The notes below the pieces were generated by a model. The model was not told the DNA's origin, ran no database searches, and saw only the letters and a list, made by a program, of their open reading frames with translations. This document shows positions 1 through 64,000 of a stretch of 64,000 bases of DNA, one piece after another (position 1 is the stretch's first letter; each line of letters begins with the position of its first letter). The position numbers and the translations under genes were made by a program. This DNA is from Natrinema saccharevitans (GTDB lineage: Archaea > Halobacteriota > Halobacteria > Halobacteriales > Natrialbaceae), in contig NZ_LWLN01000001.1 of the NCBI RefSeq assembly GCF_001953745.1, positions 3,348,001 to 3,412,000 of the forward strand, written 5' to 3'.

Positions 1-311
1 AGCAGGGCGGGGATCGCGACGACGATCCCGGTTATCATCCCGATCTTGGCCTGCAACAGGATCACCTCGAACGGCGTCCGGGTGATGATGTCGGTCGATC
101 CGGCGACGTTCTCGGTCATCCGAGATTTGGCGGTCGCCTCGAGGAAGTCCCAGACGACCATACGAAGCGCGTAGAAGGAGCCGAGGAACCCGAGCAGGAA
201 GACGACGAACACCTTCTTGAGGTGTTGCTGGGCACCCGAGAGGAGCGCGCCGATCGTCTCCCGGCCGGAGTTTATGGCCCGGGCGGTGTCCTCGTCGACG
301 GCAGAACTCAT
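1..311 (-). CDS. tatC2: Sec-independent protein translocase TatC (TatCt-like), N-terminal part
   Basis: The visible 103 residues begin MSSAVDEDTARAINSGRET and run into a first membrane helix (KKVFVVFLLGFLGSFYAL) and the start of a second; the rest lies beyond the left edge. TatC is the membrane receptor for folded twin-arginine substrates. Haloarchaea carry two: TatCo with a single TatC domain and TatCt with two fused domains, often side by side. This gene is divergent from a second tatC starting at 442, and its short N-terminus directly before the first helix resembles TatCt. The TatC call is firm from pairing and sequence; the TatCt assignment is inferred because the diagnostic fused second domain is not in the window. 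Confidence 0.82.
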   Translation of the reverse strand, partial: MSSAVDEDTARAINSGRETIGALLSGAQQHLKKVFVVFLLGFLGSFYALRMVVWDFLEATAKSRMTENVAGSTDIITRTPFEVILLQAKIGMITGIVVAIPAL

Positions 312-441
312 TGGGTAGGTGGTAACTGACATCCAGTTATCAACCTTTCGTGTGGGTACGGGCGAGTCAGCGGGCTTCTCACTCGTGCAGGGTCACCGTA
401 AGAAAAAGGCCTATAACCGGTGGCCTATCAATATCCCGTAG

Positions 442-1392
442 ATGTCGGACGAGCCGGTGGACGGACGGGACGCCGAGGGCCCCGAAGAGCCGCGGGAAGG
501 TGCTCCCTCGGAATCGCCGGCCGAATCCGAGCTCGACGGGCCGGCCGCCGACCCCGACGCGGAGCGGCCCGACCTCGAGACGGACGGCGAGGGCGTCGTC
601 GGCGATCGACACGATCCGACGCCGACCTATCCCGACGCCGACGAGGAGATCGGCGGGATCGAGACGCCGCCGGACGACGAGGAGATGCCGCTGGCCGACC
701 ACATCGAGGAGATGGTCCTCCGGCTGGCGGTCGTGTTGCTGTTCGGGGCCGGCGGGACGGCGATCGGCCTGCTGTGGGCCTCCGACGCGATCCAGTACGT
801 CTGGTTCAACGTCTTCCCCTACGCCGAGGGAGAGGTGCCGCCGCCGCATCTCTACAACCCGCTCGAGCTGTGGCTGACCCGGATCAAGATCTCCTCGCTG
901 TTGGGGATCATGGTCGCGCTGCCGGCGTTCGTCTACGAGTGTTACCTGTTTATGCGTCCGGGGCTGTACCCCCACGAACGGAAGTATTACCTCGCGGCCG
1001 TGCCGACGAGCGTCGTCCTCGGCGCGCTCGGGATGCTGTTCTCGTACGTGCTGGTGTTGCCGATCCTCTTTCGATACTTCACCTACTACGCCGAGGGTAG
1101 CGCCGACGTCGCCTACGCGCTGGGCGATACGTTCAACCTGATCATCACGCTGACGGGCTTTCTGGCGATCGTCTTCCAGATTCCGCTCTTTATCATGCTG
1201 GCGATCATGATGGGCGTGACGACCCGCCGCTGGCTGGCCCAGAAGCGGCTGTACTTCTGGGCGGCCTTCGCGGGGCTGTCGTTCATGTTCACCCTCGACC
1301 CGACGGGGATGGCTCCCATCCTGGTCGCGGTCACGATGATCCTGCTGTTCGAGGGGACGCTGTTCGTCCTCAAGTGGGTCGGGACGGAGTAG
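442..1392 (+). CDS. tatC1: Sec-independent protein translocase TatC (TatCo-like)
   Basis: This 316-residue membrane protein has an acidic extension of about 80 residues before the TatC core (MPLADHIEEMVLRLAVVLL, near residue 82). The core has about six membrane helices, the conserved ALPAFVYECYLFMRPGLYPHERKYY stretch near residues 156-180 in shortened quotation, and a final long hydrophobic helix pair. It binds the twin-arginine signal and builds the translocase with TatA. The 130-bp gap to the divergent partner holds both promoters. The tat pathway is the main export route in haloarchaea, and this window encodes likely substrates at 11100 and 46585, with a possible one at 14334. The start was chosen at the ATG directly before the acidic extension. 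Confidence 0.93.
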   Translation: MSDEPVDGRDAEGPEEPREGAPSESPAESELDGPAADPDAERPDLETDGEGVVGDRHDPTPTYPDADEEIGGIETPPDDEEMPLADHIEEMVLRLAVVLLFGAGGTAIGLLWASDAIQYVWFNVFPYAEGEVPPPHLYNPLELWLTRIKISSLLGIMVALPAFVYECYLFMRPGLYPHERKYYLAAVPTSVVLGALGMLFSYVLVLPILFRYFTYYAEGSADVAYALGDTFNLIITLTGFLAIVFQIPLFIMLAIMMGVTTRRWLAQKRLYFWAAFAGLSFMFTLDPTGMAPILVAVTMILLFEGTLFVLKWVGTE

Positions 1393-1716
1393 CCGTCCGG
1401 GTCGCTCCCGTTCGCCGCCGTCGCTATTCGGCCTCCAATCGGTCCAGCGGACTCGAGTTTCGTGACCGAACGGCCACATCGACCCGGCGACACTCGACGG
1501 ATAATTCCTTTATACACCTCCCGTCCGTTCGCATACTGTCGGGGCCAGCCCCTCCCCAGAGGGAAAAGCGATGGTTGGGAAACGATCAGCGTTTAGTGGG
1601 TGCGAACGTTTTCCTGATCCGTGAACAGCCCCCCATGATCTCGAGCAAATACTCTCGCGGAGGGTGTGATTGCAACTCTCACGCCGTGATTCGCGCCGGC
1701 CCACGGCGGTGGTCCC
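1393..1716. other. intergenic region upstream of nasA
   Basis: These 324 bases hold no convincing gene. Short open frames here lack haloarchaeal codon bias. The part nearest nasA is AT-richer (around 1590-1655) and is the likely promoter and regulatory region of the nitrate reductase gene. No clear palindromic operator was found. Confidence 0.5.
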
Positions 1717-3858
1717 GTGACTGATACGGTCCCGACGACGTGCATGCGGTGTGCGGTCGGCTGTGGACACGTCCAGCAGGCCCCCGACCGTGGGTACGGT
1801 CTCGACACCGTCCGGGGCGACGCCGACCACCCGGTCACTCAGGGGCTGGCGTGTCAGCGCGGTCTCAGCGAGACCGCCGATCCGGACGGCGAGTTGCTGA
1901 CCCGGCCGCTCGTCCGCGAGAACGGCGCCCTCGTGCCGACGACGTGGGAGTCGGCCCTCGAGCGTGCGGCGGCGGGGCTCGACGCTGCGCTCGCGGACGG
2001 CGACGACGGAATCGCGGTACTCGGTAGCGGTCAGCAGACCAACGAGGCCGCCTACGCGCTGGGCAAACTCGCCCGCGGCGGCTTCGGGACGGCCTACTAC
2101 GACGCCAACACGACGCTGTGTATGGCGTCGGCCGTCACCGCGTACTACGACGCCTTCGGCAGCGACGCGCCGCCGCCGACCTACGACGACGTTCCGGCGG
2201 CCGAGACCCACGTCGTCTGGGGGGCGAACCCGGCCGCCGCCCACCCGGTCATGTTCCGCTGGATCCGCCAGTCCGCCGACGCGGACGACTCCGAGTTGCT
2301 CGTCGTCGACCCCGTCCACAGCGAGACCGCCGCGGTCGCAGACCACCACGTCCCGCTCGAGCCGGGTGCGGACCTCGAGCTGGCTCGAGCCGTTCTGGCG
2401 CGGGTCGTCGAGACCGGCCGCGTCGACCGCGAGTTCGTCGACGAGGCGACCGTTGGCCTCGCGGACCGCCGCGCGGATCTCCCCGACGCGGCCGCGGCAG
2501 CCGAAATGGCGGGCGTCTCGATGGCAGACGTCGACCGCCTCGCCGAGGCGCTTTCCGACCCGACCCTGCTGTACTGGGGCATGGGGATCAACCAGAGTGT
2601 CAACGGCACCGCGGCCGCTGGCGCGCTGATCGATCTGTGTCTGGCGACCGGCAACCTCCGACCCGGCTCCGGCCCGTTCTCGCTGACCGGCCAGGCCAAC
2701 TCGATGGGAGCCCGTGTCTGCTCCTCGAAGGGGTCCTGGCCCGGCCACCGGCCGTTCGCCGATCCGGCCCACCGCCGTAAGGTTGCCGAGACGTGGGGCG
2801 TCCCCGTCTCGCGGCTCCCCGACGACCCCGGGCCGGGACCGGTCGGCATCGTCGACGCGGTCGGCGACGACGTCACGGCCGTCTACGCGGTCGCGACTAA
2901 CCCCGCCGCGGGCATGCCCGACGCGACCCGCGTCCGCGAGAAACTCGAGGACGCGTTCCTCGTCGTGCAGGACGCCTTCCGCAGCGAGACCGTCGCGTAC
3001 GCCGATGTCGTTCTGCCGGCAGCGACGTGGGGCGAGTCCGAGGGGACGACGACGAACATGGAACGGACCGTCTCCCGCGTGCGGGCCGCGACGGAGACGC
3101 CGCCGGGCGTCCGGACCGATCTCGAGCTGATCGGCGCGCTCGCGGATCGACTCGCGCCCGACCTGTTCGACGGGACGCTCGAGCCCGAATCGGTCTTTGC
3201 GGAGTTCACCGGGCTGACCGAGGGCACCCCCGCGGATCTCTCGGGGATCAGCTACGACCGTCTCGAGGCGGAAACCGCGGTCCGCTGGCCGGCCCCGGAG
3301 CCGGACGTCTCGGGCGGGTACCGCTACTACGAGGGACCGGACGCCGACGAGCGGGACGGCTCGGCCGGCGACGCCGACGAGTCGTGGTCGTTCTACACGC
3401 CCTCGGGTCGCGCCGAGTTTTCGACCGGCGAGGCCCGCCCGCTGCCGGAGCCGACCGACCAGTCCTATCCGTTCACGCTGACGACCGCTCGGCGGCCGGA
3501 CGCGTACAACACCGGCGTCCGGACCCGCGATGACGGACCGCCGACGGCCCGGATCAGCCCGGCGACTGCGGCCGCGTTCGCGGACGAGTTCGGGCGTCCG
3601 GTCGAGACCGCCGACGAGAGCGACGCGCGGTACGTCAGCGTCGTCTCCCGGCGAGCGTCGGTGACGGCCCGCGTCGAGACCGACGAGGCCATCTCCGCCG
3701 GCGTCGTCTGGCTGCCGATCCACCACTCCGCCATCAACGATCTCACGCTGCCCGACGTCGACCCCCGCTCGAAGGAACCGAACTTCAAGCAGTGTGCGGT
3801 GCGTCTCGAGCCCCCGCGGGACCGAGACGTCACTGCAGTCGCGGAAGCGAGCGCCTGA
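1717..3858 (+). CDS. nasA: Assimilatory nitrate reductase, molybdopterin oxidoreductase family
   Basis: This 713-residue protein is a Mo-bisMGD enzyme expected to reduce nitrate to nitrite in the cytoplasm. An N-terminal 4Fe-4S site is visible as C9, C12, C16 and C46 (CMRCAVGC, then LACQRG). The motif ANTTLCMASAV places the likely molybdenum-ligating cysteine at C135, as in NapA/NasA enzymes. The C-terminal third holds the molydopterin-dinucleotide-binding domain, where TTARRPDAYNTGVRT and the HHSAINDLT stretch resemble NasA. There is no twin-arginine signal, which fits assimilation rather than respiration. It starts with GTG. Nitrite reductase is not in the window, but a NarK-type transporter is at 58522. 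A formate dehydrogenase-like enzyme is the main alternative. Confidence 0.8.
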   Translation: MTDTVPTTCMRCAVGCGHVQQAPDRGYGLDTVRGDADHPVTQGLACQRGLSETADPDGELLTRPLVRENGALVPTTWESALERAAAGLDAALADGDDGIAVLGSGQQTNEAAYALGKLARGGFGTAYYDANTTLCMASAVTAYYDAFGSDAPPPTYDDVPAAETHVVWGANPAAAHPVMFRWIRQSADADDSELLVVDPVHSETAAVADHHVPLEPGADLELARAVLARVVETGRVDREFVDEATVGLADRRADLPDAAAAAEMAGVSMADVDRLAEALSDPTLLYWGMGINQSVNGTAAAGALIDLCLATGNLRPGSGPFSLTGQANSMGARVCSSKGSWPGHRPFADPAHRRKVAETWGVPVSRLPDDPGPGPVGIVDAVGDDVTAVYAVATNPAAGMPDATRVREKLEDAFLVVQDAFRSETVAYADVVLPAATWGESEGTTTNMERTVSRVRAATETPPGVRTDLELIGALADRLAPDLFDGTLEPESVFAEFTGLTEGTPADLSGISYDRLEAETAVRWPAPEPDVSGGYRYYEGPDADERDGSAGDADESWSFYTPSGRAEFSTGEARPLPEPTDQSYPFTLTTARRPDAYNTGVRTRDDGPPTARISPATAAAFADEFGRPVETADESDARYVSVVSRRASVTARVETDEAISAGVVWLPIHHSAINDLTLPDVDPRSKEPNFKQCAVRLEPPRDRDVTAVAEASA

Positions 3859-3966
3859 GCACCGACGGCGACGAAATCGGCGGCGGACGACGCTCCCGAG
3901 AGCCGCGAGAGTCCGCGTCGATCGCTCGAGCGTGCGTTTATCAGTTCCCGGAGCGTACTGTCACTC

Positions 3967-4239
3967 ATGCCCGAAGAAGTACTCTTCAAATCGGAAACCG
4001 AGCAGAGCCGAGCGGAAATCGCGTCGCTGCTGCGTCGCGTCGCCGACAACTTGGACGACGGCGCACCGATCACGCTCACGGCCGGTGCCGACTCCGTGAC
4101 GCTCGAGCCGCCCGCCCGCCCCACCTTCGAGGTCAAGGCCGAGCGCGAGGGACCGGCCGATGGCCCGGGCGAACTGAGCGTCGAGTTCGAACTCGAGTGG
4201 GACGAGGACGGCGGGAGCGGCGAACTGGAGATCGAGTGA
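3967..4239 (+). CDS. Amphi-Trp domain-containing protein
   Basis: This small acidic protein (90 residues) starts MPEEVLFKSETEQSRAEIA, followed by a helix and two beta-rich stretches around VTLEPPARPTFEVKAERE and LSVEFELEW. The pattern of an N-terminal helix and two amphipathic strands ending near a conserved Trp matches the small amphi-Trp family common in haloarchaea, whose function is not established. It lies 108 bp after nasA in the same direction with its own AT-rich leader (GTTTATCAG near 3936), so it is probably transcribed separately. Confidence 0.75.
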   Translation: MPEEVLFKSETEQSRAEIASLLRRVADNLDDGAPITLTAGADSVTLEPPARPTFEVKAEREGPADGPGELSVEFELEWDEDGGSGELEIE

Positions 4240-4268
4240 GCGCTTCGTCGACCGGCCGAACCGCGCCG

Positions 4269-4625
4269 TCAGCGGTGTTCGCGCGTTCGCTCGTAGGCAT
4301 ACTCTAGCGCGTCCTCGAGCGAACCGGGGCCGTCGTAGCTGGCGGAAAACAGGTCCATGAAGTCGCCGGCGATCCGGTTACAGCGCTCGAACGTCAGCAC
4401 TGTCCTGATCCGGATCGTCTCCGAGAGATCGAGTCCGGGATAGCTCGTGGCCGTCAGCGCGTAGCCGGGGTGGTCTTCGCCCTCCAGCGAGGCGGGCGCG
4501 ACTTTCAGCCGCAGATCTCCCGATTCGTGGACGTACGTCCGATACTGCATCTCTCGACCCGTATCGGTCGGGGTATACGTCCGAGACTCTTCGGTGGTCC
4601 ACTCGAGCGGCACGTTGGCTTCCAT
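4269..4625 (-). CDS. Conserved haloarchaeal hypothetical protein
   Basis: This 118-residue protein has no recognised family. It reads as a soluble alpha/beta protein: an N-terminal beta-rich half with repeated Tyr/Thr (RTYTPTDTGREMQYRTYVHE), and a helical C-terminal half ending EYAYERTREHR. Codon bias is normal for the chromosome. It converges on the amphi-Trp gene with a 29-bp gap. No membrane segment, cysteine cluster or catalytic motif is seen, so no function is proposed. Confidence 0.7.
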   Translation of the reverse strand: MEANVPLEWTTEESRTYTPTDTGREMQYRTYVHESGDLRLKVAPASLEGEDHPGYALTATSYPGLDLSETIRIRTVLTFERCNRIAGDFMDLFSASYDGPGSLEDALEYAYERTREHR

Positions 4626-5036
4626 CGGTCACTGGTACTATCTCGAGTACCACGTTCGTGTCGTAATACGCAATATTGTCGGACGCGAGTCCAGATATTA
4701 CGGTAGTGTTGGGTTTTCTGCTTCGGTGTGGGTTGCATTCTGACTGTTCGTGTTCGTGCCGGTGTTCTCTGCGGACGGTCGGTGAACGCCGAAGAGTTGA
4801 CGGCGGGTTTCGACGTCGGTTCGGTCGCGACCGGGTGGTTCCGACGGCGAGACGCCCTGCGGGTCGTCAGCCGTCTCGTGTGGCGGTCGGTTCGTCCCCG
4901 GATCCCCTCGGGGCCGACGCCGTCGGTCCGGTGGCCGTCCGCTCGAGTACGGCGTGGTCGAACTCCGGCTCCGACCGTCATCCGCGCGCCGAGCCGTTAA
5001 GACGCCGTCGGTGGTAGGGCGCGTGTTCAGACCATC
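4626..5036. other. intergenic region
   Basis: About 410 bases separate two divergent genes. Open frames here have poor codon bias. An inverted repeat CGTAATA (4662-4668) and TATTACG (4696-4702) lies just upstream of the gene ending at 4269 and could be a regulatory site or hairpin. The stretch before 5037 holds the promoter of the membrane-protein gene. Nothing else is recognised. Confidence 0.4.
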
Positions 5037-5606
5037 ATGGCTGTCTCAGACCACCTGCGACGGTTGCGTTCGATCACTGACACGGAGGGACACACCAGCG
5101 ACGTCGACGCCCACTCCCGCGAGGCACACCTCGCCGACGCGGTGGCCCGCGGGATCCAGGGCGGGTTCGTCGCGACGTTGCTCATGACCGCCTTTCGGCT
5201 GCCGCTGTTGCGATCGTTGCCGCCGTCGGCGAACTTCTGGTCCCAGTACGTCGCCGGCGGCGATCCGGACGAGCATCCGCTGGCCGGCCTCGTCCTGCAT
5301 CTCGTCTACGGAGTCAGTTCGGGCGCGGTTTTCGGCGGACTGTTTTCCCTGTACACTGCCGGTCGGTCCATCGAACCCGAACAGCGCGGACTCGTCTGGG
5401 GATCGATCTACGGCATGGTCCTGTCGGCGTTCGGCGCACAGATCATGCTGGAGAAACTGCTCGACGTCCGCCTCGAGGCCGACGAACTTGCCCTGTTTCA
5501 CGCCGGTCACCTCGTCTACGGGCTCTCGCTGGGGTCCTGGGTCGGTTCCCGGACCGAAGGCGTCGAGGATCCCGACCGGGAGTACGAGTACGACGACGGC
5601 AACTGA
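5037..5606 (+). CDS. DUF6789-like haloarchaeal membrane protein
   Basis: This 189-residue protein has a charged N-terminus of about 40 residues and then four hydrophobic segments (near residues 43-60, 85-103, 118-138 and 155-170). Conserved-looking features are ARGIQGGFVATLLMTAFRLP, the short motif NFW, and HLVYG occurring twice (HLVYGVSSGAVFGG and HLVYGLSLGSWVG). This internal symmetry suggests a duplicated two-helix unit. The pattern matches the DUF6789 family of haloarchaeal membrane proteins; its function is unknown. It converges on the DUF368 gene downstream. Confidence 0.7.
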   Translation: MAVSDHLRRLRSITDTEGHTSDVDAHSREAHLADAVARGIQGGFVATLLMTAFRLPLLRSLPPSANFWSQYVAGGDPDEHPLAGLVLHLVYGVSSGAVFGGLFSLYTAGRSIEPEQRGLVWGSIYGMVLSAFGAQIMLEKLLDVRLEADELALFHAGHLVYGLSLGSWVGSRTEGVEDPDREYEYDDGN

Positions 5607-5674
5607 TCGCGGAGCCGATCACCCGTCTACGGCTCCCCGTAGTTTCGTTTTCACTGTCGTGATTGCCTGCTCGG

Positions 5675-6634
5675 CTACTCCGGATCGAAACCACCGACGA
5701 GCCGCTCGAGCGCGAACAGGGCGATCGCGCCGACGGCGGCCCACGCCGCGGTCAACGCCGTCGTCTCGGCCGTCCAGGCGTGGGTTTCACTGATGTTGTG
5801 CAGGGGCGCGGGGACGGAGCCGGCGATGAGACCGACCAGGAACAGCAGCGTCACCCCGCGATTGCGCGTCAGCGCGGCGCGGACGACGCGGGCGATCGTG
5901 ACGAGGCCGACGAGCCCGCCGGCGACGAACAGCGCGACGGTCGTCCCCGGATCGACGACGGCCGAGAGCGAGCCGCCGCCGAGCAGGTCCAGCGCGGCGC
6001 GGACGAACGCGCTCAGTTCGCTCGAGAGGAAGACGTACTGACCGAGCAGGATCAGGATCAGCGAACCCGACACGCCGGGGAGGATCATCGCGCTGATCGC
6101 GACCGCGCCGGCGACGAGGATCACCGCGGGGCCGCTCCCGGGCAGTTGGACGACGTCGGCGGCGACCAGCAGTGCCAGCGTCGTCCCCGCGATCCCGGCG
6201 GCGACGTGGGTCGGCGAGGCGAACTCGAGGCTGCGCCCGAGCGTGATCGCCGAGGCGGCGATCAGCCCGGTGAAGAAGCCGAAGATCGCGATCGGATGGG
6301 ACTCGGCCAGCGACGAGACGAGGTCGGCGATGAGGACGACGGCGGTGACCATCCCGACGCCCAGCGGGAGCAGGAACCCGAGGTCCAACTCGAGCAGGGC
6401 CTCCCGCGCCCGATCCCGGCGATCGGGGCGATAGCCGCGCAGGACGGCGATGGCTCGGCCCGGGGTGAAGGCGGTGACGGCGGCGATCAGCCGGCCGTAA
6501 AAGCCCAGCAGGAGCGCGACGGTGCCGCCCGAGACGCCCGGTAGAGCGTCTGCGGTCCCCATACAGAGCCCGTAGCCGTAGGTCCGGAGCAACTCGAGGC
6601 GGTCGCCGACGGCCTCGGCTCGGTCATACTCCAT
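5675..6634 (-). CDS. DUF368 family membrane protein, possible polyprenyl-phosphate translocase
   Basis: The 319-residue protein starts at MEYDRAEAV; a longer upstream frame is not supported. The family signature GTADALPGVSGGTVALLLG lies near residues 23-41 and a second copy of the motif (LPGVSGSLILILLGQY) near the middle. About eight to nine membrane helices follow. In bacteria DUF368 proteins (PopT) were shown to recycle undecaprenyl phosphate across the membrane. Haloarchaea use dolichyl-type phosphates for S-layer N-glycosylation, so an equivalent carrier-recycling role here is an attractive inference, not a demonstrated fact. Confidence 0.85.
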   Translation of the reverse strand: MEYDRAEAVGDRLELLRTYGYGLCMGTADALPGVSGGTVALLLGFYGRLIAAVTAFTPGRAIAVLRGYRPDRRDRAREALLELDLGFLLPLGVGMVTAVVLIADLVSSLAESHPIAIFGFFTGLIAASAITLGRSLEFASPTHVAAGIAGTTLALLVAADVVQLPGSGPAVILVAGAVAISAMILPGVSGSLILILLGQYVFLSSELSAFVRAALDLLGGGSLSAVVDPGTTVALFVAGGLVGLVTIARVVRAALTRNRGVTLLFLVGLIAGSVPAPLHNISETHAWTAETTALTAAWAAVGAIALFALERLVGGFDPE

Positions 6635-6843
6635 GGGTTCGGTTCCCTTGTCCCGGTCCTGCGGAGGGGGTCGGTCGCGATCGCCGGTTCGACTGCATGT
6701 CCGGTAGGTTCCCGCCCACTCGTATAAATGGTCGACAACGCTGTCAGCTCGTGTGTCGCCGGACTGATCCGCGAGTCGGATCGTGTCCTCGCCGCCGTGG
6801 GCGGGAACTTTTTCTCGCTCCGGTTCGAGACGCCGGTCGAGAC

Positions 6844-8886
6844 ATGGACCTCGAGTCGATTCCGGGCGTCGGCGAGAAGACGGCCCGCGCGCTGGCCGAA
6901 CTCGACGATCCCGAGCGCGCGCTGCGGGCCGGCGACGTGGCCGCGATCGCGGCCGCGCCGGGAATCTCACAGGGGCGGGCCGCCCGCATCGCGCGGGGGG
7001 CGATCCGCCGCGACCACGACGACCCCGGCGGCTTCCTCGCGACCGACCGCGCCCGGGAGGTCTACCGCGCCCTCCTCGCCCTGCTCGAGGAGCGCACCGT
7101 CACCGACTACGCCGCCCAGCGCCTCGAGACGATCTACCCGAGTCCGACGCGCTCTCGCATCGAGGAGGTGCGGGCGTTCGCGGCCGAGGCGATCGAGCGC
7201 GAGCCCGACCCCGCCGTCCTCGATGCCCTCGAGGGGCTCGAGCCGCTCCGGGAGCCGGGCGACGTGCGGGTCCGCGAGCGGTGTCTGGCGACGACCGACG
7301 CCGAGCGCTACTCGGCGGCGCGGGAGGCGATCCCGGAACTCTCCGTCGAGGTCGTCGAGGACGCGCAGGGGCTGGCCGAACTCGCCAGAGGGTACTCGAC
7401 GGTGATCGCCCTCGACGAGTCCTTCGCCGGCGTCGCGATCGAGGGCGACGTGCAGGTCCGACCCGACGCCCTCGAGAACCCGGCCGAAGTCGTTCCCGAG
7501 CGCCCGCTGGCCTTTTTCGCGCGGAACCGCGATCGGTTGGCGGCCGCCGTCGCGGTCCACCGGGCCGCCGACCTGGACGCGGCCTGTGACCTCGCGGCCC
7601 TGGAGGACGGTCTCTCGCGACTGGCCGAGGACGGCACGGTCGCGGGCGACGACGAACTCGACCGGCTGACGACGGCGGTCGACGATCTGGACGCGGCGGC
7701 GAGCGCGGCCGAGAGCGTCGCCAACGACCGCCTGCGGGAGGCGATCCGCGAACAGGACGTCACCATCGAGGGCTCGGACCTGCTCTCGCTGGTCGAGCGC
7801 GGGGCCGGCGTCGACTCGCTGCTCTCGCGGGAGCTGGCCGACGAGTACGCCGCGGCCGTCGAGGCGGCCCGCGACCACCTGATCGACGCACTCGATCTCG
7901 ATCAGGGCGAGGCCGAGATCGCCCGCCGGGCGTTCGGCGACGAGCCCACGTTTCCCGTCGAGCGCGACGAGGACGCGATCGGCCGACTGCGCGAGGAACT
8001 GACCGCGGCCAAGGAACGCCGCGCCGGTCGCCTGAAACGCGAGTTAGCGGCCGACCTCGCCGACCAGCGCGAGGGGGCCCGCCGGCTGGTTCGGGACGCC
8101 CTCGAGCTGGACGTCGAGCTGGCGATCGCCCGCTTCGCGCGGGACTTCGAGTGTACGATGCCCGAGTTCGCGTGGGCGGACGAGGGGACGGCGACCGGCT
8201 TCGCGATCGAGGGCGGGCGGTCGCCGCTGCTGGACGAACCGCTCGAGGCGATCGACCCCGTCGACTACGCGGTCTCGGGCGTGGCGCTGCTGTCGGGGGT
8301 CAACAGCGGCGGAAAGACCTCGACGCTGGATCTGGTGGCGAGCGTCGTCGTGCTGGCCCACATGGGGCTGCCGGTGCCCGCCGAGAACGTGCGCCTGCGG
8401 CGGTTCGACGACGTCCACTACCACGCCAAGACCCAAGGGACGCTGGACGCGGGGGCCTTCGAGTCGACGGTCCGGGAGTTCGCCGACCTCGCACAGGGCG
8501 GCGAGGGCTCGCTGGTGCTGGTCGACGAACTCGAGAGCATCACCGAGCCCGGGGCCTCGGCGAAGATCATCGCGGGCATCCTCGAGGCGCTGTCGGAGAA
8601 CGGCGCGACCGCGGTGTTCGTCTCTCATCTGGCGGGCGAGATCCGCGAGATGGCCGGCTTCGACGTGACCGTCGACGGAATCGAGGCGGTGGGCCTCGTC
8701 GACGGCGAACTCCGGGTCGAGCGCTCGCCGGTCAAAGACCACCTGGCGCGGTCGACGCCGGAACTAATCGTGGAGAAATTGGCCGACGAGGCCCGGGACG
8801 AGGTGGTCGCGGCGAACGGCGGCGTCCCGGACGACGGCGAGCCCGAACCGGTCTTCTACGACCGCCTGCTCGACAAGTTCGACTAG
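6844..8886 (+). CDS. MutS family protein (MutS5/MutS2-like) with N-terminal helix-hairpin-helix
   Basis: The 680-residue protein starts at MDLESIPGVGEKTARALAEL, which is a helix-hairpin-helix DNA-binding motif, repeated near residue 38 (IAAAPGISQGRAARIA). The middle is a helical lever/clamp region. The C-terminal ATPase has Walker A GVNSGGKTST near residue 485, Walker B LVLVDELES near residue 557 and the ABC-type region between them. The mismatch-recognition domain I of true MutS1 is absent, and no Smr nuclease domain is seen at the C-terminus. It therefore belongs with archaeal MutS5-type proteins thought to act in recombination or repair. An upstream in-frame extension to 6697 is rejected. 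Confidence 0.83.
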   Translation: MDLESIPGVGEKTARALAELDDPERALRAGDVAAIAAAPGISQGRAARIARGAIRRDHDDPGGFLATDRAREVYRALLALLEERTVTDYAAQRLETIYPSPTRSRIEEVRAFAAEAIEREPDPAVLDALEGLEPLREPGDVRVRERCLATTDAERYSAAREAIPELSVEVVEDAQGLAELARGYSTVIALDESFAGVAIEGDVQVRPDALENPAEVVPERPLAFFARNRDRLAAAVAVHRAADLDAACDLAALEDGLSRLAEDGTVAGDDELDRLTTAVDDLDAAASAAESVANDRLREAIREQDVTIEGSDLLSLVERGAGVDSLLSRELADEYAAAVEAARDHLIDALDLDQGEAEIARRAFGDEPTFPVERDEDAIGRLREELTAAKERRAGRLKRELAADLADQREGARRLVRDALELDVELAIARFARDFECTMPEFAWADEGTATGFAIEGGRSPLLDEPLEAIDPVDYAVSGVALLSGVNSGGKTSTLDLVASVVVLAHMGLPVPAENVRLRRFDDVHYHAKTQGTLDAGAFESTVREFADLAQGGEGSLVLVDELESITEPGASAKIIAGILEALSENGATAVFVSHLAGEIREMAGFDVTVDGIEAVGLVDGELRVERSPVKDHLARSTPELIVEKLADEARDEVVAANGGVPDDGEPEPVFYDRLLDKFD

Positions 8887-8931
8887 TCAGCGGAGAAACG
8901 GCGACTCGAGCGGTCGGTCGTCCGCCGTACC

Positions 8932-9282
8932 CTACTTCTGCGGGCTCCCGCCGTGCCACTCGAGGATCTTCTTGTGCCCCCACTTCTCGTCCTCGTCGCC
9001 GTCGTCGTCGGTCAGCGCCGCGAGCGAGTCGGCGTCGTTCATCTCGAGGAACTCGGCGAGGTCGTCGACGTAGGCGGCGACGGCAGCGAGCGTCTCGTCG
9101 TCCTGCAGCGCGAACGCCTCCTTCGTGGCGTCGGGCATCCCGTCGGGCGCGACGTACGTCTCCGAGCGGGCGTACTGGCCGATCCCCCGCAGGGTCTCGG
9201 GCGAGCAGTCCGCAAACTGCTCGAACAGGAAGTCGGGGATCGCCTCTGGTTGCTCCGGTCCGATCATCTCTATACGTTCCAT
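8932..9282 (-). CDS. Conserved haloarchaeal hypothetical protein
   Basis: This is a 116-residue, acidic, all-helical protein (MERIEMIGPEQPEAIPDFLFEQFADCSPETLRGIGQYAR in shortened sense), ending in a lysine/tryptophan-rich tail (KWGHKKILEWHGG). No family is certain. Its start faces the Orc1/Cdc6 gene, and the shared 115-bp promoter region contains a 19-bp dyad at 9298-9316 about 16 bp upstream of this start. It is convergent with the mutS-like gene. A start at the internal MIGPEQ is possible. Confidence 0.65.
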   Translation of the reverse strand: MERIEMIGPEQPEAIPDFLFEQFADCSPETLRGIGQYARSETYVAPDGMPDATKEAFALQDDETLAAVAAYVDDLAEFLEMNDADSLAALTDDDGDEDEKWGHKKILEWHGGSPQK

Positions 9283-9297
9283 CTATGTGGGGAATAT

Positions 9298-9316
9298 TAA
9301 CAATTGCGCATTGTTA
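9298..9316. promoter_or_regulatory. 19-bp dyad between divergent genes (candidate operator)
   Basis: TAACAAT (9298-9304) and ATTGTTA (9310-9316) form perfect 7-bp arms around TGCGC. The site lies between the divergent hypothetical gene (start 9282) and the orc gene (start 9398), where promoters of both are expected. It could bind a dimeric regulator. It does not look like the origin recognition boxes known in haloarchaea. Confidence 0.4.
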
Positions 9317-9397
9317 CACAGGGACACGGAACGATATCGATCGTGCGTGTGAGCCGGTCACCAACCCTTAAGACGCTGCGGAAGCAGGGTGAAAGTG

Positions 9398-10528
9398 ATG
9401 GGAGACGACCCCGAGGAGGGGATGTTGTCGTGGGACGAATCCGTGTTCAGGGACGAACACGTCTTCGAGATCGACTACGTCCCCGAGACGTTCAAGCACC
9501 GCGAGGGCCAGACCGAGAGCCTGACCTACGCCTTGCGCCCGGCGGTGCGGGGGTCGCGACCGTTGAACGTCGTCGTCCGCGGCCCGCCCGGGACGGGCAA
9601 GACGACGGCGATCCAGAAGCTGTTCGACGAGGTTGGGGCCCAGACGAGCGACGTCCGGACGATCCGGGTCAACTGTCAGGTCAACGCGACCCGCTACTCC
9701 GTGTTCTCGCGGCTCTTCGAGGGCACCTTCGACTACGAGCCGCCCTCCTCGGGTATCTCGTTCAAGAAGCTGTTCGGTCAGATCGCCGAAAAACTCGTCG
9801 AGGAGGACAGGGTCCTCGTGGTCGCTCTGGACGACGTCAACTACCTCTTCTACGAGAACGAAGCGAGCGATACGCTCTACTCGCTGTTGCGCGCCCACGA
9901 GGAGTACCCCGGGGCGAAGATCGGCGTCGTCGTCGTCTCCTCCGATCCCGCACTCGACGTGATCGACGAACTCGACTCGCGGGTCCAGAGCGTCTTCCGC
10001 CCCGAGGACGTCTACTTCCCGGTCTACGACCAACCCGAGATCGTCGACATCCTCGCGGAGCGTGTCACACGTGGTTTCCACGACGGCGTCATCGACCGCG
10101 ACACCCTCGAGTACGTCGCGAAACTCACGGCCGAGAGCGGCGACCTGCGGGTCGGGATCGACCTGCTGCGCCGAGCCGGACTCAACGCCGAGATGCGGGC
10201 CAGTCGCACCGTCGAGCGCGAGGACGTCGAGACGGCCTACGAGAAGTCCAAGTACATCAACCTCTCGCGGTCGCTGTCGGGGCTGACCGACACCGAGCAG
10301 GCCTTACTCGAGGTGATCGCCCACAACGACGGCGAGCAGGCCGGCGCGGTCTACGAGGCCTTCCACGAGCGGACCGATCTCGGTTACACGCGCTACTCCG
10401 AGATCGTCAACAAGCTCGACCAGCTGGGGCTGATCGACGCCGACTACGCCGACGTCGAGGGCCGGGGCCGCTCCCGGTCGCTCTCGTTGTCCTACGAGAA
10501 AGAGGCGGTACTGGAGCGCCTGGAGTAG
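9398..10528 (+). CDS. orc: Orc1/Cdc6 family replication initiation protein
   Basis: The 376-residue AAA+ protein has Walker A GPPGTGKTTAIQ near residue 65, Walker B VVALDDVNYLF near residue 143, a sensor stretch GVVVVSSDP and an arginine-finger region near DSRVQSVFRP. A winged-helix DNA-binding domain follows from about residue 285 (LTDTEQALLEVIAHNDGEQ). Such proteins bind origin repeats and load the MCM helicase. Haloarchaea encode many paralogues, only some of which sit at origins. No origin repeats or AT-rich unwinding element are evident in the 115-bp upstream gap. The ATG at 9398 was preferred over the GTG at 9389, which would add three residues. Confidence 0.9.
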   Translation: MGDDPEEGMLSWDESVFRDEHVFEIDYVPETFKHREGQTESLTYALRPAVRGSRPLNVVVRGPPGTGKTTAIQKLFDEVGAQTSDVRTIRVNCQVNATRYSVFSRLFEGTFDYEPPSSGISFKKLFGQIAEKLVEEDRVLVVALDDVNYLFYENEASDTLYSLLRAHEEYPGAKIGVVVVSSDPALDVIDELDSRVQSVFRPEDVYFPVYDQPEIVDILAERVTRGFHDGVIDRDTLEYVAKLTAESGDLRVGIDLLRRAGLNAEMRASRTVEREDVETAYEKSKYINLSRSLSGLTDTEQALLEVIAHNDGEQAGAVYEAFHERTDLGYTRYSEIVNKLDQLGLIDADYADVEGRGRSRSLSLSYEKEAVLERLE

Positions 10529-10555
10529 CGTCTGCTCTCGGTCGACGCCGCGTAC

Positions 10556-10825
10556 TCAGGCCTGATCGATCGTTTTGCGGTAGTCCTCGGCCGCCTCGAT
10601 AGCCGACTCGAGTTTGGATTCGGTGTTCCCCTCGGCCCGCTCGCGAGCCTGCCGAAGCGTGTTCAGCCGTTCGTCGAGGATCGCGTGGTCGGGCGCGGTC
10701 TCGCTCATCACGTAATCGGCGAACGCGTCGGTCGTCTCGCGGATGTCCGCGCGAACCGCGTCGCTGTCGGCCGACTTCGCGGCCTCCTCGAGGTCGTCAC
10801 GGACCTGCTGGAGTTGCTTCGTCAT
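10556..10825 (-). CDS. Small helical haloarchaeal protein (DUF7553-like)
   Basis: The 89-residue protein (MTKQLQQVRDDLEEAAKSA onwards) is predicted to be three long amphipathic helices with heptad-like spacing and no cysteines. It resembles the small DUF7553 helical proteins of haloarchaea, whose function is unknown. Upstream in-frame ATGs at 10852 and 10876 exist; the first of the helical part was chosen because the extra N-terminal residues look non-coding. It is convergent with orc. Confidence 0.62.
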   Translation of the reverse strand: MTKQLQQVRDDLEEAAKSADSDAVRADIRETTDAFADYVMSETAPDHAILDERLNTLRQARERAEGNTESKLESAIEAAEDYRKTIDQA

Positions 10826-11099
10826 GGCCGGATCGACGGCGACTCGAGCCATAACGGTTGGGCGAGCAATCGCCACGTCCGAATCGGGGCGATCAACGAG
10901 GGGACCGCCGGGGCGAACGGGCCCGCCCCAGTACCGTGGTGGCTGTAGACGGTCACTACACCCGATCGCTCGTGGGATACGGTCCCCTTTCCGATGACAG
11001 GGACCGAGTACGGGGGACCCCCCTCACGGAAACGTCAGGACTACTCAGGATACTAACTGTCGGGCTTTTCTCCGGTCGGCCCTCCGATTCGGTCGCATT
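10826..11099. other. intergenic region
   Basis: About 270 bases between divergent genes. It contains the promoter of the DUF4397 gene near its right end and otherwise no gene with haloarchaeal codon bias. No repeat is seen. Confidence 0.4.
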
Positions 11100-11870
11100 A
11101 TGCCAGTATCACGACGAACGGCCCTGAAAACGATGGGCATCGCAGGCGGACTGACTGCGGCGAGTGGCACCGCGTTCGCCGTCGGCGAGTACGAAGACGA
11201 CGAGCGGTCGGCTCACGACGAGACGGACGACGGCGGTGAGTCGAAAGACATGGGGGGTGCAGCGGTTCGAGTCGCGCACTTCTCACCGGACGCACCGAAC
11301 GTCGACGTCTACGTGGCCGGCGACCGGGTCCTCGCGGACGTGGCCTACGGCGACGTCTCGCCGTACCTCGAGATCGAGCCGGGAACCTACACGGTGACGA
11401 TCACGGCGGCGGGCGACCCGGAGACGGTCGCGTTCGAGGGCGACGTGACGTTTGACGCCGCGTTCTATACCGTCGCCGCGATCGGCGAACTCGGTGCGGA
11501 GACCTTCCAGCCGGCGGTGCTGGTCGACGCCGGTTCGGCGCTCGTCCGACTCGTTCACGCGTCGCCGGACGCGCCGGCCGTCGACGTCTACGCCGACGGT
11601 GAGCCGGTCTTCGAGAACGTCGCGTTTACCGACGCGACGGACTACGTCGCGGTGCCGGCCGGCGCGCGCACCGTCTCGGTCCGGCCGGCCGGCGGCGAGG
11701 AAGCCGTGGCCTCGTTCGACGTGACCCTCGAGCGCGGGACCGCCTACACCGCCTACGCGATCGGCTACCTCGAGCCGCCGACCGCGGACGACCCGATGTT
11801 CGCCGTCGAGCCGACGGTCGACGGGCCGATGGCCGACGAGGGGGACGAATCCACCGACGGTAGCCACTGA
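11100..11870 (+). CDS. Tat-exported DUF4397 domain protein
   Basis: The 256-residue protein begins with a twin-arginine signal (SRRTALKTMGIAGGLTAASG, residues 4-23), followed by an acidic linker. Two tandem DUF4397 units follow: VRVAHFSPDAPNVDVYVAG near residue 60 and VRLVHASPDAPAVDVYADG near residue 150, each a beta-rich domain of about 90 residues. The family is a cell-surface or secreted fold with no known enzyme activity. The acidic C-terminal tail (MADEGDESTDGSH) has no transmembrane or PGF-type anchor, so it is probably released or loosely surface bound. The translocase for it is encoded at the left end of the window. Confidence 0.87.
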   Translation: MPVSRRTALKTMGIAGGLTAASGTAFAVGEYEDDERSAHDETDDGGESKDMGGAAVRVAHFSPDAPNVDVYVAGDRVLADVAYGDVSPYLEIEPGTYTVTITAAGDPETVAFEGDVTFDAAFYTVAAIGELGAETFQPAVLVDAGSALVRLVHASPDAPAVDVYADGEPVFENVAFTDATDYVAVPAGARTVSVRPAGGEEAVASFDVTLERGTAYTAYAIGYLEPPTADDPMFAVEPTVDGPMADEGDESTDGSH

Positions 11871-12067
11871 CGGTCGTTGTGCACCTGATCGCACGACGGC
11901 GTCGCGATCGGCGTCGCGGCGCGCCATCGAAGACGGCGGGCCGGTCGCCGCCCGGTTGACGGCAGCCGGACCGGCGGCTCCGGGGGTGCAGTGACCGCGA
12001 CGATCCGCCGGCGGGCTCCCACACGCCATGCGAGCGGGTCAAGTGGCTCGAGCCCCTGATGCCGCTA

Positions 12068-14125
12068 ATGAGCGACGCGCAAGGACCCCTCCAGCCGGAC
12101 CGTCCCGACGTCGACCGGCCGTTCTCGGTCGACGCGCCGTTCGATCCCGCGGGCGACCAGCCCGAAGCGATCGAGCAGTTGGTCGCGGGCTTTCGCGAGG
12201 GCATGGACAAACAGACCCTGCTCGGGGTGACCGGCTCCGGGAAGACCAACACCGTCTCGTGGGTCGTCGAGGAGATCCAGAAGCCCACGCTGGTGATCGC
12301 CCACAACAAGACGCTGGCGGCCCAGCTCTACGAGGAGTTCCGGAACCTCTTCCCGGACAACGCCGTCGAGTACTTCGTCTCTTACTACGACTACTACCAG
12401 CCCGAGGCCTACGTCGAGCAAAGCGACACCTACATCGACAAGGACGCCTCGATCAACGAGGAGATCGACCGGCTGCGCCACTCCGCGACCCGCTCGCTTT
12501 TGACCCGCGAGGACGTCATCGTCGTCGCCTCGGTGTCGGCGATCTACGGCCTCGGTGACCCCCGCAACTACGTCGACATGTCCCTGCGCCTCGAGGTCGG
12601 TCAGGAGATCGGCCGCGACGAGTTGCTCGCTCAGCTGGTCGATCTGAACTACGAGCGCAACGACGTCGACTTCACGCAGGGCACGTTCCGGGTCCGGGGC
12701 GACACGATCGAGATCTACCCGATGTACGGCCGGTACGCGGTCCGGGTCGAGCTGTGGGGCGACGAGATCGACCGCATGGTCAAGGTCGACCCCCTCGAGG
12801 GCAAGACGCAGGGCGACCAGCAGGCGGTGCTGGTCCACCCCGCGGAACACTACTCGATCCCGGAGACGAAACTCGAGCGGGCGATGGACGAGATCCGCGA
12901 CGATCTGGACGACCGGATCTCCTACTTCGAACGGCAGGGCGATATGATCGCCGCCCAGCGCATCGAGGAGCGGACGACCTTCGACCTCGAGATGATGGCG
13001 GAGACCGGCTACTGCTCGGGGATCGAGAACTACTCGGTCTACCTCTCGGACCGGCGGTCGGGCGAAGCGCCCTACACCCTGCTGGACTACTTCCCCGACG
13101 ACTTCCTCACCGTCGTCGACGAGTCCCACCAGACCCTGCCTCAGATCAAGGGCCAGTACGAGGGCGACAAGTCACGCAAGGACTCGCTGGTCGAGAACGG
13201 CTTTCGACTGCCCACCGCGTACGACAACCGCCCGCTGACCTTCGAGGAGTTCGAAGACAAGACCGACCAGACGCTGTACGTCAGCGCGACGCCGGCCGAC
13301 TACGAGCGTGAAGAAAGTGACCAGGTCGTCGAACAGATCGTCCGGCCGACCCACCTCGTGGACCCCGCGATCGAGGTCGCCGACGCCACGGGTCAGGTCG
13401 AGGATCTGCTGGATCGCATCGACGACCGCATCGATCGCGGCGAGCGGACCCTCGTGACCACGCTGACCAAGCGGATGGCCGAGGACCTCACCGAGTACCT
13501 CGAGGAGGCGGGCGTCGACGTGGCCTACATGCACGACGAGACCGACACGTTAGAGCGCCACGAGATCATCCGCTCCCTGCGCCTGGGCGAGATCGACGTC
13601 CTCGTGGGCATCAACCTCCTGCGGGAGGGCTTGGACATCCCCGAGGTCTCGCTGGTGGCGATCCTCGACGCCGACCAGGAGGGCTTCCTCCGCTCGGAGA
13701 CCACGCTCGTCCAGACGATGGGCCGGGCGGCCCGCAACGTCAACGGCGAGGTCGTCCTCTACGCCGACGAGCCCTCCAACGCCATGGAGTCGGCCATCGA
13801 GGAGACCCAGCGTCGCCGCCGCATTCAACAGCAGTACAACGAGGACCACGGCCTCGAGCCGACCACCATCGAGAAGGAGATCGGCGAGACCAACCTCCCC
13901 GGGGCCAAGACCGACACCACCGAGGTCTCCGGCCGGGAACTCGCGGACGAGGACGACGCCGCCCGCTACATCGACGAACTCGAGACCCAGATGCAGGAGG
14001 CAGCGAACAACCTCGAGTTCGAGCTGGCCGCCGACATCCGCGATCGAATCCGGGAGGTCCGGGAGGAGTTCGACCTCGCAGGCGACGACGACGAGGGGAT
14101 CGCGCCGCCGACCGAGGAGTTCTGA
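12068..14125 (+). CDS. uvrB: Excinuclease ABC subunit B
   Basis: This 685-residue protein is UvrB, the damage-verifying helicase of bacterial-type nucleotide excision repair. It has Walker [10 protein letters not shown] near residue 55, the beta-hairpin [10 protein letters not shown] near residue 106, the helicase motif DESHQ near residue 353, the motif [15 protein letters not shown] near residue 513, and a C-terminal UVR coiled coil near residues 640-670 that binds UvrC. UvrC is encoded at 31264. The ATG at 12068 is preferred over 12059. The polymorphic-toxin island begins about 200 bp downstream, and an 82-bp copy of bases 13553-13634 occurs in the island at 22498-22579. Confidence 0.95.
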
Positions 14126-14300
14126 GCGGCGACTGTCCGGTTCGCGATCCGTCACTATCCGATTCTACTGGATCGTACTGATCGAGTGGTCTCGAGTCGG
14201 TTCCGGTCGTCAGTTTGTTTCCGACTCTGCCAGCGCATACGCCGAACTTCGGGTATCTCGAATATACCTGTTTACTAGTTATAACTAACTGTAACATAGA

Positions 14301-14333
14301 AAAATATTTAAGTAAGAAATATGATTACCGCAT
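14301..14333 (+). promoter_or_regulatory. TATA-type promoter of the giant toxin gene
   Basis: AAATATTTAAG around 14303-14313 is a strong archaeal TATA box in AT-rich DNA, 21-31 nt upstream of the ATG at 14334. The spacing predicts a leaderless transcript, the common arrangement in haloarchaea. Confidence 0.6.
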
Positions 14334-17300
14334 ATGGATGGTAGTAAGCAAACTAGGCGCGCATTAATACTAACTGCCACGTTACTTTTGTCAACGATTA
14401 CAATGCCTGTGGTTGCAGCAGGTTCTAATTCCGCTCTTGGTAATCATATAAATCCGAATGAAGAATACGATCTCGACTCTTTCAGTGAACGAGAATTCAC
14501 ATTCTCAAACACCTCCCAAACAAATCCGACTAAAACGATACAGGATCCGTATACCGGCGTAACTGTTTCATTTAAGCAATTGAACACGGAAGTAGAAAAT
14601 ATTTCCATTACGCCATACTCCGACGCTGGTAATCATGAACTCCCGAACGTAGGACCAACTGTTCGTATCGGCCCTGAGGAAACTGCTAAAACGGCCGAGA
14701 TTGAGCAGGCAACCGTTTCTATACCGCTGACTGAGTCGGTATCGTCTAATGCTACCGATTCGCTGGCCATTTACCGTTGGGACGGAACTGGCGTTGGCGG
14801 CTGGAGCCCAGTATCGACTGACTTCAATGTCGAGGAACAGCGAGCAAATGCAACAGTCTCTTCGCTTGGATATTTCACAGTCCTGAATCAGACTACGTGG
14901 AAGAATTCGACGCGGGTCCAACGACCAGACCCGGTTGAACCGGAGACGGCAAACGCCGTTTACGTCGGTAGCGAAAACGGATCGATCAGTAAGATCAGTC
15001 CCAATTCAGGAACGATTGTCTGGCAGAAACAGTTCTCCGAAATAGGTGACACAGTTGTTGCGTCAGGTCCCAACGGGGCTGTTTATGGGACAGTCACGAG
15101 GAATGGCACTGTTTATCAAATCGACTGGTTCAACGGCTCGACGACGACACGGGTTCCGTTCGATCCCGGTGTTTTCGAACTCTCGACTACTCGAGAGGAT
15201 ACGGTGATCAGTGCCGCGAACGTTTCGAGGGGTGGCAACGTCACGATAGTCGATACGGAATATGGGTATCGACCGTGGACGATGACTTTCTTCAGTGAGC
15301 AGGGGCCAGAGTACCGCCTCGATGATATTACGCAGGGAACTGACGGTGCAGTGTATGCTGGACTCTATTTTGACGGCCGCGAGTCCGGAACACGTCTTAC
15401 GCGTATTCACGACGCAAATAATTCAGTCGAAACCGCGTGGGAGACCGATATTTCCCCAACTATCCACGATTTGAAACAGGGACCTGACGGTACCGTGTTC
15501 GTCGCTACGTCGACCGGTATACGCGGTGTCAATCCGGCCGATGGAACCAGACTGTGGTCGACATCGATACCGGGTGGCACAACTGAGCTCGCAATCGCTG
15601 GCGATGACCGGCTGTACGCGATTGAGCAGGGCGATGACGTTACAGCGCCGAGGCTTCTCACAGTCAACTCCACTGATGGCGCGATCGTCAATTCAACGGC
15701 CCTCCCGGTCGACGATGAAGCGGTTGTCGTGGGAATCGAGACGGCCGTCGACGGGAGTATTTACATCGGGACACACGGAACTGAGAGCAGAATCATTCGA
15801 GGAGATGAGTCGTCCATAGAAACCACTGGATCCAGAACTGTGGCCTCCTCGGATCAGGATGGCGGCGACACGGTAAACGCTTATTCCGAAACTACCAGCT
15901 CATATACAGGTTTCACTACGGATGGTATTACCAGCGAGACGAAATCTCCTACTCTACTCAAGAGCGGAGCGATAACCGAATTTGATCGAACAGACCTGAT
16001 CAACCCTGTCGACGCAGGTGCGGCGAGTGATACCCGATTATATTCGACGGTAACGTCATCTACCCAATCAGAATCGTTCTCGATTTCCGCCCAGGATGAG
16101 ACGATCACTACTGACGATGCACTTACCTTGAGGTTCAGTGCTGATCCAAGTCGAACGGCAACACTTCGACTCGAGACATCGACAGGACAAGAGGTCTATA
16201 GCACGAAAGTTGAGGCAACCGATGCTCAGAAACAATTCCAGTTGTCGATCCCGCAGGCCGGCGAATACGTTGCAATCCTCGAGTCGACATCGGATTCGAA
16301 GACGGACTCAACCGATCCGATCACCGTCTCCCAGCCGAATGGTGATGCCGAACCGGCCGAAATATCCATAGAAACGTCTAGCATGGATCTCACGACTGAC
16401 GACGACTTGTCCCTCTCCTTCTATGCAGATCAGCAGGTGAACGCGACACTCTCGCTCAAAACGACTGATGGACAAGAAGTATACAGTACAGCGGTTGAAG
16501 CGACGACAACTGAAAAGACCTTACTGCTGTCGCTTTCCCAGCCCGGCGAGTATCTCGCTACTATCGAGTCCGAATCGGGCGGACTAACGGACACGACGGA
16601 GCCAGTTACCGTCTCCAGTCCCGACGGTAACGATGGAACGCCCATCTCGATTCATGCTCTCGAAACCAACATCACTACCGCGGAGAATTTAGTTGTCGAC
16701 TACCGCGCCGACGAAACGCGGAACGCGACGCTCACTGTGGAGTCAACTGGTGGACAGACGCTACTCGAAACGGCCGTGACAGCTCGCCAGCAATCTCAGC
16801 AGCTATCCATTCCTGATCTCTCTGCTGGCGAGTACGTGGTCAGAATCGTTTCCGATAGCGGTCTCGAGGATTCCACCGATACCGTGGTCGTTGAGGAATC
16901 CGGGAGCGATGATAACGGATCAGCATCGGATCCCGAGTTTGCAGTAACGGCTCGGCCGAACGAGTTCACGACGGACGAACCGCTGGCAGTCCAGATAGAT
17001 CCGGATCGATCACGGAACGTCACGCTTGCAGTCGATTCTACGACTGGACAGACGGTCTACGAAACGTCGCTCTCATTGTCGGATGGACCGACGACATTTA
17101 GATTGAACGACGTACCTGCAGGCGAGTACACTGTCACTGTCGGCGCTGTGGACAGTGATATTCAGGCAACTACCGAACCGATCACGGTTAAATCACTTCA
17201 AGCTGGAATCAAATTCACTGAGCCGGTGGCGGGCGAGCCGATATCTTTCACCTCCTTCGTAAACAACGTCGGTCAAAACGACACGATCGTTGAAGCTGAC

Positions 17301-20300
17301 TGGAATTTCGGGGATGGAACAACGACATCCTCAACTGGACAGGTCAAACACGTCTACGAAGAACCCGGCAAGTATACGATCGAACTGACTCTCGTCGACG
17401 AATTCGGGAACGGAACGAAGCGGACGGCAACGGGTACGATTTTCGTCCGAAACGAGACCGACAACGCGGCCGGAGCTGGTACGGTAACTGAAATTTCCCC
17501 GAACGGTTCCGTCGACTGGCAGCAAACGACTGAGACGGCTGTCACCGATATCACCGCTCAATCGGGAATCAGACCCGACAGAACGCTTCACGGTGTCACA
17601 ACGCCGCTGTGGTCGGTGTCGGTCCCGGAGAGTAATTCCACGTACATCGAAGCGGCTATCCGATCAAATCGCACCGATGAGAACGCGACACTAGTCGCCC
17701 GCGCGTCGAACGGAAGTACGCGTACAACGTCGACCGATCGAGACACGTGGACGACAGTACGGGTACCGGTGACTGAGTTCGCCGGTGACGAGATCACCGT
17801 TACTGGGCGGAGTTCCGGAGACGCACCCGCCGAGATCCGTGACGTCCGCGTACTCACGGACGACGACGAAGACGGATTACCCGATTACCTCGAAGAACAG
17901 CAGTTCAAACTGCCGTTCGCGGCGGCCGCTTCCGTCTCTCTCGACCCTGAAACTGCCGATACGGACGGTGATGGTCTGGCGGATGGCCGTGAAATCCGTT
18001 TCTTCCCGGCCAACGGTTCGGCTCTGGACGATCAGATGCGACCATCGCTCGCAGCTGGAAATCCCAGCGTTTCGGATACAGACGGTGATGGGCTCAACGA
18101 TAGCGTCGAAGCACAGTACAGCTTCCTGAATCCGTTCGTAACTGATTCGAGCGGAAACGGCGTCTCCGATCCCGCTGCGGACCGTGACGGTGATGGTCTC
18201 TCGAACGAAGAGGAAATCTCTCTCGGAACTAACCCGAGATACTCCGATACCGATGGTGACGGTCTCACTGATCTCGAGGAAGTCCGCGAATACGATACCG
18301 ACCCGCGTTCGGCGGATACGGACGACGATGGACTCTCAGACAGTGAGGAGTTCGAACTCGAGACCGATCCACTCGATCCGGACACGAACGCGAACGGAGT
18401 CGTCGACGGAAACGAGACCTACACGACGAGTACCAGCAATGAATCCGTCGGCGTCGACCTCGATCTAACCGGCCAGGGGAACATCGCAGCCGGCACGACG
18501 ATCGAAGCAGAACAGAACGATGCGATTACTGGCGAACGAGTTACCAACGTCAGCGCTTCCGAAATCGTTCACTTAGACTCCGAACAGAAGTTCGAGGACG
18601 CAACGGTCACGATCGAATACGACGACGCGACGGATAGTGATGAGCCGCTGACGATGGTCACGTACAACGAATCCAAACAGATGTACGTGCCCCTAAATTC
18701 AACCGTAGATCGGAAAAACAACACTGTGACGGCTTCAACGCCGCACTTTTCGACGTTCTCTGTGTTTAACATCGAAAAGGCGACATCGACGTGGGACGCG
18801 AGACCGCCGGAAAGCTATTCCGATCGTTCTGATTCGCGTTCAGTTGATACCGTGTTCGTCATCGACGAGAGTGGTAGCATGAGTGGATCACCGACCAGCT
18901 ACGCAAAAGAGGCTGTGAGTCGGTTTATAATGTCTCTCGACGATGATGAACAGACTGGAGTCGTCGGATTCGATAGTTCGTCTCGAGTTATCCAGCCCCT
19001 CACTACCAATCACCAGCGAGTTAACGAGAGTCTCGACGGACTCACTGCTGGCGGCGGAACGAATGTGACTGTCGGATTACGAGAAGCGCTCGATGAACTC
19101 GAGAGAAACAGCAATTCCAGTCATCCACAGGAGTTGATTCTTCTATCAGATGGCCAAACAAGTGGAAACCCCCTAGAAGTAGCCGATGCCGCCGCTTCAC
19201 AAGGGATCGAAATCAATACGGTTGGACTCGGGAGCAGTGTTGACGAGGAAGAACTCCGCTCGGTCGCCAATACGACTGGCGGCGGATTCTTTCACGTCGA
19301 AAATGCCAGTGACCTACCGGAAACGTTCGAACGAATCGAAAATAAACCTCGAGACAGTGACGGAGACGGACTTCCGGATAAACTCGAGCAGGAATCCATT
19401 TTGCTCGGTGTTAACCCACAGGTAGGGGGTGGGTTCGAGAACAGTAATCGAGTCAAAACGGATCCGCACATAGCCGACACCGACGGTGATGGACTCACGG
19501 ATGGACAAGAGGTTGGCGAGTATTCTGAAGTAACACATACCTATTCTGGAGTAGGTCTCACCAGATCCAAAGTGACGTTCTCGTACTACAAGCTGCGATC
19601 GGATCCAACCGATCCAGACACTGATAATGACCAGGTGAACGATCACGATGAACGTCGCATCTGGGACTCGGATCCGACCCAAGCGGACACCGACGATGAT
19701 GGACTGATTGATGTTGTGGACCCGGCGGTGAACGAGAAGACGACCCCGCCGAGGTTCAAATATCAGTCTTATAATATAAATGATCTCTCTCAACTACCGA
19801 CAACAGTCCGTAACCCAAGTGAACGACTTGCTGTCGTCGCTCGTCCGACTGGTGGAGCAACCGATATCGAGGAAATTCACGTACATCAGTATATCGACAC
19901 GTGGGTGCCGCTTGTCGAAAACGGCTGGCACAATCAAACGTTCACTGGCGACGACCTCAAACACGCCGAAAACAGCGACAAGGTATACGTGACGACGACG
20001 TTCGGTGTGCTTGGGCGGGTCTCGCCAGAGGAAGTGGAAATCACAGTGGTCGATGATGACGGCAACATAGCCGGAACGAGTCACGATGTCGACGATGGCA
20101 CGGTCGATGTCGCCGCCGGAGTCTCGGCCACGGACACGACGACGGCAGGGCTGGCAGTCGGCGCAGTCTCGTCGTCAGAGTACGCGGCAGTAACAACGGC
20201 AACGGGTATCAGCGTCTCGAGTGCTGCGGTCATTGCTAGCGGTGCCGTCGTTGCCGGCGGGTACGCCGTGTGGGCCGAGACGACCGGCTCCGCAGCTGGC

Positions 20301-20969
20301 GAGGTCAGCCAACGAGCGTACGCTCAGTCCATTCCAGTTACCGAACCGCTGTGGCAAGAGGAGATCGACGGTCTCGAGATTACGCTCCCGAGCGGGGCCG
20401 TCTACGAACACGAAATTCACGACGGGCACGAGCGCAAACACGGCTGGGAGCAGATCAAAGAACTCCCGGGAATCAGCCAACCCGGAGATGTCCGTGAGAT
20501 CGTTCGTGCGCCGAACGCGATCGAGGAAGACGGTCGCTACGATCTGATTATCGGCGATAATCCGGGCGGAGACGGGCAGATTATTCTGCGCGTGGCCGAG
20601 GGGCTGATCATCGCAGCTGATCAAATCGTCGAAGATCCACAGGGAGTCGAAGACGAATTCCTTATTCCGACCGATAAGAGCCATATTGAGGATCGAGAAG
20701 AGCCACATATCACTCAAAATAGCGAAATTCAGCGAATTGTTGAAGAGGCAGATGAAGTCTATACGAACGGCTACGGACTATATGTATGGGTCCTCTACGA
20801 AGAAGGGACTGCAAAGATCGTCCACGGCTACGATCACAAACAAATAGATGAAACAGACCATGATCGAATTGTACTGAGTACAGCATATGAGCGAATCAAT
20901 GCCGTGAGCGAATTTATCAAACGTCTTGTCGAGAGCAAACAATTAAACAAAATATATCCGAATGACTAA
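14334..20969 (+). CDS. Giant exported polymorphic-toxin-like protein (propeller, PKD, TSP3, VWA, C-terminal toxin tip)
   Basis: The 2211-residue protein has an N-terminal signal (TRRALILTATLL, residues 7-18, Sec or Tat-like). In order: a beta-propeller with PQQ-like blades (about 205-500); four Ig-like repeats of about 95 residues (582-955), each with a GEYV/GEYT-type motif; a PKD domain with WNFGDG (953-1040); a beta domain (1062-1175); TSP3-type calcium-binding repeats DTDGDGL (1178-1365); a VWA domain with MIDAS motif DESGSMSG (1505-1670); more TSP3 repeats (1672-1804); a Gly/Ala-rich hydrophobic segment (about 1935-1983); a conserved pre-toxin module (2013-2090); and a variable tip (2093-2211). 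It overlaps the next gene by 8 nt. Base composition is lower in GC than its neighbours. Toxin function is inferred from architecture and locus; no catalytic residues are proven. Confidence 0.8.
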   Translation: MDGSKQTRRALILTATLLLSTITMPVVAAGSNSALGNHINPNEEYDLDSFSEREFTFSNTSQTNPTKTIQDPYTGVTVSFKQLNTEVENISITPYSDAGNHELPNVGPTVRIGPEETAKTAEIEQATVSIPLTESVSSNATDSLAIYRWDGTGVGGWSPVSTDFNVEEQRANATVSSLGYFTVLNQTTWKNSTRVQRPDPVEPETANAVYVGSENGSISKISPNSGTIVWQKQFSEIGDTVVASGPNGAVYGTVTRNGTVYQIDWFNGSTTTRVPFDPGVFELSTTREDTVISAANVSRGGNVTIVDTEYGYRPWTMTFFSEQGPEYRLDDITQGTDGAVYAGLYFDGRESGTRLTRIHDANNSVETAWETDISPTIHDLKQGPDGTVFVATSTGIRGVNPADGTRLWSTSIPGGTTELAIAGDDRLYAIEQGDDVTAPRLLTVNSTDGAIVNSTALPVDDEAVVVGIETAVDGSIYIGTHGTESRIIRGDESSIETTGSRTVASSDQDGGDTVNAYSETTSSYTGFTTDGITSETKSPTLLKSGAITEFDRTDLINPVDAGAASDTRLYSTVTSSTQSESFSISAQDETITTDDALTLRFSADPSRTATLRLETSTGQEVYSTKVEATDAQKQFQLSIPQAGEYVAILESTSDSKTDSTDPITVSQPNGDAEPAEISIETSSMDLTTDDDLSLSFYADQQVNATLSLKTTDGQEVYSTAVEATTTEKTLLLSLSQPGEYLATIESESGGLTDTTEPVTVSSPDGNDGTPISIHALETNITTAENLVVDYRADETRNATLTVESTGGQTLLETAVTARQQSQQLSIPDLSAGEYVVRIVSDSGLEDSTDTVVVEESGSDDNGSASDPEFAVTARPNEFTTDEPLAVQIDPDRSRNVTLAVDSTTGQTVYETSLSLSDGPTTFRLNDVPAGEYTVTVGAVDSDIQATTEPITVKSLQAGIKFTEPVAGEPISFTSFVNNVGQNDTIVEADWNFGDGTTTSSTGQVKHVYEEPGKYTIELTLVDEFGNGTKRTATGTIFVRNETDNAAGAGTVTEISPNGSVDWQQTTETAVTDITAQSGIRPDRTLHGVTTPLWSVSVPESNSTYIEAAIRSNRTDENATLVARASNGSTRTTSTDRDTWTTVRVPVTEFAGDEITVTGRSSGDAPAEIRDVRVLTDDDEDGLPDYLEEQQFKLPFAAAASVSLDPETADTDGDGLADGREIRFFPANGSALDDQMRPSLAAGNPSVSDTDGDGLNDSVEAQYSFLNPFVTDSSGNGVSDPAADRDGDGLSNEEEISLGTNPRYSDTDGDGLTDLEEVREYDTDPRSADTDDDGLSDSEEFELETDPLDPDTNANGVVDGNETYTTSTSNESVGVDLDLTGQGNIAAGTTIEAEQNDAITGERVTNVSASEIVHLDSEQKFEDATVTIEYDDATDSDEPLTMVTYNESKQMYVPLNSTVDRKNNTVTASTPHFSTFSVFNIEKATSTWDARPPESYSDRSDSRSVDTVFVIDESGSMSGSPTSYAKEAVSRFIMSLDDDEQTGVVGFDSSSRVIQPLTTNHQRVNESLDGLTAGGGTNVTVGLREALDELERNSNSSHPQELILLSDGQTSGNPLEVADAAASQGIEINTVGLGSSVDEEELRSVANTTGGGFFHVENASDLPETFERIENKPRDSDGDGLPDKLEQESILLGVNPQVGGGFENSNRVKTDPHIADTDGDGLTDGQEVGEYSEVTHTYSGVGLTRSKVTFSYYKLRSDPTDPDTDNDQVNDHDERRIWDSDPTQADTDDDGLIDVVDPAVNEKTTPPRFKYQSYNINDLSQLPTTVRNPSERLAVVARPTGGATDIEEIHVHQYIDTWVPLVENGWHNQTFTGDDLKHAENSDKVYVTTTFGVLGRVSPEEVEITVVDDDGNIAGTSHDVDDGTVDVAAGVSATDTTTAGLAVGAVSSSEYAAVTTATGISVSSAAVIASGAVVAGGYAVWAETTGSAAGEVSQRAYAQSIPVTEPLWQEEIDGLEITLPSGAVYEHEIHDGHERKHGWEQIKELPGISQPGDVREIVRAPNAIEEDGRYDLIIGDNPGGDGQIILRVAEGLIIAADQIVEDPQGVEDEFLIPTDKSHIEDREEPHITQNSEIQRIVEEADEVYTNGYGLYVWVLYEEGTAKIVHGYDHKQIDETDHDRIVLSTAYERINAVSEFIKRLVESKQLNKIYPND
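20373..20602 (+). repeat. 230-bp perfect direct repeat, copy 1 (pre-toxin module)
   Basis: Bases 20373-20602 are identical to 22903-23132 (offset 2530). The repeat encodes [20 protein letters not shown] and onward to the end of LRVAEG. Both copies begin at a codon start, so crossing over keeps the reading frame. Sequences diverge at once on both sides. Confidence 0.95.
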
Positions 20970-21504
20970 CGAAACGCCGTTCAAACTTGAAGATCGAGGA
21001 GAGTATGACGCCGCAGCAACAGCATATGCTCGCGACGGCTTCGAGAAGTGCCTCGAATCCCACTTCCGAATGAATGGGGATACTCGCGTCGGAATCACAA
21101 TGCTCCTGCAGGCGATAAGCTGCGATCATCGCGCCGATAATCGCGGGCGAGCCGAACGGCTCTTCCAGATCGCCGAGTCGCTGATTGCCGACGCCGAGAG
21201 CCAAGCCGAGACCGAGGTTTTGCGCGGGCTACTGAACGAATGGCGTGGTGATGGACGACTCATGCTCTGTCAACGTGAAGCGATCGACCACTATCGAGAC
21301 GCCAGAGAACAGTACGAAACCGTCACGTGGCAGGATCTAACCTGGCGAGACGAACCCGAGTTCATGCACGCGTATTGGGCTATCGAGCGATTCAGTCGAG
21401 TTTACGACGAACCGTTACCCGAAAACCCCGACTCGATGTCGTTTCAGGAGCGGATCGACGCAAAACTGGACCTGGCTGCGGACGTACTCGCAGAAACTGA
21501 CTGA
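20962..21504 (+). CDS. Putative immunity protein, helical TPR-like family
   Basis: This is a 180-residue acidic helical protein. It begins MTNETPFKLEDRGEYDAAATAYA, which resembles the first helices of a TPR unit, and has further helix pairs (EAIDHYRDAREQYETV near residue 108). Its ATG overlaps the last 8 nt of the giant toxin gene, implying translational coupling and a 1:1 partner. It is paralogous to the frameshifted gene at 21737 and to a decayed copy at 24081; all share an (R)GLxxEW/GD element and an YRxAREQYE-like helix. It has no signal peptide, so it would act in the cytoplasm. The immunity role is inferred from position. Confidence 0.72.
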   Translation: MTNETPFKLEDRGEYDAAATAYARDGFEKCLESHFRMNGDTRVGITMLLQAISCDHRADNRGRAERLFQIAESLIADAESQAETEVLRGLLNEWRGDGRLMLCQREAIDHYRDAREQYETVTWQDLTWRDEPEFMHAYWAIERFSRVYDEPLPENPDSMSFQERIDAKLDLAADVLAETD

Positions 21505-21589
21505 ACGCGCTGGTCCGCTCATCGAGACCGAATCGCGGATCGAACTGGCGAAGACGGTCATTGGCTCCGGTGACTAACTATTTTCCTGA

Positions 21590-21740
21590 CATAATCGTAG
21601 GGAATAATAGAGAAGAGGTCTATACAACGATTCAACAGGTAATCGAAAACGGTGGGGAAGGAACTGACGAAGTTTGGAAAGAGCCGGCTCTGGTGAATCG
21701 CTGTACACCGTCGGTTTCGCTGTCAGAACTATATTCATGA
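21590..21740 (+). pseudogene. Toxin-tip remnant
   Basis: In frame, these bases read DIIVGNNREEVYTTIQQVIE then NGGEGTDEVWKEP, matching [20 protein letters not shown] and [11 protein letters not shown] of the orphan cassette toxin at about 23250-23340. After WKEP the similarity ends and the frame closes with TGA at 21738-21740. That stop overlaps the next gene's ATG (21737) as ATGA, the same junction as in the cassette at 23613. Signal, linker and pre-toxin parts are missing. It is a decayed toxin end left in front of its immunity gene. Confidence 0.75.
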
Positions 21741-22371
21741 CTGAACAAGACTACTCTGAGGCTGCTCGTCACCTGCGAAGTGACGGAAAACTCGAAACTG
21801 CAGCTAGTTACTACACATCGGCTGCTCACGGGTATTTGATGAAGTTCAAAAAGGTCGACTCTGAAGACCATGGTGAAATATCTCCGTATAAATTCGGTCA
21901 TTTTGCAATATATATGTTACTCGGTTCCCTCTGTTATCGGATCACCGGCGAGCGACATCGCTGCCGGACCAATTGCGAAATTGGTATTCTTGTCACCAAG
22001 GATATTAGGGAACACGAACAGACATTTCAAAAACCAACGCACGAGCCACGGACAGGGCTTTGCTACGAACTTATCGGAGACTTTCAGTTGGTTGGTGAGA
22101 TCGGATCATACGAGAATGCCTACCATCGAGCGGAGCAGTACTACGAAACAGTTGACAACCCACATCAGTGGTCAGTTGAACCCGAGTTCGAAATCCAGAT
22201 GATCGTGCTTCTCGAACTCGCGGACAGCATTGACTACAAGATATCAGATTCGGAAAAAAGGATCTACGCTACCAGTCACTCATCGACAGAATCCAATACA
22301 AACGCGATCACTTCGAATCGATTCTCGATAAGATAATCGATGCAGGGAATTGGAATTCGGACCGTTTTTGA
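21737..22371 (+). pseudogene. Second immunity paralogue, frameshifted near its 3' end
   Basis: The frame from ATG 21737 (MTEQDYSEAARHLRSDGKLE) is homologous to the gene at 20962, with matching helix pairs and a GLCYELIGDFQL stretch. In this frame it ends at 22336 with a low-complexity tail. At a run of six A (22254-22259) a shift of one base opens a better C-terminus (KDLRYQSLIDRIQYKRDHFE and on to a stop at 22369-22371) that looks helical like the rest. The simplest reading is loss of one A. It may be a pseudogene, a phase-variable gene or a base-calling error; the 199-residue truncated product may still fold in its first 170 residues. Confidence 0.68.
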
Positions 22372-22485
22372 TAGTCTATAGGGGAGTTAATTAATTTAAA
22401 TCATAACACAACAGTGGTCGGCCGAGGTGTACGAGGTCACGGACAATCCCGACACGATATATAGCGAATAGGAATACTCGTTTTT
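22372..22485. other. gap with a short orphan coding end
   Basis: Between the immunity pseudogene and the uvrB fragment, one frame reads [21 protein letters not shown] and stops at about 22470. It looks like the C-terminal end of a protein but has no start and no recognised parent. The AT-rich stretch at 22385-22405 could be a decayed promoter. Confidence 0.3.
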
Positions 22486-22497
22486 GAGCCGACCCTC

Positions 22498-22579
22498 GAG
22501 CGCCACGAGATCATCCGCTCGCTCCAACTGGGCGAGATTGACGTCTTCGTGGACATCAACCTCCTGCGGGAGGGACTGG
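22498..22579 (+). pseudogene. uvrB fragment fused in frame to the orphan cassette
   Basis: These 82 bases match uvrB 13553-13634 with about nine differences (roughly 89 percent) and encode [20 protein letters not shown] then NLLREGL. UvrB reads [20 protein letters not shown] at the same place. The frame runs on without a stop into the toxin cassette. The similarity is coding-strand and in phase, so it is a real gene piece rather than chance. Confidence 0.9.
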
Positions 22580-23616
22580 CAAATGAACAGCCCGATAAGA
22601 TCGAAATAACCGTCAGCGACCAGGCTGGCGCAGAGGCAGAATACGTGATCGACGTTTCGGGTGACGAACCTCAGATCGTGGAGGCGTCGGCCGCCGTAGG
22701 TGCTGGGTTGGTCGTTACCCCGGAGCCCGTTTCGAGCGGTACCGGTGCGGTCGTGATCACTACTGCCCTCGGCGGCGCAGCACTCTACGGAATTGCCCAA
22801 GAGACCGTCCTCAATGACGGTAGCAAGGTGACTGAAGAGACGTTCAGCTCGAGCGTTAGCATCGGTGCCGAGACCGAGAAAGCGTGGGAGACGCCGGATG
22901 GCCTCGAGATTACGCTCCCGAGCGGGGCCGTCTACGAACACGAAATTCACGACGGGCACGAGCGCAAACACGGCTGGGAGCAGATCAAAGAACTCCCGGG
23001 AATCAGCCAACCCGGAGATGTCCGTGAGATCGTTCGTGCGCCGAACGCGATCGAGGAAGACGGTCGCTACGATCTGATTATCGGCGATAATCCGGGCGGA
23101 GACGGGCAGATTATTCTGCGCGTGGCCGAGGGACTGTTGGTCTCTGCGGCACAAGTCGCATCAGATCCGCATCGCGGTGAAGAAATCGAAATTACGGAAG
23201 AGGCAATCCGACATATAATCGAAGACCACGACGACTGGGATCACGAGATAATCGGACAAAATGAAAACGAGGTTCGTGAGACTCTTCGTAAGGTAATCGA
23301 GGGCACTGCTGGCGAAGGCGCAGACGAAGTGTGGAAGGAACCGAATCAGGACCGATGGATGTATGTGAAGACGTTAACGATAAATGGCCAAGAAGTCACA
23401 ATAGTGTTGTTCGTCATGGACGGTGAGGTTGCTTCCGCGTTCGCACCCACACACGATACGATCGATGGATATGAAGGACATACTGACGACATTATCGAAT
23501 ACTACATCAAACGTCAAGAAATGATTAAAAAATATGCGAACGAAGGAAGTGAGATCATTGAAGATGTCGATATCAATGAACAAGCGGAGTCAATTCCAAA
23601 GCCGGATCCACCATGA
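22549..23616 (+). CDS. Orphan toxin cassette (pre-toxin module plus alternative C-terminal domain)
   Basis: The open frame can start at GTG 22549, inside the uvrB-like piece, giving 355 residues without a signal peptide. It aligns with the end of the giant protein: KIEITVSDQ against VEITVVDDD, a hydrophobic segment (about residues 50-85), then the pre-toxin module identical over 230 bp. The tip (about residues 200-355) differs completely: [14 protein letters not shown], then [18 protein letters not shown] and [16 protein letters not shown]. The His-rich start and the Arg/Tyr/Lys then beta-hairpin pattern recall BECR-type RNase toxins, which is a tentative inference. It overlaps the following gene by ATGA. 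It probably is a silent donor for tip replacement; direct expression is uncertain. Confidence 0.75.
22903..23132 (+). repeat. 230-bp perfect direct repeat, copy 2
   Basis: Identical to 20373-20602. It lies inside the orphan cassette in the same codon phase as in the giant gene. Recombination between the two copies would remove 2530 bp and swap the toxin tip and immunity gene. Confidence 0.95.
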
Positions 23617-24041
23617 TCGAGTTTAAGTTAAAAAGCGAATATGGTGGCTGGAAAATGACCGGTCTCCCCGATAGTCTGCAATTCGTCGTGCAGACATCGA
23701 CAAAATCTATCACGCTCACTGCGTCACTTGAGGAACTGCTGCGAGCGTATGGATATATATATCATAAAAAAGATGGAGCCGCCCCCGTGTACACATCCAC
23801 GTTGGAATTTACCTTCAACGACGATACCTGTTGCCTCAGTTTCAACGCGCACAGTACGCAAGTAGGTACATGCGAACTGAGAAACTCTTTTGAAGATTTA
23901 CTCTCAGAGATATTTCGGTCGAAGAATGATAAAGATCCTGCAAGGCGCGACGATCAATTGGAACACGTCTCTACAAAACTTCGGAACAATGATATAGGAT
24001 ATGATGTTTTCACGCTACATGAGTCACTAGTCGATGGTTGA
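23613..24041 (+). CDS. Putative immunity protein of the orphan cassette
   Basis: This 142-residue protein begins [20 protein letters not shown] and is beta-rich in its first two thirds with a helical end. It is unlike the helical immunity family at 20962 and 21737, as expected if it matches the different toxin tip encoded just upstream. Its ATG overlaps the cassette stop (ATGA at 23613-23616). There is no signal or membrane segment. Lower GC and AT-rich codons fit the island. No known family was recognised; the immunity role rests on the coupling and on the analogy with the first pair. Confidence 0.68.
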
Positions 24042-24080
24042 TTTCATATAGGAACGAACTGACTATATAACGCCGATTGA

Positions 24081-24406
24081 GAGTTACAGGATGTACAGAG
24101 AACAAGCAAGTCGGCGTCGAGCGAATGGTTCGTTCGAGGTCTCGGCCACGAGTGGGCCGCCGATTCGTTACTGATGACCGGCGATGAGACCGCGCTCACC
24201 GAATATCGGACTGCTCGAGAGTCGTTCGAGGGTATCGACTTCGACACGTAACTCTACTGGGGGCAAGCCCCAAGTACGATACTGCCTTCCTTCCGATGAA
24301 GCGATTCTTCGAACAACACGGTCTCGAATACTTCGACCGCCACGATATCGACTTTTCAGGGCGCGTCGAATGGAAGATAGCGATGTGCGATACGCTACTC
24401 GAATAG
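24081..24406 (+). pseudogene. Decayed third copy of the helical immunity family
   Basis: One frame reads EWFVRGLGHEWAADSLLMTG and EYRTARESFEGIDFD then a stop; this matches LRGLLNEWRGDGRLMLC and HYRDAREQYETV of the protein at 20962. After a frame change near 24255-24275 a second stretch, AFLPMKRFFEQHGLEYFDRH to CDTLLE and stop at 24404-24406, matches that protein's C-terminal part. There is no start codon and the 5' third is missing. It marks the right end of the toxin island. Confidence 0.7.
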
Positions 24407-24516
24407 TCGTTCACGCCGACCGTCTTCGGGTTCGCTATTCGGTGTCGATCGAGCCGATAAAAGCAAGACGCCGCCCTCCGTAGCGGGTGGCGTGTGACAC
24501 CGGTGACTCGGCCGGA

Positions 24517-24705
24517 TTACTCTCGCTCGAGACTACCGGGCACCACGGGACAGCCACAGGGCGAAGCGGTGCCGACGCCGGGGCCGGCGACGGTCACGAC
24601 CCAGACGGGGCGACCGCAGCGGGGGCAGTCGGGGACCGACCACTCGTCGTCCGGCTCGTCGGCCGGTTCGGAGCGGACCGGCCTCGAGTCGGGGTCGTCG
24701 CTCAT
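24517..24705 (-). CDS. Small zinc-ribbon-like protein
   Basis: The 62-residue acidic protein starts MSDDPDSRPVRSEP. It has CPRCGRPVWVV and, further on, SPCGCPVVPG, giving four cysteines in CxxC and CxC pairs suited to bind one zinc. Such small zinc-finger proteins are frequent in haloarchaea and mostly uncharacterised. The ATG at 24705 is chosen since residues of the longer frame (to 24777) lack the acidic character. GC content is back to the chromosomal level here, outside the island. Confidence 0.6.
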   Translation of the reverse strand: MSDDPDSRPVRSEPADEPDDEWSVPDCPRCGRPVWVVTVAGPGVGTASPCGCPVVPGSLERE

Positions 24706-24789
24706 CGGTCCCTCCGCGGGGAGCGCGGCCGATCCCCGCCGTCGGGCGCTGTCGCTGGTCGTCGGGGTTGATTCCACCGTCGTGCGGGA

Positions 24790-24800
24790 CGTTTATATCC
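24790..24800 (+). promoter_or_regulatory. TATA box upstream of a candidate small RNA or small ORF
   Basis: GTTTATATCC (24791-24800) is a good archaeal TATA box. Its spacing predicts transcription start near 24820, at the beginning of the hairpin-rich segment. Confidence 0.45.
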
Positions 24801-24819
24801 CGCTAGGATGTACGCAATC

Positions 24820-24939
24820 ATGGCTTTCGAAGCCTTGCGGCTTGGAAGCCAGTCTCGGGTGGTTCCAGCACCCGGGGCGTTTCGACGGCCGCCCCCAACC
24901 GGTCGGGCGTTCGGAGACCGGCTTCCAGTTGAATGTTAA
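24820..24939 (+). ncRNA. Candidate structured RNA (or 39-residue leaderless ORF)
   Basis: The segment after the TATA box holds several hairpins in a row: GGCTT-TCG-AAGCC, GGCTT-GG-AAGCC, CGGGTG with CACCCG around a 7-base loop, and CCGGTC with GACCGG around an 11-base loop. The same bases also form an ORF of 39 codons from ATG 24820 to TAA 24937-24939 (starting MAFEALRLGSQSRVV). Only about half its third positions are G or C, far below neighbouring genes, which favours RNA over protein. No known RNA family was recognised. Confidence 0.35.
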
Positions 24940-25183
24940 CTTGTTGTATCTTATAACTACTGGTGTATGTGGTGAAAGTATACTTTCCGGTCCGAGTACC
25001 ACGGCCGCTGGGGATATCGTCCCTACGAGACGACGATCGACGGCTGGATGACTCTCCCGTCACAAACAACGGACGTCTCGACGGCGGGTTCAGGTATTTC
25101 CCCGTCGAGGAATCAGCCGGTCACTGGAGCGTCTGTCTCACGTTCGCTGAGGCGACCGATCTCAAACCCCGTTTACAACCGCT
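24940..25183. other. intergenic region
   Basis: About 240 bases between the candidate RNA and the 3' end of the HEAT-repeat gene. No supported gene; an AT-rich patch with TATA-like sequence (24948-24990) is present. Confidence 0.35.
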
Positions 25184-26614
25184 TCACCCCTCGTGCGAGT
25201 CCGACCGTGATTCACCGGCTCCGTCAGCAGTTCGCTTGAGCGCCCGCTCGACGAATGTCGCGACCTTCTCGTTTGAATCCGTCCGATGGGACGCGAGGTC
25301 GTCACGATACGGCCGGACTGCGCTCGGAACTTCGCCCGCGATTCTCGAGACCGCTACCGCAAGGTTTCCACGCGCGGTCTCCGATAGCTCATCGTCGGTG
25401 AGCGCCTCGAGTACTGTCTCGACGTGTGCGGCCACCAGCCCCGGGTCGGCTTTCGCGAGTCGGCCGACGACTTGCGCTGCAACGAGACGAAGGTCCGTCG
25501 ATTCGGCGGTGAGCGCGTCGATACTAACGTCACGAAGTAGCTCGCGATCGGTATCCGGAATAGCGCCGGCACTGATACTGTAGAGCAACTTGACTCGAAC
25601 CGAGTCGACTGGCTCGGCAACCGCTCGTTCGATCAGACGGTCCATCCACGCTCCGAGACGGGAATGGTCTTCCCAGGCCACTGTGGCGAGGGCGGACGCC
25701 GACTGGTAGCGGACCTCCAACTGACCGTGATCGAGATGCGCTACCAGGAACGCGATTGCCTCGTCGGTGAGTGGTTCGTCGGCTTCCATTTCCTGTTGGA
25801 GAGACAGTATTCGGCTGAGAACAACAGGTGTCAACTCGAGGAACGAGCGACTGGGATTCGTCAACCGACTCCGAACGATTCCGACGAACCCGCGCCGTTC
25901 GACCGTTAGCGTGATCACGACCGAGGCGAGGGCATATCCGATGAAATCGTAGCGGACGGCAACGAGCGCTTCTCTTCCACCCAGTCCGACGGCTGTAAGC
26001 GCGACTGCATAGAGGAGTCCGAACCCGAATGCGCTGGCGGCTAGAACGAAAAGGACGACTGACGGACCGTATACGAGGCGTCGCTCGAGTCCCTCAGTTT
26101 CGAGTGAGACAATGGCCGTATTGAGCGCGTCTCGAGTACTCGGCATCGCCGTCACGGCCAACGAAACCCCAATCCAGAGCCCGAGCAATCCCAGCAGTTG
26201 TGTCTGCAGTCCCGTTTCGACTACGAGGATGTCCCAGTGGAGGCGAACGAGGCCGGACACCGTGTTCGGATAGGTGATAACGTCCACGGGAAGGAGTGAC
26301 CTCGTTACCGCGGTGAAGACGGAAAGCGCTGCCACCGTGTTGACGACTAGTGGGGCGATCGCGATCAGGAACGCTTTCCACGCGGAGCGTGGACGTTCGT
26401 GACGCACCCATCCAAGCGCCGGTTTCGTCAAGCCGGCCGGAATCACGGGCAGCCCCACGAGTCTCGTCTGAGTGAGTTTGACACCGAGGAGACGACATGC
26501 CCCCGCATGGGCCAGTTCGTGGACGACGATCCCTGGCGCGAACAGCAACCCGACGAACGCCCAGAACGAATGGAGCCCGCTGTCCCATCGTCCACGAACG
26601 TCTCGTAAAGACAT
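25184..26614 (-). CDS. Membrane zinc-metallopeptidase-like protein with C-terminal HEAT repeats
   Basis: The 476-residue protein begins MSLRDVRGRWDSGLHSFWAF. Near residue 33 the helix APGIVVHELAHAGACRLLG carries HExxH, and a later helix has IAIAPLVVNTVAAL, reminiscent of the second M50 motif, although the LDG signature is not seen. About six membrane segments fill residues 15-265. From about 290 to the end lie helical HEAT-like repeats (LTDEAIAFLVAHLDHGQLEV and similar). It could cleave or bind membrane proteins, with the HEAT part as a cytoplasmic adaptor. A TATA-like AGATATACT lies about 30 bp upstream of this start, favouring it over 26671. GC is somewhat lower than in core genes. Confidence 0.68.
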   Translation of the reverse strand: MSLRDVRGRWDSGLHSFWAFVGLLFAPGIVVHELAHAGACRLLGVKLTQTRLVGLPVIPAGLTKPALGWVRHERPRSAWKAFLIAIAPLVVNTVAALSVFTAVTRSLLPVDVITYPNTVSGLVRLHWDILVVETGLQTQLLGLLGLWIGVSLAVTAMPSTRDALNTAIVSLETEGLERRLVYGPSVVLFVLAASAFGFGLLYAVALTAVGLGGREALVAVRYDFIGYALASVVITLTVERRGFVGIVRSRLTNPSRSFLELTPVVLSRILSLQQEMEADEPLTDEAIAFLVAHLDHGQLEVRYQSASALATVAWEDHSRLGAWMDRLIERAVAEPVDSVRVKLLYSISAGAIPDTDRELLRDVSIDALTAESTDLRLVAAQVVGRLAKADPGLVAAHVETVLEALTDDELSETARGNLAVAVSRIAGEVPSAVRPYRDDLASHRTDSNEKVATFVERALKRTADGAGESRSDSHEG

Positions 26615-26751
26615 ATTTTCATAGTTGAATTGAACTACAGTATATCTACCGTCTATCTCATGTGTTGTCATGTACGTATCTGCGATTTCTAGCCTAACAG
26701 CGGTATCGCTACCCGTGACGGCGCGTCTCTATCGTAATAAGCTGCCACCGC

Positions 26752-27978
26752 TCACAGCACGCCGAACCCGAACTCCGCCATGCCGAAGACCGGGCCCCAC
26801 AGCAGGTGGAGCGCGACGCCGACGACGACCGCCGGCAGGAAGTTGTAGATCGTGGCGACGATGGCTGCTTTGGCGTCGACAGCCAGCAGCGGGAACAGGG
26901 CGTCGCCGTCCTGTGCGATCGCGTTGGCGGTCAGCGCGGAGAAGGGGAGCCCGCCCTCGGCGTAGACGCTGGCCAGCAGGATCTGCGGGCCACAGCCGGG
27001 GATCAGCCCGACCGCCGCGCCGCCGATCGGGGCCAGCACGCCGGCCGTCGCCGCGAGGGTCGCGACGTTGACCCCGCTGAAGAGGACGACGTACTCGTAG
27101 ACGAGGAAGGCGACAAGCACCCAGACGGTGACGAAGCTCGTCTCCATCGCCGCGTGGGTGAGCGTGTCGTAGACCGACAGGAAGGAGTCTCGAGCCCGGG
27201 CGATCTCCCCTTCGCCGACGTAGTGGCGGCCGACCAGGTAGAGGTACAGCGACAGGACCGCGCCGGTGATCCCGACGATGGTAAAGAGGCCGTCGAAGCC
27301 GAGGCCGGTTGTGAGCGGGATTTCGGGCCCGCCGCGGAACAGATAGAGCGAGCCGAGGACGAGCCCAGCCGCGGCGGCGATCCACCACAGGACGTGCGCG
27401 AGATGGGACAGCGGGGTGAGAACCCGCGATTCGCGATCGGGACCGCTCTCGTGGGCGTGGGTCGGGGCGGGGCAGCCGTAGTCGTGGGCCGGGTTCGGCC
27501 CGACGCCGCCGTTGACGACGGTGCCGCCGTCCGGCGTCGCGGCGGGCGAGAGCCGCGCGACCGCGGCGTCGATCCGCGCGACGCCGAGGCCGTACGAATC
27601 GACGAGGTAGCCGGTCGCGACCGAGGCGGCGAACGCGATGGCATAGGAGTACAGCGCTGCTTCGGGTGCGAGCGCGAGGATGACGAACGCCGAGTCGCCC
27701 GCGGTCGCGCCCAGCGTCGCCACGACGGTCCCGAAGCTGACCGTCCCGCGGACGTACAGCGGCATCACGACGATCGCGCCGCCACAGCCCGGCGTCAGGC
27801 CGAGCAAACCGCCGAAGGCGACTTGGAGTCGCTCGTTGTCCTCGATGGCGCCGATGACGGCCCCGTCGGTCCAGTACTGGATCAGTCCGAACGCCAGTAC
27901 CGTGACCGCGACGAACGCGCTCACCTGCACGTAGCCGTCCCGCAACGACTCGAGGAGGACTGTCAGGACCTCGTTCAC
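26752..27978 (-). CDS. Putative manganese/heavy-metal transporter (ArsP_2-type)
   Basis: The 408-residue protein has about ten membrane helices in two inverted halves. Each half has a PGCG motif: LGLTPGCGGAIVVMPLYVRG near residue 58 and VGLIPGCGPQILLASVYAEG near residue 318, each followed by a GD(S)AF or GDALF element. A histidine-containing acidic loop (residues 150-195, PAPTHAHES) lies between. This is the pattern of the putative 10-TM heavy-metal exporters annotated as manganese transporters. It starts with GTG. A 16-bp palindrome at 28028-28043, about 50 bp upstream, suggests metal-responsive repression. Confidence 0.8.
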   Translation of the reverse strand: MNEVLTVLLESLRDGYVQVSAFVAVTVLAFGLIQYWTDGAVIGAIEDNERLQVAFGGLLGLTPGCGGAIVVMPLYVRGTVSFGTVVATLGATAGDSAFVILALAPEAALYSYAIAFAASVATGYLVDSYGLGVARIDAAVARLSPAATPDGGTVVNGGVGPNPAHDYGCPAPTHAHESGPDRESRVLTPLSHLAHVLWWIAAAAGLVLGSLYLFRGGPEIPLTTGLGFDGLFTIVGITGAVLSLYLYLVGRHYVGEGEIARARDSFLSVYDTLTHAAMETSFVTVWVLVAFLVYEYVVLFSGVNVATLAATAGVLAPIGGAAVGLIPGCGPQILLASVYAEGGLPFSALTANAIAQDGDALFPLLAVDAKAAIVATIYNFLPAVVVGVALHLLWGPVFGMAEFGFGVL

Positions 27979-28027
27979 GAGACCTCACCCGGTCGGGAGG
28001 ACCGATCGACCGAAAGATTAGACATTT

Positions 28028-28043
28028 CTAAACCTAGGTTTAG
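28028..28043. promoter_or_regulatory. 16-bp perfect palindrome, candidate metal-regulator operator
   Basis: CTAAACCTAGGTTTAG is fully self-complementary. Read on the minus strand, a TATA-like CTATTTACC lies just upstream (around 28053-28061), so the palindrome overlaps the expected start of transcription of the transporter gene (start 27978). Its AACCTAGGTT core resembles sites of DtxR-family metal regulators (SirR and Idr in haloarchaea). The regulator identity is inferred. Confidence 0.55.
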
Positions 28044-28208
28044 CATCGTTGGGTAAATAGCTGCTGGTGGCGACAATCGGGGTTCGATGGCCGCTCGAGA
28101 CGGCCGCTGAGTGGGGTGACGGCCGCGGAACGGGACGCGACGCTGGCGTTCGAAAACGGAGCGGGCGAAAAACGGAGTCGAGTCGACCCGATCGCGACGG
28201 CGTCGTCG

Positions 28209-29549
28209 CTACTCGCGGTCGTCCGGGTGGTGGTTGTCCCGGAGGTGTTCGATCGCGTGTAGTTCGACGACGGGGAAGACCTTGGAGACGGTCAGGAAGA
28301 TGAGCGCCACCATGCCGATCGTCCCGAGGATCGACAGGATCTCGATCAGTCCGGGGACGTAGACGCCCGGGACGGCTTCGTAGATGTCGAAGGTGGGGTG
28401 TAAGAACCCCTCGACGACGAACAACACCTTCTCCATGATCGTCGCGGTGAGGACGGCGAGGCCGGAGACGATCGCTCGTCGCTTGGTAAACAGCGTCGGG
28501 CGAATCGCCTGAGCGAAGATGTACGACAGCGTCACGAAGACCAGCGACATCGACGCGAGGTAGATGGGGTTCGTGGCTCTGGCGAACGCCGCAATCGTCA
28601 GGTCGATGGGGGCCTGAAACAGGCCGGTAATATTCTGCTGAAGTTGCAACCACAGGAAGAGCAGACAGAAGAACCCGAGCCAGAGGAGCAACCCACGGAA
28701 GATGTCGTCGGTGATGATGTGATCCCAGTCGTACGCGCGTCGGAACGAATAGGCGAGGATGATGACGCCGCTGATGGCCGACGTGAGCGCGATGGTGAGA
28801 AACTGCGGTCCCTGGACGCCGCCGAACCAGGTCGGATAGTTCGGCAACACGGCGAACAGCCACGGAATCACGCCGCCGTGGAGGAGCAGCGGGGCCATGA
28901 TGATGATCGCGAGCGCGAGCCACCAGACCATCCGCTCGACGATCGCGTCCTCTTTTTCCGTGTAGCCGATCGTCATGAACCGGTAGATCGGATCCAGACG
29001 ATCCGGAAGGTCGTCACGGAGCCGACTGACGTCGTACCGCAGCGTCAGCGAGAGATAAGTTGCCGTCAATACGAAGTACGCCGTGATGACGGTCACGTCC
29101 CACACCAGCGGCGAGCCGTGGATCGTGATGTGGTAGTGGCCGATGATGCTCGTGACCATCCGGTCCGGCCGACCGAGGTGGACGATGATGTAAAAGCCGG
29201 CCGCGGAGAGCCCGGCGATGGTCAGCAACTCGGCGAGGCGGGCGACCGGCATGTACCGATCCATCCCCAACAGGCGGACGGCGGCCGAGAGGATGATCCC
29301 GCCGTGGGCGATGCCGACCCACCAGATGAACGCGCCGATGTAGATCCCCCACGTGGCGCCGCCGCCGCTTCCCCAGTCTCCGAGGGCAGTGACGACCAAC
29401 CCCTCCTGAAGCTGGTAGGCCCACCCGACGAGAAAGGCGAGAAACGCCAGCCCGGCGATGGCGACCATGATGAAGTACGTCGTTGATGTCGACCCGATCG
29501 GCCGCAGAATGTCGGCCTCACTCGGCGTTTTCGTCCCCATATGCGACAT
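28209..29549 (-). CDS. nrfD: NrfD/PsrC family membrane subunit
   Basis: This 446-residue protein has about ten membrane helices and fits the NrfD family, the quinone-interacting membrane subunit of several respiratory complexes. Landmarks are GIYIGAFIWWVGIAHGGIIL near residue 68, the loop HLGRPDRM near residue 123, and WDVTVITAYF near residue 149. NrfD subunits usually pair with an iron-sulphur protein and a catalytic subunit, but none is adjacent, so the complex it serves is unknown. A Shine-Dalgarno-like GGTGAG lies 5 nt before the ATG, supporting this start over the ATG three codons later. Confidence 0.85.
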   Translation of the reverse strand: MSHMGTKTPSEADILRPIGSTSTTYFIMVAIAGLAFLAFLVGWAYQLQEGLVVTALGDWGSGGGATWGIYIGAFIWWVGIAHGGIILSAAVRLLGMDRYMPVARLAELLTIAGLSAAGFYIIVHLGRPDRMVTSIIGHYHITIHGSPLVWDVTVITAYFVLTATYLSLTLRYDVSRLRDDLPDRLDPIYRFMTIGYTEKEDAIVERMVWWLALAIIIMAPLLLHGGVIPWLFAVLPNYPTWFGGVQGPQFLTIALTSAISGVIILAYSFRRAYDWDHIITDDIFRGLLLWLGFFCLLFLWLQLQQNITGLFQAPIDLTIAAFARATNPIYLASMSLVFVTLSYIFAQAIRPTLFTKRRAIVSGLAVLTATIMEKVLFVVEGFLHPTFDIYEAVPGVYVPGLIEILSILGTIGMVALIFLTVSKVFPVVELHAIEHLRDNHHPDDRE

Positions 29550-29638
29550 TATCTCTCACCAGCGGCCCACTTGCGTCCGTGGTATGAATTTGCAAGGCCG
29601 ATATCCATCACCGCGGTCTCACCGACCGAGCGGTTGGC

Positions 29639-30121
29639 TCACAGCTCGAGCGTGTAGACGACTTCGCGCCGCTGTTCGCCGCCGATCTCGACGTCGTCTT
29701 CGCCGGTCGGCTCGAACCCGCGGTCCTCGTAGAACGCCCGGCCGCTCTCGTTCGAGGCGAGGTCGATCGCCCGCATTCGCTCCATGTTGAAGTCCTGAAG
29801 GTCCTCGCGCAGTCGCTCGTAGAGCGCGGTGCCGATCCCCTCGCCCTGATGGTCCGGGTGGACGGACATGCGGAGGACGTCGCCCTCGTCCTCGCTGACG
29901 ACGCCGTGGGTGAAGCCGACGATATTCCCGTCTTTCGCCGCGACGAGGAAGGCCGTCCCGGGTTTCGATAGCGCCGTCTCGAGGGCCTCGTCGCCGTACC
30001 ACTCGTCGACGGTGTCGTCGATGGTGTCGGCGTCGAGTTCGTCGTAGGTGTCGTGCCAGGTCGCCCGGGCGACGCGTCTGATCGCCGATCGGTCCTCGCG
30101 GGTGGCTGGTCGGAGTTCCAT
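29639..30121 (-). CDS. GNAT family N-acetyltransferase
   Basis: The 160-residue protein has the GNAT core: an N-terminal helix-turn region (SAIRRVARATWHDTYDELDA), a central strand VGFTHGVVSE and the acetyl-CoA loop HPDHQGEGIGTAL near residue 93, which is the Q/RxxGxG/A motif. The C-terminal half has GRAFYEDRGFEPTG, typical of the family. It is a close paralogue of the gene at 30283 (same HDTYDELDADTIDDTVDEWY stretch), so the pair arose by tandem duplication. The substrate is unknown. Confidence 0.88.
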   Translation of the reverse strand: MELRPATREDRSAIRRVARATWHDTYDELDADTIDDTVDEWYGDEALETALSKPGTAFLVAAKDGNIVGFTHGVVSEDEGDVLRMSVHPDHQGEGIGTALYERLREDLQDFNMERMRAIDLASNESGRAFYEDRGFEPTGEDDVEIGGEQRREVVYTLEL

Positions 30122-30203
30122 ACCGGTACTACGACAGCGAGTGTCAAAGCCCTTCCACCCGCTCAGTTAGGCCTTCCCCGTCGATCGGTGCGGCGGACGG
30201 CTA

Positions 30204-30287
30204 TATAGTAGCCGCTGAAACGATTTACACACTGATCGCAATGTTGTCGTGCGATTAGGTGTGCAATGACTTTCAGCGGCTACTATA
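30204..30287. repeat. 84-bp palindromic element, copy A
   Basis: The ends are a perfect 17-bp inverted repeat (TATAGTAGCCGCTGAAA and its complement). Inside is a second stem (CACACTGATCGCA with TGCGATTAGGTGTG) and a loop of about 9 nt. The right arm supplies the TAG stop codon (30283-30285) of the GNAT gene to its right. Other copies are at 47920, 50382, 51641 and 51885. Confidence 0.9.
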
Positions 30288-30807
30288 GCTCGAGCGTGTA
30301 GACCGCTTCGGGGTAGTTCTCGCCGTCGATTTCGACCTCCCCTTCGTCGGTCTGCTCGAAGCCCAGTCCCTCGTAGAACCGGCGGCTGGCGTCGTTGAAG
30401 GCGAAGTCGAACGAGCGGACCTCCTCGGCCTCGGTCTCCTCGAGGGTCTCCATCAGCCGCTCGTGAAGCGCCGAGCCGACCCCCTCGCCCTGGTGGTCGG
30501 GGTGGACGTACATCCGGAGGACGTCGGCGGTCTCACCCTGTGCGACCGCGTGCGTGAAGCCGACGAGTTCGTCGTCGCGATCATCGGACTCCGTCCGACT
30601 CTCCTCCGCGGACCGTTGCTCCGCGCGCTCTGCGACGAGAACGACCGTTCCGGGTGCCTCGAGCGGCATCGAGTCGTCGGTGTACCACGCGTCGACGGTG
30701 TCGTCGATGGTGTCGGCGTCGAGTTCGTCGTAGGTATCGTGCCAGGTCGCGCGAGCGACTGCCGTGATCGCGTCGAAATCGTCTTCCGTCGCGGATCGAA
30801 CGTTCAT
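30283..30807 (-). CDS. GNAT family N-acetyltransferase (paralogue)
   Basis: This is a 174-residue GNAT protein sharing most of its length with the neighbour at 29639, including TWHDTYDELDADTIDDTVDA and the acetyl-CoA loop HPDHQGEGVGSALHERL. It has an additional acidic insertion near residues 67-85 (EQRSAEESRTESDD) in a surface loop. The stop codon lies inside the palindromic element at 30204-30287, so the element arrived at, or reshaped, the extreme 3' end. The substrate is unknown. Confidence 0.88.
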   Translation of the reverse strand: MNVRSATEDDFDAITAVARATWHDTYDELDADTIDDTVDAWYTDDSMPLEAPGTVVLVAERAEQRSAEESRTESDDRDDELVGFTHAVAQGETADVLRMYVHPDHQGEGVGSALHERLMETLEETEAEEVRSFDFAFNDASRRFYEGLGFEQTDEGEVEIDGENYPEAVYTLEL

Positions 30808-30882
30808 ACCGGATCATCGAACGTGAGACATAAATAACTCGCTGACATAGCTGGGCCGGCGAGTATTGCCAAAACGGGTCGC

Positions 30883-31188
30883 TCACTCCCGAACGTCGAA
30901 CCCCCGATCGCGGAGCAGTTCCGGCACCCGGCCGCGGTGGTCGCCCTGGAGTTCGATGCGACCCTCGCTGTCGTCGACCGTTCCGCCGGTTCCCAGCGCG
31001 CTCTTGAGATCCGACGCGGTCGATTCGATCTCCGATTTCGAGAGGTCGAACCCCTCGACGATCGTCACCGGCTTGTCGTACCGACGGCTCTCGGTCCGGA
31101 TCGACAGCACCTGCTGGGACGTCTCGAGGTCCCCCTGACTGTCGAGTTCGTCGAGCAGATCGTCGAGGTCGTCGTCGTTGCCTGCCAT
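30883..31188 (-). CDS. Translation initiation factor SUI1/aIF1 family (YciH-like)
   Basis: The 101-residue protein has an acidic N-terminal tail (MAGNDDDLDDLLDELDSQGD) and the SUI1 fold: VTIVEGFD, then LKSALGTGGTVDD near residue 63 and IELQGDHRGRVPELLRDRGF. aIF1 binds the small ribosomal subunit near the P site and secures start-codon selection. It lies between the GNAT gene and uvrC, all on the minus strand. The call is secure at family level. Confidence 0.92.
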   Translation of the reverse strand: MAGNDDDLDDLLDELDSQGDLETSQQVLSIRTESRRYDKPVTIVEGFDLSKSEIESTASDLKSALGTGGTVDDSEGRIELQGDHRGRVPELLRDRGFDVRE

Positions 31189-31263
31189 ACGGTATCACGG
31201 GTTCCGATCGGAGGATAGCCCTGTCCTTGCCCTCGCAACGGGGCCGAAGTGACCGTCGACGAC

Positions 31264-33018
31264 CTACAGCCGCGATTTGATCGTCTCGGCCGTTTTCTCG
31301 CCGATCCCTTCGACGCTCCGGAGGTCCTCGAGGCTCGCCTCGCGGACGTTCTCGACGCTGCCGAACCGTCCGAGGAGCCGCTTTCGCGTCTCCGGGCCGA
31401 CTCCCTGCACGTCGTCTAACACGGTCGCGACCTCGTCGCGGACGGTCTGGTGGTACTGCACGGCGAAGCGGTGGGCCTCGTCGCGGACCCGCTGGAGCAG
31501 ATGGAGGTGCGGTGCGTCGCTGGGCCACGAGAAGGTGCGATCGGGCGTGACCACGCGCTCTTCGGCTTTCGCCAGCGCGACTGTCGGCACGTCCCAGCCC
31601 GCCTCGGCGAGCGCGTCCCGGGCCGCCTCGAGCTGGCCCTCGCCGCCGTCGATCAGGAGGAGGTCGGGCTCGGGCCGGTCGTCCCGTCCCTCGACGGCGC
31701 GGGTCGCGCGCCACTCCAGCAGGGCCCGCATGTTGTCGTAGTCGTCGTTCTGATCCGTCAACTTCTTCCGGCGGTAGTCGCTCTTCTCGGCGCTGCCGTC
31801 GACGAAAGCGACGTTACTGCCGACCGCCGCCGTCCCCTGCGCGTGGCTCACGTCGAACCCCTCGATCCGGCTCGCCGACCCGATCTCGAGGGCGTCCGCG
31901 AGCATCGCACACTCGTCGCGCCGGCCCACGTTGCGCCGGGCGTTCTTCAGGGCGAGTTCGACCAGTTTGGCCTCCCGGCCCGCGCCCGGCACGCGGACCG
32001 ACACGCCCTCGGCCGCGAGCCAGTCGGCGACCTCGTCGTCGCCGTGGCGTTCGGGCAGGAGGAGGGCGTCGGGCAGCTCGCGCTCGGCGTAGTACTGGAC
32101 GAGAAACGCCGACAGCACCGCGGGAACGCCCCCGCCGGCCTCGCCATCGCTTCCCGCGGAGCCGGGGGCCTCGAGCGTGTGGCGGTCCCGGTCGACCAGT
32201 TTGCCGTCCTCGGCGCGCAGGCGGGCGACGGTGGCGTCCGCGCCCGCGATGGCGACGCCCAGCACGTCGACGCCGCGCTCGTCGCCGACCGACTGGACGG
32301 CCTCGCCGCCCTCGCCGTGGAACGCCTCGACGGTCTCGAGCCGATCGCGCAGGTTCGCCGCGCGCTCGAAGTTCCGGTCCTCGGCGGCGGCTTCCATCTC
32401 GCGGCCCAACGGATCGGCGAGGATTCCCGTCTCGCCCTCGAGGAAGCGCTCGACCGCCGTCACGTCCTCGCGGTAGCTTGCGAGGTCGATCTCGCGGGTA
32501 CAGGGGGCGGTACAGAGCCCCATCTCGTAGTCCAGACACGGTCGGTCCCGGCCCGAATACTTGTGGTCCGAACACCCCCGCACGCCGTAGGTTTCCCGCA
32601 GGGCCTTCACGACCGTCTCGACCTGGGCCTTGCTGGTGTAGGGGCCGAATACCGTCGCCGACTCGCCGGGATCGCGGGTGATCTCGATCCGCGGCGCCTC
32701 GTGGTCGGTCAACTGGACCATCGGGTAGGACTTGTCGTCCTTGAGCCGGACGTTGTAGCGGGGCTGGTGGCGCTTGATCAGGTTCGCCTCGAGCAGCAGG
32801 GCCTGGGTCTCGGTGTCGGTGACCGCGATCTCGACGTCGTCGGCGCGGTCGACCATCCGCCTGATCCGCGCGCTGCGGGGGTCGGCGTAGGACCGCACCC
32901 GGTCGCGCAGGTCGACGGCTTTCCCGACGTAGAGGGTGGTTTCCCCGTCCCGGAACTGGTAGACGCCGGGCTCGCGGGGCAACGATCCGGCGCGCTCGCG
33001 AACCCCGTCGGCTTCCAT
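31264..33018 (-). CDS. uvrC: Excinuclease ABC subunit C
   Basis: This 584-residue protein is UvrC, the dual-incision nuclease of excision repair. The N-terminal GIY-YIG domain shows [20 protein letters not shown] near residue 18. A cysteine cluster near residues 148-173 ([20 protein letters not shown]) matches the four ligands of the UvrC iron-sulphur cluster. A UVR motif (residues 200-235) pairs with UvrB at 12068, and an RNase H-like nuclease follows with [11 protein letters not shown] near residue 385. Two helix-hairpin-helix motifs end the protein ([18 protein letters not shown]). Its acidic insert is haloarchaeal. Confidence 0.95.
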
Positions 33019-33044
33019 CGGCGGCCCTACGGCGTGGGGGAATT

Positions 33045-33710
33045 TCAGCCTGACTCATCGGGACCCGCTTTGTGTCCCTCGCCGCGCCGATCCTCGTCGT
33101 GCCCGTCGATCGGATTCGGTCGGATCGCGGCCTCGAGGTCGGCGACGACGCCGTCCTCGACCGCGGTGTCGGTGACGGGAACCGCGAGGTCGGCCCCGCC
33201 GCTGACCCGTATCACCAGCCGTCGCGACCGCGAGCGGACGTAGGCCCCGAAGAGGGCGACCGCGAGGACCAGCGCGGTGACGGCGAGCGCGACCGCACCC
33301 CACTCGAGGACGAGCAGCGCCGTCCCGACGCCCTCGCGGACGGCTCCGACGAGGTCGGACACCGGCGGGAGGGCCGGCGCGGACGGTGGCTCGACCGGCA
33401 CGAGATCGCCGAGGGAGACCGCCCGTGCAGCCTCGAGCAGACCGACGCCGACGAACGCCGCGGCGAGCGACAGGCCGAGCCACGCGAGTCGGTCGGTCGA
33501 CTCGACGGCCACCGTTCCGACGTTCGGGCGATCGACGGCGCGGAAGTTCCGGCCGCCCCGATCGGGAGTGAACGCCAGCAGTCGGCGGTTCGTGACGACG
33601 AGCGTCGCCGCCTCGAGATCGGCGCGGTGGGCGATCCGCTCGCCCTCGTCACACAACTGCTCGACGCGATCGGTCCACGCGGCGGCCCGGTCGCCCTGCA
33701 CGTTGGCCAT
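33045..33710 (-). CDS. Haloarchaeal membrane protein with PH-like N-terminal domain
   Basis: The 221-residue protein starts [20 protein letters not shown]. Residues 10-75 look like a small PH/GRAM-type beta domain ([20 protein letters not shown]), the kind found in short bacterial and archaeal membrane-associated proteins. Two hydrophobic segments follow (about 82-102 and 135-160), then a second beta stretch ([20 protein letters not shown]) and a charged tail. The function is unknown. It lies 26 bp upstream of uvrC in the same direction, so it may be cotranscribed. Confidence 0.65.
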
Positions 33711-33830
33711 CGGTCGTCGCTCCCAGCCCACGGTCCAAGTACGTCGGGCTCCGTTCACGCGAGTAGGACGTGCCTTCCGGTCCGCTCGAACACGGTACAT
33801 TCTCGGTCGTCGGGTGCCAACCCGGCGCGT

Positions 33831-34100
33831 ATGAGTGACTCGACGGTACAGTGCTGGCTCGTCGAACGGGAACTGGGCGATCGCGACTTCGTCACGCTCG
33901 TCTACGCGACGCCGGACGGCTCGCGCTACCAGCAACGACAGCGTTCCTCGACGGCGCTGCGGACCGGCGCGACGGTCACCGCGGCCACCGAGGTCCCCGA
34001 GGACGAACTCGAGCCGGTCACCGACGAGGCGACCCGCAAGCGCTACGCGACGGAGGTCGAGCGGACCGCGGAGACATACGATCCCGACGACCCGATCTAG
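33831..34100 (+). CDS. Small conserved haloarchaeal protein
   Basis: The 89-residue soluble protein (MSDSTVQCWLVERELGDRDF) has a beta-strand pattern in its first half (FVTLVYATPDGSRYQQRQRS) and a helical acidic second half ending ETYDPDDPI. No family is recognised. An ATG at 33831 with codon bias typical of the chromosome supports it. It is divergent from the PH-like gene and precedes the ABC exporter by about 120 bp. Confidence 0.65.
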   Translation: MSDSTVQCWLVERELGDRDFVTLVYATPDGSRYQQRQRSSTALRTGATVTAATEVPEDELEPVTDEATRKRYATEVERTAETYDPDDPI

Positions 34101-34222
34101 GATAGATTCTTCGCCTCTCCGGGAGAAATAACGGATCTCGAGGGCTAAAGGGTACATATCGCCGTCTTCAGCCGTTTCGGCGATGCACAAACCTTATCGG
34201 GAAACGCTGCGACCACACGGCC

Positions 34223-35155
34223 ATGCCCGCTATCACAGTCGACGAGCTGACCAAACGCTTCGGTCAGACCCTCGCGCTCGAGGATCTCTCCTTCGAGGTC
34301 CGAGAGGGCGAGGTGTTCGGCTTCCTCGGTCCCAACGGTGCTGGCAAGTCGACGACGATCAACGTCATCTTGGACTTCGCCCGGCCGACCGCGGGCGAGG
34401 TCAGCGTCCTCGACATGGACGCCCAGCACAACAGCCGCGAGATCCGGCGTCGAACCGGCGTCCTCCCCGAAGGCGTCGAACTCTACGACCGCCTGACCGC
34501 CCGCCAACACCTCGAGTTCGCGATCGAGTCGAAAGACGCCGACGACGACCCCGAGGCGCTGCTCGAACGCGTCGGCCTCGTCGACGCGATCGACCGGAAG
34601 GCCGGCGGCTACTCCAAGGGGATGGCCCAGCGACTCATGCTCGCGATGGCGCTGGTCGGCGAGCCGGACCTCCTGATCCTCGACGAGCCCTCCACCGGCC
34701 TCGACCCCAACGGCGCCCGCGAGATGCGCGAGATCGTCCGCGAGGAGCGCGACCGCGGTGCGACCGTCTTCTTCTCGAGCCACATCATGGAGCAGGTCGA
34801 GGCGGTCTGTGACCGCGTCGGCATCCTCCGGGACGGCGAGATGGTCGCGGTCGACTCCGTCGAGGGACTGCGCGACTCCGTCGAGGGCGGCACGACGCTG
34901 CGGGTCACCGTCGACCGGATCGACGACGACGCCCTCCAGGCGGTCCGCTCGCTGCCGGACGTGAGCGACGCCACCGTCGAGAGACGCGAGCCGCCGACGG
35001 TCGTCGTCACCGTCGACGGCTCGAAGACCGCCGTCCTCTCGGCGCTCGAGGACCGCGGCATCGAGATCACGGACTTCGAGACGACCGAGGCCTCGCTCGA
35101 GGACGTCTTCCAGTCGTACACGACCGACGCCGAAACGGGGGTGCGTGCCCGATGA
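34223..35155 (+). CDS. ABC transporter ATP-binding protein (ABC-2 type)
   Basis: The 310-residue ATPase has Walker A GPNGAGKST near residue 38, the Q-loop region, the signature as YSKGMAQR near residue 133, Walker B LLILDEPSTGLDP near residue 152 and the H-loop SSHIMEQ near residue 186. The C-terminal 90 residues form a DUF4162-like accessory domain. It overlaps the permease gene by ATGA, so the two form an exporter. The substrate is unknown; related haloarchaeal pairs are annotated as multidrug or NosY/CcmA-like. Confidence 0.92.
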   Translation: MPAITVDELTKRFGQTLALEDLSFEVREGEVFGFLGPNGAGKSTTINVILDFARPTAGEVSVLDMDAQHNSREIRRRTGVLPEGVELYDRLTARQHLEFAIESKDADDDPEALLERVGLVDAIDRKAGGYSKGMAQRLMLAMALVGEPDLLILDEPSTGLDPNGAREMREIVREERDRGATVFFSSHIMEQVEAVCDRVGILRDGEMVAVDSVEGLRDSVEGGTTLRVTVDRIDDDALQAVRSLPDVSDATVERREPPTVVVTVDGSKTAVLSALEDRGIEITDFETTEASLEDVFQSYTTDAETGVRAR

Positions 35156-36126
35156 GTTCCGAAACGGGGACGCCGGGGGAGTCGGCCGGGGCGAGCGGCG
35201 CGCCGACGAGTTCGATCAACCCAGAGAGCGTTCGCGCGGTCGCGAAGAAGGACTTCCAGGACGCCGTCCGCTCGTGGCTGTTCTGGGGGCTGTCCGTGTT
35301 CTTCTTCACGATCCTCGTCGTCGTGACCGGGGCGCTGTCGTACTTCGGCGACGACATCGCAGCGCAGGGAGCGACGACCGACATGCTGGTCGTCTTCGTC
35401 AGCCAGATCACGAAAGTCATCGTTCCCCTGATCGCGCTGGTACTGGGCTGGAAGTCGATCGCGGGCGAGCGCGAGTCCGGAAGCATCAAAGTCCTCCTCT
35501 CGCTGCCCCACTCCCGAAAGGACGTACTGCTCGGGAAGCTGCTCGGACGGTCGGCCGTCCTCTCGCTGTCACTGACGGTCGGCTTCGTACTCGCCGCCGC
35601 CGTCGTCGCCGCGTTGCTCGGCGGCTTCGATATCGTCGACTACGCCGGGCTGCTCGCGATGTCGGTCATCTACGGCGTCGCCTACATGAGCATCGCCGTC
35701 GCGCTCTCGTCGCTGACGCGCTCGACGACCGTCGCCGGAGCCGCGATGGCCGCCGTCTTCCTCGTGTTCTACGGCGTCTGGAACGGTCTGGAGAGGGTCT
35801 TTAGACTGCTCGGCGAGCGCGACATACTCTTTTTCGATACCGTCACGTACACGGTTGAGTCTGGGGGTCGGACCTTCGAACTCACCCGGCCCGAAAACTG
35901 GGCGTACTTCGTCCTGAATCTCGACCCCGGAGAGGCGTACAATAACGGGCTGACGCTGCTGACGGACGTCGAGGCGCTCGAGCAACAGTCCGCGGTCAGC
36001 GCCGAGATGTTCGGCGGCGAGTTACCGATCTTCCTGCAGGACTGGTTCTCGTTCCTGATCCTGCTGTTCTGGGTCGTCGTCCCGCTCGCGATCGCGCTCT
36101 ACCGGTTCGACCGCGTCGACATCTGA
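35152..36126 (+). CDS. ABC-2 type transporter permease
   Basis: The 324-residue membrane protein has a soluble N-terminus, one helix near residues 40-62, then a cytoplasmic stretch with KSIAGERESGSIKVLLSLPH, typical of ABC-2 permeases, and four further helices up to residue 220 (LSLTVGFVLAAAVVAALLGG). A long extracytoplasmic segment (residues 225-290) precedes the last helix. It partners the ATPase encoded immediately upstream with a 4-nt overlap. Confidence 0.9.
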   Translation: MSSETGTPGESAGASGAPTSSINPESVRAVAKKDFQDAVRSWLFWGLSVFFFTILVVVTGALSYFGDDIAAQGATTDMLVVFVSQITKVIVPLIALVLGWKSIAGERESGSIKVLLSLPHSRKDVLLGKLLGRSAVLSLSLTVGFVLAAAVVAALLGGFDIVDYAGLLAMSVIYGVAYMSIAVALSSLTRSTTVAGAAMAAVFLVFYGVWNGLERVFRLLGERDILFFDTVTYTVESGGRTFELTRPENWAYFVLNLDPGEAYNNGLTLLTDVEALEQQSAVSAEMFGGELPIFLQDWFSFLILLFWVVVPLAIALYRFDRVDI

Positions 36127-36208
36127 TCGGTCGACGGTACCGATTCACTTTTCGCGTTCGTCTCCCGCCGGCAGGCGATTTACGGCACCGGCCGTGATAC
36201 CCCCGGTC

Positions 36209-37168
36209 GTGACCGACTGCATCTTCTACGGCGGCAAGGGCGGCGTCGGCAAGACGACCTGCGCCGCCGCGACGGCCCTCCGACTCGCCGACGCGGGGCG
36301 GGAGACGCTCGTCGTCTCGACCGATCCGGCCCACTCGCTTTCGGACTCGCTCGAGACCGATCTCGGTCCCGAGCCCCGCGAACTCGAGGCCGGGACCGAA
36401 GGGGGCCTCTGGGCCGTCGAGATCGATCCCGACGCGCGAAAGGAGCGCTACGAACGGCTGGCGCGGGCGCTGGCCGCGGACCTGCGCAGCGCCGGGATCC
36501 GACTGGACGACGAGGAGGTTCGACGGCTGTTCGCCGGCGGCGCGCCCGCAGGCAGCGACGAGATCGCGGCGCTGGACCTGCTCGTCGAGTACGTCGACGA
36601 CGGCGACTGGGACGTCGTCGTCTTCGATACCGCGCCGACGGGCCACACCCTCCGGCTGTTCGACACGCCCGAGGTGATGGGGCTGGCCCTCGAGACGGCC
36701 GAGTCGTTACGCGGGCAGGTCAAGCGGATCGGCGACGCCGCCCGCACCGCGGTCCTCGGCCCGATGTCGATGTTCGGCAGCGGCCGCGACGACGGGGACG
36801 AGAGCCTCGAGTCGTTCCGGGCGCGCCTCGAGCGCGCCCGCGACCTGCTGACCGATCCCGACCGCACCGAGTTCCGGGTCGTCTTACTCCCGGAGCGCAT
36901 GGCGATCGCCGAGTCCGAGCGGCTGGTGGCGACGCTGCGGGAGGCCGACGTGCGGATCGACCGACTCGTCGTCAATCGAGTCTTCGAGGACCCCGAAGAC
37001 GACTGTTCGCGGTGTCAGTCGCGACACGAGCGACACCTCGAGCGAGTCGCGGAGATCCGGGCGACCTTTCCCGACCTCGAGGTCGTCACGCTGCCGGAAC
37101 GGGAGGGCGAAGTGCAGGGCCTCGAGACGCTGGCGGCGGTCGCAGGGCGGTTGCCCAGCGACGCGTGA
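36209..37168 (+). CDS. ArsA/Get3 (TRC40) family ATPase
   Basis: The 319-residue protein starts at GTG (VTDCIFYGGKGGVGKTT). It has the deviant Walker A GGKGGVGKTT, switch I DPAHSLSD, switch II DTAPTGHTLRLF near residue 144, and a CSRCQSRH motif near residue 263 that matches the zinc-binding CxxC of Get3. Archaeal members of this family may target tail-anchored proteins or serve in arsenite handling; with no arsenic genes nearby the Get3-type role is favoured by inference. GTG at 36194 is an alternative start five codons earlier. Confidence 0.85.
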   Translation: MTDCIFYGGKGGVGKTTCAAATALRLADAGRETLVVSTDPAHSLSDSLETDLGPEPRELEAGTEGGLWAVEIDPDARKERYERLARALAADLRSAGIRLDDEEVRRLFAGGAPAGSDEIAALDLLVEYVDDGDWDVVVFDTAPTGHTLRLFDTPEVMGLALETAESLRGQVKRIGDAARTAVLGPMSMFGSGRDDGDESLESFRARLERARDLLTDPDRTEFRVVLLPERMAIAESERLVATLREADVRIDRLVVNRVFEDPEDDCSRCQSRHERHLERVAEIRATFPDLEVVTLPEREGEVQGLETLAAVAGRLPSDA

Positions 37169-37228
37169 GGGGGTGATCGGCTCGAGCGGCCCCTGTTCTT
37201 TTACCCGTCAGCGGACCAACGTATGCGC

Positions 37229-37417
37229 ATGGGGCTCTCCAACGGTCGAAATCCGACTCGGCTCGAGACCGCGATCGGACTGGCCGTCGCCGTCGTCGCG
37301 ATCGTCGGCACGCAGTTCCTCGGCTGGGAGTGGGGCGACGGACGGCTCGTGCCGACGATGATCGGGGTCGTTGCCGCCGCGATCGCTGTCGTCGCGTTCC
37401 TCGCGCGCCGCGACTGA
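37229..37417 (+). CDS. Small two-helix membrane protein
   Basis: The 62-residue protein has two hydrophobic segments (IGLAVAVVAIVGTQFLG and VPTMIGVVAAAIAVVAFL) joined by an acidic turn. A TATA-like TTCTTTTA lies about 35 bp upstream. The start at 37229 (MGLSNGRNPT) is chosen; 37223 would add two residues. It is convergent with the ligase gene. The function is unknown. Confidence 0.65.
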   Translation: MGLSNGRNPTRLETAIGLAVAVVAIVGTQFLGWEWGDGRLVPTMIGVVAAAIAVVAFLARRD

Positions 37418-37450
37418 CGCCCCGATCGGACCGCGGACGGCCGCGACCGA

Positions 37451-39801
<2,351 letters not shown>

Positions 39802-40227
39802 TTATGATGCGTCCGCGTTGGTCGTTCGTCGGGAGCCAACGGTGTTTGCTACCCACCCACCGACACGACCGGATCCGAGACCGAATAGGGGTGCAACACA
39901 CACCACCACTCCACTGGCGAAGACGACGAATACGACCCTCTGTAGCGACCAGGTTGCCGTCGTCCCTGCCGTCACGATGAATACGAGCAGTCCGAGGGCG
40001 CCACCAATGAGACCAGCGCGGAGTCCAGCAGCACCTGGGTCCGACGAGCGGATCGCAGCGATGACTCCTGCGACGAACGCTCCGATTATCATTATCCCAC
40101 CGCCGATGGTCGCCTCCGAATTCGGTAGCCAGTTTAGCACGACGATGACGGGTAGCGAAGCGATTGAACCGATGAGCGCGAATCTCCATGCCGGAGGAAG
40201 AGTGTGGACGAGGCGAGGTAACACCAT
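39802..40227 (-). CDS. DUF5518-like membrane protein
   Basis: The 141-residue protein has four hydrophobic segments (residues 15-32, 42-60, 73-90, 97-120) and repeats of small residues (GGGIMIIGAFVAGVIAAIRS). The glycine-rich arrangement matches DUF5518, a small haloarchaeal membrane family without a known role. It is upstream of ligA, separated by 269 bp. Confidence 0.7.
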   Translation of the reverse strand: MVLPRLVHTLPPAWRFALIGSIASLPVIVVLNWLPNSEATIGGGIMIIGAFVAGVIAAIRSSDPGAAGLRAGLIGGALGLLVFIVTAGTTATWSLQRVVFVVFASGVVVCVAPLFGLGSGRVGGWVANTVGSRRTTNADAS

Positions 40228-40290
40228 ATTCGTTTCTACGTTCTAATAGTACATACTTTCACCGGAGCGGGGAATGGAAGATCTGCTGAA

Positions 40291-40623
40291 TTACTTCCAG
40301 GGGTTGTCCACCAGCTCAGTGTGAACGCTCGAGCCGACGGCGATCCGACAGTCGGCCCGCGGCGAGGCGAGACACAGCAGGACGTAGCCGTCCGCCAGGT
40401 GTCGGTCCTTCAGGGCTCGAGGCCGTCGGCGGTGCGCGAGGGCATCGTCGGCGGCACCCTCGAGTAGCCGCCCCGTACAGGTCCCGCAGGCACCGGTGCG
40501 ACAGCCGAACGGCAGTCCGATATCGTTCCGTTCGGCGGCCTCGAGGATCGTCTCGTCCTCGCGCACCTCGATGGTTCGACTGCGGCCGTCGGGCCACTCG
40601 AGGGTGGCGTCGTGGTTCGTCAT
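40291..40623 (-). CDS. 2Fe-2S ferredoxin (distal gene of SBP56 operon)
   Basis: The 110-residue plant-type ferredoxin has C41, C46, C49 and C84 in GCRTGACGTC and YVLLCLASP, the complete 2Fe-2S ligand set. It starts at MTNHDATLEWPDG and lies 11 bp downstream of the SBP56 gene, so it is cotranscribed. With its paralogue at 42096 it brackets SBP56. Electron transfer to or from the SBP56 enzyme is a reasonable inference from the operon. Confidence 0.92.
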   Translation of the reverse strand: MTNHDATLEWPDGRSRTIEVREDETILEAAERNDIGLPFGCRTGACGTCTGRLLEGAADDALAHRRRPRALKDRHLADGYVLLCLASPRADCRIAVGSSVHTELVDNPWK

Positions 40624-40634
40624 CCCGACTGCCC

Positions 40635-42035
40635 TCACTGCCAGACGTCGCTCGTGCAGTCGCCGTCGGGCCACCGGATCTCGTGGGCGCGGGCCGGTCC
40701 TGCCGGACAGTCGCCCCAGTCGACGAGGAAGTCCTCGTCGAGTTCCATCGTTCCCGTTCGGGGGTCGACGTCGGCTTTCAGCATCACCGAGCCGCGCTCG
40801 GCCTCCTCGGGGTAGAACTGGTCGTCCCACGAGGAGAACAGCGAGGTGGTCCAGTAGAGGCGCTCGCCGTCCAGCGAGAGCTGGAGCATCTGCGGGCCGC
40901 CGGCGAGTTCCCGGCCCCGGACTTCCTGAACCTCGCCGAAGGTGCCCCCGACCGACAGCGAGTCGGCCCGCCGCGGGTTCGACGGGTCCGAGACGTCGTA
41001 CATCCAGACGTCGCCGTGGAGCCAGTTCGAACCGAACAGGTACCGGTCGTCCATCGAGATCAGGATGTCGGTCGTCAGCCCCGGCACGGGCATGTCCCAG
41101 TCCTCGTGTTCGCGGGCCTCGAAGTCGATCACCTTCTCGGCGCGGTACTCGTCCGCGTCGACATCATAAAAGAAATGGAACATATTCGACGAGAGCGCGG
41201 TCCCGACGAACCCGTGGGTCGACTCGGGCGTGTGGAGGAATCGCACCTCGAGCGGAATCTGCCCCTCCTCGCCGAGGTCGATGGTCTGTTCGACGGTGCC
41301 GTCCTCCCAGTCCCAGAAGTGGATCTTTCGGCCGTAGTTCCCGGCCTCGACGTCCTCGAGGTCGAAGCCCGGATAGTAGGTCTTCGGGGCGGCCCACTCG
41401 GTCGAGACCATCACGTTCTGGCGGGGCTGGTACCAGTAGTCGTAGTTCATCTCGATCTCGCCCGGCGGCTCCCAGCGTCCTTCGATCTCGAAGTCCTCGT
41501 TCAGTTCGAGGAACCCGCCCGGCAGTTCGCCGTCGGCGTCGCCGAGCATGCTGATCAGGATCTGTCCGTCCGGAATGCAGTGGACGGTGTGGGGTGCCGA
41601 GAGGTCGTACTCGAAGACGTCCTCTGGTTCGATCACCGTCTCGAGTTCGGGATTCCGGCGGTCGGCGGCGTCGAGGACGTGGATCCGCGAGGAGCGCTGG
41701 CCGGGGACGATCAGGTGTCGCCGCTCGAGGCCGTCCACGTGGCACGAGGACGAGCAGGCGTTCCACCCGAAGTGGTGGAGTTCGTCCCCGCGCTCTGGCA
41801 TCTCGACCCGATCGACGATCTCGCAGTAGGTCTCGGAGTCGGGATCGAGGTCGACGACCGCGACGAAGTCCGGCGCGTCGACGTCCGTGCCGACGTAGAG
41901 GCTCATCACGTACGCCAACTGCTCCCGTTCGCTCTCCTCGATCGCTGCCTGAGGCGTCGCGTAGCCGGGACCCTCGTGGTGGTGTTCGTGGTCGTGACCG
42001 GGTTCGACGTCGCCTGACGTGCTAGCGTCACTCAT
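40635..42035 (-). CDS. SBP56 family selenium-binding protein / methanethiol oxidase-like
   Basis: The 466-residue protein is a seven-bladed beta-propeller of the SBP56 family. NACSSSCHVDG near residue 94 carries the conserved cysteine pair, and HTVHCIPDG near residue 151, HFFYDV and HGDVWMYDVSD fit the conserved histidines. In bacteria the homologue is a copper methanethiol oxidase, which makes formaldehyde, sulphide and hydrogen peroxide from methanethiol. The function in haloarchaea is not shown. A His-rich N-terminus (GHDHEHHHEGPG) may bind metal. It is bracketed by two 2Fe-2S ferredoxin genes on the same strand. Start MSDASTS is chosen over 42050. Confidence 0.88.
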   Translation of the reverse strand: MSDASTSGDVEPGHDHEHHHEGPGYATPQAAIEESEREQLAYVMSLYVGTDVDAPDFVAVVDLDPDSETYCEIVDRVEMPERGDELHHFGWNACSSSCHVDGLERRHLIVPGQRSSRIHVLDAADRRNPELETVIEPEDVFEYDLSAPHTVHCIPDGQILISMLGDADGELPGGFLELNEDFEIEGRWEPPGEIEMNYDYWYQPRQNVMVSTEWAAPKTYYPGFDLEDVEAGNYGRKIHFWDWEDGTVEQTIDLGEEGQIPLEVRFLHTPESTHGFVGTALSSNMFHFFYDVDADEYRAEKVIDFEAREHEDWDMPVPGLTTDILISMDDRYLFGSNWLHGDVWMYDVSDPSNPRRADSLSVGGTFGEVQEVRGRELAGGPQMLQLSLDGERLYWTTSLFSSWDDQFYPEEAERGSVMLKADVDPRTGTMELDEDFLVDWGDCPAGPARAHEIRWPDGDCTSDVWQ

Positions 42036-42095
42036 GAGATTCCCGACCACGAGCGGGTAAATAAATCTGGTCGGGGGTGACGCGAGCGGACGGAC

Positions 42096-42467
42096 CTAGG
42101 CCCAGGGGCTGTCGCCGACCTCGGCGCGCACCCGCGGCCCGACCTCGATGCGGCAGTCGGCCTGCGGCGAGGCGATACACAACAGGACGTAGCCGTCGTC
42201 TCGCTCGTCGTCGGTCAGCGCCCGCGGCTGCCGGCGATACGCGAAGGCGTCTCCCACGTCCGGCCGCGACGCGTCCTCGTCGTCGCTCTCGCCGTCCTCG
42301 AGTCCGAGCAGCCGGCCGACGCAGGTGATACAGGTCCCGCTCCGGCAGTCGTAGGGCAGTCGCGCGCCGACCCGCTGGGCCGCCTCGAGGACCGACTGGC
42401 GCTCGGCCACGTCGAGCGTCCGCGTCCGGCCGTCGGTCCACTCGAGGGTCACCTCGTGGCTCGTCAT
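42096..42467 (-). CDS. 2Fe-2S ferredoxin (first gene of SBP56 operon)
   Basis: The 123-residue ferredoxin has C41, C46, C49 and C97 (DCRSGTCITC and YVLLCIASP), the same frame as the gene at 40291, with a 13-residue longer acidic loop between the third and fourth ligands. It lies 60 bp upstream of the SBP56 gene and starts the operon. The two ferredoxins are duplicates. Confidence 0.92.
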   Translation of the reverse strand: MTSHEVTLEWTDGRTRTLDVAERQSVLEAAQRVGARLPYDCRSGTCITCVGRLLGLEDGESDDEDASRPDVGDAFAYRRQPRALTDDERDDGYVLLCIASPQADCRIEVGPRVRAEVGDSPWA

Positions 42468-42604
42468 CGGTCCGTTCCCGCTATCGTCCGTCGTGCGTAC
42501 AGTTCATCCATGACACTGTGTACCGTTACGAGGGCCAAGGAGAAAAAGTCGGTTGCGTTTCGACGACCGATTTCGCGATGGCGGCTCGGTTCGGACGGGC
42601 CGTC

Positions 42605-44065
42605 TCAGTCGACGGACGGCGTCACCGTCTCCGCCGTCGGTTCCGCCTCGGGAGCCTCCTTGTAGGCGATCCCCCAGCCGGTCACGCCCATGGCGATCAG
42701 GACCAGCGGCGAGAGGATCCCGAAGAAGTAGTACGGCGCGTACTCGACGACCGGCACGCCGAGGGTCGACGCCATGAAGACGCCGCCCGATCCCCAGGGA
42801 ACGAACGCCGACGTCGTCGTCCCGGCGGCTTCGACCGCCCGCGAGAGGTTCCGGCTCTCGAGGTCGTACTCGTCGTAGAGGTTCTGTAAGGTCATCCCGG
42901 GCACGACGATCGCCATGTACTGTTCCGCGGCGAGGAAGTTCATCGCGACCGTCCCCGCGGCCGTTCCGGCGGTCAGCCCGGCGACGCTACTGACGGCCCG
43001 GCCGATGTGGTACGCGAGCGACGCCAGCACGCCGGTCTCCTGGAGGATCCCACCGAGTGCCAGCGCGGCGACGATGATCGTAATGACCCACACGGAGCCC
43101 GAGAGTCCGCCGCTTGCGAGCAGTTCGTTCGTGAGTTCGAGGCCGGTCTCGGGACTCGTTCCGTTGTGAACGGTTTTCCACGCCGCGGCGAAACTCGTTC
43201 CCTGGACGGTGGTGCTGATCCCGACGCCGGCGAAGATGCCGGCGCCGAGCGACGGCAGCGCCGGAAATCCGTAGAACGCGAGCGCGAACGTGACGACCAG
43301 TGGGAAGAGCGTGATCGGCGAGACGGCGTAGCTGCTCGCGAGGCCGGCTTGCATCTCGGCGACGCGGTCGACGGGGATCGTTCCGCTCGCGTTCAATCCC
43401 AGCGCGACGAACAGCACCAGCGAGACGGTAAACGCGATCAGCGTTCCGGGGCGCATCGCCCGAATGTGGTCCATCAGATCCGTGTTCGTGACCGCGGCGG
43501 CGAGGTTCGTGGTATCGGAGAGGGGGGAGTTCTTGTCGCCGGTGTAGGCACCGGAGAGGACGGCACCGGCCGTCATCGCCTCCGGGATCCCGAGCCCGGA
43601 GCCGATCCCGATCATCGCGACGCCGAGGGTCCCGGCGGTCGTCCACGACGAGCCGATCGCGAAGGCGACGACCGCCGAAAGCACGACGGTAAAGGGGAGG
43701 AATATCCGCGGCGACAGGAACTCCAGCCCGTAGTACATGAGCGTGGGGATCGTTCCGGAGTCGATCCACGACGAGATGAGCATATAGATGACAAACAGGA
43801 TGAGAATGGCTTGTAGCCCGGTCAGAATACTGCGACTAATCCCGTCGTAAAGGCGCTCCCATGAGTAGCCGAAGTAGTACCGTCCGAGCAACCCCGCGAA
43901 GGCGATCCCCCACAACAGCGGCATCTGCGGGTCCATCTCGAGCCAGATCATCCCGACCGAGAGGAACAGAATCATGCCGGCGATCGGGAGGAGCGCCTCC
44001 CCCAGGCTCGGGCGGTCCTCATCGGGGATGTCGTCGTAGGCTTTCGGTGTGAAATCAACTCCCAT
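42605..44065 (-). CDS. nhaC: Na+/H+ antiporter NhaC family
   Basis: The 486-residue membrane protein has about eleven helices. Family features include the stretch WTTAGTLGVAMIGIGSGLGI, the SGAYTGDKNSPLSDTTNLAA motif near residue 190, which contains the conserved polar loop, and ASTLGVPVVEYAPY near the end. It exchanges sodium for protons, consistent with the high-salt habitat. It is monocistronic and divergent from the RIO1 kinase gene. Confidence 0.9.
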   Translation of the reverse strand: MGVDFTPKAYDDIPDEDRPSLGEALLPIAGMILFLSVGMIWLEMDPQMPLLWGIAFAGLLGRYYFGYSWERLYDGISRSILTGLQAILILFVIYMLISSWIDSGTIPTLMYYGLEFLSPRIFLPFTVVLSAVVAFAIGSSWTTAGTLGVAMIGIGSGLGIPEAMTAGAVLSGAYTGDKNSPLSDTTNLAAAVTNTDLMDHIRAMRPGTLIAFTVSLVLFVALGLNASGTIPVDRVAEMQAGLASSYAVSPITLFPLVVTFALAFYGFPALPSLGAGIFAGVGISTTVQGTSFAAAWKTVHNGTSPETGLELTNELLASGGLSGSVWVITIIVAALALGGILQETGVLASLAYHIGRAVSSVAGLTAGTAAGTVAMNFLAAEQYMAIVVPGMTLQNLYDEYDLESRNLSRAVEAAGTTTSAFVPWGSGGVFMASTLGVPVVEYAPYYFFGILSPLVLIAMGVTGWGIAYKEAPEAEPTAETVTPSVD

Positions 44066-44193
44066 GTGCGAGTCTCGTCCGTGTTTGCGATACCGGGTAT
44101 AAATATATCTTCTTTCGAACGCCGGCTCGGCTCCCGGGCGGGCCGCCGACCGGACCCGGTACTTTACCCGTTGGGACGCCTAGGATCGAGCAG

Positions 44194-45069
44194 ATGGGAC
44201 AGGGAACGGAGTTCGGACTGGTCGACCTCGAGGACGTCGAGTCCCCCGGCGACGAGTGGGAGGAGATCGACGTCTCGGATACCGAAGCCGATCGGATCGC
44301 CCGCAAGCGCGACCGCGAGTTCGAACAGTTCGAGGAGCGGATCAAGGACGCCGAACAGTTCAAGGTCGAGCAGTCGGTCTTCGACGACGCGACCTTCGCG
44401 GCGCTGTACAAGCTGGTCCAAGACGGCTACGTCGAGGCCTTCGGCGGACCGCTCTCGACGGGCAAGGAGGCAAACGTCTACCACGCCCTGGGCGACGACC
44501 GCGAGGTCGCGGTCAAGATCTACCGGATCAACGCCTCGAACTTCCGGCAGATGCGCGACTACCTCGAGGGCGATCCCCGGTTCGAGGGACTGGGCGGCCA
44601 GAAGAAAGACGTCGTCCTCGCGTGGACGAAAAAGGAACTGGCGAACCTCCGACGGGCGAAGGCGGCCGGGGTTCGGATTCCGGAACCGATCGCGACCGAA
44701 CGCAACGTGCTGGTCATGGAGTACATCGGGACCGACGACGGCCGCGCGAAACGACTCGGCGAGGTCCACATCGAGAACCCGCAAACCGCCTACGAGGTCA
44801 TGCGCGAGTACATGCGTCGGCTCTACTCGGCCGGCCTGATCCACGGCGACCTGAGCGAGTACAACGTCGTCTTCGACGAGGCCGAGGGTCAACTGGTCCT
44901 GATCGACCTCGGGCAGGCCGTCACCGTCCACCACCCCAACAGCCGCGAGTTCCTGGAGCGCGATTGCCGGAACGTCGCGAGTTTCTTCTCGCGGCAGGGG
45001 CTCGACGTGACCGAGAGCGATCTGCTCGAGTTCGTCACGAGTCCGGAGCCGGACCCCTCGAGGGACTGA
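44194..45069 (+). CDS. rio1: RIO1-family protein kinase
   Basis: The 291-residue kinase has GPLSTGKEANVYHAL near residue 87 (phosphate-binding loop), VAVKIYRI with the ATP-binding lysine, the catalytic loop HGDLSEYNVV near residue 218 and the metal-binding LIDLGQAV near residue 238. RIO1 kinases act in late small-subunit maturation. The gene cluster with the KH protein at 45733 repeats the common archaeal arrangement for 16S rRNA maturation. An N-terminal acidic extension of about 50 residues is haloarchaeal. Confidence 0.93.
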   Translation: MGQGTEFGLVDLEDVESPGDEWEEIDVSDTEADRIARKRDREFEQFEERIKDAEQFKVEQSVFDDATFAALYKLVQDGYVEAFGGPLSTGKEANVYHALGDDREVAVKIYRINASNFRQMRDYLEGDPRFEGLGGQKKDVVLAWTKKELANLRRAKAAGVRIPEPIATERNVLVMEYIGTDDGRAKRLGEVHIENPQTAYEVMREYMRRLYSAGLIHGDLSEYNVVFDEAEGQLVLIDLGQAVTVHHPNSREFLERDCRNVASFFSRQGLDVTESDLLEFVTSPEPDPSRD

Positions 45070-45124
45070 GCCGCGGACGGAGAGCGGCCAAACGCCTTAG
45101 TGGATCGCCCGCGCGGAAACGCGT

Positions 45125-45625
45125 ATGCACATCGGCATCATTTCCGACACCCACGACAACGTCGACGCGATCGAGCGTGCGACCGAAATATTCGCCGAAG
45201 AAGGCGTCGAGGTCGTCGTTCATTGCGGCGACTTCATCGCACCCCTGATGATCGACTACTTCGAGGCGTTCGAACTCCACGGCGTCCTCGGCAACAACGA
45301 CGGCGACGTCCGGAACCTCCAGCGCGCGTTCGACTCGCTGGGCGGCGAGAGCCAACTCCACGGCCGGTTCGCCGACCTCGAGTTCGACGGGCTCTCCTTT
45401 GCCGTACTCCACGGCGAGAGCAAGGCGGAGGTCGAAGCCATCGCGGCTGGCGACAGCTACGACTTCGTCTGTTACGGCCACCATCACGAGCGCGAGTTGT
45501 CGGAGGACGGCCGGACGACGGTCCTCAACCCCGGTGCGCACGTGCTGGCGGCCGACGACGACCGGACGGTCGCGATCGTCGATACCCGATCGCAGTCGGT
45601 CCGGTTCCGCTCGGTTATCGAGTAG
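45125..45625 (+). CDS. MJ0936/YfcE family metallophosphodiesterase
   Basis: The 166-residue protein shows the metallophosphoesterase motifs ISDTHDN (residue 6), HCGDF (residue 36), GNNDGD (residue 56), LHGE (residue 95) and GHHHERE (residue 118). They bind two divalent metals. Family members hydrolyse cyclic or phosphodiester substrates; the physiological substrate is unknown. It lies 55 bp after the RIO1 gene. Confidence 0.9.
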   Translation: MHIGIISDTHDNVDAIERATEIFAEEGVEVVVHCGDFIAPLMIDYFEAFELHGVLGNNDGDVRNLQRAFDSLGGESQLHGRFADLEFDGLSFAVLHGESKAEVEAIAAGDSYDFVCYGHHHERELSEDGRTTVLNPGAHVLAADDDRTVAIVDTRSQSVRFRSVIE

Positions 45626-45732
45626 CGGGTTTCGACCGCGACACCACCCGAGACGGCGCGTGTGACGGTGTCACTCCCCACTCGGTACTCGCGGACCAAG
45701 CGCTTAACCTCACCCAGCCAGTATCGAACAGT

Positions 45733-46290
45733 ATGCAGCACGTGAAGATTCCGCAGGACCGCATCGGGGTTCTCATCGGTGAAGGTGGCGAGACGATGCG
45801 CGAGATCGAGGCGGAGGCGCAAGTACGACTCGACATCGACTCGGAGAACGGCTCCGTCGCCGTCGAAACAGTCGGTGATCCCGTACTCGGTCTCAAGGGT
45901 CCCGAGATCGTCCGCGCGATCGGCCGCGGCTTCGCGCCCGAGGACGCCCTGCGACTGCTCGAGGACGACATGATGTTGTTCGACGTCGTCGACATCGACG
46001 CCGCCGCCCGCAACAAAAACGACATGAAACGCAAGAAGGGCCGACTCATCGGTGAAGGCGGCCGGACCCGCGAACTGATGGAGGAACTGACCGGGGCCGA
46101 CGTCGTCATCTACGGCTCGACGCTCGGTGTCATCGGCGCGCCACAGGAGGTCGACGCCGTCCGCAGCGCCGCCGAGATGCTTCTCGACGGTGCGCCCCAC
46201 GGCGCGGTGTACTCCTTCCTCGAGGAGAAGCACAACGAGATGAAACACCAGGGAATGGAGTACCACCGGTTCCCCGGCGGTCAGTCCTAA
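45733..46290 (+). CDS. KH domain RNA-binding protein (Dim2/Pno1-like)
   Basis: The 185-residue protein has two KH domains: VKIPQDRIGVLIGEGGETMR near residue 4 with GEGG in the loop, and KGRLIGEGGRTRELMEELTG near residue 97. It corresponds to archaeal Dim2, the partner of RIO1 and Nob1 in 16S 3'-end processing. Its place next to the RIO1 gene supports the assignment. The start was set at ATG 45733. Confidence 0.93.
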   Translation: MQHVKIPQDRIGVLIGEGGETMREIEAEAQVRLDIDSENGSVAVETVGDPVLGLKGPEIVRAIGRGFAPEDALRLLEDDMMLFDVVDIDAAARNKNDMKRKKGRLIGEGGRTRELMEELTGADVVIYGSTLGVIGAPQEVDAVRSAAEMLLDGAPHGAVYSFLEEKHNEMKHQGMEYHRFPGGQS

Positions 46291-46584
46291 CCGCCGCTTA
46301 TATTCTCGCAGAACTATGTGTGTTCAGTAAAGGGGATTGTTTTCCTCCATCCAGTTATCGAGTACGGTCTTATAGAGGGATTTGATTCACCGGGATCGGT
46401 TTTCAAACCGGTGAAATCTTGATAACTGTGAGTCCATAGCCCATTCGTGGATATCTACATTTACTGGTCGCTGTAACTAAATACAGAGCGTCCTATTCCA
46501 AACTACATATGTCTTGCGCCTACTAAACAGGGCAGATAACGGTAATATCTATTCAATACTACTTGCAGATAATAGTGGATCGTA
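46291..46584. other. intergenic region with hairpin
   Basis: About 290 AT-richer bases. The main feature is TTCACCGG (46386-46393) paired to CCGGTGAA (46408-46415), with an alternative overlapping hairpin CGGTTT-TC-AAACCG (46397-46410). One could end the KH-gene transcript or control the next gene. A TATA-like ATCTATTCAATAC lies about 35 bp before 46585. Confidence 0.45.
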
Positions 46585-47482
46585 ATGGTGAAAAACGACC
46601 TCTCCCGACGAAAAGTGCTGGCGACAGCCGGGGCAATAACAGTCGGATTCGGTGCTTCAGGAACAGTTGTTGCTCGTGAACGTGACGATCCGAGTGAGAA
46701 GTTTACCAGGCAGATGATTCAGGCCCAACAGATCGCAAAACAAGAAGGGCTGGAGGAGCGTCAGAAGTATCTAGATAGAATTGGCATCAATCACATGGAA
46801 AAGGACCATCAGTTTGCAGTCCAAAAAAAACGCTTCGTATGAAGACCGGGCACAACCAGCGCACGAGCCACCGATTTGTGTCGATCCACTTGATTGTGAT
46901 GCTGATATTAACGTCCAGTCTTCTCTGACCTACAATCCACGAGGAGAAGAGTTTCACTATTCGTATTTCATTCGGTTTAGATACGGGTATGCAGACGATC
47001 CATCGTACCCTCCACGGTATATCTATGCAGGACCGGAAGACCCGGCAGACACACTCGGTCTCACGTGGGAAAACAGTTCCGCGGCCAAGAGATTAGAGAT
47101 ACGGGACCATCGAAAGGTTCATAAATCCGTTGTGACTGATGACTACACCGAGTTTGACGAGGGAAGCTGGACCGGATCGGGACTCGGTATTCTCGTTGAT
47201 GGATATCAGGCATCAATCGATTCCGGGAAGACCGGAAACGATGAAACGGACTGGAGTCAGATGGTCGTCGCTGGAGTTTTTCTTGAGAAGGCCGTTGATT
47301 TCAGACCTGAGACATCCCTTCGTGGGATATACGAATATGCGTGGAAAGGGACAGAACCGGACGTGGCAGTGTCGTATCCAGCATCAATTACATTTAAGCA
47401 GAATGAGTACGAGAAGTCCGAAGAACTTCAACATACTCCGGATGGTGAAACCCTTCATATTAAAGCCAAAGAAGTAATGTGA
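46585..47482 (+). pseudogene. Tat-exported protein of unknown function, split by a frameshift at an A8 tract
   Basis: Frame 1 (46585-46842) starts MVKNDLSRRKVLATAGA, a clear twin-arginine signal (SRRKVL), and runs through a helical stretch to the run of eight A at 46823-46830. There it shifts to the frame of 46781-47482, whose body (residues NASYEDRAQPAHEPPICVDP and on) continues without stop for about 215 residues. Removing one A would give a protein of about 298 residues. A damaged gene, a slippage-controlled gene or a base-call error are all possible. The body is beta-rich with one close pair of cysteines (CVDPLDC). Function unknown. Confidence 0.72.
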
Positions 47483-47515
47483 GTCTTTATCACCAGTATA
47501 TAAAAGAAATCATAT

Positions 47516-47911
47516 ATGTCCTATCTTAGACGGAGACGGATTCTTCAACTCGTGTTCGTCGGGATTGGTGTCTTGCTACCGGGTTGCTCAGAATGGGTGC
47601 TTAATACCGATCATGAGGATGAAGGAGTCCTGATCGTTAATAATCTCACTCGAGAACCGGTGTCGATTGAACTCGTCGTTCGAGGGACCAAAGAGCGTAT
47701 CTTGTATGAGGGCCACCCACGGATCGAGCCTGGAAAGGGATTCCGTACGGAGTCCTTCCCGGCTGAGGCAAGAACAGTAGAATACGAAGTCAACGACGAC
47801 AATTCAGGTAGTATTGACATCACTGAAAACTCACAAGGAACACAGAACCCTGGGCCGACAAAGTTCACGATATCCTATACGACTAGCGAGGGGATGCGAT
47901 ATGAAGGGTGA
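47516..47911 (+). CDS. Lipoprotein of unknown function
   Basis: The 131-residue protein begins with an arginine-rich n-region (YLRRRRILQLVFVGIGVLLPGCS); LLPGC is a lipobox with the lipidated cysteine at residue 23. The mature part is an all-beta domain (LIVNNLTREPVSIELVVRG). It lies 33 bp after the frameshifted Tat-exported gene in the same AT-rich patch, so the two may be an exported pair. Copy B of the palindromic element begins 9 bp after its stop. Function unknown. Confidence 0.72.
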   Translation: MSYLRRRRILQLVFVGIGVLLPGCSEWVLNTDHEDEGVLIVNNLTREPVSIELVVRGTKERILYEGHPRIEPGKGFRTESFPAEARTVEYEVNDDNSGSIDITENSQGTQNPGPTKFTISYTTSEGMRYEG

Positions 47912-47919
47912 CGAGTATC

Positions 47920-47999
47920 GATAGTAGCAACTGAAACGATGTACACGCTGATCGCAACGCCTGCGATCACGTGTGCAGGGACGTTCAGTTGCTGCTATA
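47920..47999. repeat. 80-bp palindromic element, copy B
   Basis: Outer arms GATAGTAGCAACTGAAAC and GTTCAGTTGCTGCTATAG pair with one wobble. The AACTG/CAGTT stem replaces the CGCTG/CAGCG stem of copies A and D, so both sides changed together. The inner stem GCTGATCGCA/TGCGATCACG is kept. It lies 3' of the lipoprotein gene and about 165 bp before the thermosome gene. Confidence 0.85.
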
Positions 48000-48120
48000 G
48001 CGTGTATATGAGTGACCTCTTCCGGTCACGACTTCCTGCACAATCGTACTATAAAAGATTGTGCGTGAACTCAGTAGAGGGGGGTGCTGTCGGCGCTTTG
48101 TCGGACTAATTCTGAACTAT

Positions 48121-48138
48121 AGCGAAATGCTTATATAG
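48121..48138 (+). promoter_or_regulatory. Promoter of the thermosome gene (BRE plus TATA)
   Basis: GCGAAATGCTTATATAGAA (48122-48140) has a CGAAA-type BRE directly before a strong TATA box TTATATAG. The start codon at 48165 is about 26-30 nt downstream, giving a very short or no leader. The CGAA plus TTATATA layout is like the heat-inducible promoters described for haloarchaeal chaperonin genes. Confidence 0.6.
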
Positions 48139-48164
48139 AATCACAATCAATCCTTCGAGTGACT

Positions 48165-49844
48165 ATGGCTCAACAGCAGATGGGCAACCAGCCCCTTATC
48201 GTACTCTCGGAGGACAGCCAGCGAACCTCCGGGGAGGACGCGCAGTCGATGAACGTGCAGGCCGGGAAGGCCGTCGCCGAGTCGGTTCGGACGACGCTCG
48301 GCCCGAAGGGGATGGACAAGATGCTCGTCGACTCCTCGGGCAACGTCATCGTCACCAACGACGGTGTCACGCTGCTCTCGGAGATGGAGATCGACCACCC
48401 CGCGGCCGACATGATCGTCGAAGTCGCCGAGACCCAGGAAGAGGAAGTCGGTGACGGTACCACCAGCGCGGTCGTCATCGCCGGCGAACTCCTCAGCCAG
48501 GCCGAGGATCTGCTGGACCAGGACATCCACGCCACCACCCTCGCCCAGGGGTACCGAGAGGCCGCCGAAGAGGCCACCGCGGCCCTCGAGGAGGTCGCCA
48601 TCGACGTCGACGAGGACGACACCGAGGTCTTAGAGCAGATCGCCGCGACGGCGATGACCGGCAAGGGCGCGGAGAACGCCAAGGACCTGCTCTCGGGACT
48701 CGTCGTCGAGGCCGTCCGCGCGGTCGCCGGCGACGACGGCGTCGACACGGACAACATCAAAGTCGAGAAGGTCGTCGGCGGCTCCGTCGAGAACTCCGAA
48801 CTCGTCGAGGGCGTCATCGTCGACAAGGAACGGGTCTCCGAGAACATGCCCTACTTCGCCGAGGACGCCAACGTGGCGATCATCGACGGCGACTTGGAGA
48901 TCAAAGAGACCGAGATCGACGCCGAGGTCAACGTCACCGACCCCGACCAGCTCGAGCAGTTCCTCGAACAGGAGGAACAGCAACTCAAGGAGATGGCCCA
49001 GGGAGTCGCCGACGCCGGTGCCGACGTCGTCTTCGTCGACGGCGGTATCGACGACATGGCCCAGCACTACCTCGCACAGGAGAACATCATCGCGGTCCGC
49101 CGCGTCAAGTCCAGCGACCAGTCCCAGCTGGCCCGCGCGACCGGCGCGACGCCCGTCTCGAGCGTCGACGACCTGACCGAGGACGACCTCGGTGCCGCGG
49201 GCAGCGTCGCCCAGAAGGAGATCGCCGGCGACCAGCGCATCTTCGTCGAGGACGTCGACGACGCCCAGGCCGTCACCCTGATCCTCCGCGGTGGCACCGA
49301 ACACGTCATCGACGAGATCGACCGCGCCATCGAGGACTCGCTCGGCGTGGTCCGGACGACCATCGAGGACGGCAAGGTGCTCGCCGGCGGCGGCGCGCCC
49401 GAGATCGAACTCTCGCTCGCGCTGCGTGACTACGCCGACTCCGTCGGCGGCCGCGAACAGCTCGCCGTCGAGGCCTTCGCCGACGCGCTCGAGGTCATCC
49501 CGCGCACGCTGGCCGAGAACGCCGGCCTCGACCCCATCGACTCGCTGGTCGAACTGCGCAGCGCCCACGACGGCGGCGACACCGGCGCCGGCCTCGACGC
49601 CTACACCGGCGACACCATCGACATGGACGCCGAGGGCGTTTACGAGCCGCTGCGCGTGAAGACCCAGGCCATCGAGTCCGCCACCGAGGCGGCCGTCATG
49701 CTGCTGCGCATCGACGACGTCATCGCCGCGGGCGACCTCGCGGTCTCCCACGACGACGACGACGACGACATGCCCGCCGGCGGCCCCGGTGGCATGGGCG
49801 GCGGCATGGGCGGTATGGGCGGCGGCATGGGCGGCATGATGTAG
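48165..49844 (+). CDS. thsA: Thermosome (group II chaperonin) subunit
   Basis: The 559-residue chaperonin has [20 protein letters not shown] (residues 43-62), [15 protein letters not shown] near residue 92, [15 protein letters not shown]-like apical sequences, [16 protein letters not shown] near residue 409 and the C-terminal GGMGGGMGG tail. It forms the two-ring folding machine with ATP-driven lid closure. The lid region and acidic insertions are typical of haloarchaeal members. Which paralogue (alpha, beta or gamma) cannot be told from one gene. An in-frame GTG at 48159 adds two residues and is not used. Confidence 0.96.
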
Positions 49845-49845
49845 G

Positions 49846-50007
49846 ACTAAATTTTGCTCTGTCGTTCGAGAGAGCGAAGCTCTCTCGTGACTGAGCGAAT
49901 CGGAGATTCGCGAGGTCCGCGAGACCTTCGGTCTCGCTTGATGACGAAAGGCGCTTCGCGCCTTTCGAACCACGGGCCAGCGAAGCTGGCCCTCGGCAAA
50001 ATTTAGT
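49846..50007. repeat. 162-bp multi-hairpin element behind the thermosome gene
   Basis: A 12-bp perfect outer stem (ACTAAATTTTGC 49846-49857 with GCAAAATTTAGT 49996-50007) encloses five perfect hairpins with 3-nt loops: 49867-49887 (9 bp, GAA), 49895-49911 (7 bp, GGA), 49919-49937 (8 bp, TTC), 49945-49967 (10 bp, TTC) and 49974-49992 (8 bp, GAA). It starts 2 bp after the stop codon. It may end the transcript, protect the mRNA or be a mobile palindromic array. Confidence 0.85.
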
Positions 50008-50381
50008 ATAAAAGCCCTCCTCGCTCCCTGCCGTCGCTCGACTGTTGCTCGTTCGGCGGGCGCTCGCCCGCTCGAGACGTCCACTGTAGTCGGCTCATTT
50101 CAACGGTCTCTCTGTCGCCGCTCTCGAATCCCGAAGCGTTTCTCTCCGAGGTCGAAGCGGTCCACGAGACGAGTCGTTCGAAGTTGTCGACTGCTCGATC
50201 GGGTGGCTGTCCCGGGCGACGACCGCCGTCGGATCCGGTCGCTGCTGGTGACTGCACCGGTCGCTCACGGACGCGTTTAACGTCCAGTACGCTCGCGACG
50301 GTGAGCGACCCGAGTCGCCCGGGCCGGTGTCGGACCGACGCTGGCGACGGCCTGCCGGCCCCCGAAACCGGGACTGGCAAC
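50008..50381. other. intergenic region
   Basis: About 370 bases between the hairpin element and repeat copy C. Open frames exist on both strands but have poor codon bias and no recognised family. Nothing else is supported. Confidence 0.4.
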
Positions 50382-50465
50382 TATCGTAGCTCTTGAAACG
50401 ATTCACACACCGATCACAACGCTGTCCTGCGATCGGGTGTACATTGACTTTCGAGAGCTACTATA
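50382..50465. repeat. 84-bp palindromic element, copy C
   Basis: Arms TATCGTAGCTCTTGAAA and TTTCGAGAGCTACTATA pair with one mismatch and one T-G wobble. The CTCTT/CGAGAG part differs on both sides from copies A and D. Inner stem and loop (ACACCGATCACAACGCTGTCC) match the other copies. It lies about 100 bp upstream of the ornithine cyclodeaminase-like gene. Confidence 0.85.
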
Positions 50466-50561
50466 CAGCACGTGGAATCAGGGCCCATACCGGACGGTCC
50501 CGTCTGACACGGCGGTCTCGAGTCACGACGAACTAAGTACGAGCCCGCAATATTCGCGGGT

Positions 50562-51560
50562 ATGAACACGCTTCTATTAGACAGCGACGACGTCGACGAA
50601 CACGCTGCGCTCGCGGCCGTCATCGACGCCGTCGAAGAGGCCTTCGGGGCCTTCGAACGCGGTGACACGCAGATGCCGGCCAAGTCCTACATCGACCTGC
50701 CACAGTACAACGGCGACTTCCGGTCGATGCCGGCCTACCTCGATACCGGCGACTGGGACGCCGCCGGGCTCAAGTGGGTCAACGTCCACCCCGACAACCC
50801 CGCGGACCACGATCTGCCGACCGTCCTCGGGACGATGATCTACTCCGACCCCGAGACCGCCTTCCCGCTGGCGATCATGGACGGGACGACGCTCACCATG
50901 AAACGGACCGGTGCCGCCGCGGCCGTCGCCACCGACTATCTGGCCGTCGAGGACGCCACGAGCCTCGGTCTCGTCGGCGCCGGCGTCCAGTCCTACACCC
51001 AGCTCGAGGCGATCAGCGAGGTCCGGCCGATCGAAGAAGTCGTCGTCTCTGATCCCGACGACGAGCGCGTCGACCGGTTCGTGGCGACCTACGAGGACCG
51101 GTTCGACGTTCGCGGCGGCTCGATTTCGGAGGCCGGCCACCGCGACGTGCTGTCGACGGTGACGCCGGTCGAGGACCCGATCGTCGGACCCGACGACGTC
51201 GGCGACCATACGCACATCAACGCCATCGGGGCCGACGCAGAGGGGAAACACGAACTCGAGGACGCCCTGCTCGAGGCGGCGCGGATCGTCATCGACGACC
51301 ACGAGCAGTGTACCCACTCGGGCGAGATCAACGTCCCGTACCACGAGGGAGTGCTGACCGACGCGGACATCCACGGCGAGATCGGCGAACTCGTCGTCGG
51401 GTCGAAAGCGGGGCGGACGGCGGAGACGGGCAACACGGTCTTCGACTCGACCGGGCTCGCGATTCAGGACGTCGCCGCCGCGCGGGTCGTCTACGAGCGG
51501 GCGTCGGCGGACGGTGACGGCCACCCCTTCGATATCGTCGGCGTCGACGACTCGGCGTAA
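50562..51560 (+). CDS. Ornithine cyclodeaminase / mu-crystallin family protein
   Basis: The 332-residue NAD(P)-binding protein has a substrate-domain stretch (MPAKSYIDLPQYNGDFRSMPAYL in shortened form), GLKWVNVHPDN near residue 70, MKRTGAAAAVATDYLA near residue 110 and the Rossmann motif GLVGAGVQSYTQLEAI near residue 138. Family members include ornithine cyclodeaminase, archaeal alanine dehydrogenase and imine reductases. In haloarchaea an alanine dehydrogenase-type role is possible. No neighbour fixes the pathway. Palindromic elements stand on both sides. Confidence 0.88.
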   Translation: MNTLLLDSDDVDEHAALAAVIDAVEEAFGAFERGDTQMPAKSYIDLPQYNGDFRSMPAYLDTGDWDAAGLKWVNVHPDNPADHDLPTVLGTMIYSDPETAFPLAIMDGTTLTMKRTGAAAAVATDYLAVEDATSLGLVGAGVQSYTQLEAISEVRPIEEVVVSDPDDERVDRFVATYEDRFDVRGGSISEAGHRDVLSTVTPVEDPIVGPDDVGDHTHINAIGADAEGKHELEDALLEAARIVIDDHEQCTHSGEINVPYHEGVLTDADIHGEIGELVVGSKAGRTAETGNTVFDSTGLAIQDVAAARVVYERASADGDGHPFDIVGVDDSA

Positions 51561-51640
51561 GGAACGACCCGGCTTTCGGCGTCGTCGGTTCGGGTTCGAC
51601 CGCGGCAGTTGCTGAGTACGACTGGTCCACGCTCGGTTTC

Positions 51641-51724
51641 TATAGTAGCCGCTGAAACGATTTACACACTGATCGCAACGCTGTCGTTCGATCAGGTGTG
51701 CAATGACGTTCAGCGGCTACTATA
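51641..51724. repeat. 84-bp palindromic element, copy D
   Basis: Nearly the same as copy A: the left arm TATAGTAGCCGCTGAAA is identical, with single changes in the inner stem and right arm (CGTTCAGCGGCTACTATA). It lies 80 bp downstream of the cyclodeaminase gene. Confidence 0.9.
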
Positions 51725-51884
51725 ACGCTCGGTCCATCGACAACACGCGCCGCCCGGACCGGCCGACCGACGGTCGGTGAGCCGACCGCGCAAGCGCCGC
51801 GGAATCGACCCCGTTATCGGCTGATCCACCGGCCGAAGCCGCCCCGCCGTCAGTCCGGCGGCTCGGCCCGAACTCCTCGGCGGC
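51725..51884. other. intergenic region between repeats D and E
   Basis: The 160 bases are GC-rich with no supported gene. Together with repeats D and E, the gap from 51561 to 52011 carries no gene. Confidence 0.4.
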
Positions 51885-51958
51885 TATCGTAGCTCGATGC
51901 GCACCGATCGCAACGTTGTCCTGCGATCGGTGTGCAAATCGTTTCAAGAGCTACTATA
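51885..51958. repeat. 74-bp palindromic element, copy E (shortened left arm)
   Basis: The left arm TATCGTAGCTC is short, having lost about ten bases. The right arm GTTTCAAGAGCTACTATA is the complement of the left arm of copy C, and the inner stem GCGCACCGATCGCA/TGCGATCGGTGTGC is the best paired of all. It lies 53 bp after the leuS 3' end. Confidence 0.85.
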
Positions 51959-52011
51959 GACCGACCGTTCCCGAGACGGATCCGATCGGGACATCGTTAC
52001 AGCGACCCGCC

Positions 52012-54657
52012 TCAGTCGTCGATCTCGATCGCCGGCCGTCCGGGTTCGGCGTTGGAGAGGGCGGCCTCGTCGGCGTCGATGGCGCGGACGACGTCGACCG
52101 GCGCGTCGAACTCCCGTTCGATCAGCCACGCGGCCGACTCCAGTGTCGCGTGTTCGTCTTCGGGACCGAGCGTCATCGAGAGCGCTTCCCGTTCGGCCTG
52201 CAGATCCTGACCGTAGTCGGCCGCGGCGTCGCCCTGTTCGCGGATGTGGGACTCGCTCATGAGTTCGCCGATCAGGTTGTCGGCGTCGCTCTCGATCGCG
52301 ATCTCCAAGGCGTCGTACTTCCAGTCGGGGGCGACGACGACCTCGATCCCCGTCGGATCCTCGATCCCGGCGACGTCGACGATGTCGCGGATGTCCTCGC
52401 GGGTGTTCTCGACCAGCTGCCGGCGCTTTTCGACCCGGTCGCGGTCGATCTCGGCGGTCGGCCACTCGGCCTCGGCGACGAACCCGTCGTCGCCGAGCGT
52501 CTCGTGGAGTTCCTCGGCGATGTGGGGCGCGACCGGCGCGAGCAGGCGGACCACGGCCGACAGCCCGCGCTCGTAGGTCTCGGCGTGGGGCTCGGTGTAG
52601 TCGGCGTATTGGCGCAGCGTTCGCACGAGGTCCTGCGTTTCCCGCAGCGCCTTGTTGAACGTCAGGTCGTCGTACTCCGCCGTGGCGATGGCGATCGTCG
52701 CGTCGACCTCCGCGGCGACGTAGCTCGCGATCGCATCGTCGTCGCCGTCGGACTCGTCGGCGACGTACCCCTCGACCATCCCCTGCAGGCGCTCGAGGAA
52801 GGCGTACGTCGACTGGACGCCCTCCTCGCTCCAGTCGAAGTCCCGCTCGGGCTGGGCGGCCTGCATCATAAAGAGTCGGGCGGTGTCGGCCCCGTACTCC
52901 TCGACGATCCGCTGTGGCGAGACGACGTTACCCTTGGACTTGGACATCTTCTCGCCCTCGAGCTGGACCATCCCCTGTGCCAGCAGATTGGTGAACGGCT
53001 CCCGATGCTCGAGTCCCTCGTGGTCGGCAAGTACCTTCGTGAAAAACCGCGAGTAAAGCAGGTGCATCACGGCGTGTTCGATGCCGCCGACGTACTGGTC
53101 GACGGGCATCCAGTCGTTGGCCCGCTCCATGTCGAAGGGGGCATCCTCAAGGTCCGGCGAGACGTACCGCAGGAAGTACCACGAGGAGTCGACGAAGGTG
53201 TCCATCGTGTCGGTCTCCCGTTCGGCCGGGCCGCCACACTCGGGACAGGTCGTCTCCTTCCACTCCTCGGCGGCGTCTAATGGATTGCCGGTCGTGTTGA
53301 TGAACTCCGGCAGTTCGACGGGCAGGTCCGCTTCGGGGACCGTCACGGGGCCGCAGTCGTCGCAGTGAACGACCGGGATCGGCGTCCCCCAGTAGCGCTG
53401 GCGGGAGATCCCCCAGTCACGTAGCTGATACTGCGCGGCCTCCTCAGCGCTGTCGATGTCTTCGGTGAGTCGCTCGCGGGCGATTTCGCTCTCGAGGCCG
53501 CTGTACTCGCCGGCGTCGATCAGGACGCCGTCCTCGGTGAACGCCTCGTCCTCGACGTCCGGGGCCTCGGGCTCCCCGTCGTCGGGTTCGGGCGCGATGA
53601 CCGGGCGGATCTCGATGTCGTTCTTCTCGGCGAAGGCGTGGTCGCGCTCGTCGTGGGCCGGCACCGCCATCAGCGCGCCCGTCCCGACGTCCGAGAGGAC
53701 GAAGTCCGCGACGTAGACGGGGATCTCCTCGCCGGTGACGGGGTTGGTCGCGGTCAGGCCCGTCTCGACGCCGTTGGGTTCGTCGCCGTCGGGGTCGGCC
53801 TCCTCCTCGACGAAGCGCCGGACGTCGTCGTCCTCCTCGGCCAGTACCTCGCTGATCGGGTGGTCCGGCGCGAGCGCGAAGAAGGTCGCGCCGTGGATGG
53901 TGTCGATGCGGGTCGTGAAGGCGGTCACCGAACCGTGCCCGTCGATGGCGAAGTCGACCTCCGCCCCGTACTGGCGGCCGATCCAGTTGCGCTGCATTTG
54001 CCGGACCGAGTTGGGCCACCCCTCGAGATCGTCGATCGCCTCGAGCAGGTCGTCGGCGTACTCGGTGATTTTCAGGAACCACTGCTCGAGTTCGCGCTGT
54101 TCGACGGGGGTGTCACACCGCCAGCAGAGTTCGGCCTCGCCTTCGACCTGTTCGTCGGCCAGGACGGTCTCGCAGTGGGGACACCAGTTGACTTCGGCGT
54201 CGCGGCGCTCGACCAGGTCCTCCTCGTGGAACCGGGAGAAGAGCCACTGGTTCCACTGGTAGTAGTCGGGCGTGCAGGTGGTGATCTCCCGGTCCCAGTC
54301 GTAGCCAAAGCCCATCGACTCCATCTGTTCGGTCATCGTCTCGATGCAGTCGAATGTCCAGTCGCGCGGGTTGGTATCGCGCTCTTTGGCCGCGTTCTCC
54401 GCGGGGAGACCGAAGGCGTCCCACCCCATCGGGTGGAGGACCTCGTCGCCTTGCATTCGTCGGAAGCGAGCGTACGCGTCCGTGATCGTGTAGTTGCGGA
54501 CGTGGCCCATGTGGAGTTTGCCCGACGGGTACGGATACATCCCGAGGACGTACGTCGGATCCTCGACGTCGTCGGGCGTCCGGTAGACGTTCGCCTCGTC
54601 CCACGCCGCTTGCCAGCGCCGTTCGACCGTCGCGTGGTCGTATCCCGCGTCGCTCAT
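52012..54657 (-). CDS. leuS: Leucyl-tRNA synthetase (bacterial type)
   Basis: The 881-residue class I synthetase has the HIGH motif as GKLHMGHVRNYT near residue 47, KMSKSKGNVV near residue 577, an editing (CP1) domain (residues 220-420, with TRIDTIHGATFFALAPDHP) and zinc-binding cysteines (CPHCETVLADEQ, LCWRC). The length and the motif layout match bacterial LeuRS rather than the longer archaeal type; haloarchaea are known to carry the bacterial form. It charges tRNA-Leu in the cytoplasm. The acidic surface fits high salt. It is transcribed away from the SDR gene. Confidence 0.95.
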   Translation of the reverse strand: MSDAGYDHATVERRWQAAWDEANVYRTPDDVEDPTYVLGMYPYPSGKLHMGHVRNYTITDAYARFRRMQGDEVLHPMGWDAFGLPAENAAKERDTNPRDWTFDCIETMTEQMESMGFGYDWDREITTCTPDYYQWNQWLFSRFHEEDLVERRDAEVNWCPHCETVLADEQVEGEAELCWRCDTPVEQRELEQWFLKITEYADDLLEAIDDLEGWPNSVRQMQRNWIGRQYGAEVDFAIDGHGSVTAFTTRIDTIHGATFFALAPDHPISEVLAEEDDDVRRFVEEEADPDGDEPNGVETGLTATNPVTGEEIPVYVADFVLSDVGTGALMAVPAHDERDHAFAEKNDIEIRPVIAPEPDDGEPEAPDVEDEAFTEDGVLIDAGEYSGLESEIARERLTEDIDSAEEAAQYQLRDWGISRQRYWGTPIPVVHCDDCGPVTVPEADLPVELPEFINTTGNPLDAAEEWKETTCPECGGPAERETDTMDTFVDSSWYFLRYVSPDLEDAPFDMERANDWMPVDQYVGGIEHAVMHLLYSRFFTKVLADHEGLEHREPFTNLLAQGMVQLEGEKMSKSKGNVVSPQRIVEEYGADTARLFMMQAAQPERDFDWSEEGVQSTYAFLERLQGMVEGYVADESDGDDDAIASYVAAEVDATIAIATAEYDDLTFNKALRETQDLVRTLRQYADYTEPHAETYERGLSAVVRLLAPVAPHIAEELHETLGDDGFVAEAEWPTAEIDRDRVEKRRQLVENTREDIRDIVDVAGIEDPTGIEVVVAPDWKYDALEIAIESDADNLIGELMSESHIREQGDAAADYGQDLQAEREALSMTLGPEDEHATLESAAWLIEREFDAPVDVVRAIDADEAALSNAEPGRPAIEIDD

Positions 54658-54798
54658 TTGCTTATATAGCTATAGGCGGGGACGCCGCCCTATAGCTTTC
54701 CATACTGCACCCCCGCAGACGACCGCCTCGAGTCGTCGCGACCGGTCGGGTTCCGGTAGCCAAGGGATTTTATCTCCGCCTCCCACCATTCTCGAGGC

Positions 54799-55569
54799 AT
54801 GGTAGCAGATTCCACGGTATTCGTCACGGGCGCGAGTCAGGGACTGGGTCGAGAAATCGCCGTCGCGTTCGCGGACGAGGGCGCGAACGTCGTCCTCGCG
54901 GCCAGAAGCGACGGGATCTACGAGACCGCGGACCTGATCGACGCCCCCGAGCGGACGCTGGCGGTCGAGACGGACGTGACCGAGCCCGACTCGGTCGAAG
55001 CCGCCGTCGACGAGACGATCGAGACCTTCGGCGGGCTGGACTGTCTCGTGAACAACGCCGGGATCGCCGGCCCCACCGCGCCGCTCGAGGCGACGAGCGA
55101 CGACGAGTGGCTCGAGACCCTAGATGTCAACGTCGTCGGGGTGGCCCGCGTCACGCGGGAAGCGGCCCCACACCTGCGCGAGTCGGAGCGGGGCAGCGTC
55201 GTCAACATCTCCTCGATCGGCGGCAAGCGGCCCTACGCCAACCGGGGGCCTTACGCCGCCTCGAAGATGGGGCTGATCGGCCTGACCCGCGCGCTGGCGG
55301 CCGAGTTCGGCGACGACGGCGTGACGGTAAACGCGATCTGTCCCGGCCCAGTCGAGGGCGAGCGCATTCGGGGCGTCTTCGAGCGACAGGCCGAGGAGGC
55401 GGGCGTTCCCGTCGAGGCGGTCGAAGGGGAGGTCCTCGAGAGCCTCATGATCGACGACCTGGTCCCGCCTGAGGAGGTCGCCGACATGGCCGTCCACCTC
55501 GCGAGCGAGGCGTCGCGCCACGTCACGGGCCAGGACATCAACGTCTCGTCGGGCGGGGCGTGGTACTAG
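54799..55569 (+). CDS. Short-chain dehydrogenase/reductase (FabG-like)
   Basis: The 256-residue classical SDR has the cofactor motif TGASQGLGREIA near residue 10, NNAGIAG near residue 84, catalytic Ser in NISSIGG near residue 137 and YAASKMG (Tyr and Lys) near residue 152. The C-terminus VTGQDINVSSGGAWY is typical of FabG-like 3-oxoacyl reductases. The substrate is unknown. The TATA-like ATTTTATC about 25 bp upstream fits a leaderless message. Confidence 0.9.
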   Translation: MVADSTVFVTGASQGLGREIAVAFADEGANVVLAARSDGIYETADLIDAPERTLAVETDVTEPDSVEAAVDETIETFGGLDCLVNNAGIAGPTAPLEATSDDEWLETLDVNVVGVARVTREAAPHLRESERGSVVNISSIGGKRPYANRGPYAASKMGLIGLTRALAAEFGDDGVTVNAICPGPVEGERIRGVFERQAEEAGVPVEAVEGEVLESLMIDDLVPPEEVADMAVHLASEASRHVTGQDINVSSGGAWY

Positions 55570-55582
55570 CGCCGGTCGAACG

Positions 55583-56383
55583 TCAGAGGACGGCGAGAAC
55601 AGCGACGAGCAGGCCGAGGCCGACGAAAACCCCGCCGGCAACCCGACGGAGCCGAACCGACGAGCGCACCTGCTCGCGCTGTTCTTCGAGGCTCCCGGCC
55701 GCGATCGCGAGCGGCGTCTCGTCGGTTCCCCGCAGGACGTACCCGTCAGTGGTCTCGACCAGTTCGCCCCGGACGACCAGTTCGTCGCCGTCACGGACGA
55801 CGGTGGCCTGATACTTGTCGGGCATGGTGGTCTTTCCGCCGACGCTCACGTTGAACTCGAGGTCGCTGACGACGCCGTCCTCGCTCGCCAGCCCGGTTCG
55901 CTCGAGGAAGTGATTGACCGGGTCGAGGTCGCCGAGATAGGACTCCGTCTCGGGATCGCCCAGAAACAGCCCCGGCGAGTCGAAGGGGTCGCCGTCCGCG
56001 TCGGTCGCCAGCGTCGTCGCGTCCACGCGGACGCGGTCCCAGCTGTGATCGACGGCGAACTCGCCGACCGCGAGTTCGGACTCGGCGGTCCGCCACCGGC
56101 TGCCGTTCGGTGTGTTCTCCTTTTGGCGGACCCGCCACGCCCAGAGGGCGGCCGAATCACCGCGGTTCGGTTCGGGTCCGGTCCGTGTCGGTGACGCCGG
56201 CTCGAGGACGCGGACCGGACCGCTTACCGTCGCTTCGCCGCCCGGCTCGACCCGCTCGTCGCTCGCCGACGCGAGTTCGCCGATCGTCTCCTCGCGACTG
56301 TCGAGTTCGCTGGCTCGAGACAGTACGGTACCACCGACCAGGAGAAAGATCCCGGCGACGACGAGTGCGACCACTTGGACCAT
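55583..56383 (-). CDS. GIDE/MUL1-like membrane protein
   Basis: The 266-residue protein has an N-terminal membrane helix (MVQVVALVVAGIFLLVGG) and a C-terminal one (VAGGVFVGLGLLVAVLAVL) with a large beta-rich domain between (residues 35-215) carrying GPVRVLEPASPTRTGP and NHFLERTGL. This two-helix frame around a BAM/GIDE-type domain occurs in archaeal proteins related to mitochondrial MUL1, but without a RING finger. The function is unknown. It is convergent with the SDR gene. Confidence 0.7.
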   Translation of the reverse strand: MVQVVALVVAGIFLLVGGTVLSRASELDSREETIGELASASDERVEPGGEATVSGPVRVLEPASPTRTGPEPNRGDSAALWAWRVRQKENTPNGSRWRTAESELAVGEFAVDHSWDRVRVDATTLATDADGDPFDSPGLFLGDPETESYLGDLDPVNHFLERTGLASEDGVVSDLEFNVSVGGKTTMPDKYQATVVRDGDELVVRGELVETTDGYVLRGTDETPLAIAAGSLEEQREQVRSSVRLRRVAGGVFVGLGLLVAVLAVL

Positions 56384-56540
56384 GTCAGAAGTGTTGCAAC
56401 CGAGACATAATAACCGTCCGGAATCTGTCGATCACCGCGACGGCTGCGGTGACCGCACGGGTGCCGTCGCCGCGTCCGCATCGCTCATCGGCCCGGATCG
56501 AGGGCGGAAACGCGGGCGGCTTCGAGGGTCGAAACGCCGA

Positions 56541-56960
56541 CTACTCGATGTCGATCCGCTTCGAGTCCTCGCCGTCCGAAACCTTCGGGAGGTGGACCGT
56601 CAGCACGCCGTTCTCGAAGCCGGCCGCGACCGCCTCCTCGTCGACGGGCTCCGGCAGACGGATCCGGCGATTCGCGGTGGTCTCGGTCCGCTCGCGGCGG
56701 ACGTACCGGCTCTCGGCGTACTCGCTCTCGTCGGTCCGAGCGGCCTCGAGGCGGAGCGTCCCGTCCGCGAGCGTCAGCTCGATGTCGTCGGTCTCGTAGC
56801 CGGGCAGATCGGCCGTGACGACGAACTCCTCGCCGGTGTCGGCGACGTCGACCGGCACCGAGCCGGGGACCTGCAGCCCGCCGGCGGTCATCCCCTCCTC
56901 GACCTGACTGCTCACGCGGTCGAGCATCTCCTCGATCTCGTCGAACGGATTTCGTCGCAT
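56541..56960 (-). CDS. Small heat-shock protein Hsp20
   Basis: The 139-residue protein has an N-terminal helical arm (MRRNPFDEIEEMLDRVSSQV) and an alpha-crystallin domain with FVVTADLPGYETDDIELTLA near residue 48 and AAGFENGVLTVHLPK near the end. It acts as an ATP-independent holdase. The start is at 56960, MRRNPFDEI; a longer frame is rejected. It could share a stress response with the thermosome at 48165. Confidence 0.93.
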   Translation of the reverse strand: MRRNPFDEIEEMLDRVSSQVEEGMTAGGLQVPGSVPVDVADTGEEFVVTADLPGYETDDIELTLADGTLRLEAARTDESEYAESRYVRRERTETTANRRIRLPEPVDEEAVAAGFENGVLTVHLPKVSDGEDSKRIDIE

Positions 56961-57022
56961 ACGTAGGGTTAGAACCCCGACGGGGATAAATTCTACCCGC
57001 GACGCGTCGACAGAAGGCGTCG

Positions 57023-57481
57023 TCACTCCGGCAGCGTTACGAGGCCGTCCTCGAGCGCGTCGAGCAGTACCTCGCGGGCGTGGCCGTCGGGATCGACGCC
57101 GTCGTAGGCCGCCTTCACGTCGCCGTCGGAAAGCAGGAACGTCGTCCGCGTCGTCACGCCGCTGTCGCGCAACTCGACGTCGAAGGCGTCGGCGATCTCG
57201 GCCTCGGGGTCCGCGAGGAGATCGAACTCGAGGCCCTCCGAATCGCAGAACGCGCGGTGGGACTCGACGCCGTCGATCGAGACGCCGTAGACGTCGACGC
57301 CGGCCTCCCGGTAGGTCTCGAGTTCGCGCTGGAACTGGTTGGCCTCGACCGTACAGCCGGGGGTGTCGTCTTTCGGATAGAAATACAGGACCGTCGGCGA
57401 TTCGAACGAGAGGGTAACTTTCTCGCCGTCCTGGTTCGGTGCCGTTACGGTCGGCGCGTCGTCGCCTGCAGCGAGTGCCAT
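57023..57481 (-). CDS. bcp: Peroxiredoxin, Bcp/PrxQ type
   Basis: The 152-residue thiol peroxidase has VLYFYPKDDTPGCTVEANQF with the peroxidatic cysteine near residue 46. The usual resolving cysteine five residues later is replaced by Asn. The only other cysteine lies in HRAFCDSEGLEF, near residue 81, and may resolve the disulphide in a PrxQ-like way. It reduces peroxides in the cytoplasm. The start is MALAAGDD at 57481. Confidence 0.93.
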   Translation of the reverse strand: MALAAGDDAPTVTAPNQDGEKVTLSFESPTVLYFYPKDDTPGCTVEANQFQRELETYREAGVDVYGVSIDGVESHRAFCDSEGLEFDLLADPEAEIADAFDVELRDSGVTTRTTFLLSDGDVKAAYDGVDPDGHAREVLLDALEDGLVTLPE

Positions 57482-57623
57482 ACCCCCGATACGGCGGGCC
57501 GCGGAAAACGGTTTCCGGTCCGACACGCCCGCGTCTGCCGATCGCTTCCGGTCGCGGTCGGGCTCCGACCCCGCGACCGGCGACCGGTTGAGGCGGCTCT
57601 CCGGTCGTTGCTCGCGCCGTCGG

Positions 57624-58442
57624 TTACTCGACGACGTGTTCCGTGTCGTAGGAGCCGAGTCGTTTGACCCACCCCTTCTCGGCCAGTTCCTCGAGGTCGT
57701 CGATCGCCGCCCCCGTCCGGGACTCGTAGAGCCCCGCCTCGAAGTCGACGTGGAAGACGTAATCGCCGAGCCGCTGGCCGCTCGGCCGCGACTCGACGCG
57801 GGTCAGGTTGATGTCGCGCTCCGCGAACGGCTCGAGCAACTCGAGCAACAGGCCGGGATAGTTGGCGTTCGGGTAGACCACGAGCGAGGTCTTCCCGCCG
57901 CCCGTCGACCGCTCCGCGGCGGGGGCGATCGCGAAGAAGCGCGTCGCGTTCGAGTCCTGGTCCTGAATATCCTCGGCCAGGACCTCGAGGTCGACGCCGT
58001 CCTCGGCGTTGGCCGGGTGGCCGATCCCCGCGACCGACGGATCGTCGCGGGCGAACTCGACGCCCTGGGCCGTACTCGCGACGGCCTCGAGCGTCGCGTC
58101 GGGGTACTCCCGCTCGAGGTAGGAGCGACACTGCGCGAGCGCCTGCGAGTGGCTCGCGACGGTGTCGAACTCGGGTCCCTGCGCCAGCAGGGCGTGTCTG
58201 ATCGGCGTGACGATCTCGCGGACGACGGCGACGTCGTACTCGGCGAGGGCGTCGAGGCTCTCGGTGACCGATCCTTCGATACTGTTCTCGATCGGGATGA
58301 CGCCGCGGCCGTACTCGCCGCTCGCGACGGCGTCGACGATCGCTGTCACCGACTGACGGAAGTCGATCTCGCCGTCGTCGGCGACCGCCGTCGTCGCCCG
58401 GTGTGAGTAGGTTCCTTCGGGTCCCAGCGTGACTGCAGCCAT
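57624..58442 (-). CDS. pheA: Prephenate dehydratase
   Basis: The 272-residue enzyme makes phenylpyruvate from prephenate for phenylalanine synthesis. The catalytic domain has GPEGTYSHRA near residue 7, PIENSIEGSVTES near residue 50 and ASHSQALAQCRSY near residue 97. A C-terminal ACT domain (TSLVVYPNANYPGLLLELLE, then LTRVESRPSGQRLGDYVFHV) has the ESRP motif for phenylalanine feedback. The gene stands alone and reads away from the window's left half. Confidence 0.94.
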   Translation of the reverse strand: MAAVTLGPEGTYSHRATTAVADDGEIDFRQSVTAIVDAVASGEYGRGVIPIENSIEGSVTESLDALAEYDVAVVREIVTPIRHALLAQGPEFDTVASHSQALAQCRSYLEREYPDATLEAVASTAQGVEFARDDPSVAGIGHPANAEDGVDLEVLAEDIQDQDSNATRFFAIAPAAERSTGGGKTSLVVYPNANYPGLLLELLEPFAERDINLTRVESRPSGQRLGDYVFHVDFEAGLYESRTGAAIDDLEELAEKGWVKRLGSYDTEHVVE

Positions 58443-58521
58443 TACCCACCGATAGCAGGCTACGGGTCAAAAGACCGTCGGGTTCATCGACGACCGAGAG
58501 GAGTCGTCGACGGACCGCGAG

Positions 58522-59838
58522 TCAGTCGTCAGCCGACTCTCCCGTCGCGGTGCCGCCGCTCGAGGCGACGAAGCCGTCCTCGGTCGCCCGCTCGGCGACG
58601 TGGGGCTGGAAGACCCACGCACACAGCAGGACGATGGGGAGCATCGTGGCCGCGACGACGGCGTAGCCGGTGTGGAGGTCCGGCATCACCGGCGCGGCGT
58701 AGACGAGCGGGTAGACGATCCCGCCGACCGTCCCGACGCCGCCGACGACGCCGGCGACGCTCCCGGAACTGTTGGGGAACATGGCCGGAACCTGCGCAAA
58801 GATCGCGCCCTCGGCGAACGCACAGCCCATCCCGACGACGAAGCCGGCGGCGACCGCGAGCACGACCTGCCCGGAGAGCCCCGCCAGCGTCATCCCGATC
58901 ATCGCCAGCACGATGAAACACAGCGAGACGAACGTCCACTGCTCGCGGTATCGGCCGGTAAACACCGGGAGAATGTTCTTCTCCTTGCGCGCGAGCAGGT
59001 CGCTGACGTAGCCCCCGAAGGGCCGCAACAGCCCGGCCGCAACCGAGAACGTCGCCGCGAAGGTACTCGCGAGGACGAGGTTGTCCGTGTCGAAGCCCTC
59101 GCGGTAGTAGGTCGCCAGCCAGCCGTTCATCGACAGCTCGAGGCCGAAGCTCATCACGTACGCCAGCGCGAGGACGACGGTTCCGTAGCGGGTGGCGGTG
59201 TAGATCCAGTCTTTGAAGTTCGCGCTGTCCTTGGTCGCCTGTCGCTTCTCTTCGCTCTTTGCGGCCTCACCGAGTACGAAGTAAGCGACCGCCAGTAGAA
59301 TCGAGACGATCCCGGTGTAGAAGAAGGCGGCCCGCCAGTTGCTCTCGAAGAGGGGGCCGCTCCAGCCCTCGCCGAACACGCGCGGGAGGAGCAACGCGCC
59401 GCCGGCGGCACCGGCGTTCCCGACGCCGGCGTAGATCCCCTCGGCGGTGCCCAGTTCCTCTTCCTCGAACCACTCGGAGACGTGCTGGATCCCGATGACG
59501 AAGGTGATCCCCGCCGTCGCGACGATCAGCCGCGTGACGAAGAACACGCCGTAGGACTCGGCGAACGCCGACGCCATCGAGAACACGCCGACGTAGGCCA
59601 ACACGATGGCGAACACCGTCGGCGCGCCCCAGCGATCGGAGAGCCAGCCCGTCAGGAGCCGGCCGAACGGCGCGAGCCAGATGGCCGCGCTCGCCAGAAT
59701 CCCGATCTCGGCCACCGAGAGGCCGAACTCCTCGGCCATCGGCCCGGTAAACGGCGCGAAGGAGAACCAGATGAGAAACGAGAAGTTGAACCCGATCGTC
59801 GCCAACGCCAGCGTCCGCCACTTGGTCATCTCGATCAC
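58522..59838 (-). CDS. narK: MFS transporter, nitrate/nitrite (NarK) family
   Basis: The 438-residue protein has twelve membrane helices and a NarK-type nitrate signature, [19 protein letters not shown] near residue 140, and a second in [20 protein letters not shown] near residue 365. This points to nitrate or nitrite uptake. With nasA at 1717 it could supply assimilation, though the genes are far apart. A central charged loop ([16 protein letters not shown]) and an acidic tail lie in the cytoplasm. ATG 59829 is an alternative start. Confidence 0.88.
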
Positions 59839-60278
59839 GGCTGCTCACCTCCCAGCACGACCATAGCCGGCGCTTTCGATCTGAATGTAGTTAGCGCCCT
59901 TTGGGGGGCAAACGTCTCCAATAGCTTCAGTATATTCTTTTCTCTCCTGCACGATACGGCGAAACTATCGACGTTCACCCACATGCTATGCTCGAGCGAA
60001 GCGCGACCGCCCGTATAACGCTACTTAAAACTCCTCCAACCCTTTGCCCATCTCCCAACACGACCGACGCGTATCATTCCATATATGATTTCAACGAATG
60101 CACTCTCTCCGCGAGTCTTTATGGAATACGGAATTAGTTCCGGCGGCTCCACGGTCGTTCGTCAGCTTCCCGATGCGAGCGACCGGAGCCGATCGCTCGC
60201 GGACGACGCCGGTGACGGGCTCTCACGACTGTACCGCTGGGCGGTCGCTCCCGCCGAGAAAACGACCGAGGTGGCGAC
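59839..60278. other. intergenic region between divergent-side genes
   Basis: About 440 bases. It holds the transporter promoter on the left and 3' flank of the MC1 gene on the right. An ORF starting at 60085 runs antisense into MC1 and lacks normal codon bias. TATA-like CTACTTAAAAC (60020-60030) is seen. Nothing else is supported. Confidence 0.4.
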
Positions 60279-60587
60279 TTACTCGTCTAAGTGTTCGATT
60301 CCCTTCTTCGAGACGTTCGCTTCCGTGATCTCGTCGGGCATCCAGTCGGGCTTGTCGTCCGGTGCCGTCTCCTCCCACGCCCAGCCGTCGTAGATGTGAA
60401 CCTTGTCGGTGCCTTTCTCCCGTAATCTGAGTTCGACCCGCTCGGCCGACTCCTCGCTCGAGCCGGGCTCGAGTCGCCGGGCCGCCTTGAGCGCCGCCTG
60501 CCGGGGGGTGTTCCCCGAGAAGACGCTCGATTCGTCGCCGCCCGATTCGCGCAGTGCAAAGTTTCGTTTCCCGTCTTCGCGTACCAT
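60279..60587 (-). CDS. Chromosomal protein MC1
   Basis: The 102-residue protein matches the MC1 family: KRNFALRESGGDESSVFSGN near residue 5, PRQAALKAARRL near residue 28, RLREKGTDKVHIYDGW near residue 54 and PDWMPDEITEANVSKKGIEHL at the end (in parts). MC1 bends DNA strongly and compacts archaeal chromatin. The start is MVREDGKRNF at 60587; the frame upstream to 60641 is not supported. Confidence 0.92.
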   Translation of the reverse strand: MVREDGKRNFALRESGGDESSVFSGNTPRQAALKAARRLEPGSSEESAERVELRLREKGTDKVHIYDGWAWEETAPDDKPDWMPDEITEANVSKKGIEHLDE

Positions 60588-60811
60588 GATTTTCGCCTCC
60601 GTGTCAGTCCAGCACACGATCCGACATAAAGATATCCCCACAAATCGACCGACTGCGTCGGTATGTTTAAGTGAACAGCGGCCGCCACACTTCCGCAGTT
60701 TCCGCGTCGATAGCCCTCGTCACCGCGTGGTTTCGCCCGCCTCGGTCACGTTCCGAGGCGTCGAAAACACTTAAGTATATCCTACGGCGAAGTTCGGGAT
60801 AGAATCCCGCG

Positions 60812-61009
60812 ATGGTACGGAAAAAGAAGCTGAGTCCAAGCGGTGCGAAAGACGAAGACGGTAACTATCACAACGTCCATCTGAACCTCCACGAGGACGA
60901 ACTCGAGGTCGCGGGCATGGATATCGGTGACGAAGTCTTCGTCCGAGTTCGGGACGGCAAGATCATCATCCAGAAAGCCGACGAGGACGACGTCGAACAC
61001 GAGTTCTAA
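60812..61009 (+). CDS. Small AbrB-like protein
   Basis: The 65-residue protein starts MVRKKKLSPSGAKDEDGNYH. Its second half, LEVAGMDIGDEVFVRVRDGK IIIQ in parts, is a swapped-hairpin AbrB/MazE-type motif, so it may bind DNA as a dimer. A TATA-like TTAAGTATATCC lies about 35-45 bp upstream. It is conserved in haloarchaea by recognition; its targets are unknown. Confidence 0.75.
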   Translation: MVRKKKLSPSGAKDEDGNYHNVHLNLHEDELEVAGMDIGDEVFVRVRDGKIIIQKADEDDVEHEF

Positions 61010-61173
61010 GACCCACCTTTTTACGCTTCGGGATTCGCTCGCGGAGCGAGCGAACCGCTCGGCGCAAAAATCTGGACCAAAAAGGCCGCTCGCTCAGCCT
61101 TCGGCTTCGCTCGCGGTACAGTATCTGGGCCGCCATCGCGGCAAACCGCTCAACTGAGAAAACGGCCTTCTCC
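61010..61173. terminator. Terminator-like and hairpin-rich gap
   Basis: A run of T (CCTTTTTACG, 61016-61025) follows the AbrB-like stop codon and could end its transcript. A perfect 9-bp hairpin with a GGA loop spans 61034-61054 (TTCGCTCGC / GCGAGCGAA). More short palindromes lie to 61130. The region resembles the triloop element behind the thermosome gene but lacks an outer stem. Confidence 0.5.
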
Positions 61174-62886
61174 TCAGCGCAGCGCCTCGAGGTCGAACTC
61201 GAACGCCGAGACCGGCACCTCGAGGTCGTGTTCGACGAGTACCTTCGGGTGGACCTCGCCGATCACGCCGACTTTCTCGCCGTCGATGACGACCGCCGCG
61301 GTTCGACCCGAAATGAAGGTCGGGTGGTCGGTCGGCGGCGTCTCGAGGTCGACGTCGAAGTTCCGGGTCAGCGCCTGGAGCCGGGCTTTGGCGTCCTCGT
61401 ACCCGGCCTCGTGGTGGGCGAGGACGGCTCCGACGCGACGGCCTTCCGCGACGCCCGTGTTTTCGCTCTCGTCGATCTCGGCCGCGAAGCCGATCTCCGC
61501 GAGGTTCTGGGGATAGGCGCGGTGGGTGTTTCGTTCCAGCACCATCAACAGCGAGGGCGTGACCCAGGTCCGCAGCATGGTAAAGTCCTCGCTGTAGGGC
61601 TCTTTGATCGTCGCGGGCTCGCCGGCCCCGTAGACGCCGTCACCGGGCGACACGTCGAGCCGGTCGTAGTTCTCCGCCTCGCTGATCATGTGGAAGTTCA
61701 GCAGGTCCTCGAAGCCCAGCCCGACGAGCTGGTTCCGGGCCGCCCGCTCGAGCCGAGAGCGCTCGTGGCGGCCGCCGACGGTCCCCACGTCGGGGTAGCG
61801 GGGCTCGAGGTCGTTGAAGCCGTAGGCCCGTCCGAGGTCGTCGATGACGTCCAGCGGGTGAAGGACGTCGACGCGGTAGGGGGGGATCGTCACCTCGTAG
61901 ACGAGATCTCCTGCCTCGTTTTCGTCCCGCTCCGCCTCGAGCCCGGATCGCTCGGCGAGGTCGATGACCGCCTCGGGGTCGAGCCCGATGCCGAGGATGG
62001 TCTCGATGCGGTCGTGGGCGACCGTCTTCGTCTTCGTCGAGAAGTCGGGACGGACGATCTCGTGATCGGGGTACTCCACCGTCACTTCCTCGATCGTGGC
62101 TCCGCGGGCCGACAGCGCGTAGCAGACGATGTTCAGCATCTTGTCGATCGTCCACTGGTCGGTGCCCGTCATCTCGACGAACAGGTCACGGGAGTCCGTC
62201 GACACCTCGGTGCGGCGGCCGTTGATCACCGGCGGGAACGAGAACAGCCCGATGTCGTCGTAGATCGCCGGATACCGCTCGTATCCGCTCACCAGATCGG
62301 CGTAGGTCTGGCCCGTCTGGTGGTCCTCGAGGACGTCCGCGGGCGTCATCTCGGCGTCCGAATCGAGGGGGACGAACCGGTCCTCGTCGGGCTCGAGCCC
62401 CACGTACTCGATAGTCGGGTTCCCTTCGGTCGCGGAACTGCCTTTGAGCATCGTCAGGTCGTGGATTCCGATCGCGCCCTTCGCGCGCTTGCGGCCCATC
62501 GTCGCGTGGAGTTTCTCCTGCAGTTGAATCAGGGACTCGAGGGCCTCGTCGTCGAGATCGACGTCGCGGATCACCGCGCCCGTGACGTAGGGCCGCTCGT
62601 CCGGCACCGACTCGTCGACCTCGATCGTCCAGTCGGGCGAGTTCGGCGACGGGACGTGGATGCCCCGCGCGTCGCCGTACTGGTACCGCAGCGAGCGGGC
62701 GACTCCCTCGACCGAGAGCCGGTCGAGCCGGTCGGGCGCGAACTCGAGTTCGAACGCACCGTCCTCGGTTCGGCCCTCGAACTCGAGGCCCAGCCCGAAC
62801 AGGTCGTCTTTCAGTTCGTCGTCGTCTTTCTCCTCGCTGCCGGTCAGCTCGCGCAGTTCGTCGGGGTCGATGTCGACCGTGGGCAT
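61174..62886 (-). CDS. pheT: Phenylalanyl-tRNA synthetase beta subunit
   Basis: The 570-residue protein is PheT of the archaeal type. It has an N-terminal B1 domain (MPTVDIDPDELRELTGSEEK), a B3/B4 editing region (ELFVEMTGTDQWTID-like) near residue 230, B5 with HPLDVIDDLGRAYGF near residue 330 and a C-terminal core ending with EVHPKVLVEHDLEVPVSAFE. It overlaps the pheS stop by one base (TGATG), so both subunits are made from one transcript. Confidence 0.94.
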   Translation of the reverse strand: MPTVDIDPDELRELTGSEEKDDDELKDDLFGLGLEFEGRTEDGAFELEFAPDRLDRLSVEGVARSLRYQYGDARGIHVPSPNSPDWTIEVDESVPDERPYVTGAVIRDVDLDDEALESLIQLQEKLHATMGRKRAKGAIGIHDLTMLKGSSATEGNPTIEYVGLEPDEDRFVPLDSDAEMTPADVLEDHQTGQTYADLVSGYERYPAIYDDIGLFSFPPVINGRRTEVSTDSRDLFVEMTGTDQWTIDKMLNIVCYALSARGATIEEVTVEYPDHEIVRPDFSTKTKTVAHDRIETILGIGLDPEAVIDLAERSGLEAERDENEAGDLVYEVTIPPYRVDVLHPLDVIDDLGRAYGFNDLEPRYPDVGTVGGRHERSRLERAARNQLVGLGFEDLLNFHMISEAENYDRLDVSPGDGVYGAGEPATIKEPYSEDFTMLRTWVTPSLLMVLERNTHRAYPQNLAEIGFAAEIDESENTGVAEGRRVGAVLAHHEAGYEDAKARLQALTRNFDVDLETPPTDHPTFISGRTAAVVIDGEKVGVIGEVHPKVLVEHDLEVPVSAFEFDLEALR

Positions 62887-64000
62887 CAGTAGGTCACCTC
62901 CGTCTCGCGCAGCAGTTCCAGGTCACACAGCGTCCCGTGGATGTCCCGGATGTCCTCGAAGCCGTACATCAACATGAGCAGCCGCTCCAAGGCTAGTCCC
63001 CAGGCCATCACGTCACACTCGACGCCGAGTGGCTCGAGCATCTCCTCCCGGAAGATCCCCGAGTTGCCGATCTCGACGAGTTCGCCCGTCGTCGGGTGGG
63101 TGCCGAACAGCTCGAAGCTGGGCTCCGTGTAGGGGTTGTAGTGGGGTTTGAACCGGATGTCCTCGATCCCGAACTGGGAGTAGAACTCCTCGAAGGTCCC
63201 CATCAGGTCGCGAACGGAGAGGTCCTCGGCCATCACCCAGCCCTCGATCTGGAAGAACTCGAGCAGGTGGGTCGGGTCGAGCGTGTCGTTCCGATAGACC
63301 TTCTCGACGCTGAAATAGCGCTGTGGCGGCTCGAGATCACCGATCTCCTCGCCGGAGAGATACCGGGTCGACAGCGAGGTGGTGTGGCCCCGCAGCGCGA
63401 GCGCGCGGGCGAAGTCCTCGTCCCACGGCGAGTGATAGCCCTCGCCGTCCGGGCCGACGCCCTCCCTGTGGGCGCGCTCGACGCGGCCGACGAGGTCTTC
63501 GGGGAGGTCGTCGATGTGGGTCGGGTTCTCGAGGGCGAACCGGTCCCAGTGGGTCCGCGCGGGATGGTCCTGGGGCATGAACAGGCAGTCGTTGATCCAG
63601 AAGTCCGCGTCGACGTGGGGGCCGTCCATCTCCCGAAAGCCCATCCCGACGAGGGTGTCCTTGACCCGCTCGGCGGTCTGGCGCAGGATGTGGACCTTGC
63701 CGCCGTCGAAGCGCTCGGCGTCGGCCTCGACGTTGTAGTCGGCGAACTCGACGTCTTCCCACTCGCCGTCTTCTCGCGGCTCTTGGCCGCTCGAATGGTC
63801 GGCGAAGCTTTGCTTCGCCCAACTGGTCAGTAGTTCGGGCGTGACCTCGCCGACCGTCTCGCTCGTTTCGATGCCCGCCATCAGTTCCGTGACGGCGCGT
63901 TCGGTCAGCGTGACCTCGCGGACCGTCGACTCGCGGCGGTCGACCAGTCCGCGGCGCTCGAGCTGGTCGATGGTATCGGCGTCGGCGTCGGCGCCGTCGA
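62886..64000 (-). CDS. pheS: Phenylalanyl-tRNA synthetase alpha subunit (N-terminus outside window)
   Basis: The class II catalytic core is present: VHILRQTAERVKDTLVGMGF, motif 2 region YRNDTLDPTHLLEFFQIEGW and motif 3 near MAWGLALERLLML. The open frame continues to the right edge through a winged-helix region (TIDQLERRGLVDRRESTVRE), so the ATG at 63881 is internal and the true start lies beyond 64000. The protein charges tRNA-Phe with the beta subunit encoded immediately downstream. Confidence 0.94.
   Translation of the reverse strand, partial: DGADADADTIDQLERRGLVDRRESTVREVTLTERAVTELMAGIETSETVGEVTPELLTSWAKQSFADHSSGQEPREDGEWEDVEFADYNVEADAERFDGGKVHILRQTAERVKDTLVGMGFREMDGPHVDADFWINDCLFMPQDHPARTHWDRFALENPTHIDDLPEDLVGRVERAHREGVGPDGEGYHSPWDEDFARALALRGHTTSLSTRYLSGEEIGDLEPPQRYFSVEKVYRNDTLDPTHLLEFFQIEGWVMAEDLSVRDLMGTFEEFYSQFGIEDIRFKPHYNPYTEPSFELFGTHPTTGELVEIGNSGIFREEMLEPLGVECDVMAWGLALERLLMLMYGFEDIRDIHGTLCDLELLRETEVTY

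Follow-up and report, generated by a model that had tools for sequence, protein, structure and literature searches.

The window, the 64-kb stretch of Natrinema saccharevitans DNA that was analysed, carries on its minus strand a gene for a 408-residue transporter of Pfam family PF11449 (ArsP_2), which is matched at an E-value of 3.5e-116 (388.7 bits against a curated cut-off of 32.5). The same protein scores 267.8 bits against the NCBIfam model NF037962 'arsenic efflux protein' (cut-off 100), and of the 12 plasmid records that contain a homologue, 10 annotate it as 'putative manganese transporter'. Upstream on the minus strand lies an NrfD-like gene with its end at 28209, and the intervening DNA contains, in minus-strand order, a TATA-like element (28060-28052), a 16-bp palindrome, the sequence TCTAA (28022-28018), a GGTGAGG stretch and the GTG start codon (Table 1), with 49 nt between the start codon and the near edge of the palindrome. 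An earlier note on this DNA had described a perfect 16-bp palindrome between the TATA-like element and the transporter start, where a repressor could act. The palindrome is exact, its position is borne out and a regulatory site at this place is supported.

Table 1. Features of the transporter promoter and the candidate regulator gene
Feature	Position	Strand	Basis or remark
PF11449 (ArsP_2) transporter gene, 408 aa	26752-27978	-	GTG start at 27978
Shine-Dalgarno-like GGTGAGG ahead of GTG start	27983-27989	-	sequence, by eye
Core TTAGA-AATG-TCTAA, predicted to bind one dimer of a DtxR-family (SirR/MntR) regulator	28018-28031	-	
Composite operator CTAA-N8-TTAG-N6-CTAA	28018-28043	-	half-site counts, column information
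Expected transcription start	28027-28033	-	predicted at about 24-27 nt from the TATA-like element
16-bp palindrome CTAAACCTAGGTTTAG	28028-28043	.	half-sites 1 and 2 plus unconserved centre
TATA-like element CTATTTACC	28052-28060	-	sequence; TAT at equal offset in 66 of 79 layout-A promoters
DtxR-family regulator gene L033	G000:C1:1257592-1258275		best of the genome's own PF01325 matches

Other features of the window include a plus-strand gene at 22549-24041 for a 355-residue protein with a weak match, below the cut-off, to Ntox35 (bacterial toxin 35) over residues 215-296; a 142-aa open reading frame that overlaps this gene could be its partner. On the minus strand, the neighbouring genes at 29639-30121 and 30283-30807 look similar by eye, the first being a GNAT acetyltransferase by Pfam, and the pair is probably a tandem duplication.

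The exact palindrome occurs once in the window, with no other match at three or fewer mismatches, and 100 shuffled versions of the window gave a mean of 0.03 matches at that tolerance (three shuffles with one each). In the whole genome, the single exact copy is joined by one place with three mismatches. The reversed control pattern is found at six genome places per strand with up to three mismatches and is therefore commoner than the 16-mer itself, which is thus not enriched in the genome. A search of the same genome for further exact copies of CTAAA-N6-TTTAG returned none.

To follow the promoter across relatives, homologues were collected from 392 genomes of the order, 130 of which have a match at E 1e-20. 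Of the 127 loci taken, 125 have a readable start (L137 and L138 do not), and leaving aside the distant paralogues L134-L136 gives 122 upstream regions. The perfect 16-mer is present in 4 of the 125 upstream regions, those of this genome and of three others of the same genus. The conserved element is instead CTAA-N8-TTAG-N6-CTAA, with a core, TTAGA-N4-TCTAA, whose centre lies 11 bp from that of the palindrome in the direction of the gene; the element extends to 28018, beyond the interval of 28020-28060 described in the earlier note. At 96 of the 122 loci the best core is exact and at 23 it has a single mismatch; two loci have two mismatches and one locus has three. At one mismatch or fewer it is found in 119 of 122 upstream regions versus 16 of 2440 Markov resamples (none exact), and 122 coding stretches contain no match better than three mismatches. 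Among the 79 promoters that share the window's layout, TTAG and the third half-site, CTAA, are present in all 79 and the first CTAA in 62 (absent in 17); both counts of 79 are partly built in, as loci were anchored on the best core, and the resample control is the fair measure. The inverted repeat of DtxR-type half-sites, TTAG-N6-CTAA, is present on the minus strand of the window, where the G/C that follows TTAG in iron-type boxes (TTAGG..CCTAA) is absent and TTAGA..TCTAA is found in its place.

The composite element occurs in two layouts, which were called by half-site order alone. Layout A (CTAA-N8-TTAG-N6-CTAA) is found at 79 of the 122 loci and layout B (TTAG-N6-CTAA-N8-TTAG) at 38, with five unclear. 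The TATA-like element precedes the operator in layout A, and in most layout-B promoters a TATA-like stretch follows it, so that the B element is the mirror image of the A element with the TATA box as the axis. In a tree of 122 proteins (L009, L131 and L132, with frames cut short, are absent from it), 34 B loci and one unclear locus form a single clade with a support of 100, and two B loci fall outside. None of the 392 genomes carries both clades. At least six B-labelled loci are TATA-first by eye: L081 and L090 are outside the B protein clade, whereas L094, L109, L114 and L117 are within it and yet have a TATA-like stretch ahead of the core. L098, also of the B clade, has no clear core near the gene. 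The mirror layout in the B clade is therefore usual, not universal.

Within the genome itself, TTAGANNNGTCTAA is found exactly at two places, the transporter promoter and the DNA directly before the DtxR-family gene L033. Exact TTAGANNNNTCTAA is found three times, at the regulator, at the transporter and at one place without a recognisable metal gene. The product of L033 has a DNA-binding HTH domain, a metal-binding/dimerisation domain and a FeoA domain, and its best NCBIfam match is to MntR (NF047407) with 207 bits, below the cut-off of 350. Matches to this regulator at E 1e-45 are present in 385 of the 392 genomes. A sample of 50 regulator promoters, made up of those of the 30 top-scoring genes and of a hand-picked 20 that are more divergent, has the core exactly in 34 and with at most one mismatch in 40 (28 of the best-scoring 30 and 12 of the divergent 20). 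It lies mostly 19-26 nt ahead of the start, and in many of these promoters an AT-rich, TATA-like stretch stands right ahead of it by eye. The core is absent (more than one mismatch) in 10 of the 50, eight of them among the divergent 20.

Another DtxR-type gene of this genome, L035 (G000:C1:2541096), is preceded by a TTTTAGG..CCTAAA box and not by TTAGA..TCTAA. The paralogous transporters L134-L136, about 45% identical, have TTTTAGG..CCTAAA boxes as well, which suggests a separate iron-type regulator with a half-site differing by one base.

The core is also present ahead of genes for two further kinds of metal transport protein. This genome's own UPF0016/GDT1 gene (PF01169) has it with one mismatch, and so, at one mismatch or fewer, do 29 of the 30 best-scoring UPF0016/GDT1 promoters among 251 genomes with an orthologue. 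In at least 28 of these UPF0016 promoters the core comes after an AT-rich, TATA-like stretch. The UPF0016 gene stands immediately behind the regulator gene in at least 17 genomes among the matches listed, but not in this one. A ZnuA/TroA-type ABC binding protein is found in 161 of the 392 genomes at E 1e-60. Each of its 30 best-scoring promoters contains the core, 27 of them exactly and the rest with one mismatch; in 27 the N8 half-site, which faces the TATA box, keeps at least three of its four letters, and the core recurs within one mismatch at 79 of 80 ABC loci of another genome collection. Layout B is the layout of these ABC uptake genes, and in the regulator and UPF0016 genes the core follows the TATA-like stretch as in layout A, with the extra N8 half-site absent from 45 of 50 regulator and 30 of 30 UPF0016 promoters. 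The site is thus conserved, and its core is common to the regulator gene, the UPF0016/GDT1 gene and the Mn/Zn-type ABC operon. The earlier note had looked to further copies near metal genes: for the 16-mer this fails, there being a single exact copy, and for the overlapping core it holds, at the DtxR gene and the UPF0016 gene.

An orthologue of the ABC uptake gene was sought in this genome at E 1e-60 without a match, and its PF01297 matches have no core site. In a control search of 55 NRAMP and ZnuA-family loci from related genomes, three have a site within one mismatch; two of these are the ABC orthologue itself and the third is in L299. NRAMP and other ZnuA genes were accordingly rejected as regulon members, as was L150, where a one-mismatch site before an amino-acid-type binding protein (by eye) was taken as chance. 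Among the near-sites in this genome inspected by eye, L155 is without a recognisable metal gene and nothing was recognised at L151. The sequence TTAGACTCGTCAAA occurs at five places in G000 (L149, L153, L154, L156 and L157), and the identical contexts of L149 and L153 probably reflect a repeated element. In Natronorubrum sulfidifaciens, the ABC uptake gene is immediately preceded by the gene of another regulator of the three-domain type (46% identical), and each of the two promoters (L438 and L430) has the core with one mismatch.

Taken together, the palindrome is likely to belong to an operator for a DtxR-family regulator with three domains, of the SirR/MntR type, that would respond to manganese and repress the PF11449 gene; in this genome the candidate is the product of L033. 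It would form half of a longer, widely conserved, probable manganese-repressor docking site in salt-loving archaea. One regulator dimer would occupy the core, and binding of a second subunit or dimer is probably assisted by the extra CTAA toward the TATA box (28040-28043); this outer CTAA and the first half of the core would together make up the palindrome of the earlier note. The expected transcription start would fall inside the operator, and because the element overlaps it, the bound regulator is expected to block initiation of the transporter gene. We infer from sequence comparison that the regulator binds here, that manganese is its effector and that binding represses. Counting against this reading are the regulator promoters that lack the core, the usual absence of the N8 half-site from regulator and UPF0016 promoters, the 17 layout-A promoters without the first CTAA, and the exporter name of the transporter family. 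The proposed tie of the transporter to metal control is supported, but through TTAGA-N4-TCTAA, a different element that overlaps the palindrome.

The core can be compared with several known systems. The IdeR/DtxR box is given in excerpts of a published account as the 19-bp TTAGGTTAGSCTAACCTAA, with the single-dimer form TTAGGNNNNCCTAA (PMC8464063). The core shares its TTAG-N6-CTAA spacing and half-site polarity, and the regulator likewise belongs to the DtxR family and has a C-terminal SH3/FeoA-type domain; in contrast, the bases beside the half-sites are A/T here and G/C in IdeR, and the addition here is a CTAA at N8, whereas the second IdeR dimer site is offset by 5 bp. In Bacillus subtilis, MntR represses mntH and mntA and activates mneP and mneS, according to the available text of PMC11275975. 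This is similarly a case of a single DtxR-family manganese regulator over both uptake and efflux genes, as far as that text goes, but mneP is described there as activated through four weak sites over 84 bp (PMC11275975), whereas the haloarchaeal operator consists of a single core with one additional half-site and occurs in two arrangements about the TATA box.

Halobacterium offers a further published counterpart. The Halobacterium salinarum genome has one regulator match at E 1e-15, whose promoter carries the core exactly and whose end is followed after 14 nt by the beginning of a UPF0016 match; the genome's ABC operon, of binding protein, ATPase and ABC-3 permease genes, has a B layout with one mismatch in the core. 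In Halobacterium NRC-1, sirR is gene 536, as given in part of PMC1971269. Excerpts of the SirR study (PMC1779511) describe a sirR-tied bicluster that contains zurM, zurA, ycdH and the membrane protein VNG0535C, together with other genes, among them some for the transport of phosphate, cobalt and peptides. They also report a positive correlation of sirR mRNA with zurM, zurA and ycdH across conditions, a rise in zurA, zurM and ycdH mRNA in the presence of Mn when sirR is deleted, and a possible dual role raised by the authors (PMC1779511). A review, in the portion available, describes SirR as upregulated in metal stress and as a Mn(II)-dependent autorepressor (PMC3600143). The regulator studied here is probably an orthologue of SirR, judged from the single H. 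salinarum match and from gene adjacency; VNG0535C would then be the UPF0016 gene and the H. salinarum ABC operon, which has the same make-up, would be zurA-zurM-ycdH. A PF11449 target or an operator sequence was not found in the excerpts of PMC1779511 and PMC3600143.

From these reports, Mn-loaded SirR would repress the uptake operon, probably its own operon as well, and by analogy the PF11449 transporter gene. The published effect of deleting sirR leads to a prediction of repression by manganese here, which is ill-suited to an exporter. On balance, and by a slight preference, the transporter gene is expected to be off under ample manganese, a behaviour more in keeping with uptake than with export. 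The manganese exporter label is annotation only, and it is doubtful because the operator, and with it the predicted regulon membership, is common to manganese-uptake genes. The correlation of sirR mRNA with uptake mRNA, the possible dual role and the upregulation in metal stress, as excerpted from those sources, fit poorly with simple manganese repression, and the published picture is itself mixed. A regulator active in its metal-free form was set aside as the main model, since deletion of sirR raises the uptake genes.

The same operator and regulator could also serve a transporter that is a true manganese exporter, turned on with manganese either by repression in the metal-free state or by metal-bound activation of the kind that B. 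subtilis MntR exerts at mneP; we hold this to be plausible at somewhat under even chances. To our knowledge no DtxR-family metal-free repressor has been described, which counts against the former route, and the position of the site over the expected start would be a poor one for an activator. The name of the protein family as an exporter favours such a role, as do the UPF0016 genes, which carry the same core after a TATA-like stretch and whose bacterial relatives are manganese exporters in the available part of a review (PMC7380456). Activation of exporters by B. subtilis MntR (PMC11275975) and the metal-stress upregulation of SirR (PMC3600143), both from excerpts, point the same way. Against it, the excerpted Halobacterium data have sirR mRNA tracking the uptake genes (PMC1779511) and place VNG0535C, numbered beside sirR, in the same bicluster (PMC1779511, PMC1971269), although other kinds of transport genes belong to it too.

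The remaining explanations bear on the site rather than on the transporter. An operator for an arsenite-type (ArsR) or other non-DtxR regulator would agree with the NCBIfam name of the protein, but is improbable: the core has the single-dimer form of IdeR and is common to the DtxR-type gene, UPF0016 and the ABC metal-uptake genes. That the regulator reads the perfect 16-mer itself, through a CCTAGG centre, as first proposed, is highly improbable; a perfect dyad does stand at a repressor position, but the perfect 16-mer and the CCTAGG centre are each present in 4 of the 79 promoters of the window's layout and a palindromic centre of whatever sequence in 5, a second exact genome copy is lacking and the order of the half-sites is opposite to that of a DtxR dimer site. 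The earlier likening of the palindrome to DtxR/SirR-type sites consequently stands in its link to such a regulator and falls in its basis, the unconserved CCTAGG core. An RNA leader element such as a manganese riboswitch behind the conservation has a negligible chance, even though many bacterial UPF0016 genes use yybP-ykoY in the available part of PMC7380456, as an Rfam search of 27600-28400 was empty even at E 1, conservation is confined to a short block with two-fold symmetry, and most layout-B blocks lie upstream of the TATA-like stretch and so outside the expected transcript.

Two bacterial PF11449 homologues (L439 and L440) were also searched against Rfam, with no manganese riboswitch found nearby. 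L439 has two Rfam matches, both below their gathering scores and downstream of the PF11449 gene. At L439 3804-3967, downstream of the Photobacterium sp. GJ3 homologue, a weak VqmR-like RNA match scores 39 bits against a gathering score of 76.

With repression by the SirR/MntR-type regulator as the preferred reading, a further and more tentative proposal concerns the transporter itself. It is conceivable, although we think it rather unlikely, that the PF11449 'heavy-metal exporter' is a manganese uptake protein or a manganese-starvation gene, repressed by Mn-loaded SirR, that replaces the ABC uptake system, the mostly mirror-image operators of its clades being placed like the regulator/UPF0016 and the ABC sites, respectively. 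In hand-compiled lists that ignore kinship, and in which 'neither' includes eight genomes with only fragments or distant paralogues, the ABC uptake gene is present, at an E-value no higher than about 1e-130, in 16 of 86 clade A genomes, 3 of 36 clade B genomes and 101 of 270 with neither; at E 1e-60 the counts are 23 of 86, 6 of 36 and 132 of 270. These counts are a weak hint that the PF11449 transporter takes the place of the ABC system; the separation of the two clades between genomes and the lack of an ABC match at E 1e-60 in this genome also agree with the proposal. UPF0016 co-occurs in 48 of 86, 18 of 36 and 185 of 270 genomes, respectively, and is thus slightly rarer with the transporter clades, which is not telling.

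As a kind, the element is a DtxR-family operator, known in principle, and archaeal DtxR regulons are already in print. Leyn and Rodionov 2015 reportedly used comparative genomics to define which genes archaeal DtxR regulators, among them MntR, control and the palindromic motifs that they recognise. The review cites that work for UPF0016 regulation in four halobacteria, in the part available (PMC7380456). Among the titles and excerpts covered by a literature search, no paper was seen to link PF11449 to a DtxR-type regulator, and the motif is not claimed as unpublished.

In place of an isolated palindrome, the analysis gives a defined operator, a named candidate regulator, target genes throughout the haloarchaeal order and a predicted manganese regulon. 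It also brings out a contradiction, in that a family labelled as exporters has the operator of an uptake operon that is published as repressed by SirR with manganese, so that either the label or the assumed sign of control would be wrong. The mirror-image layouts of the two transporter clades, finally, provide a natural experiment for archaea, in which the effect of placing a site on one or the other side of the TATA box can be compared.
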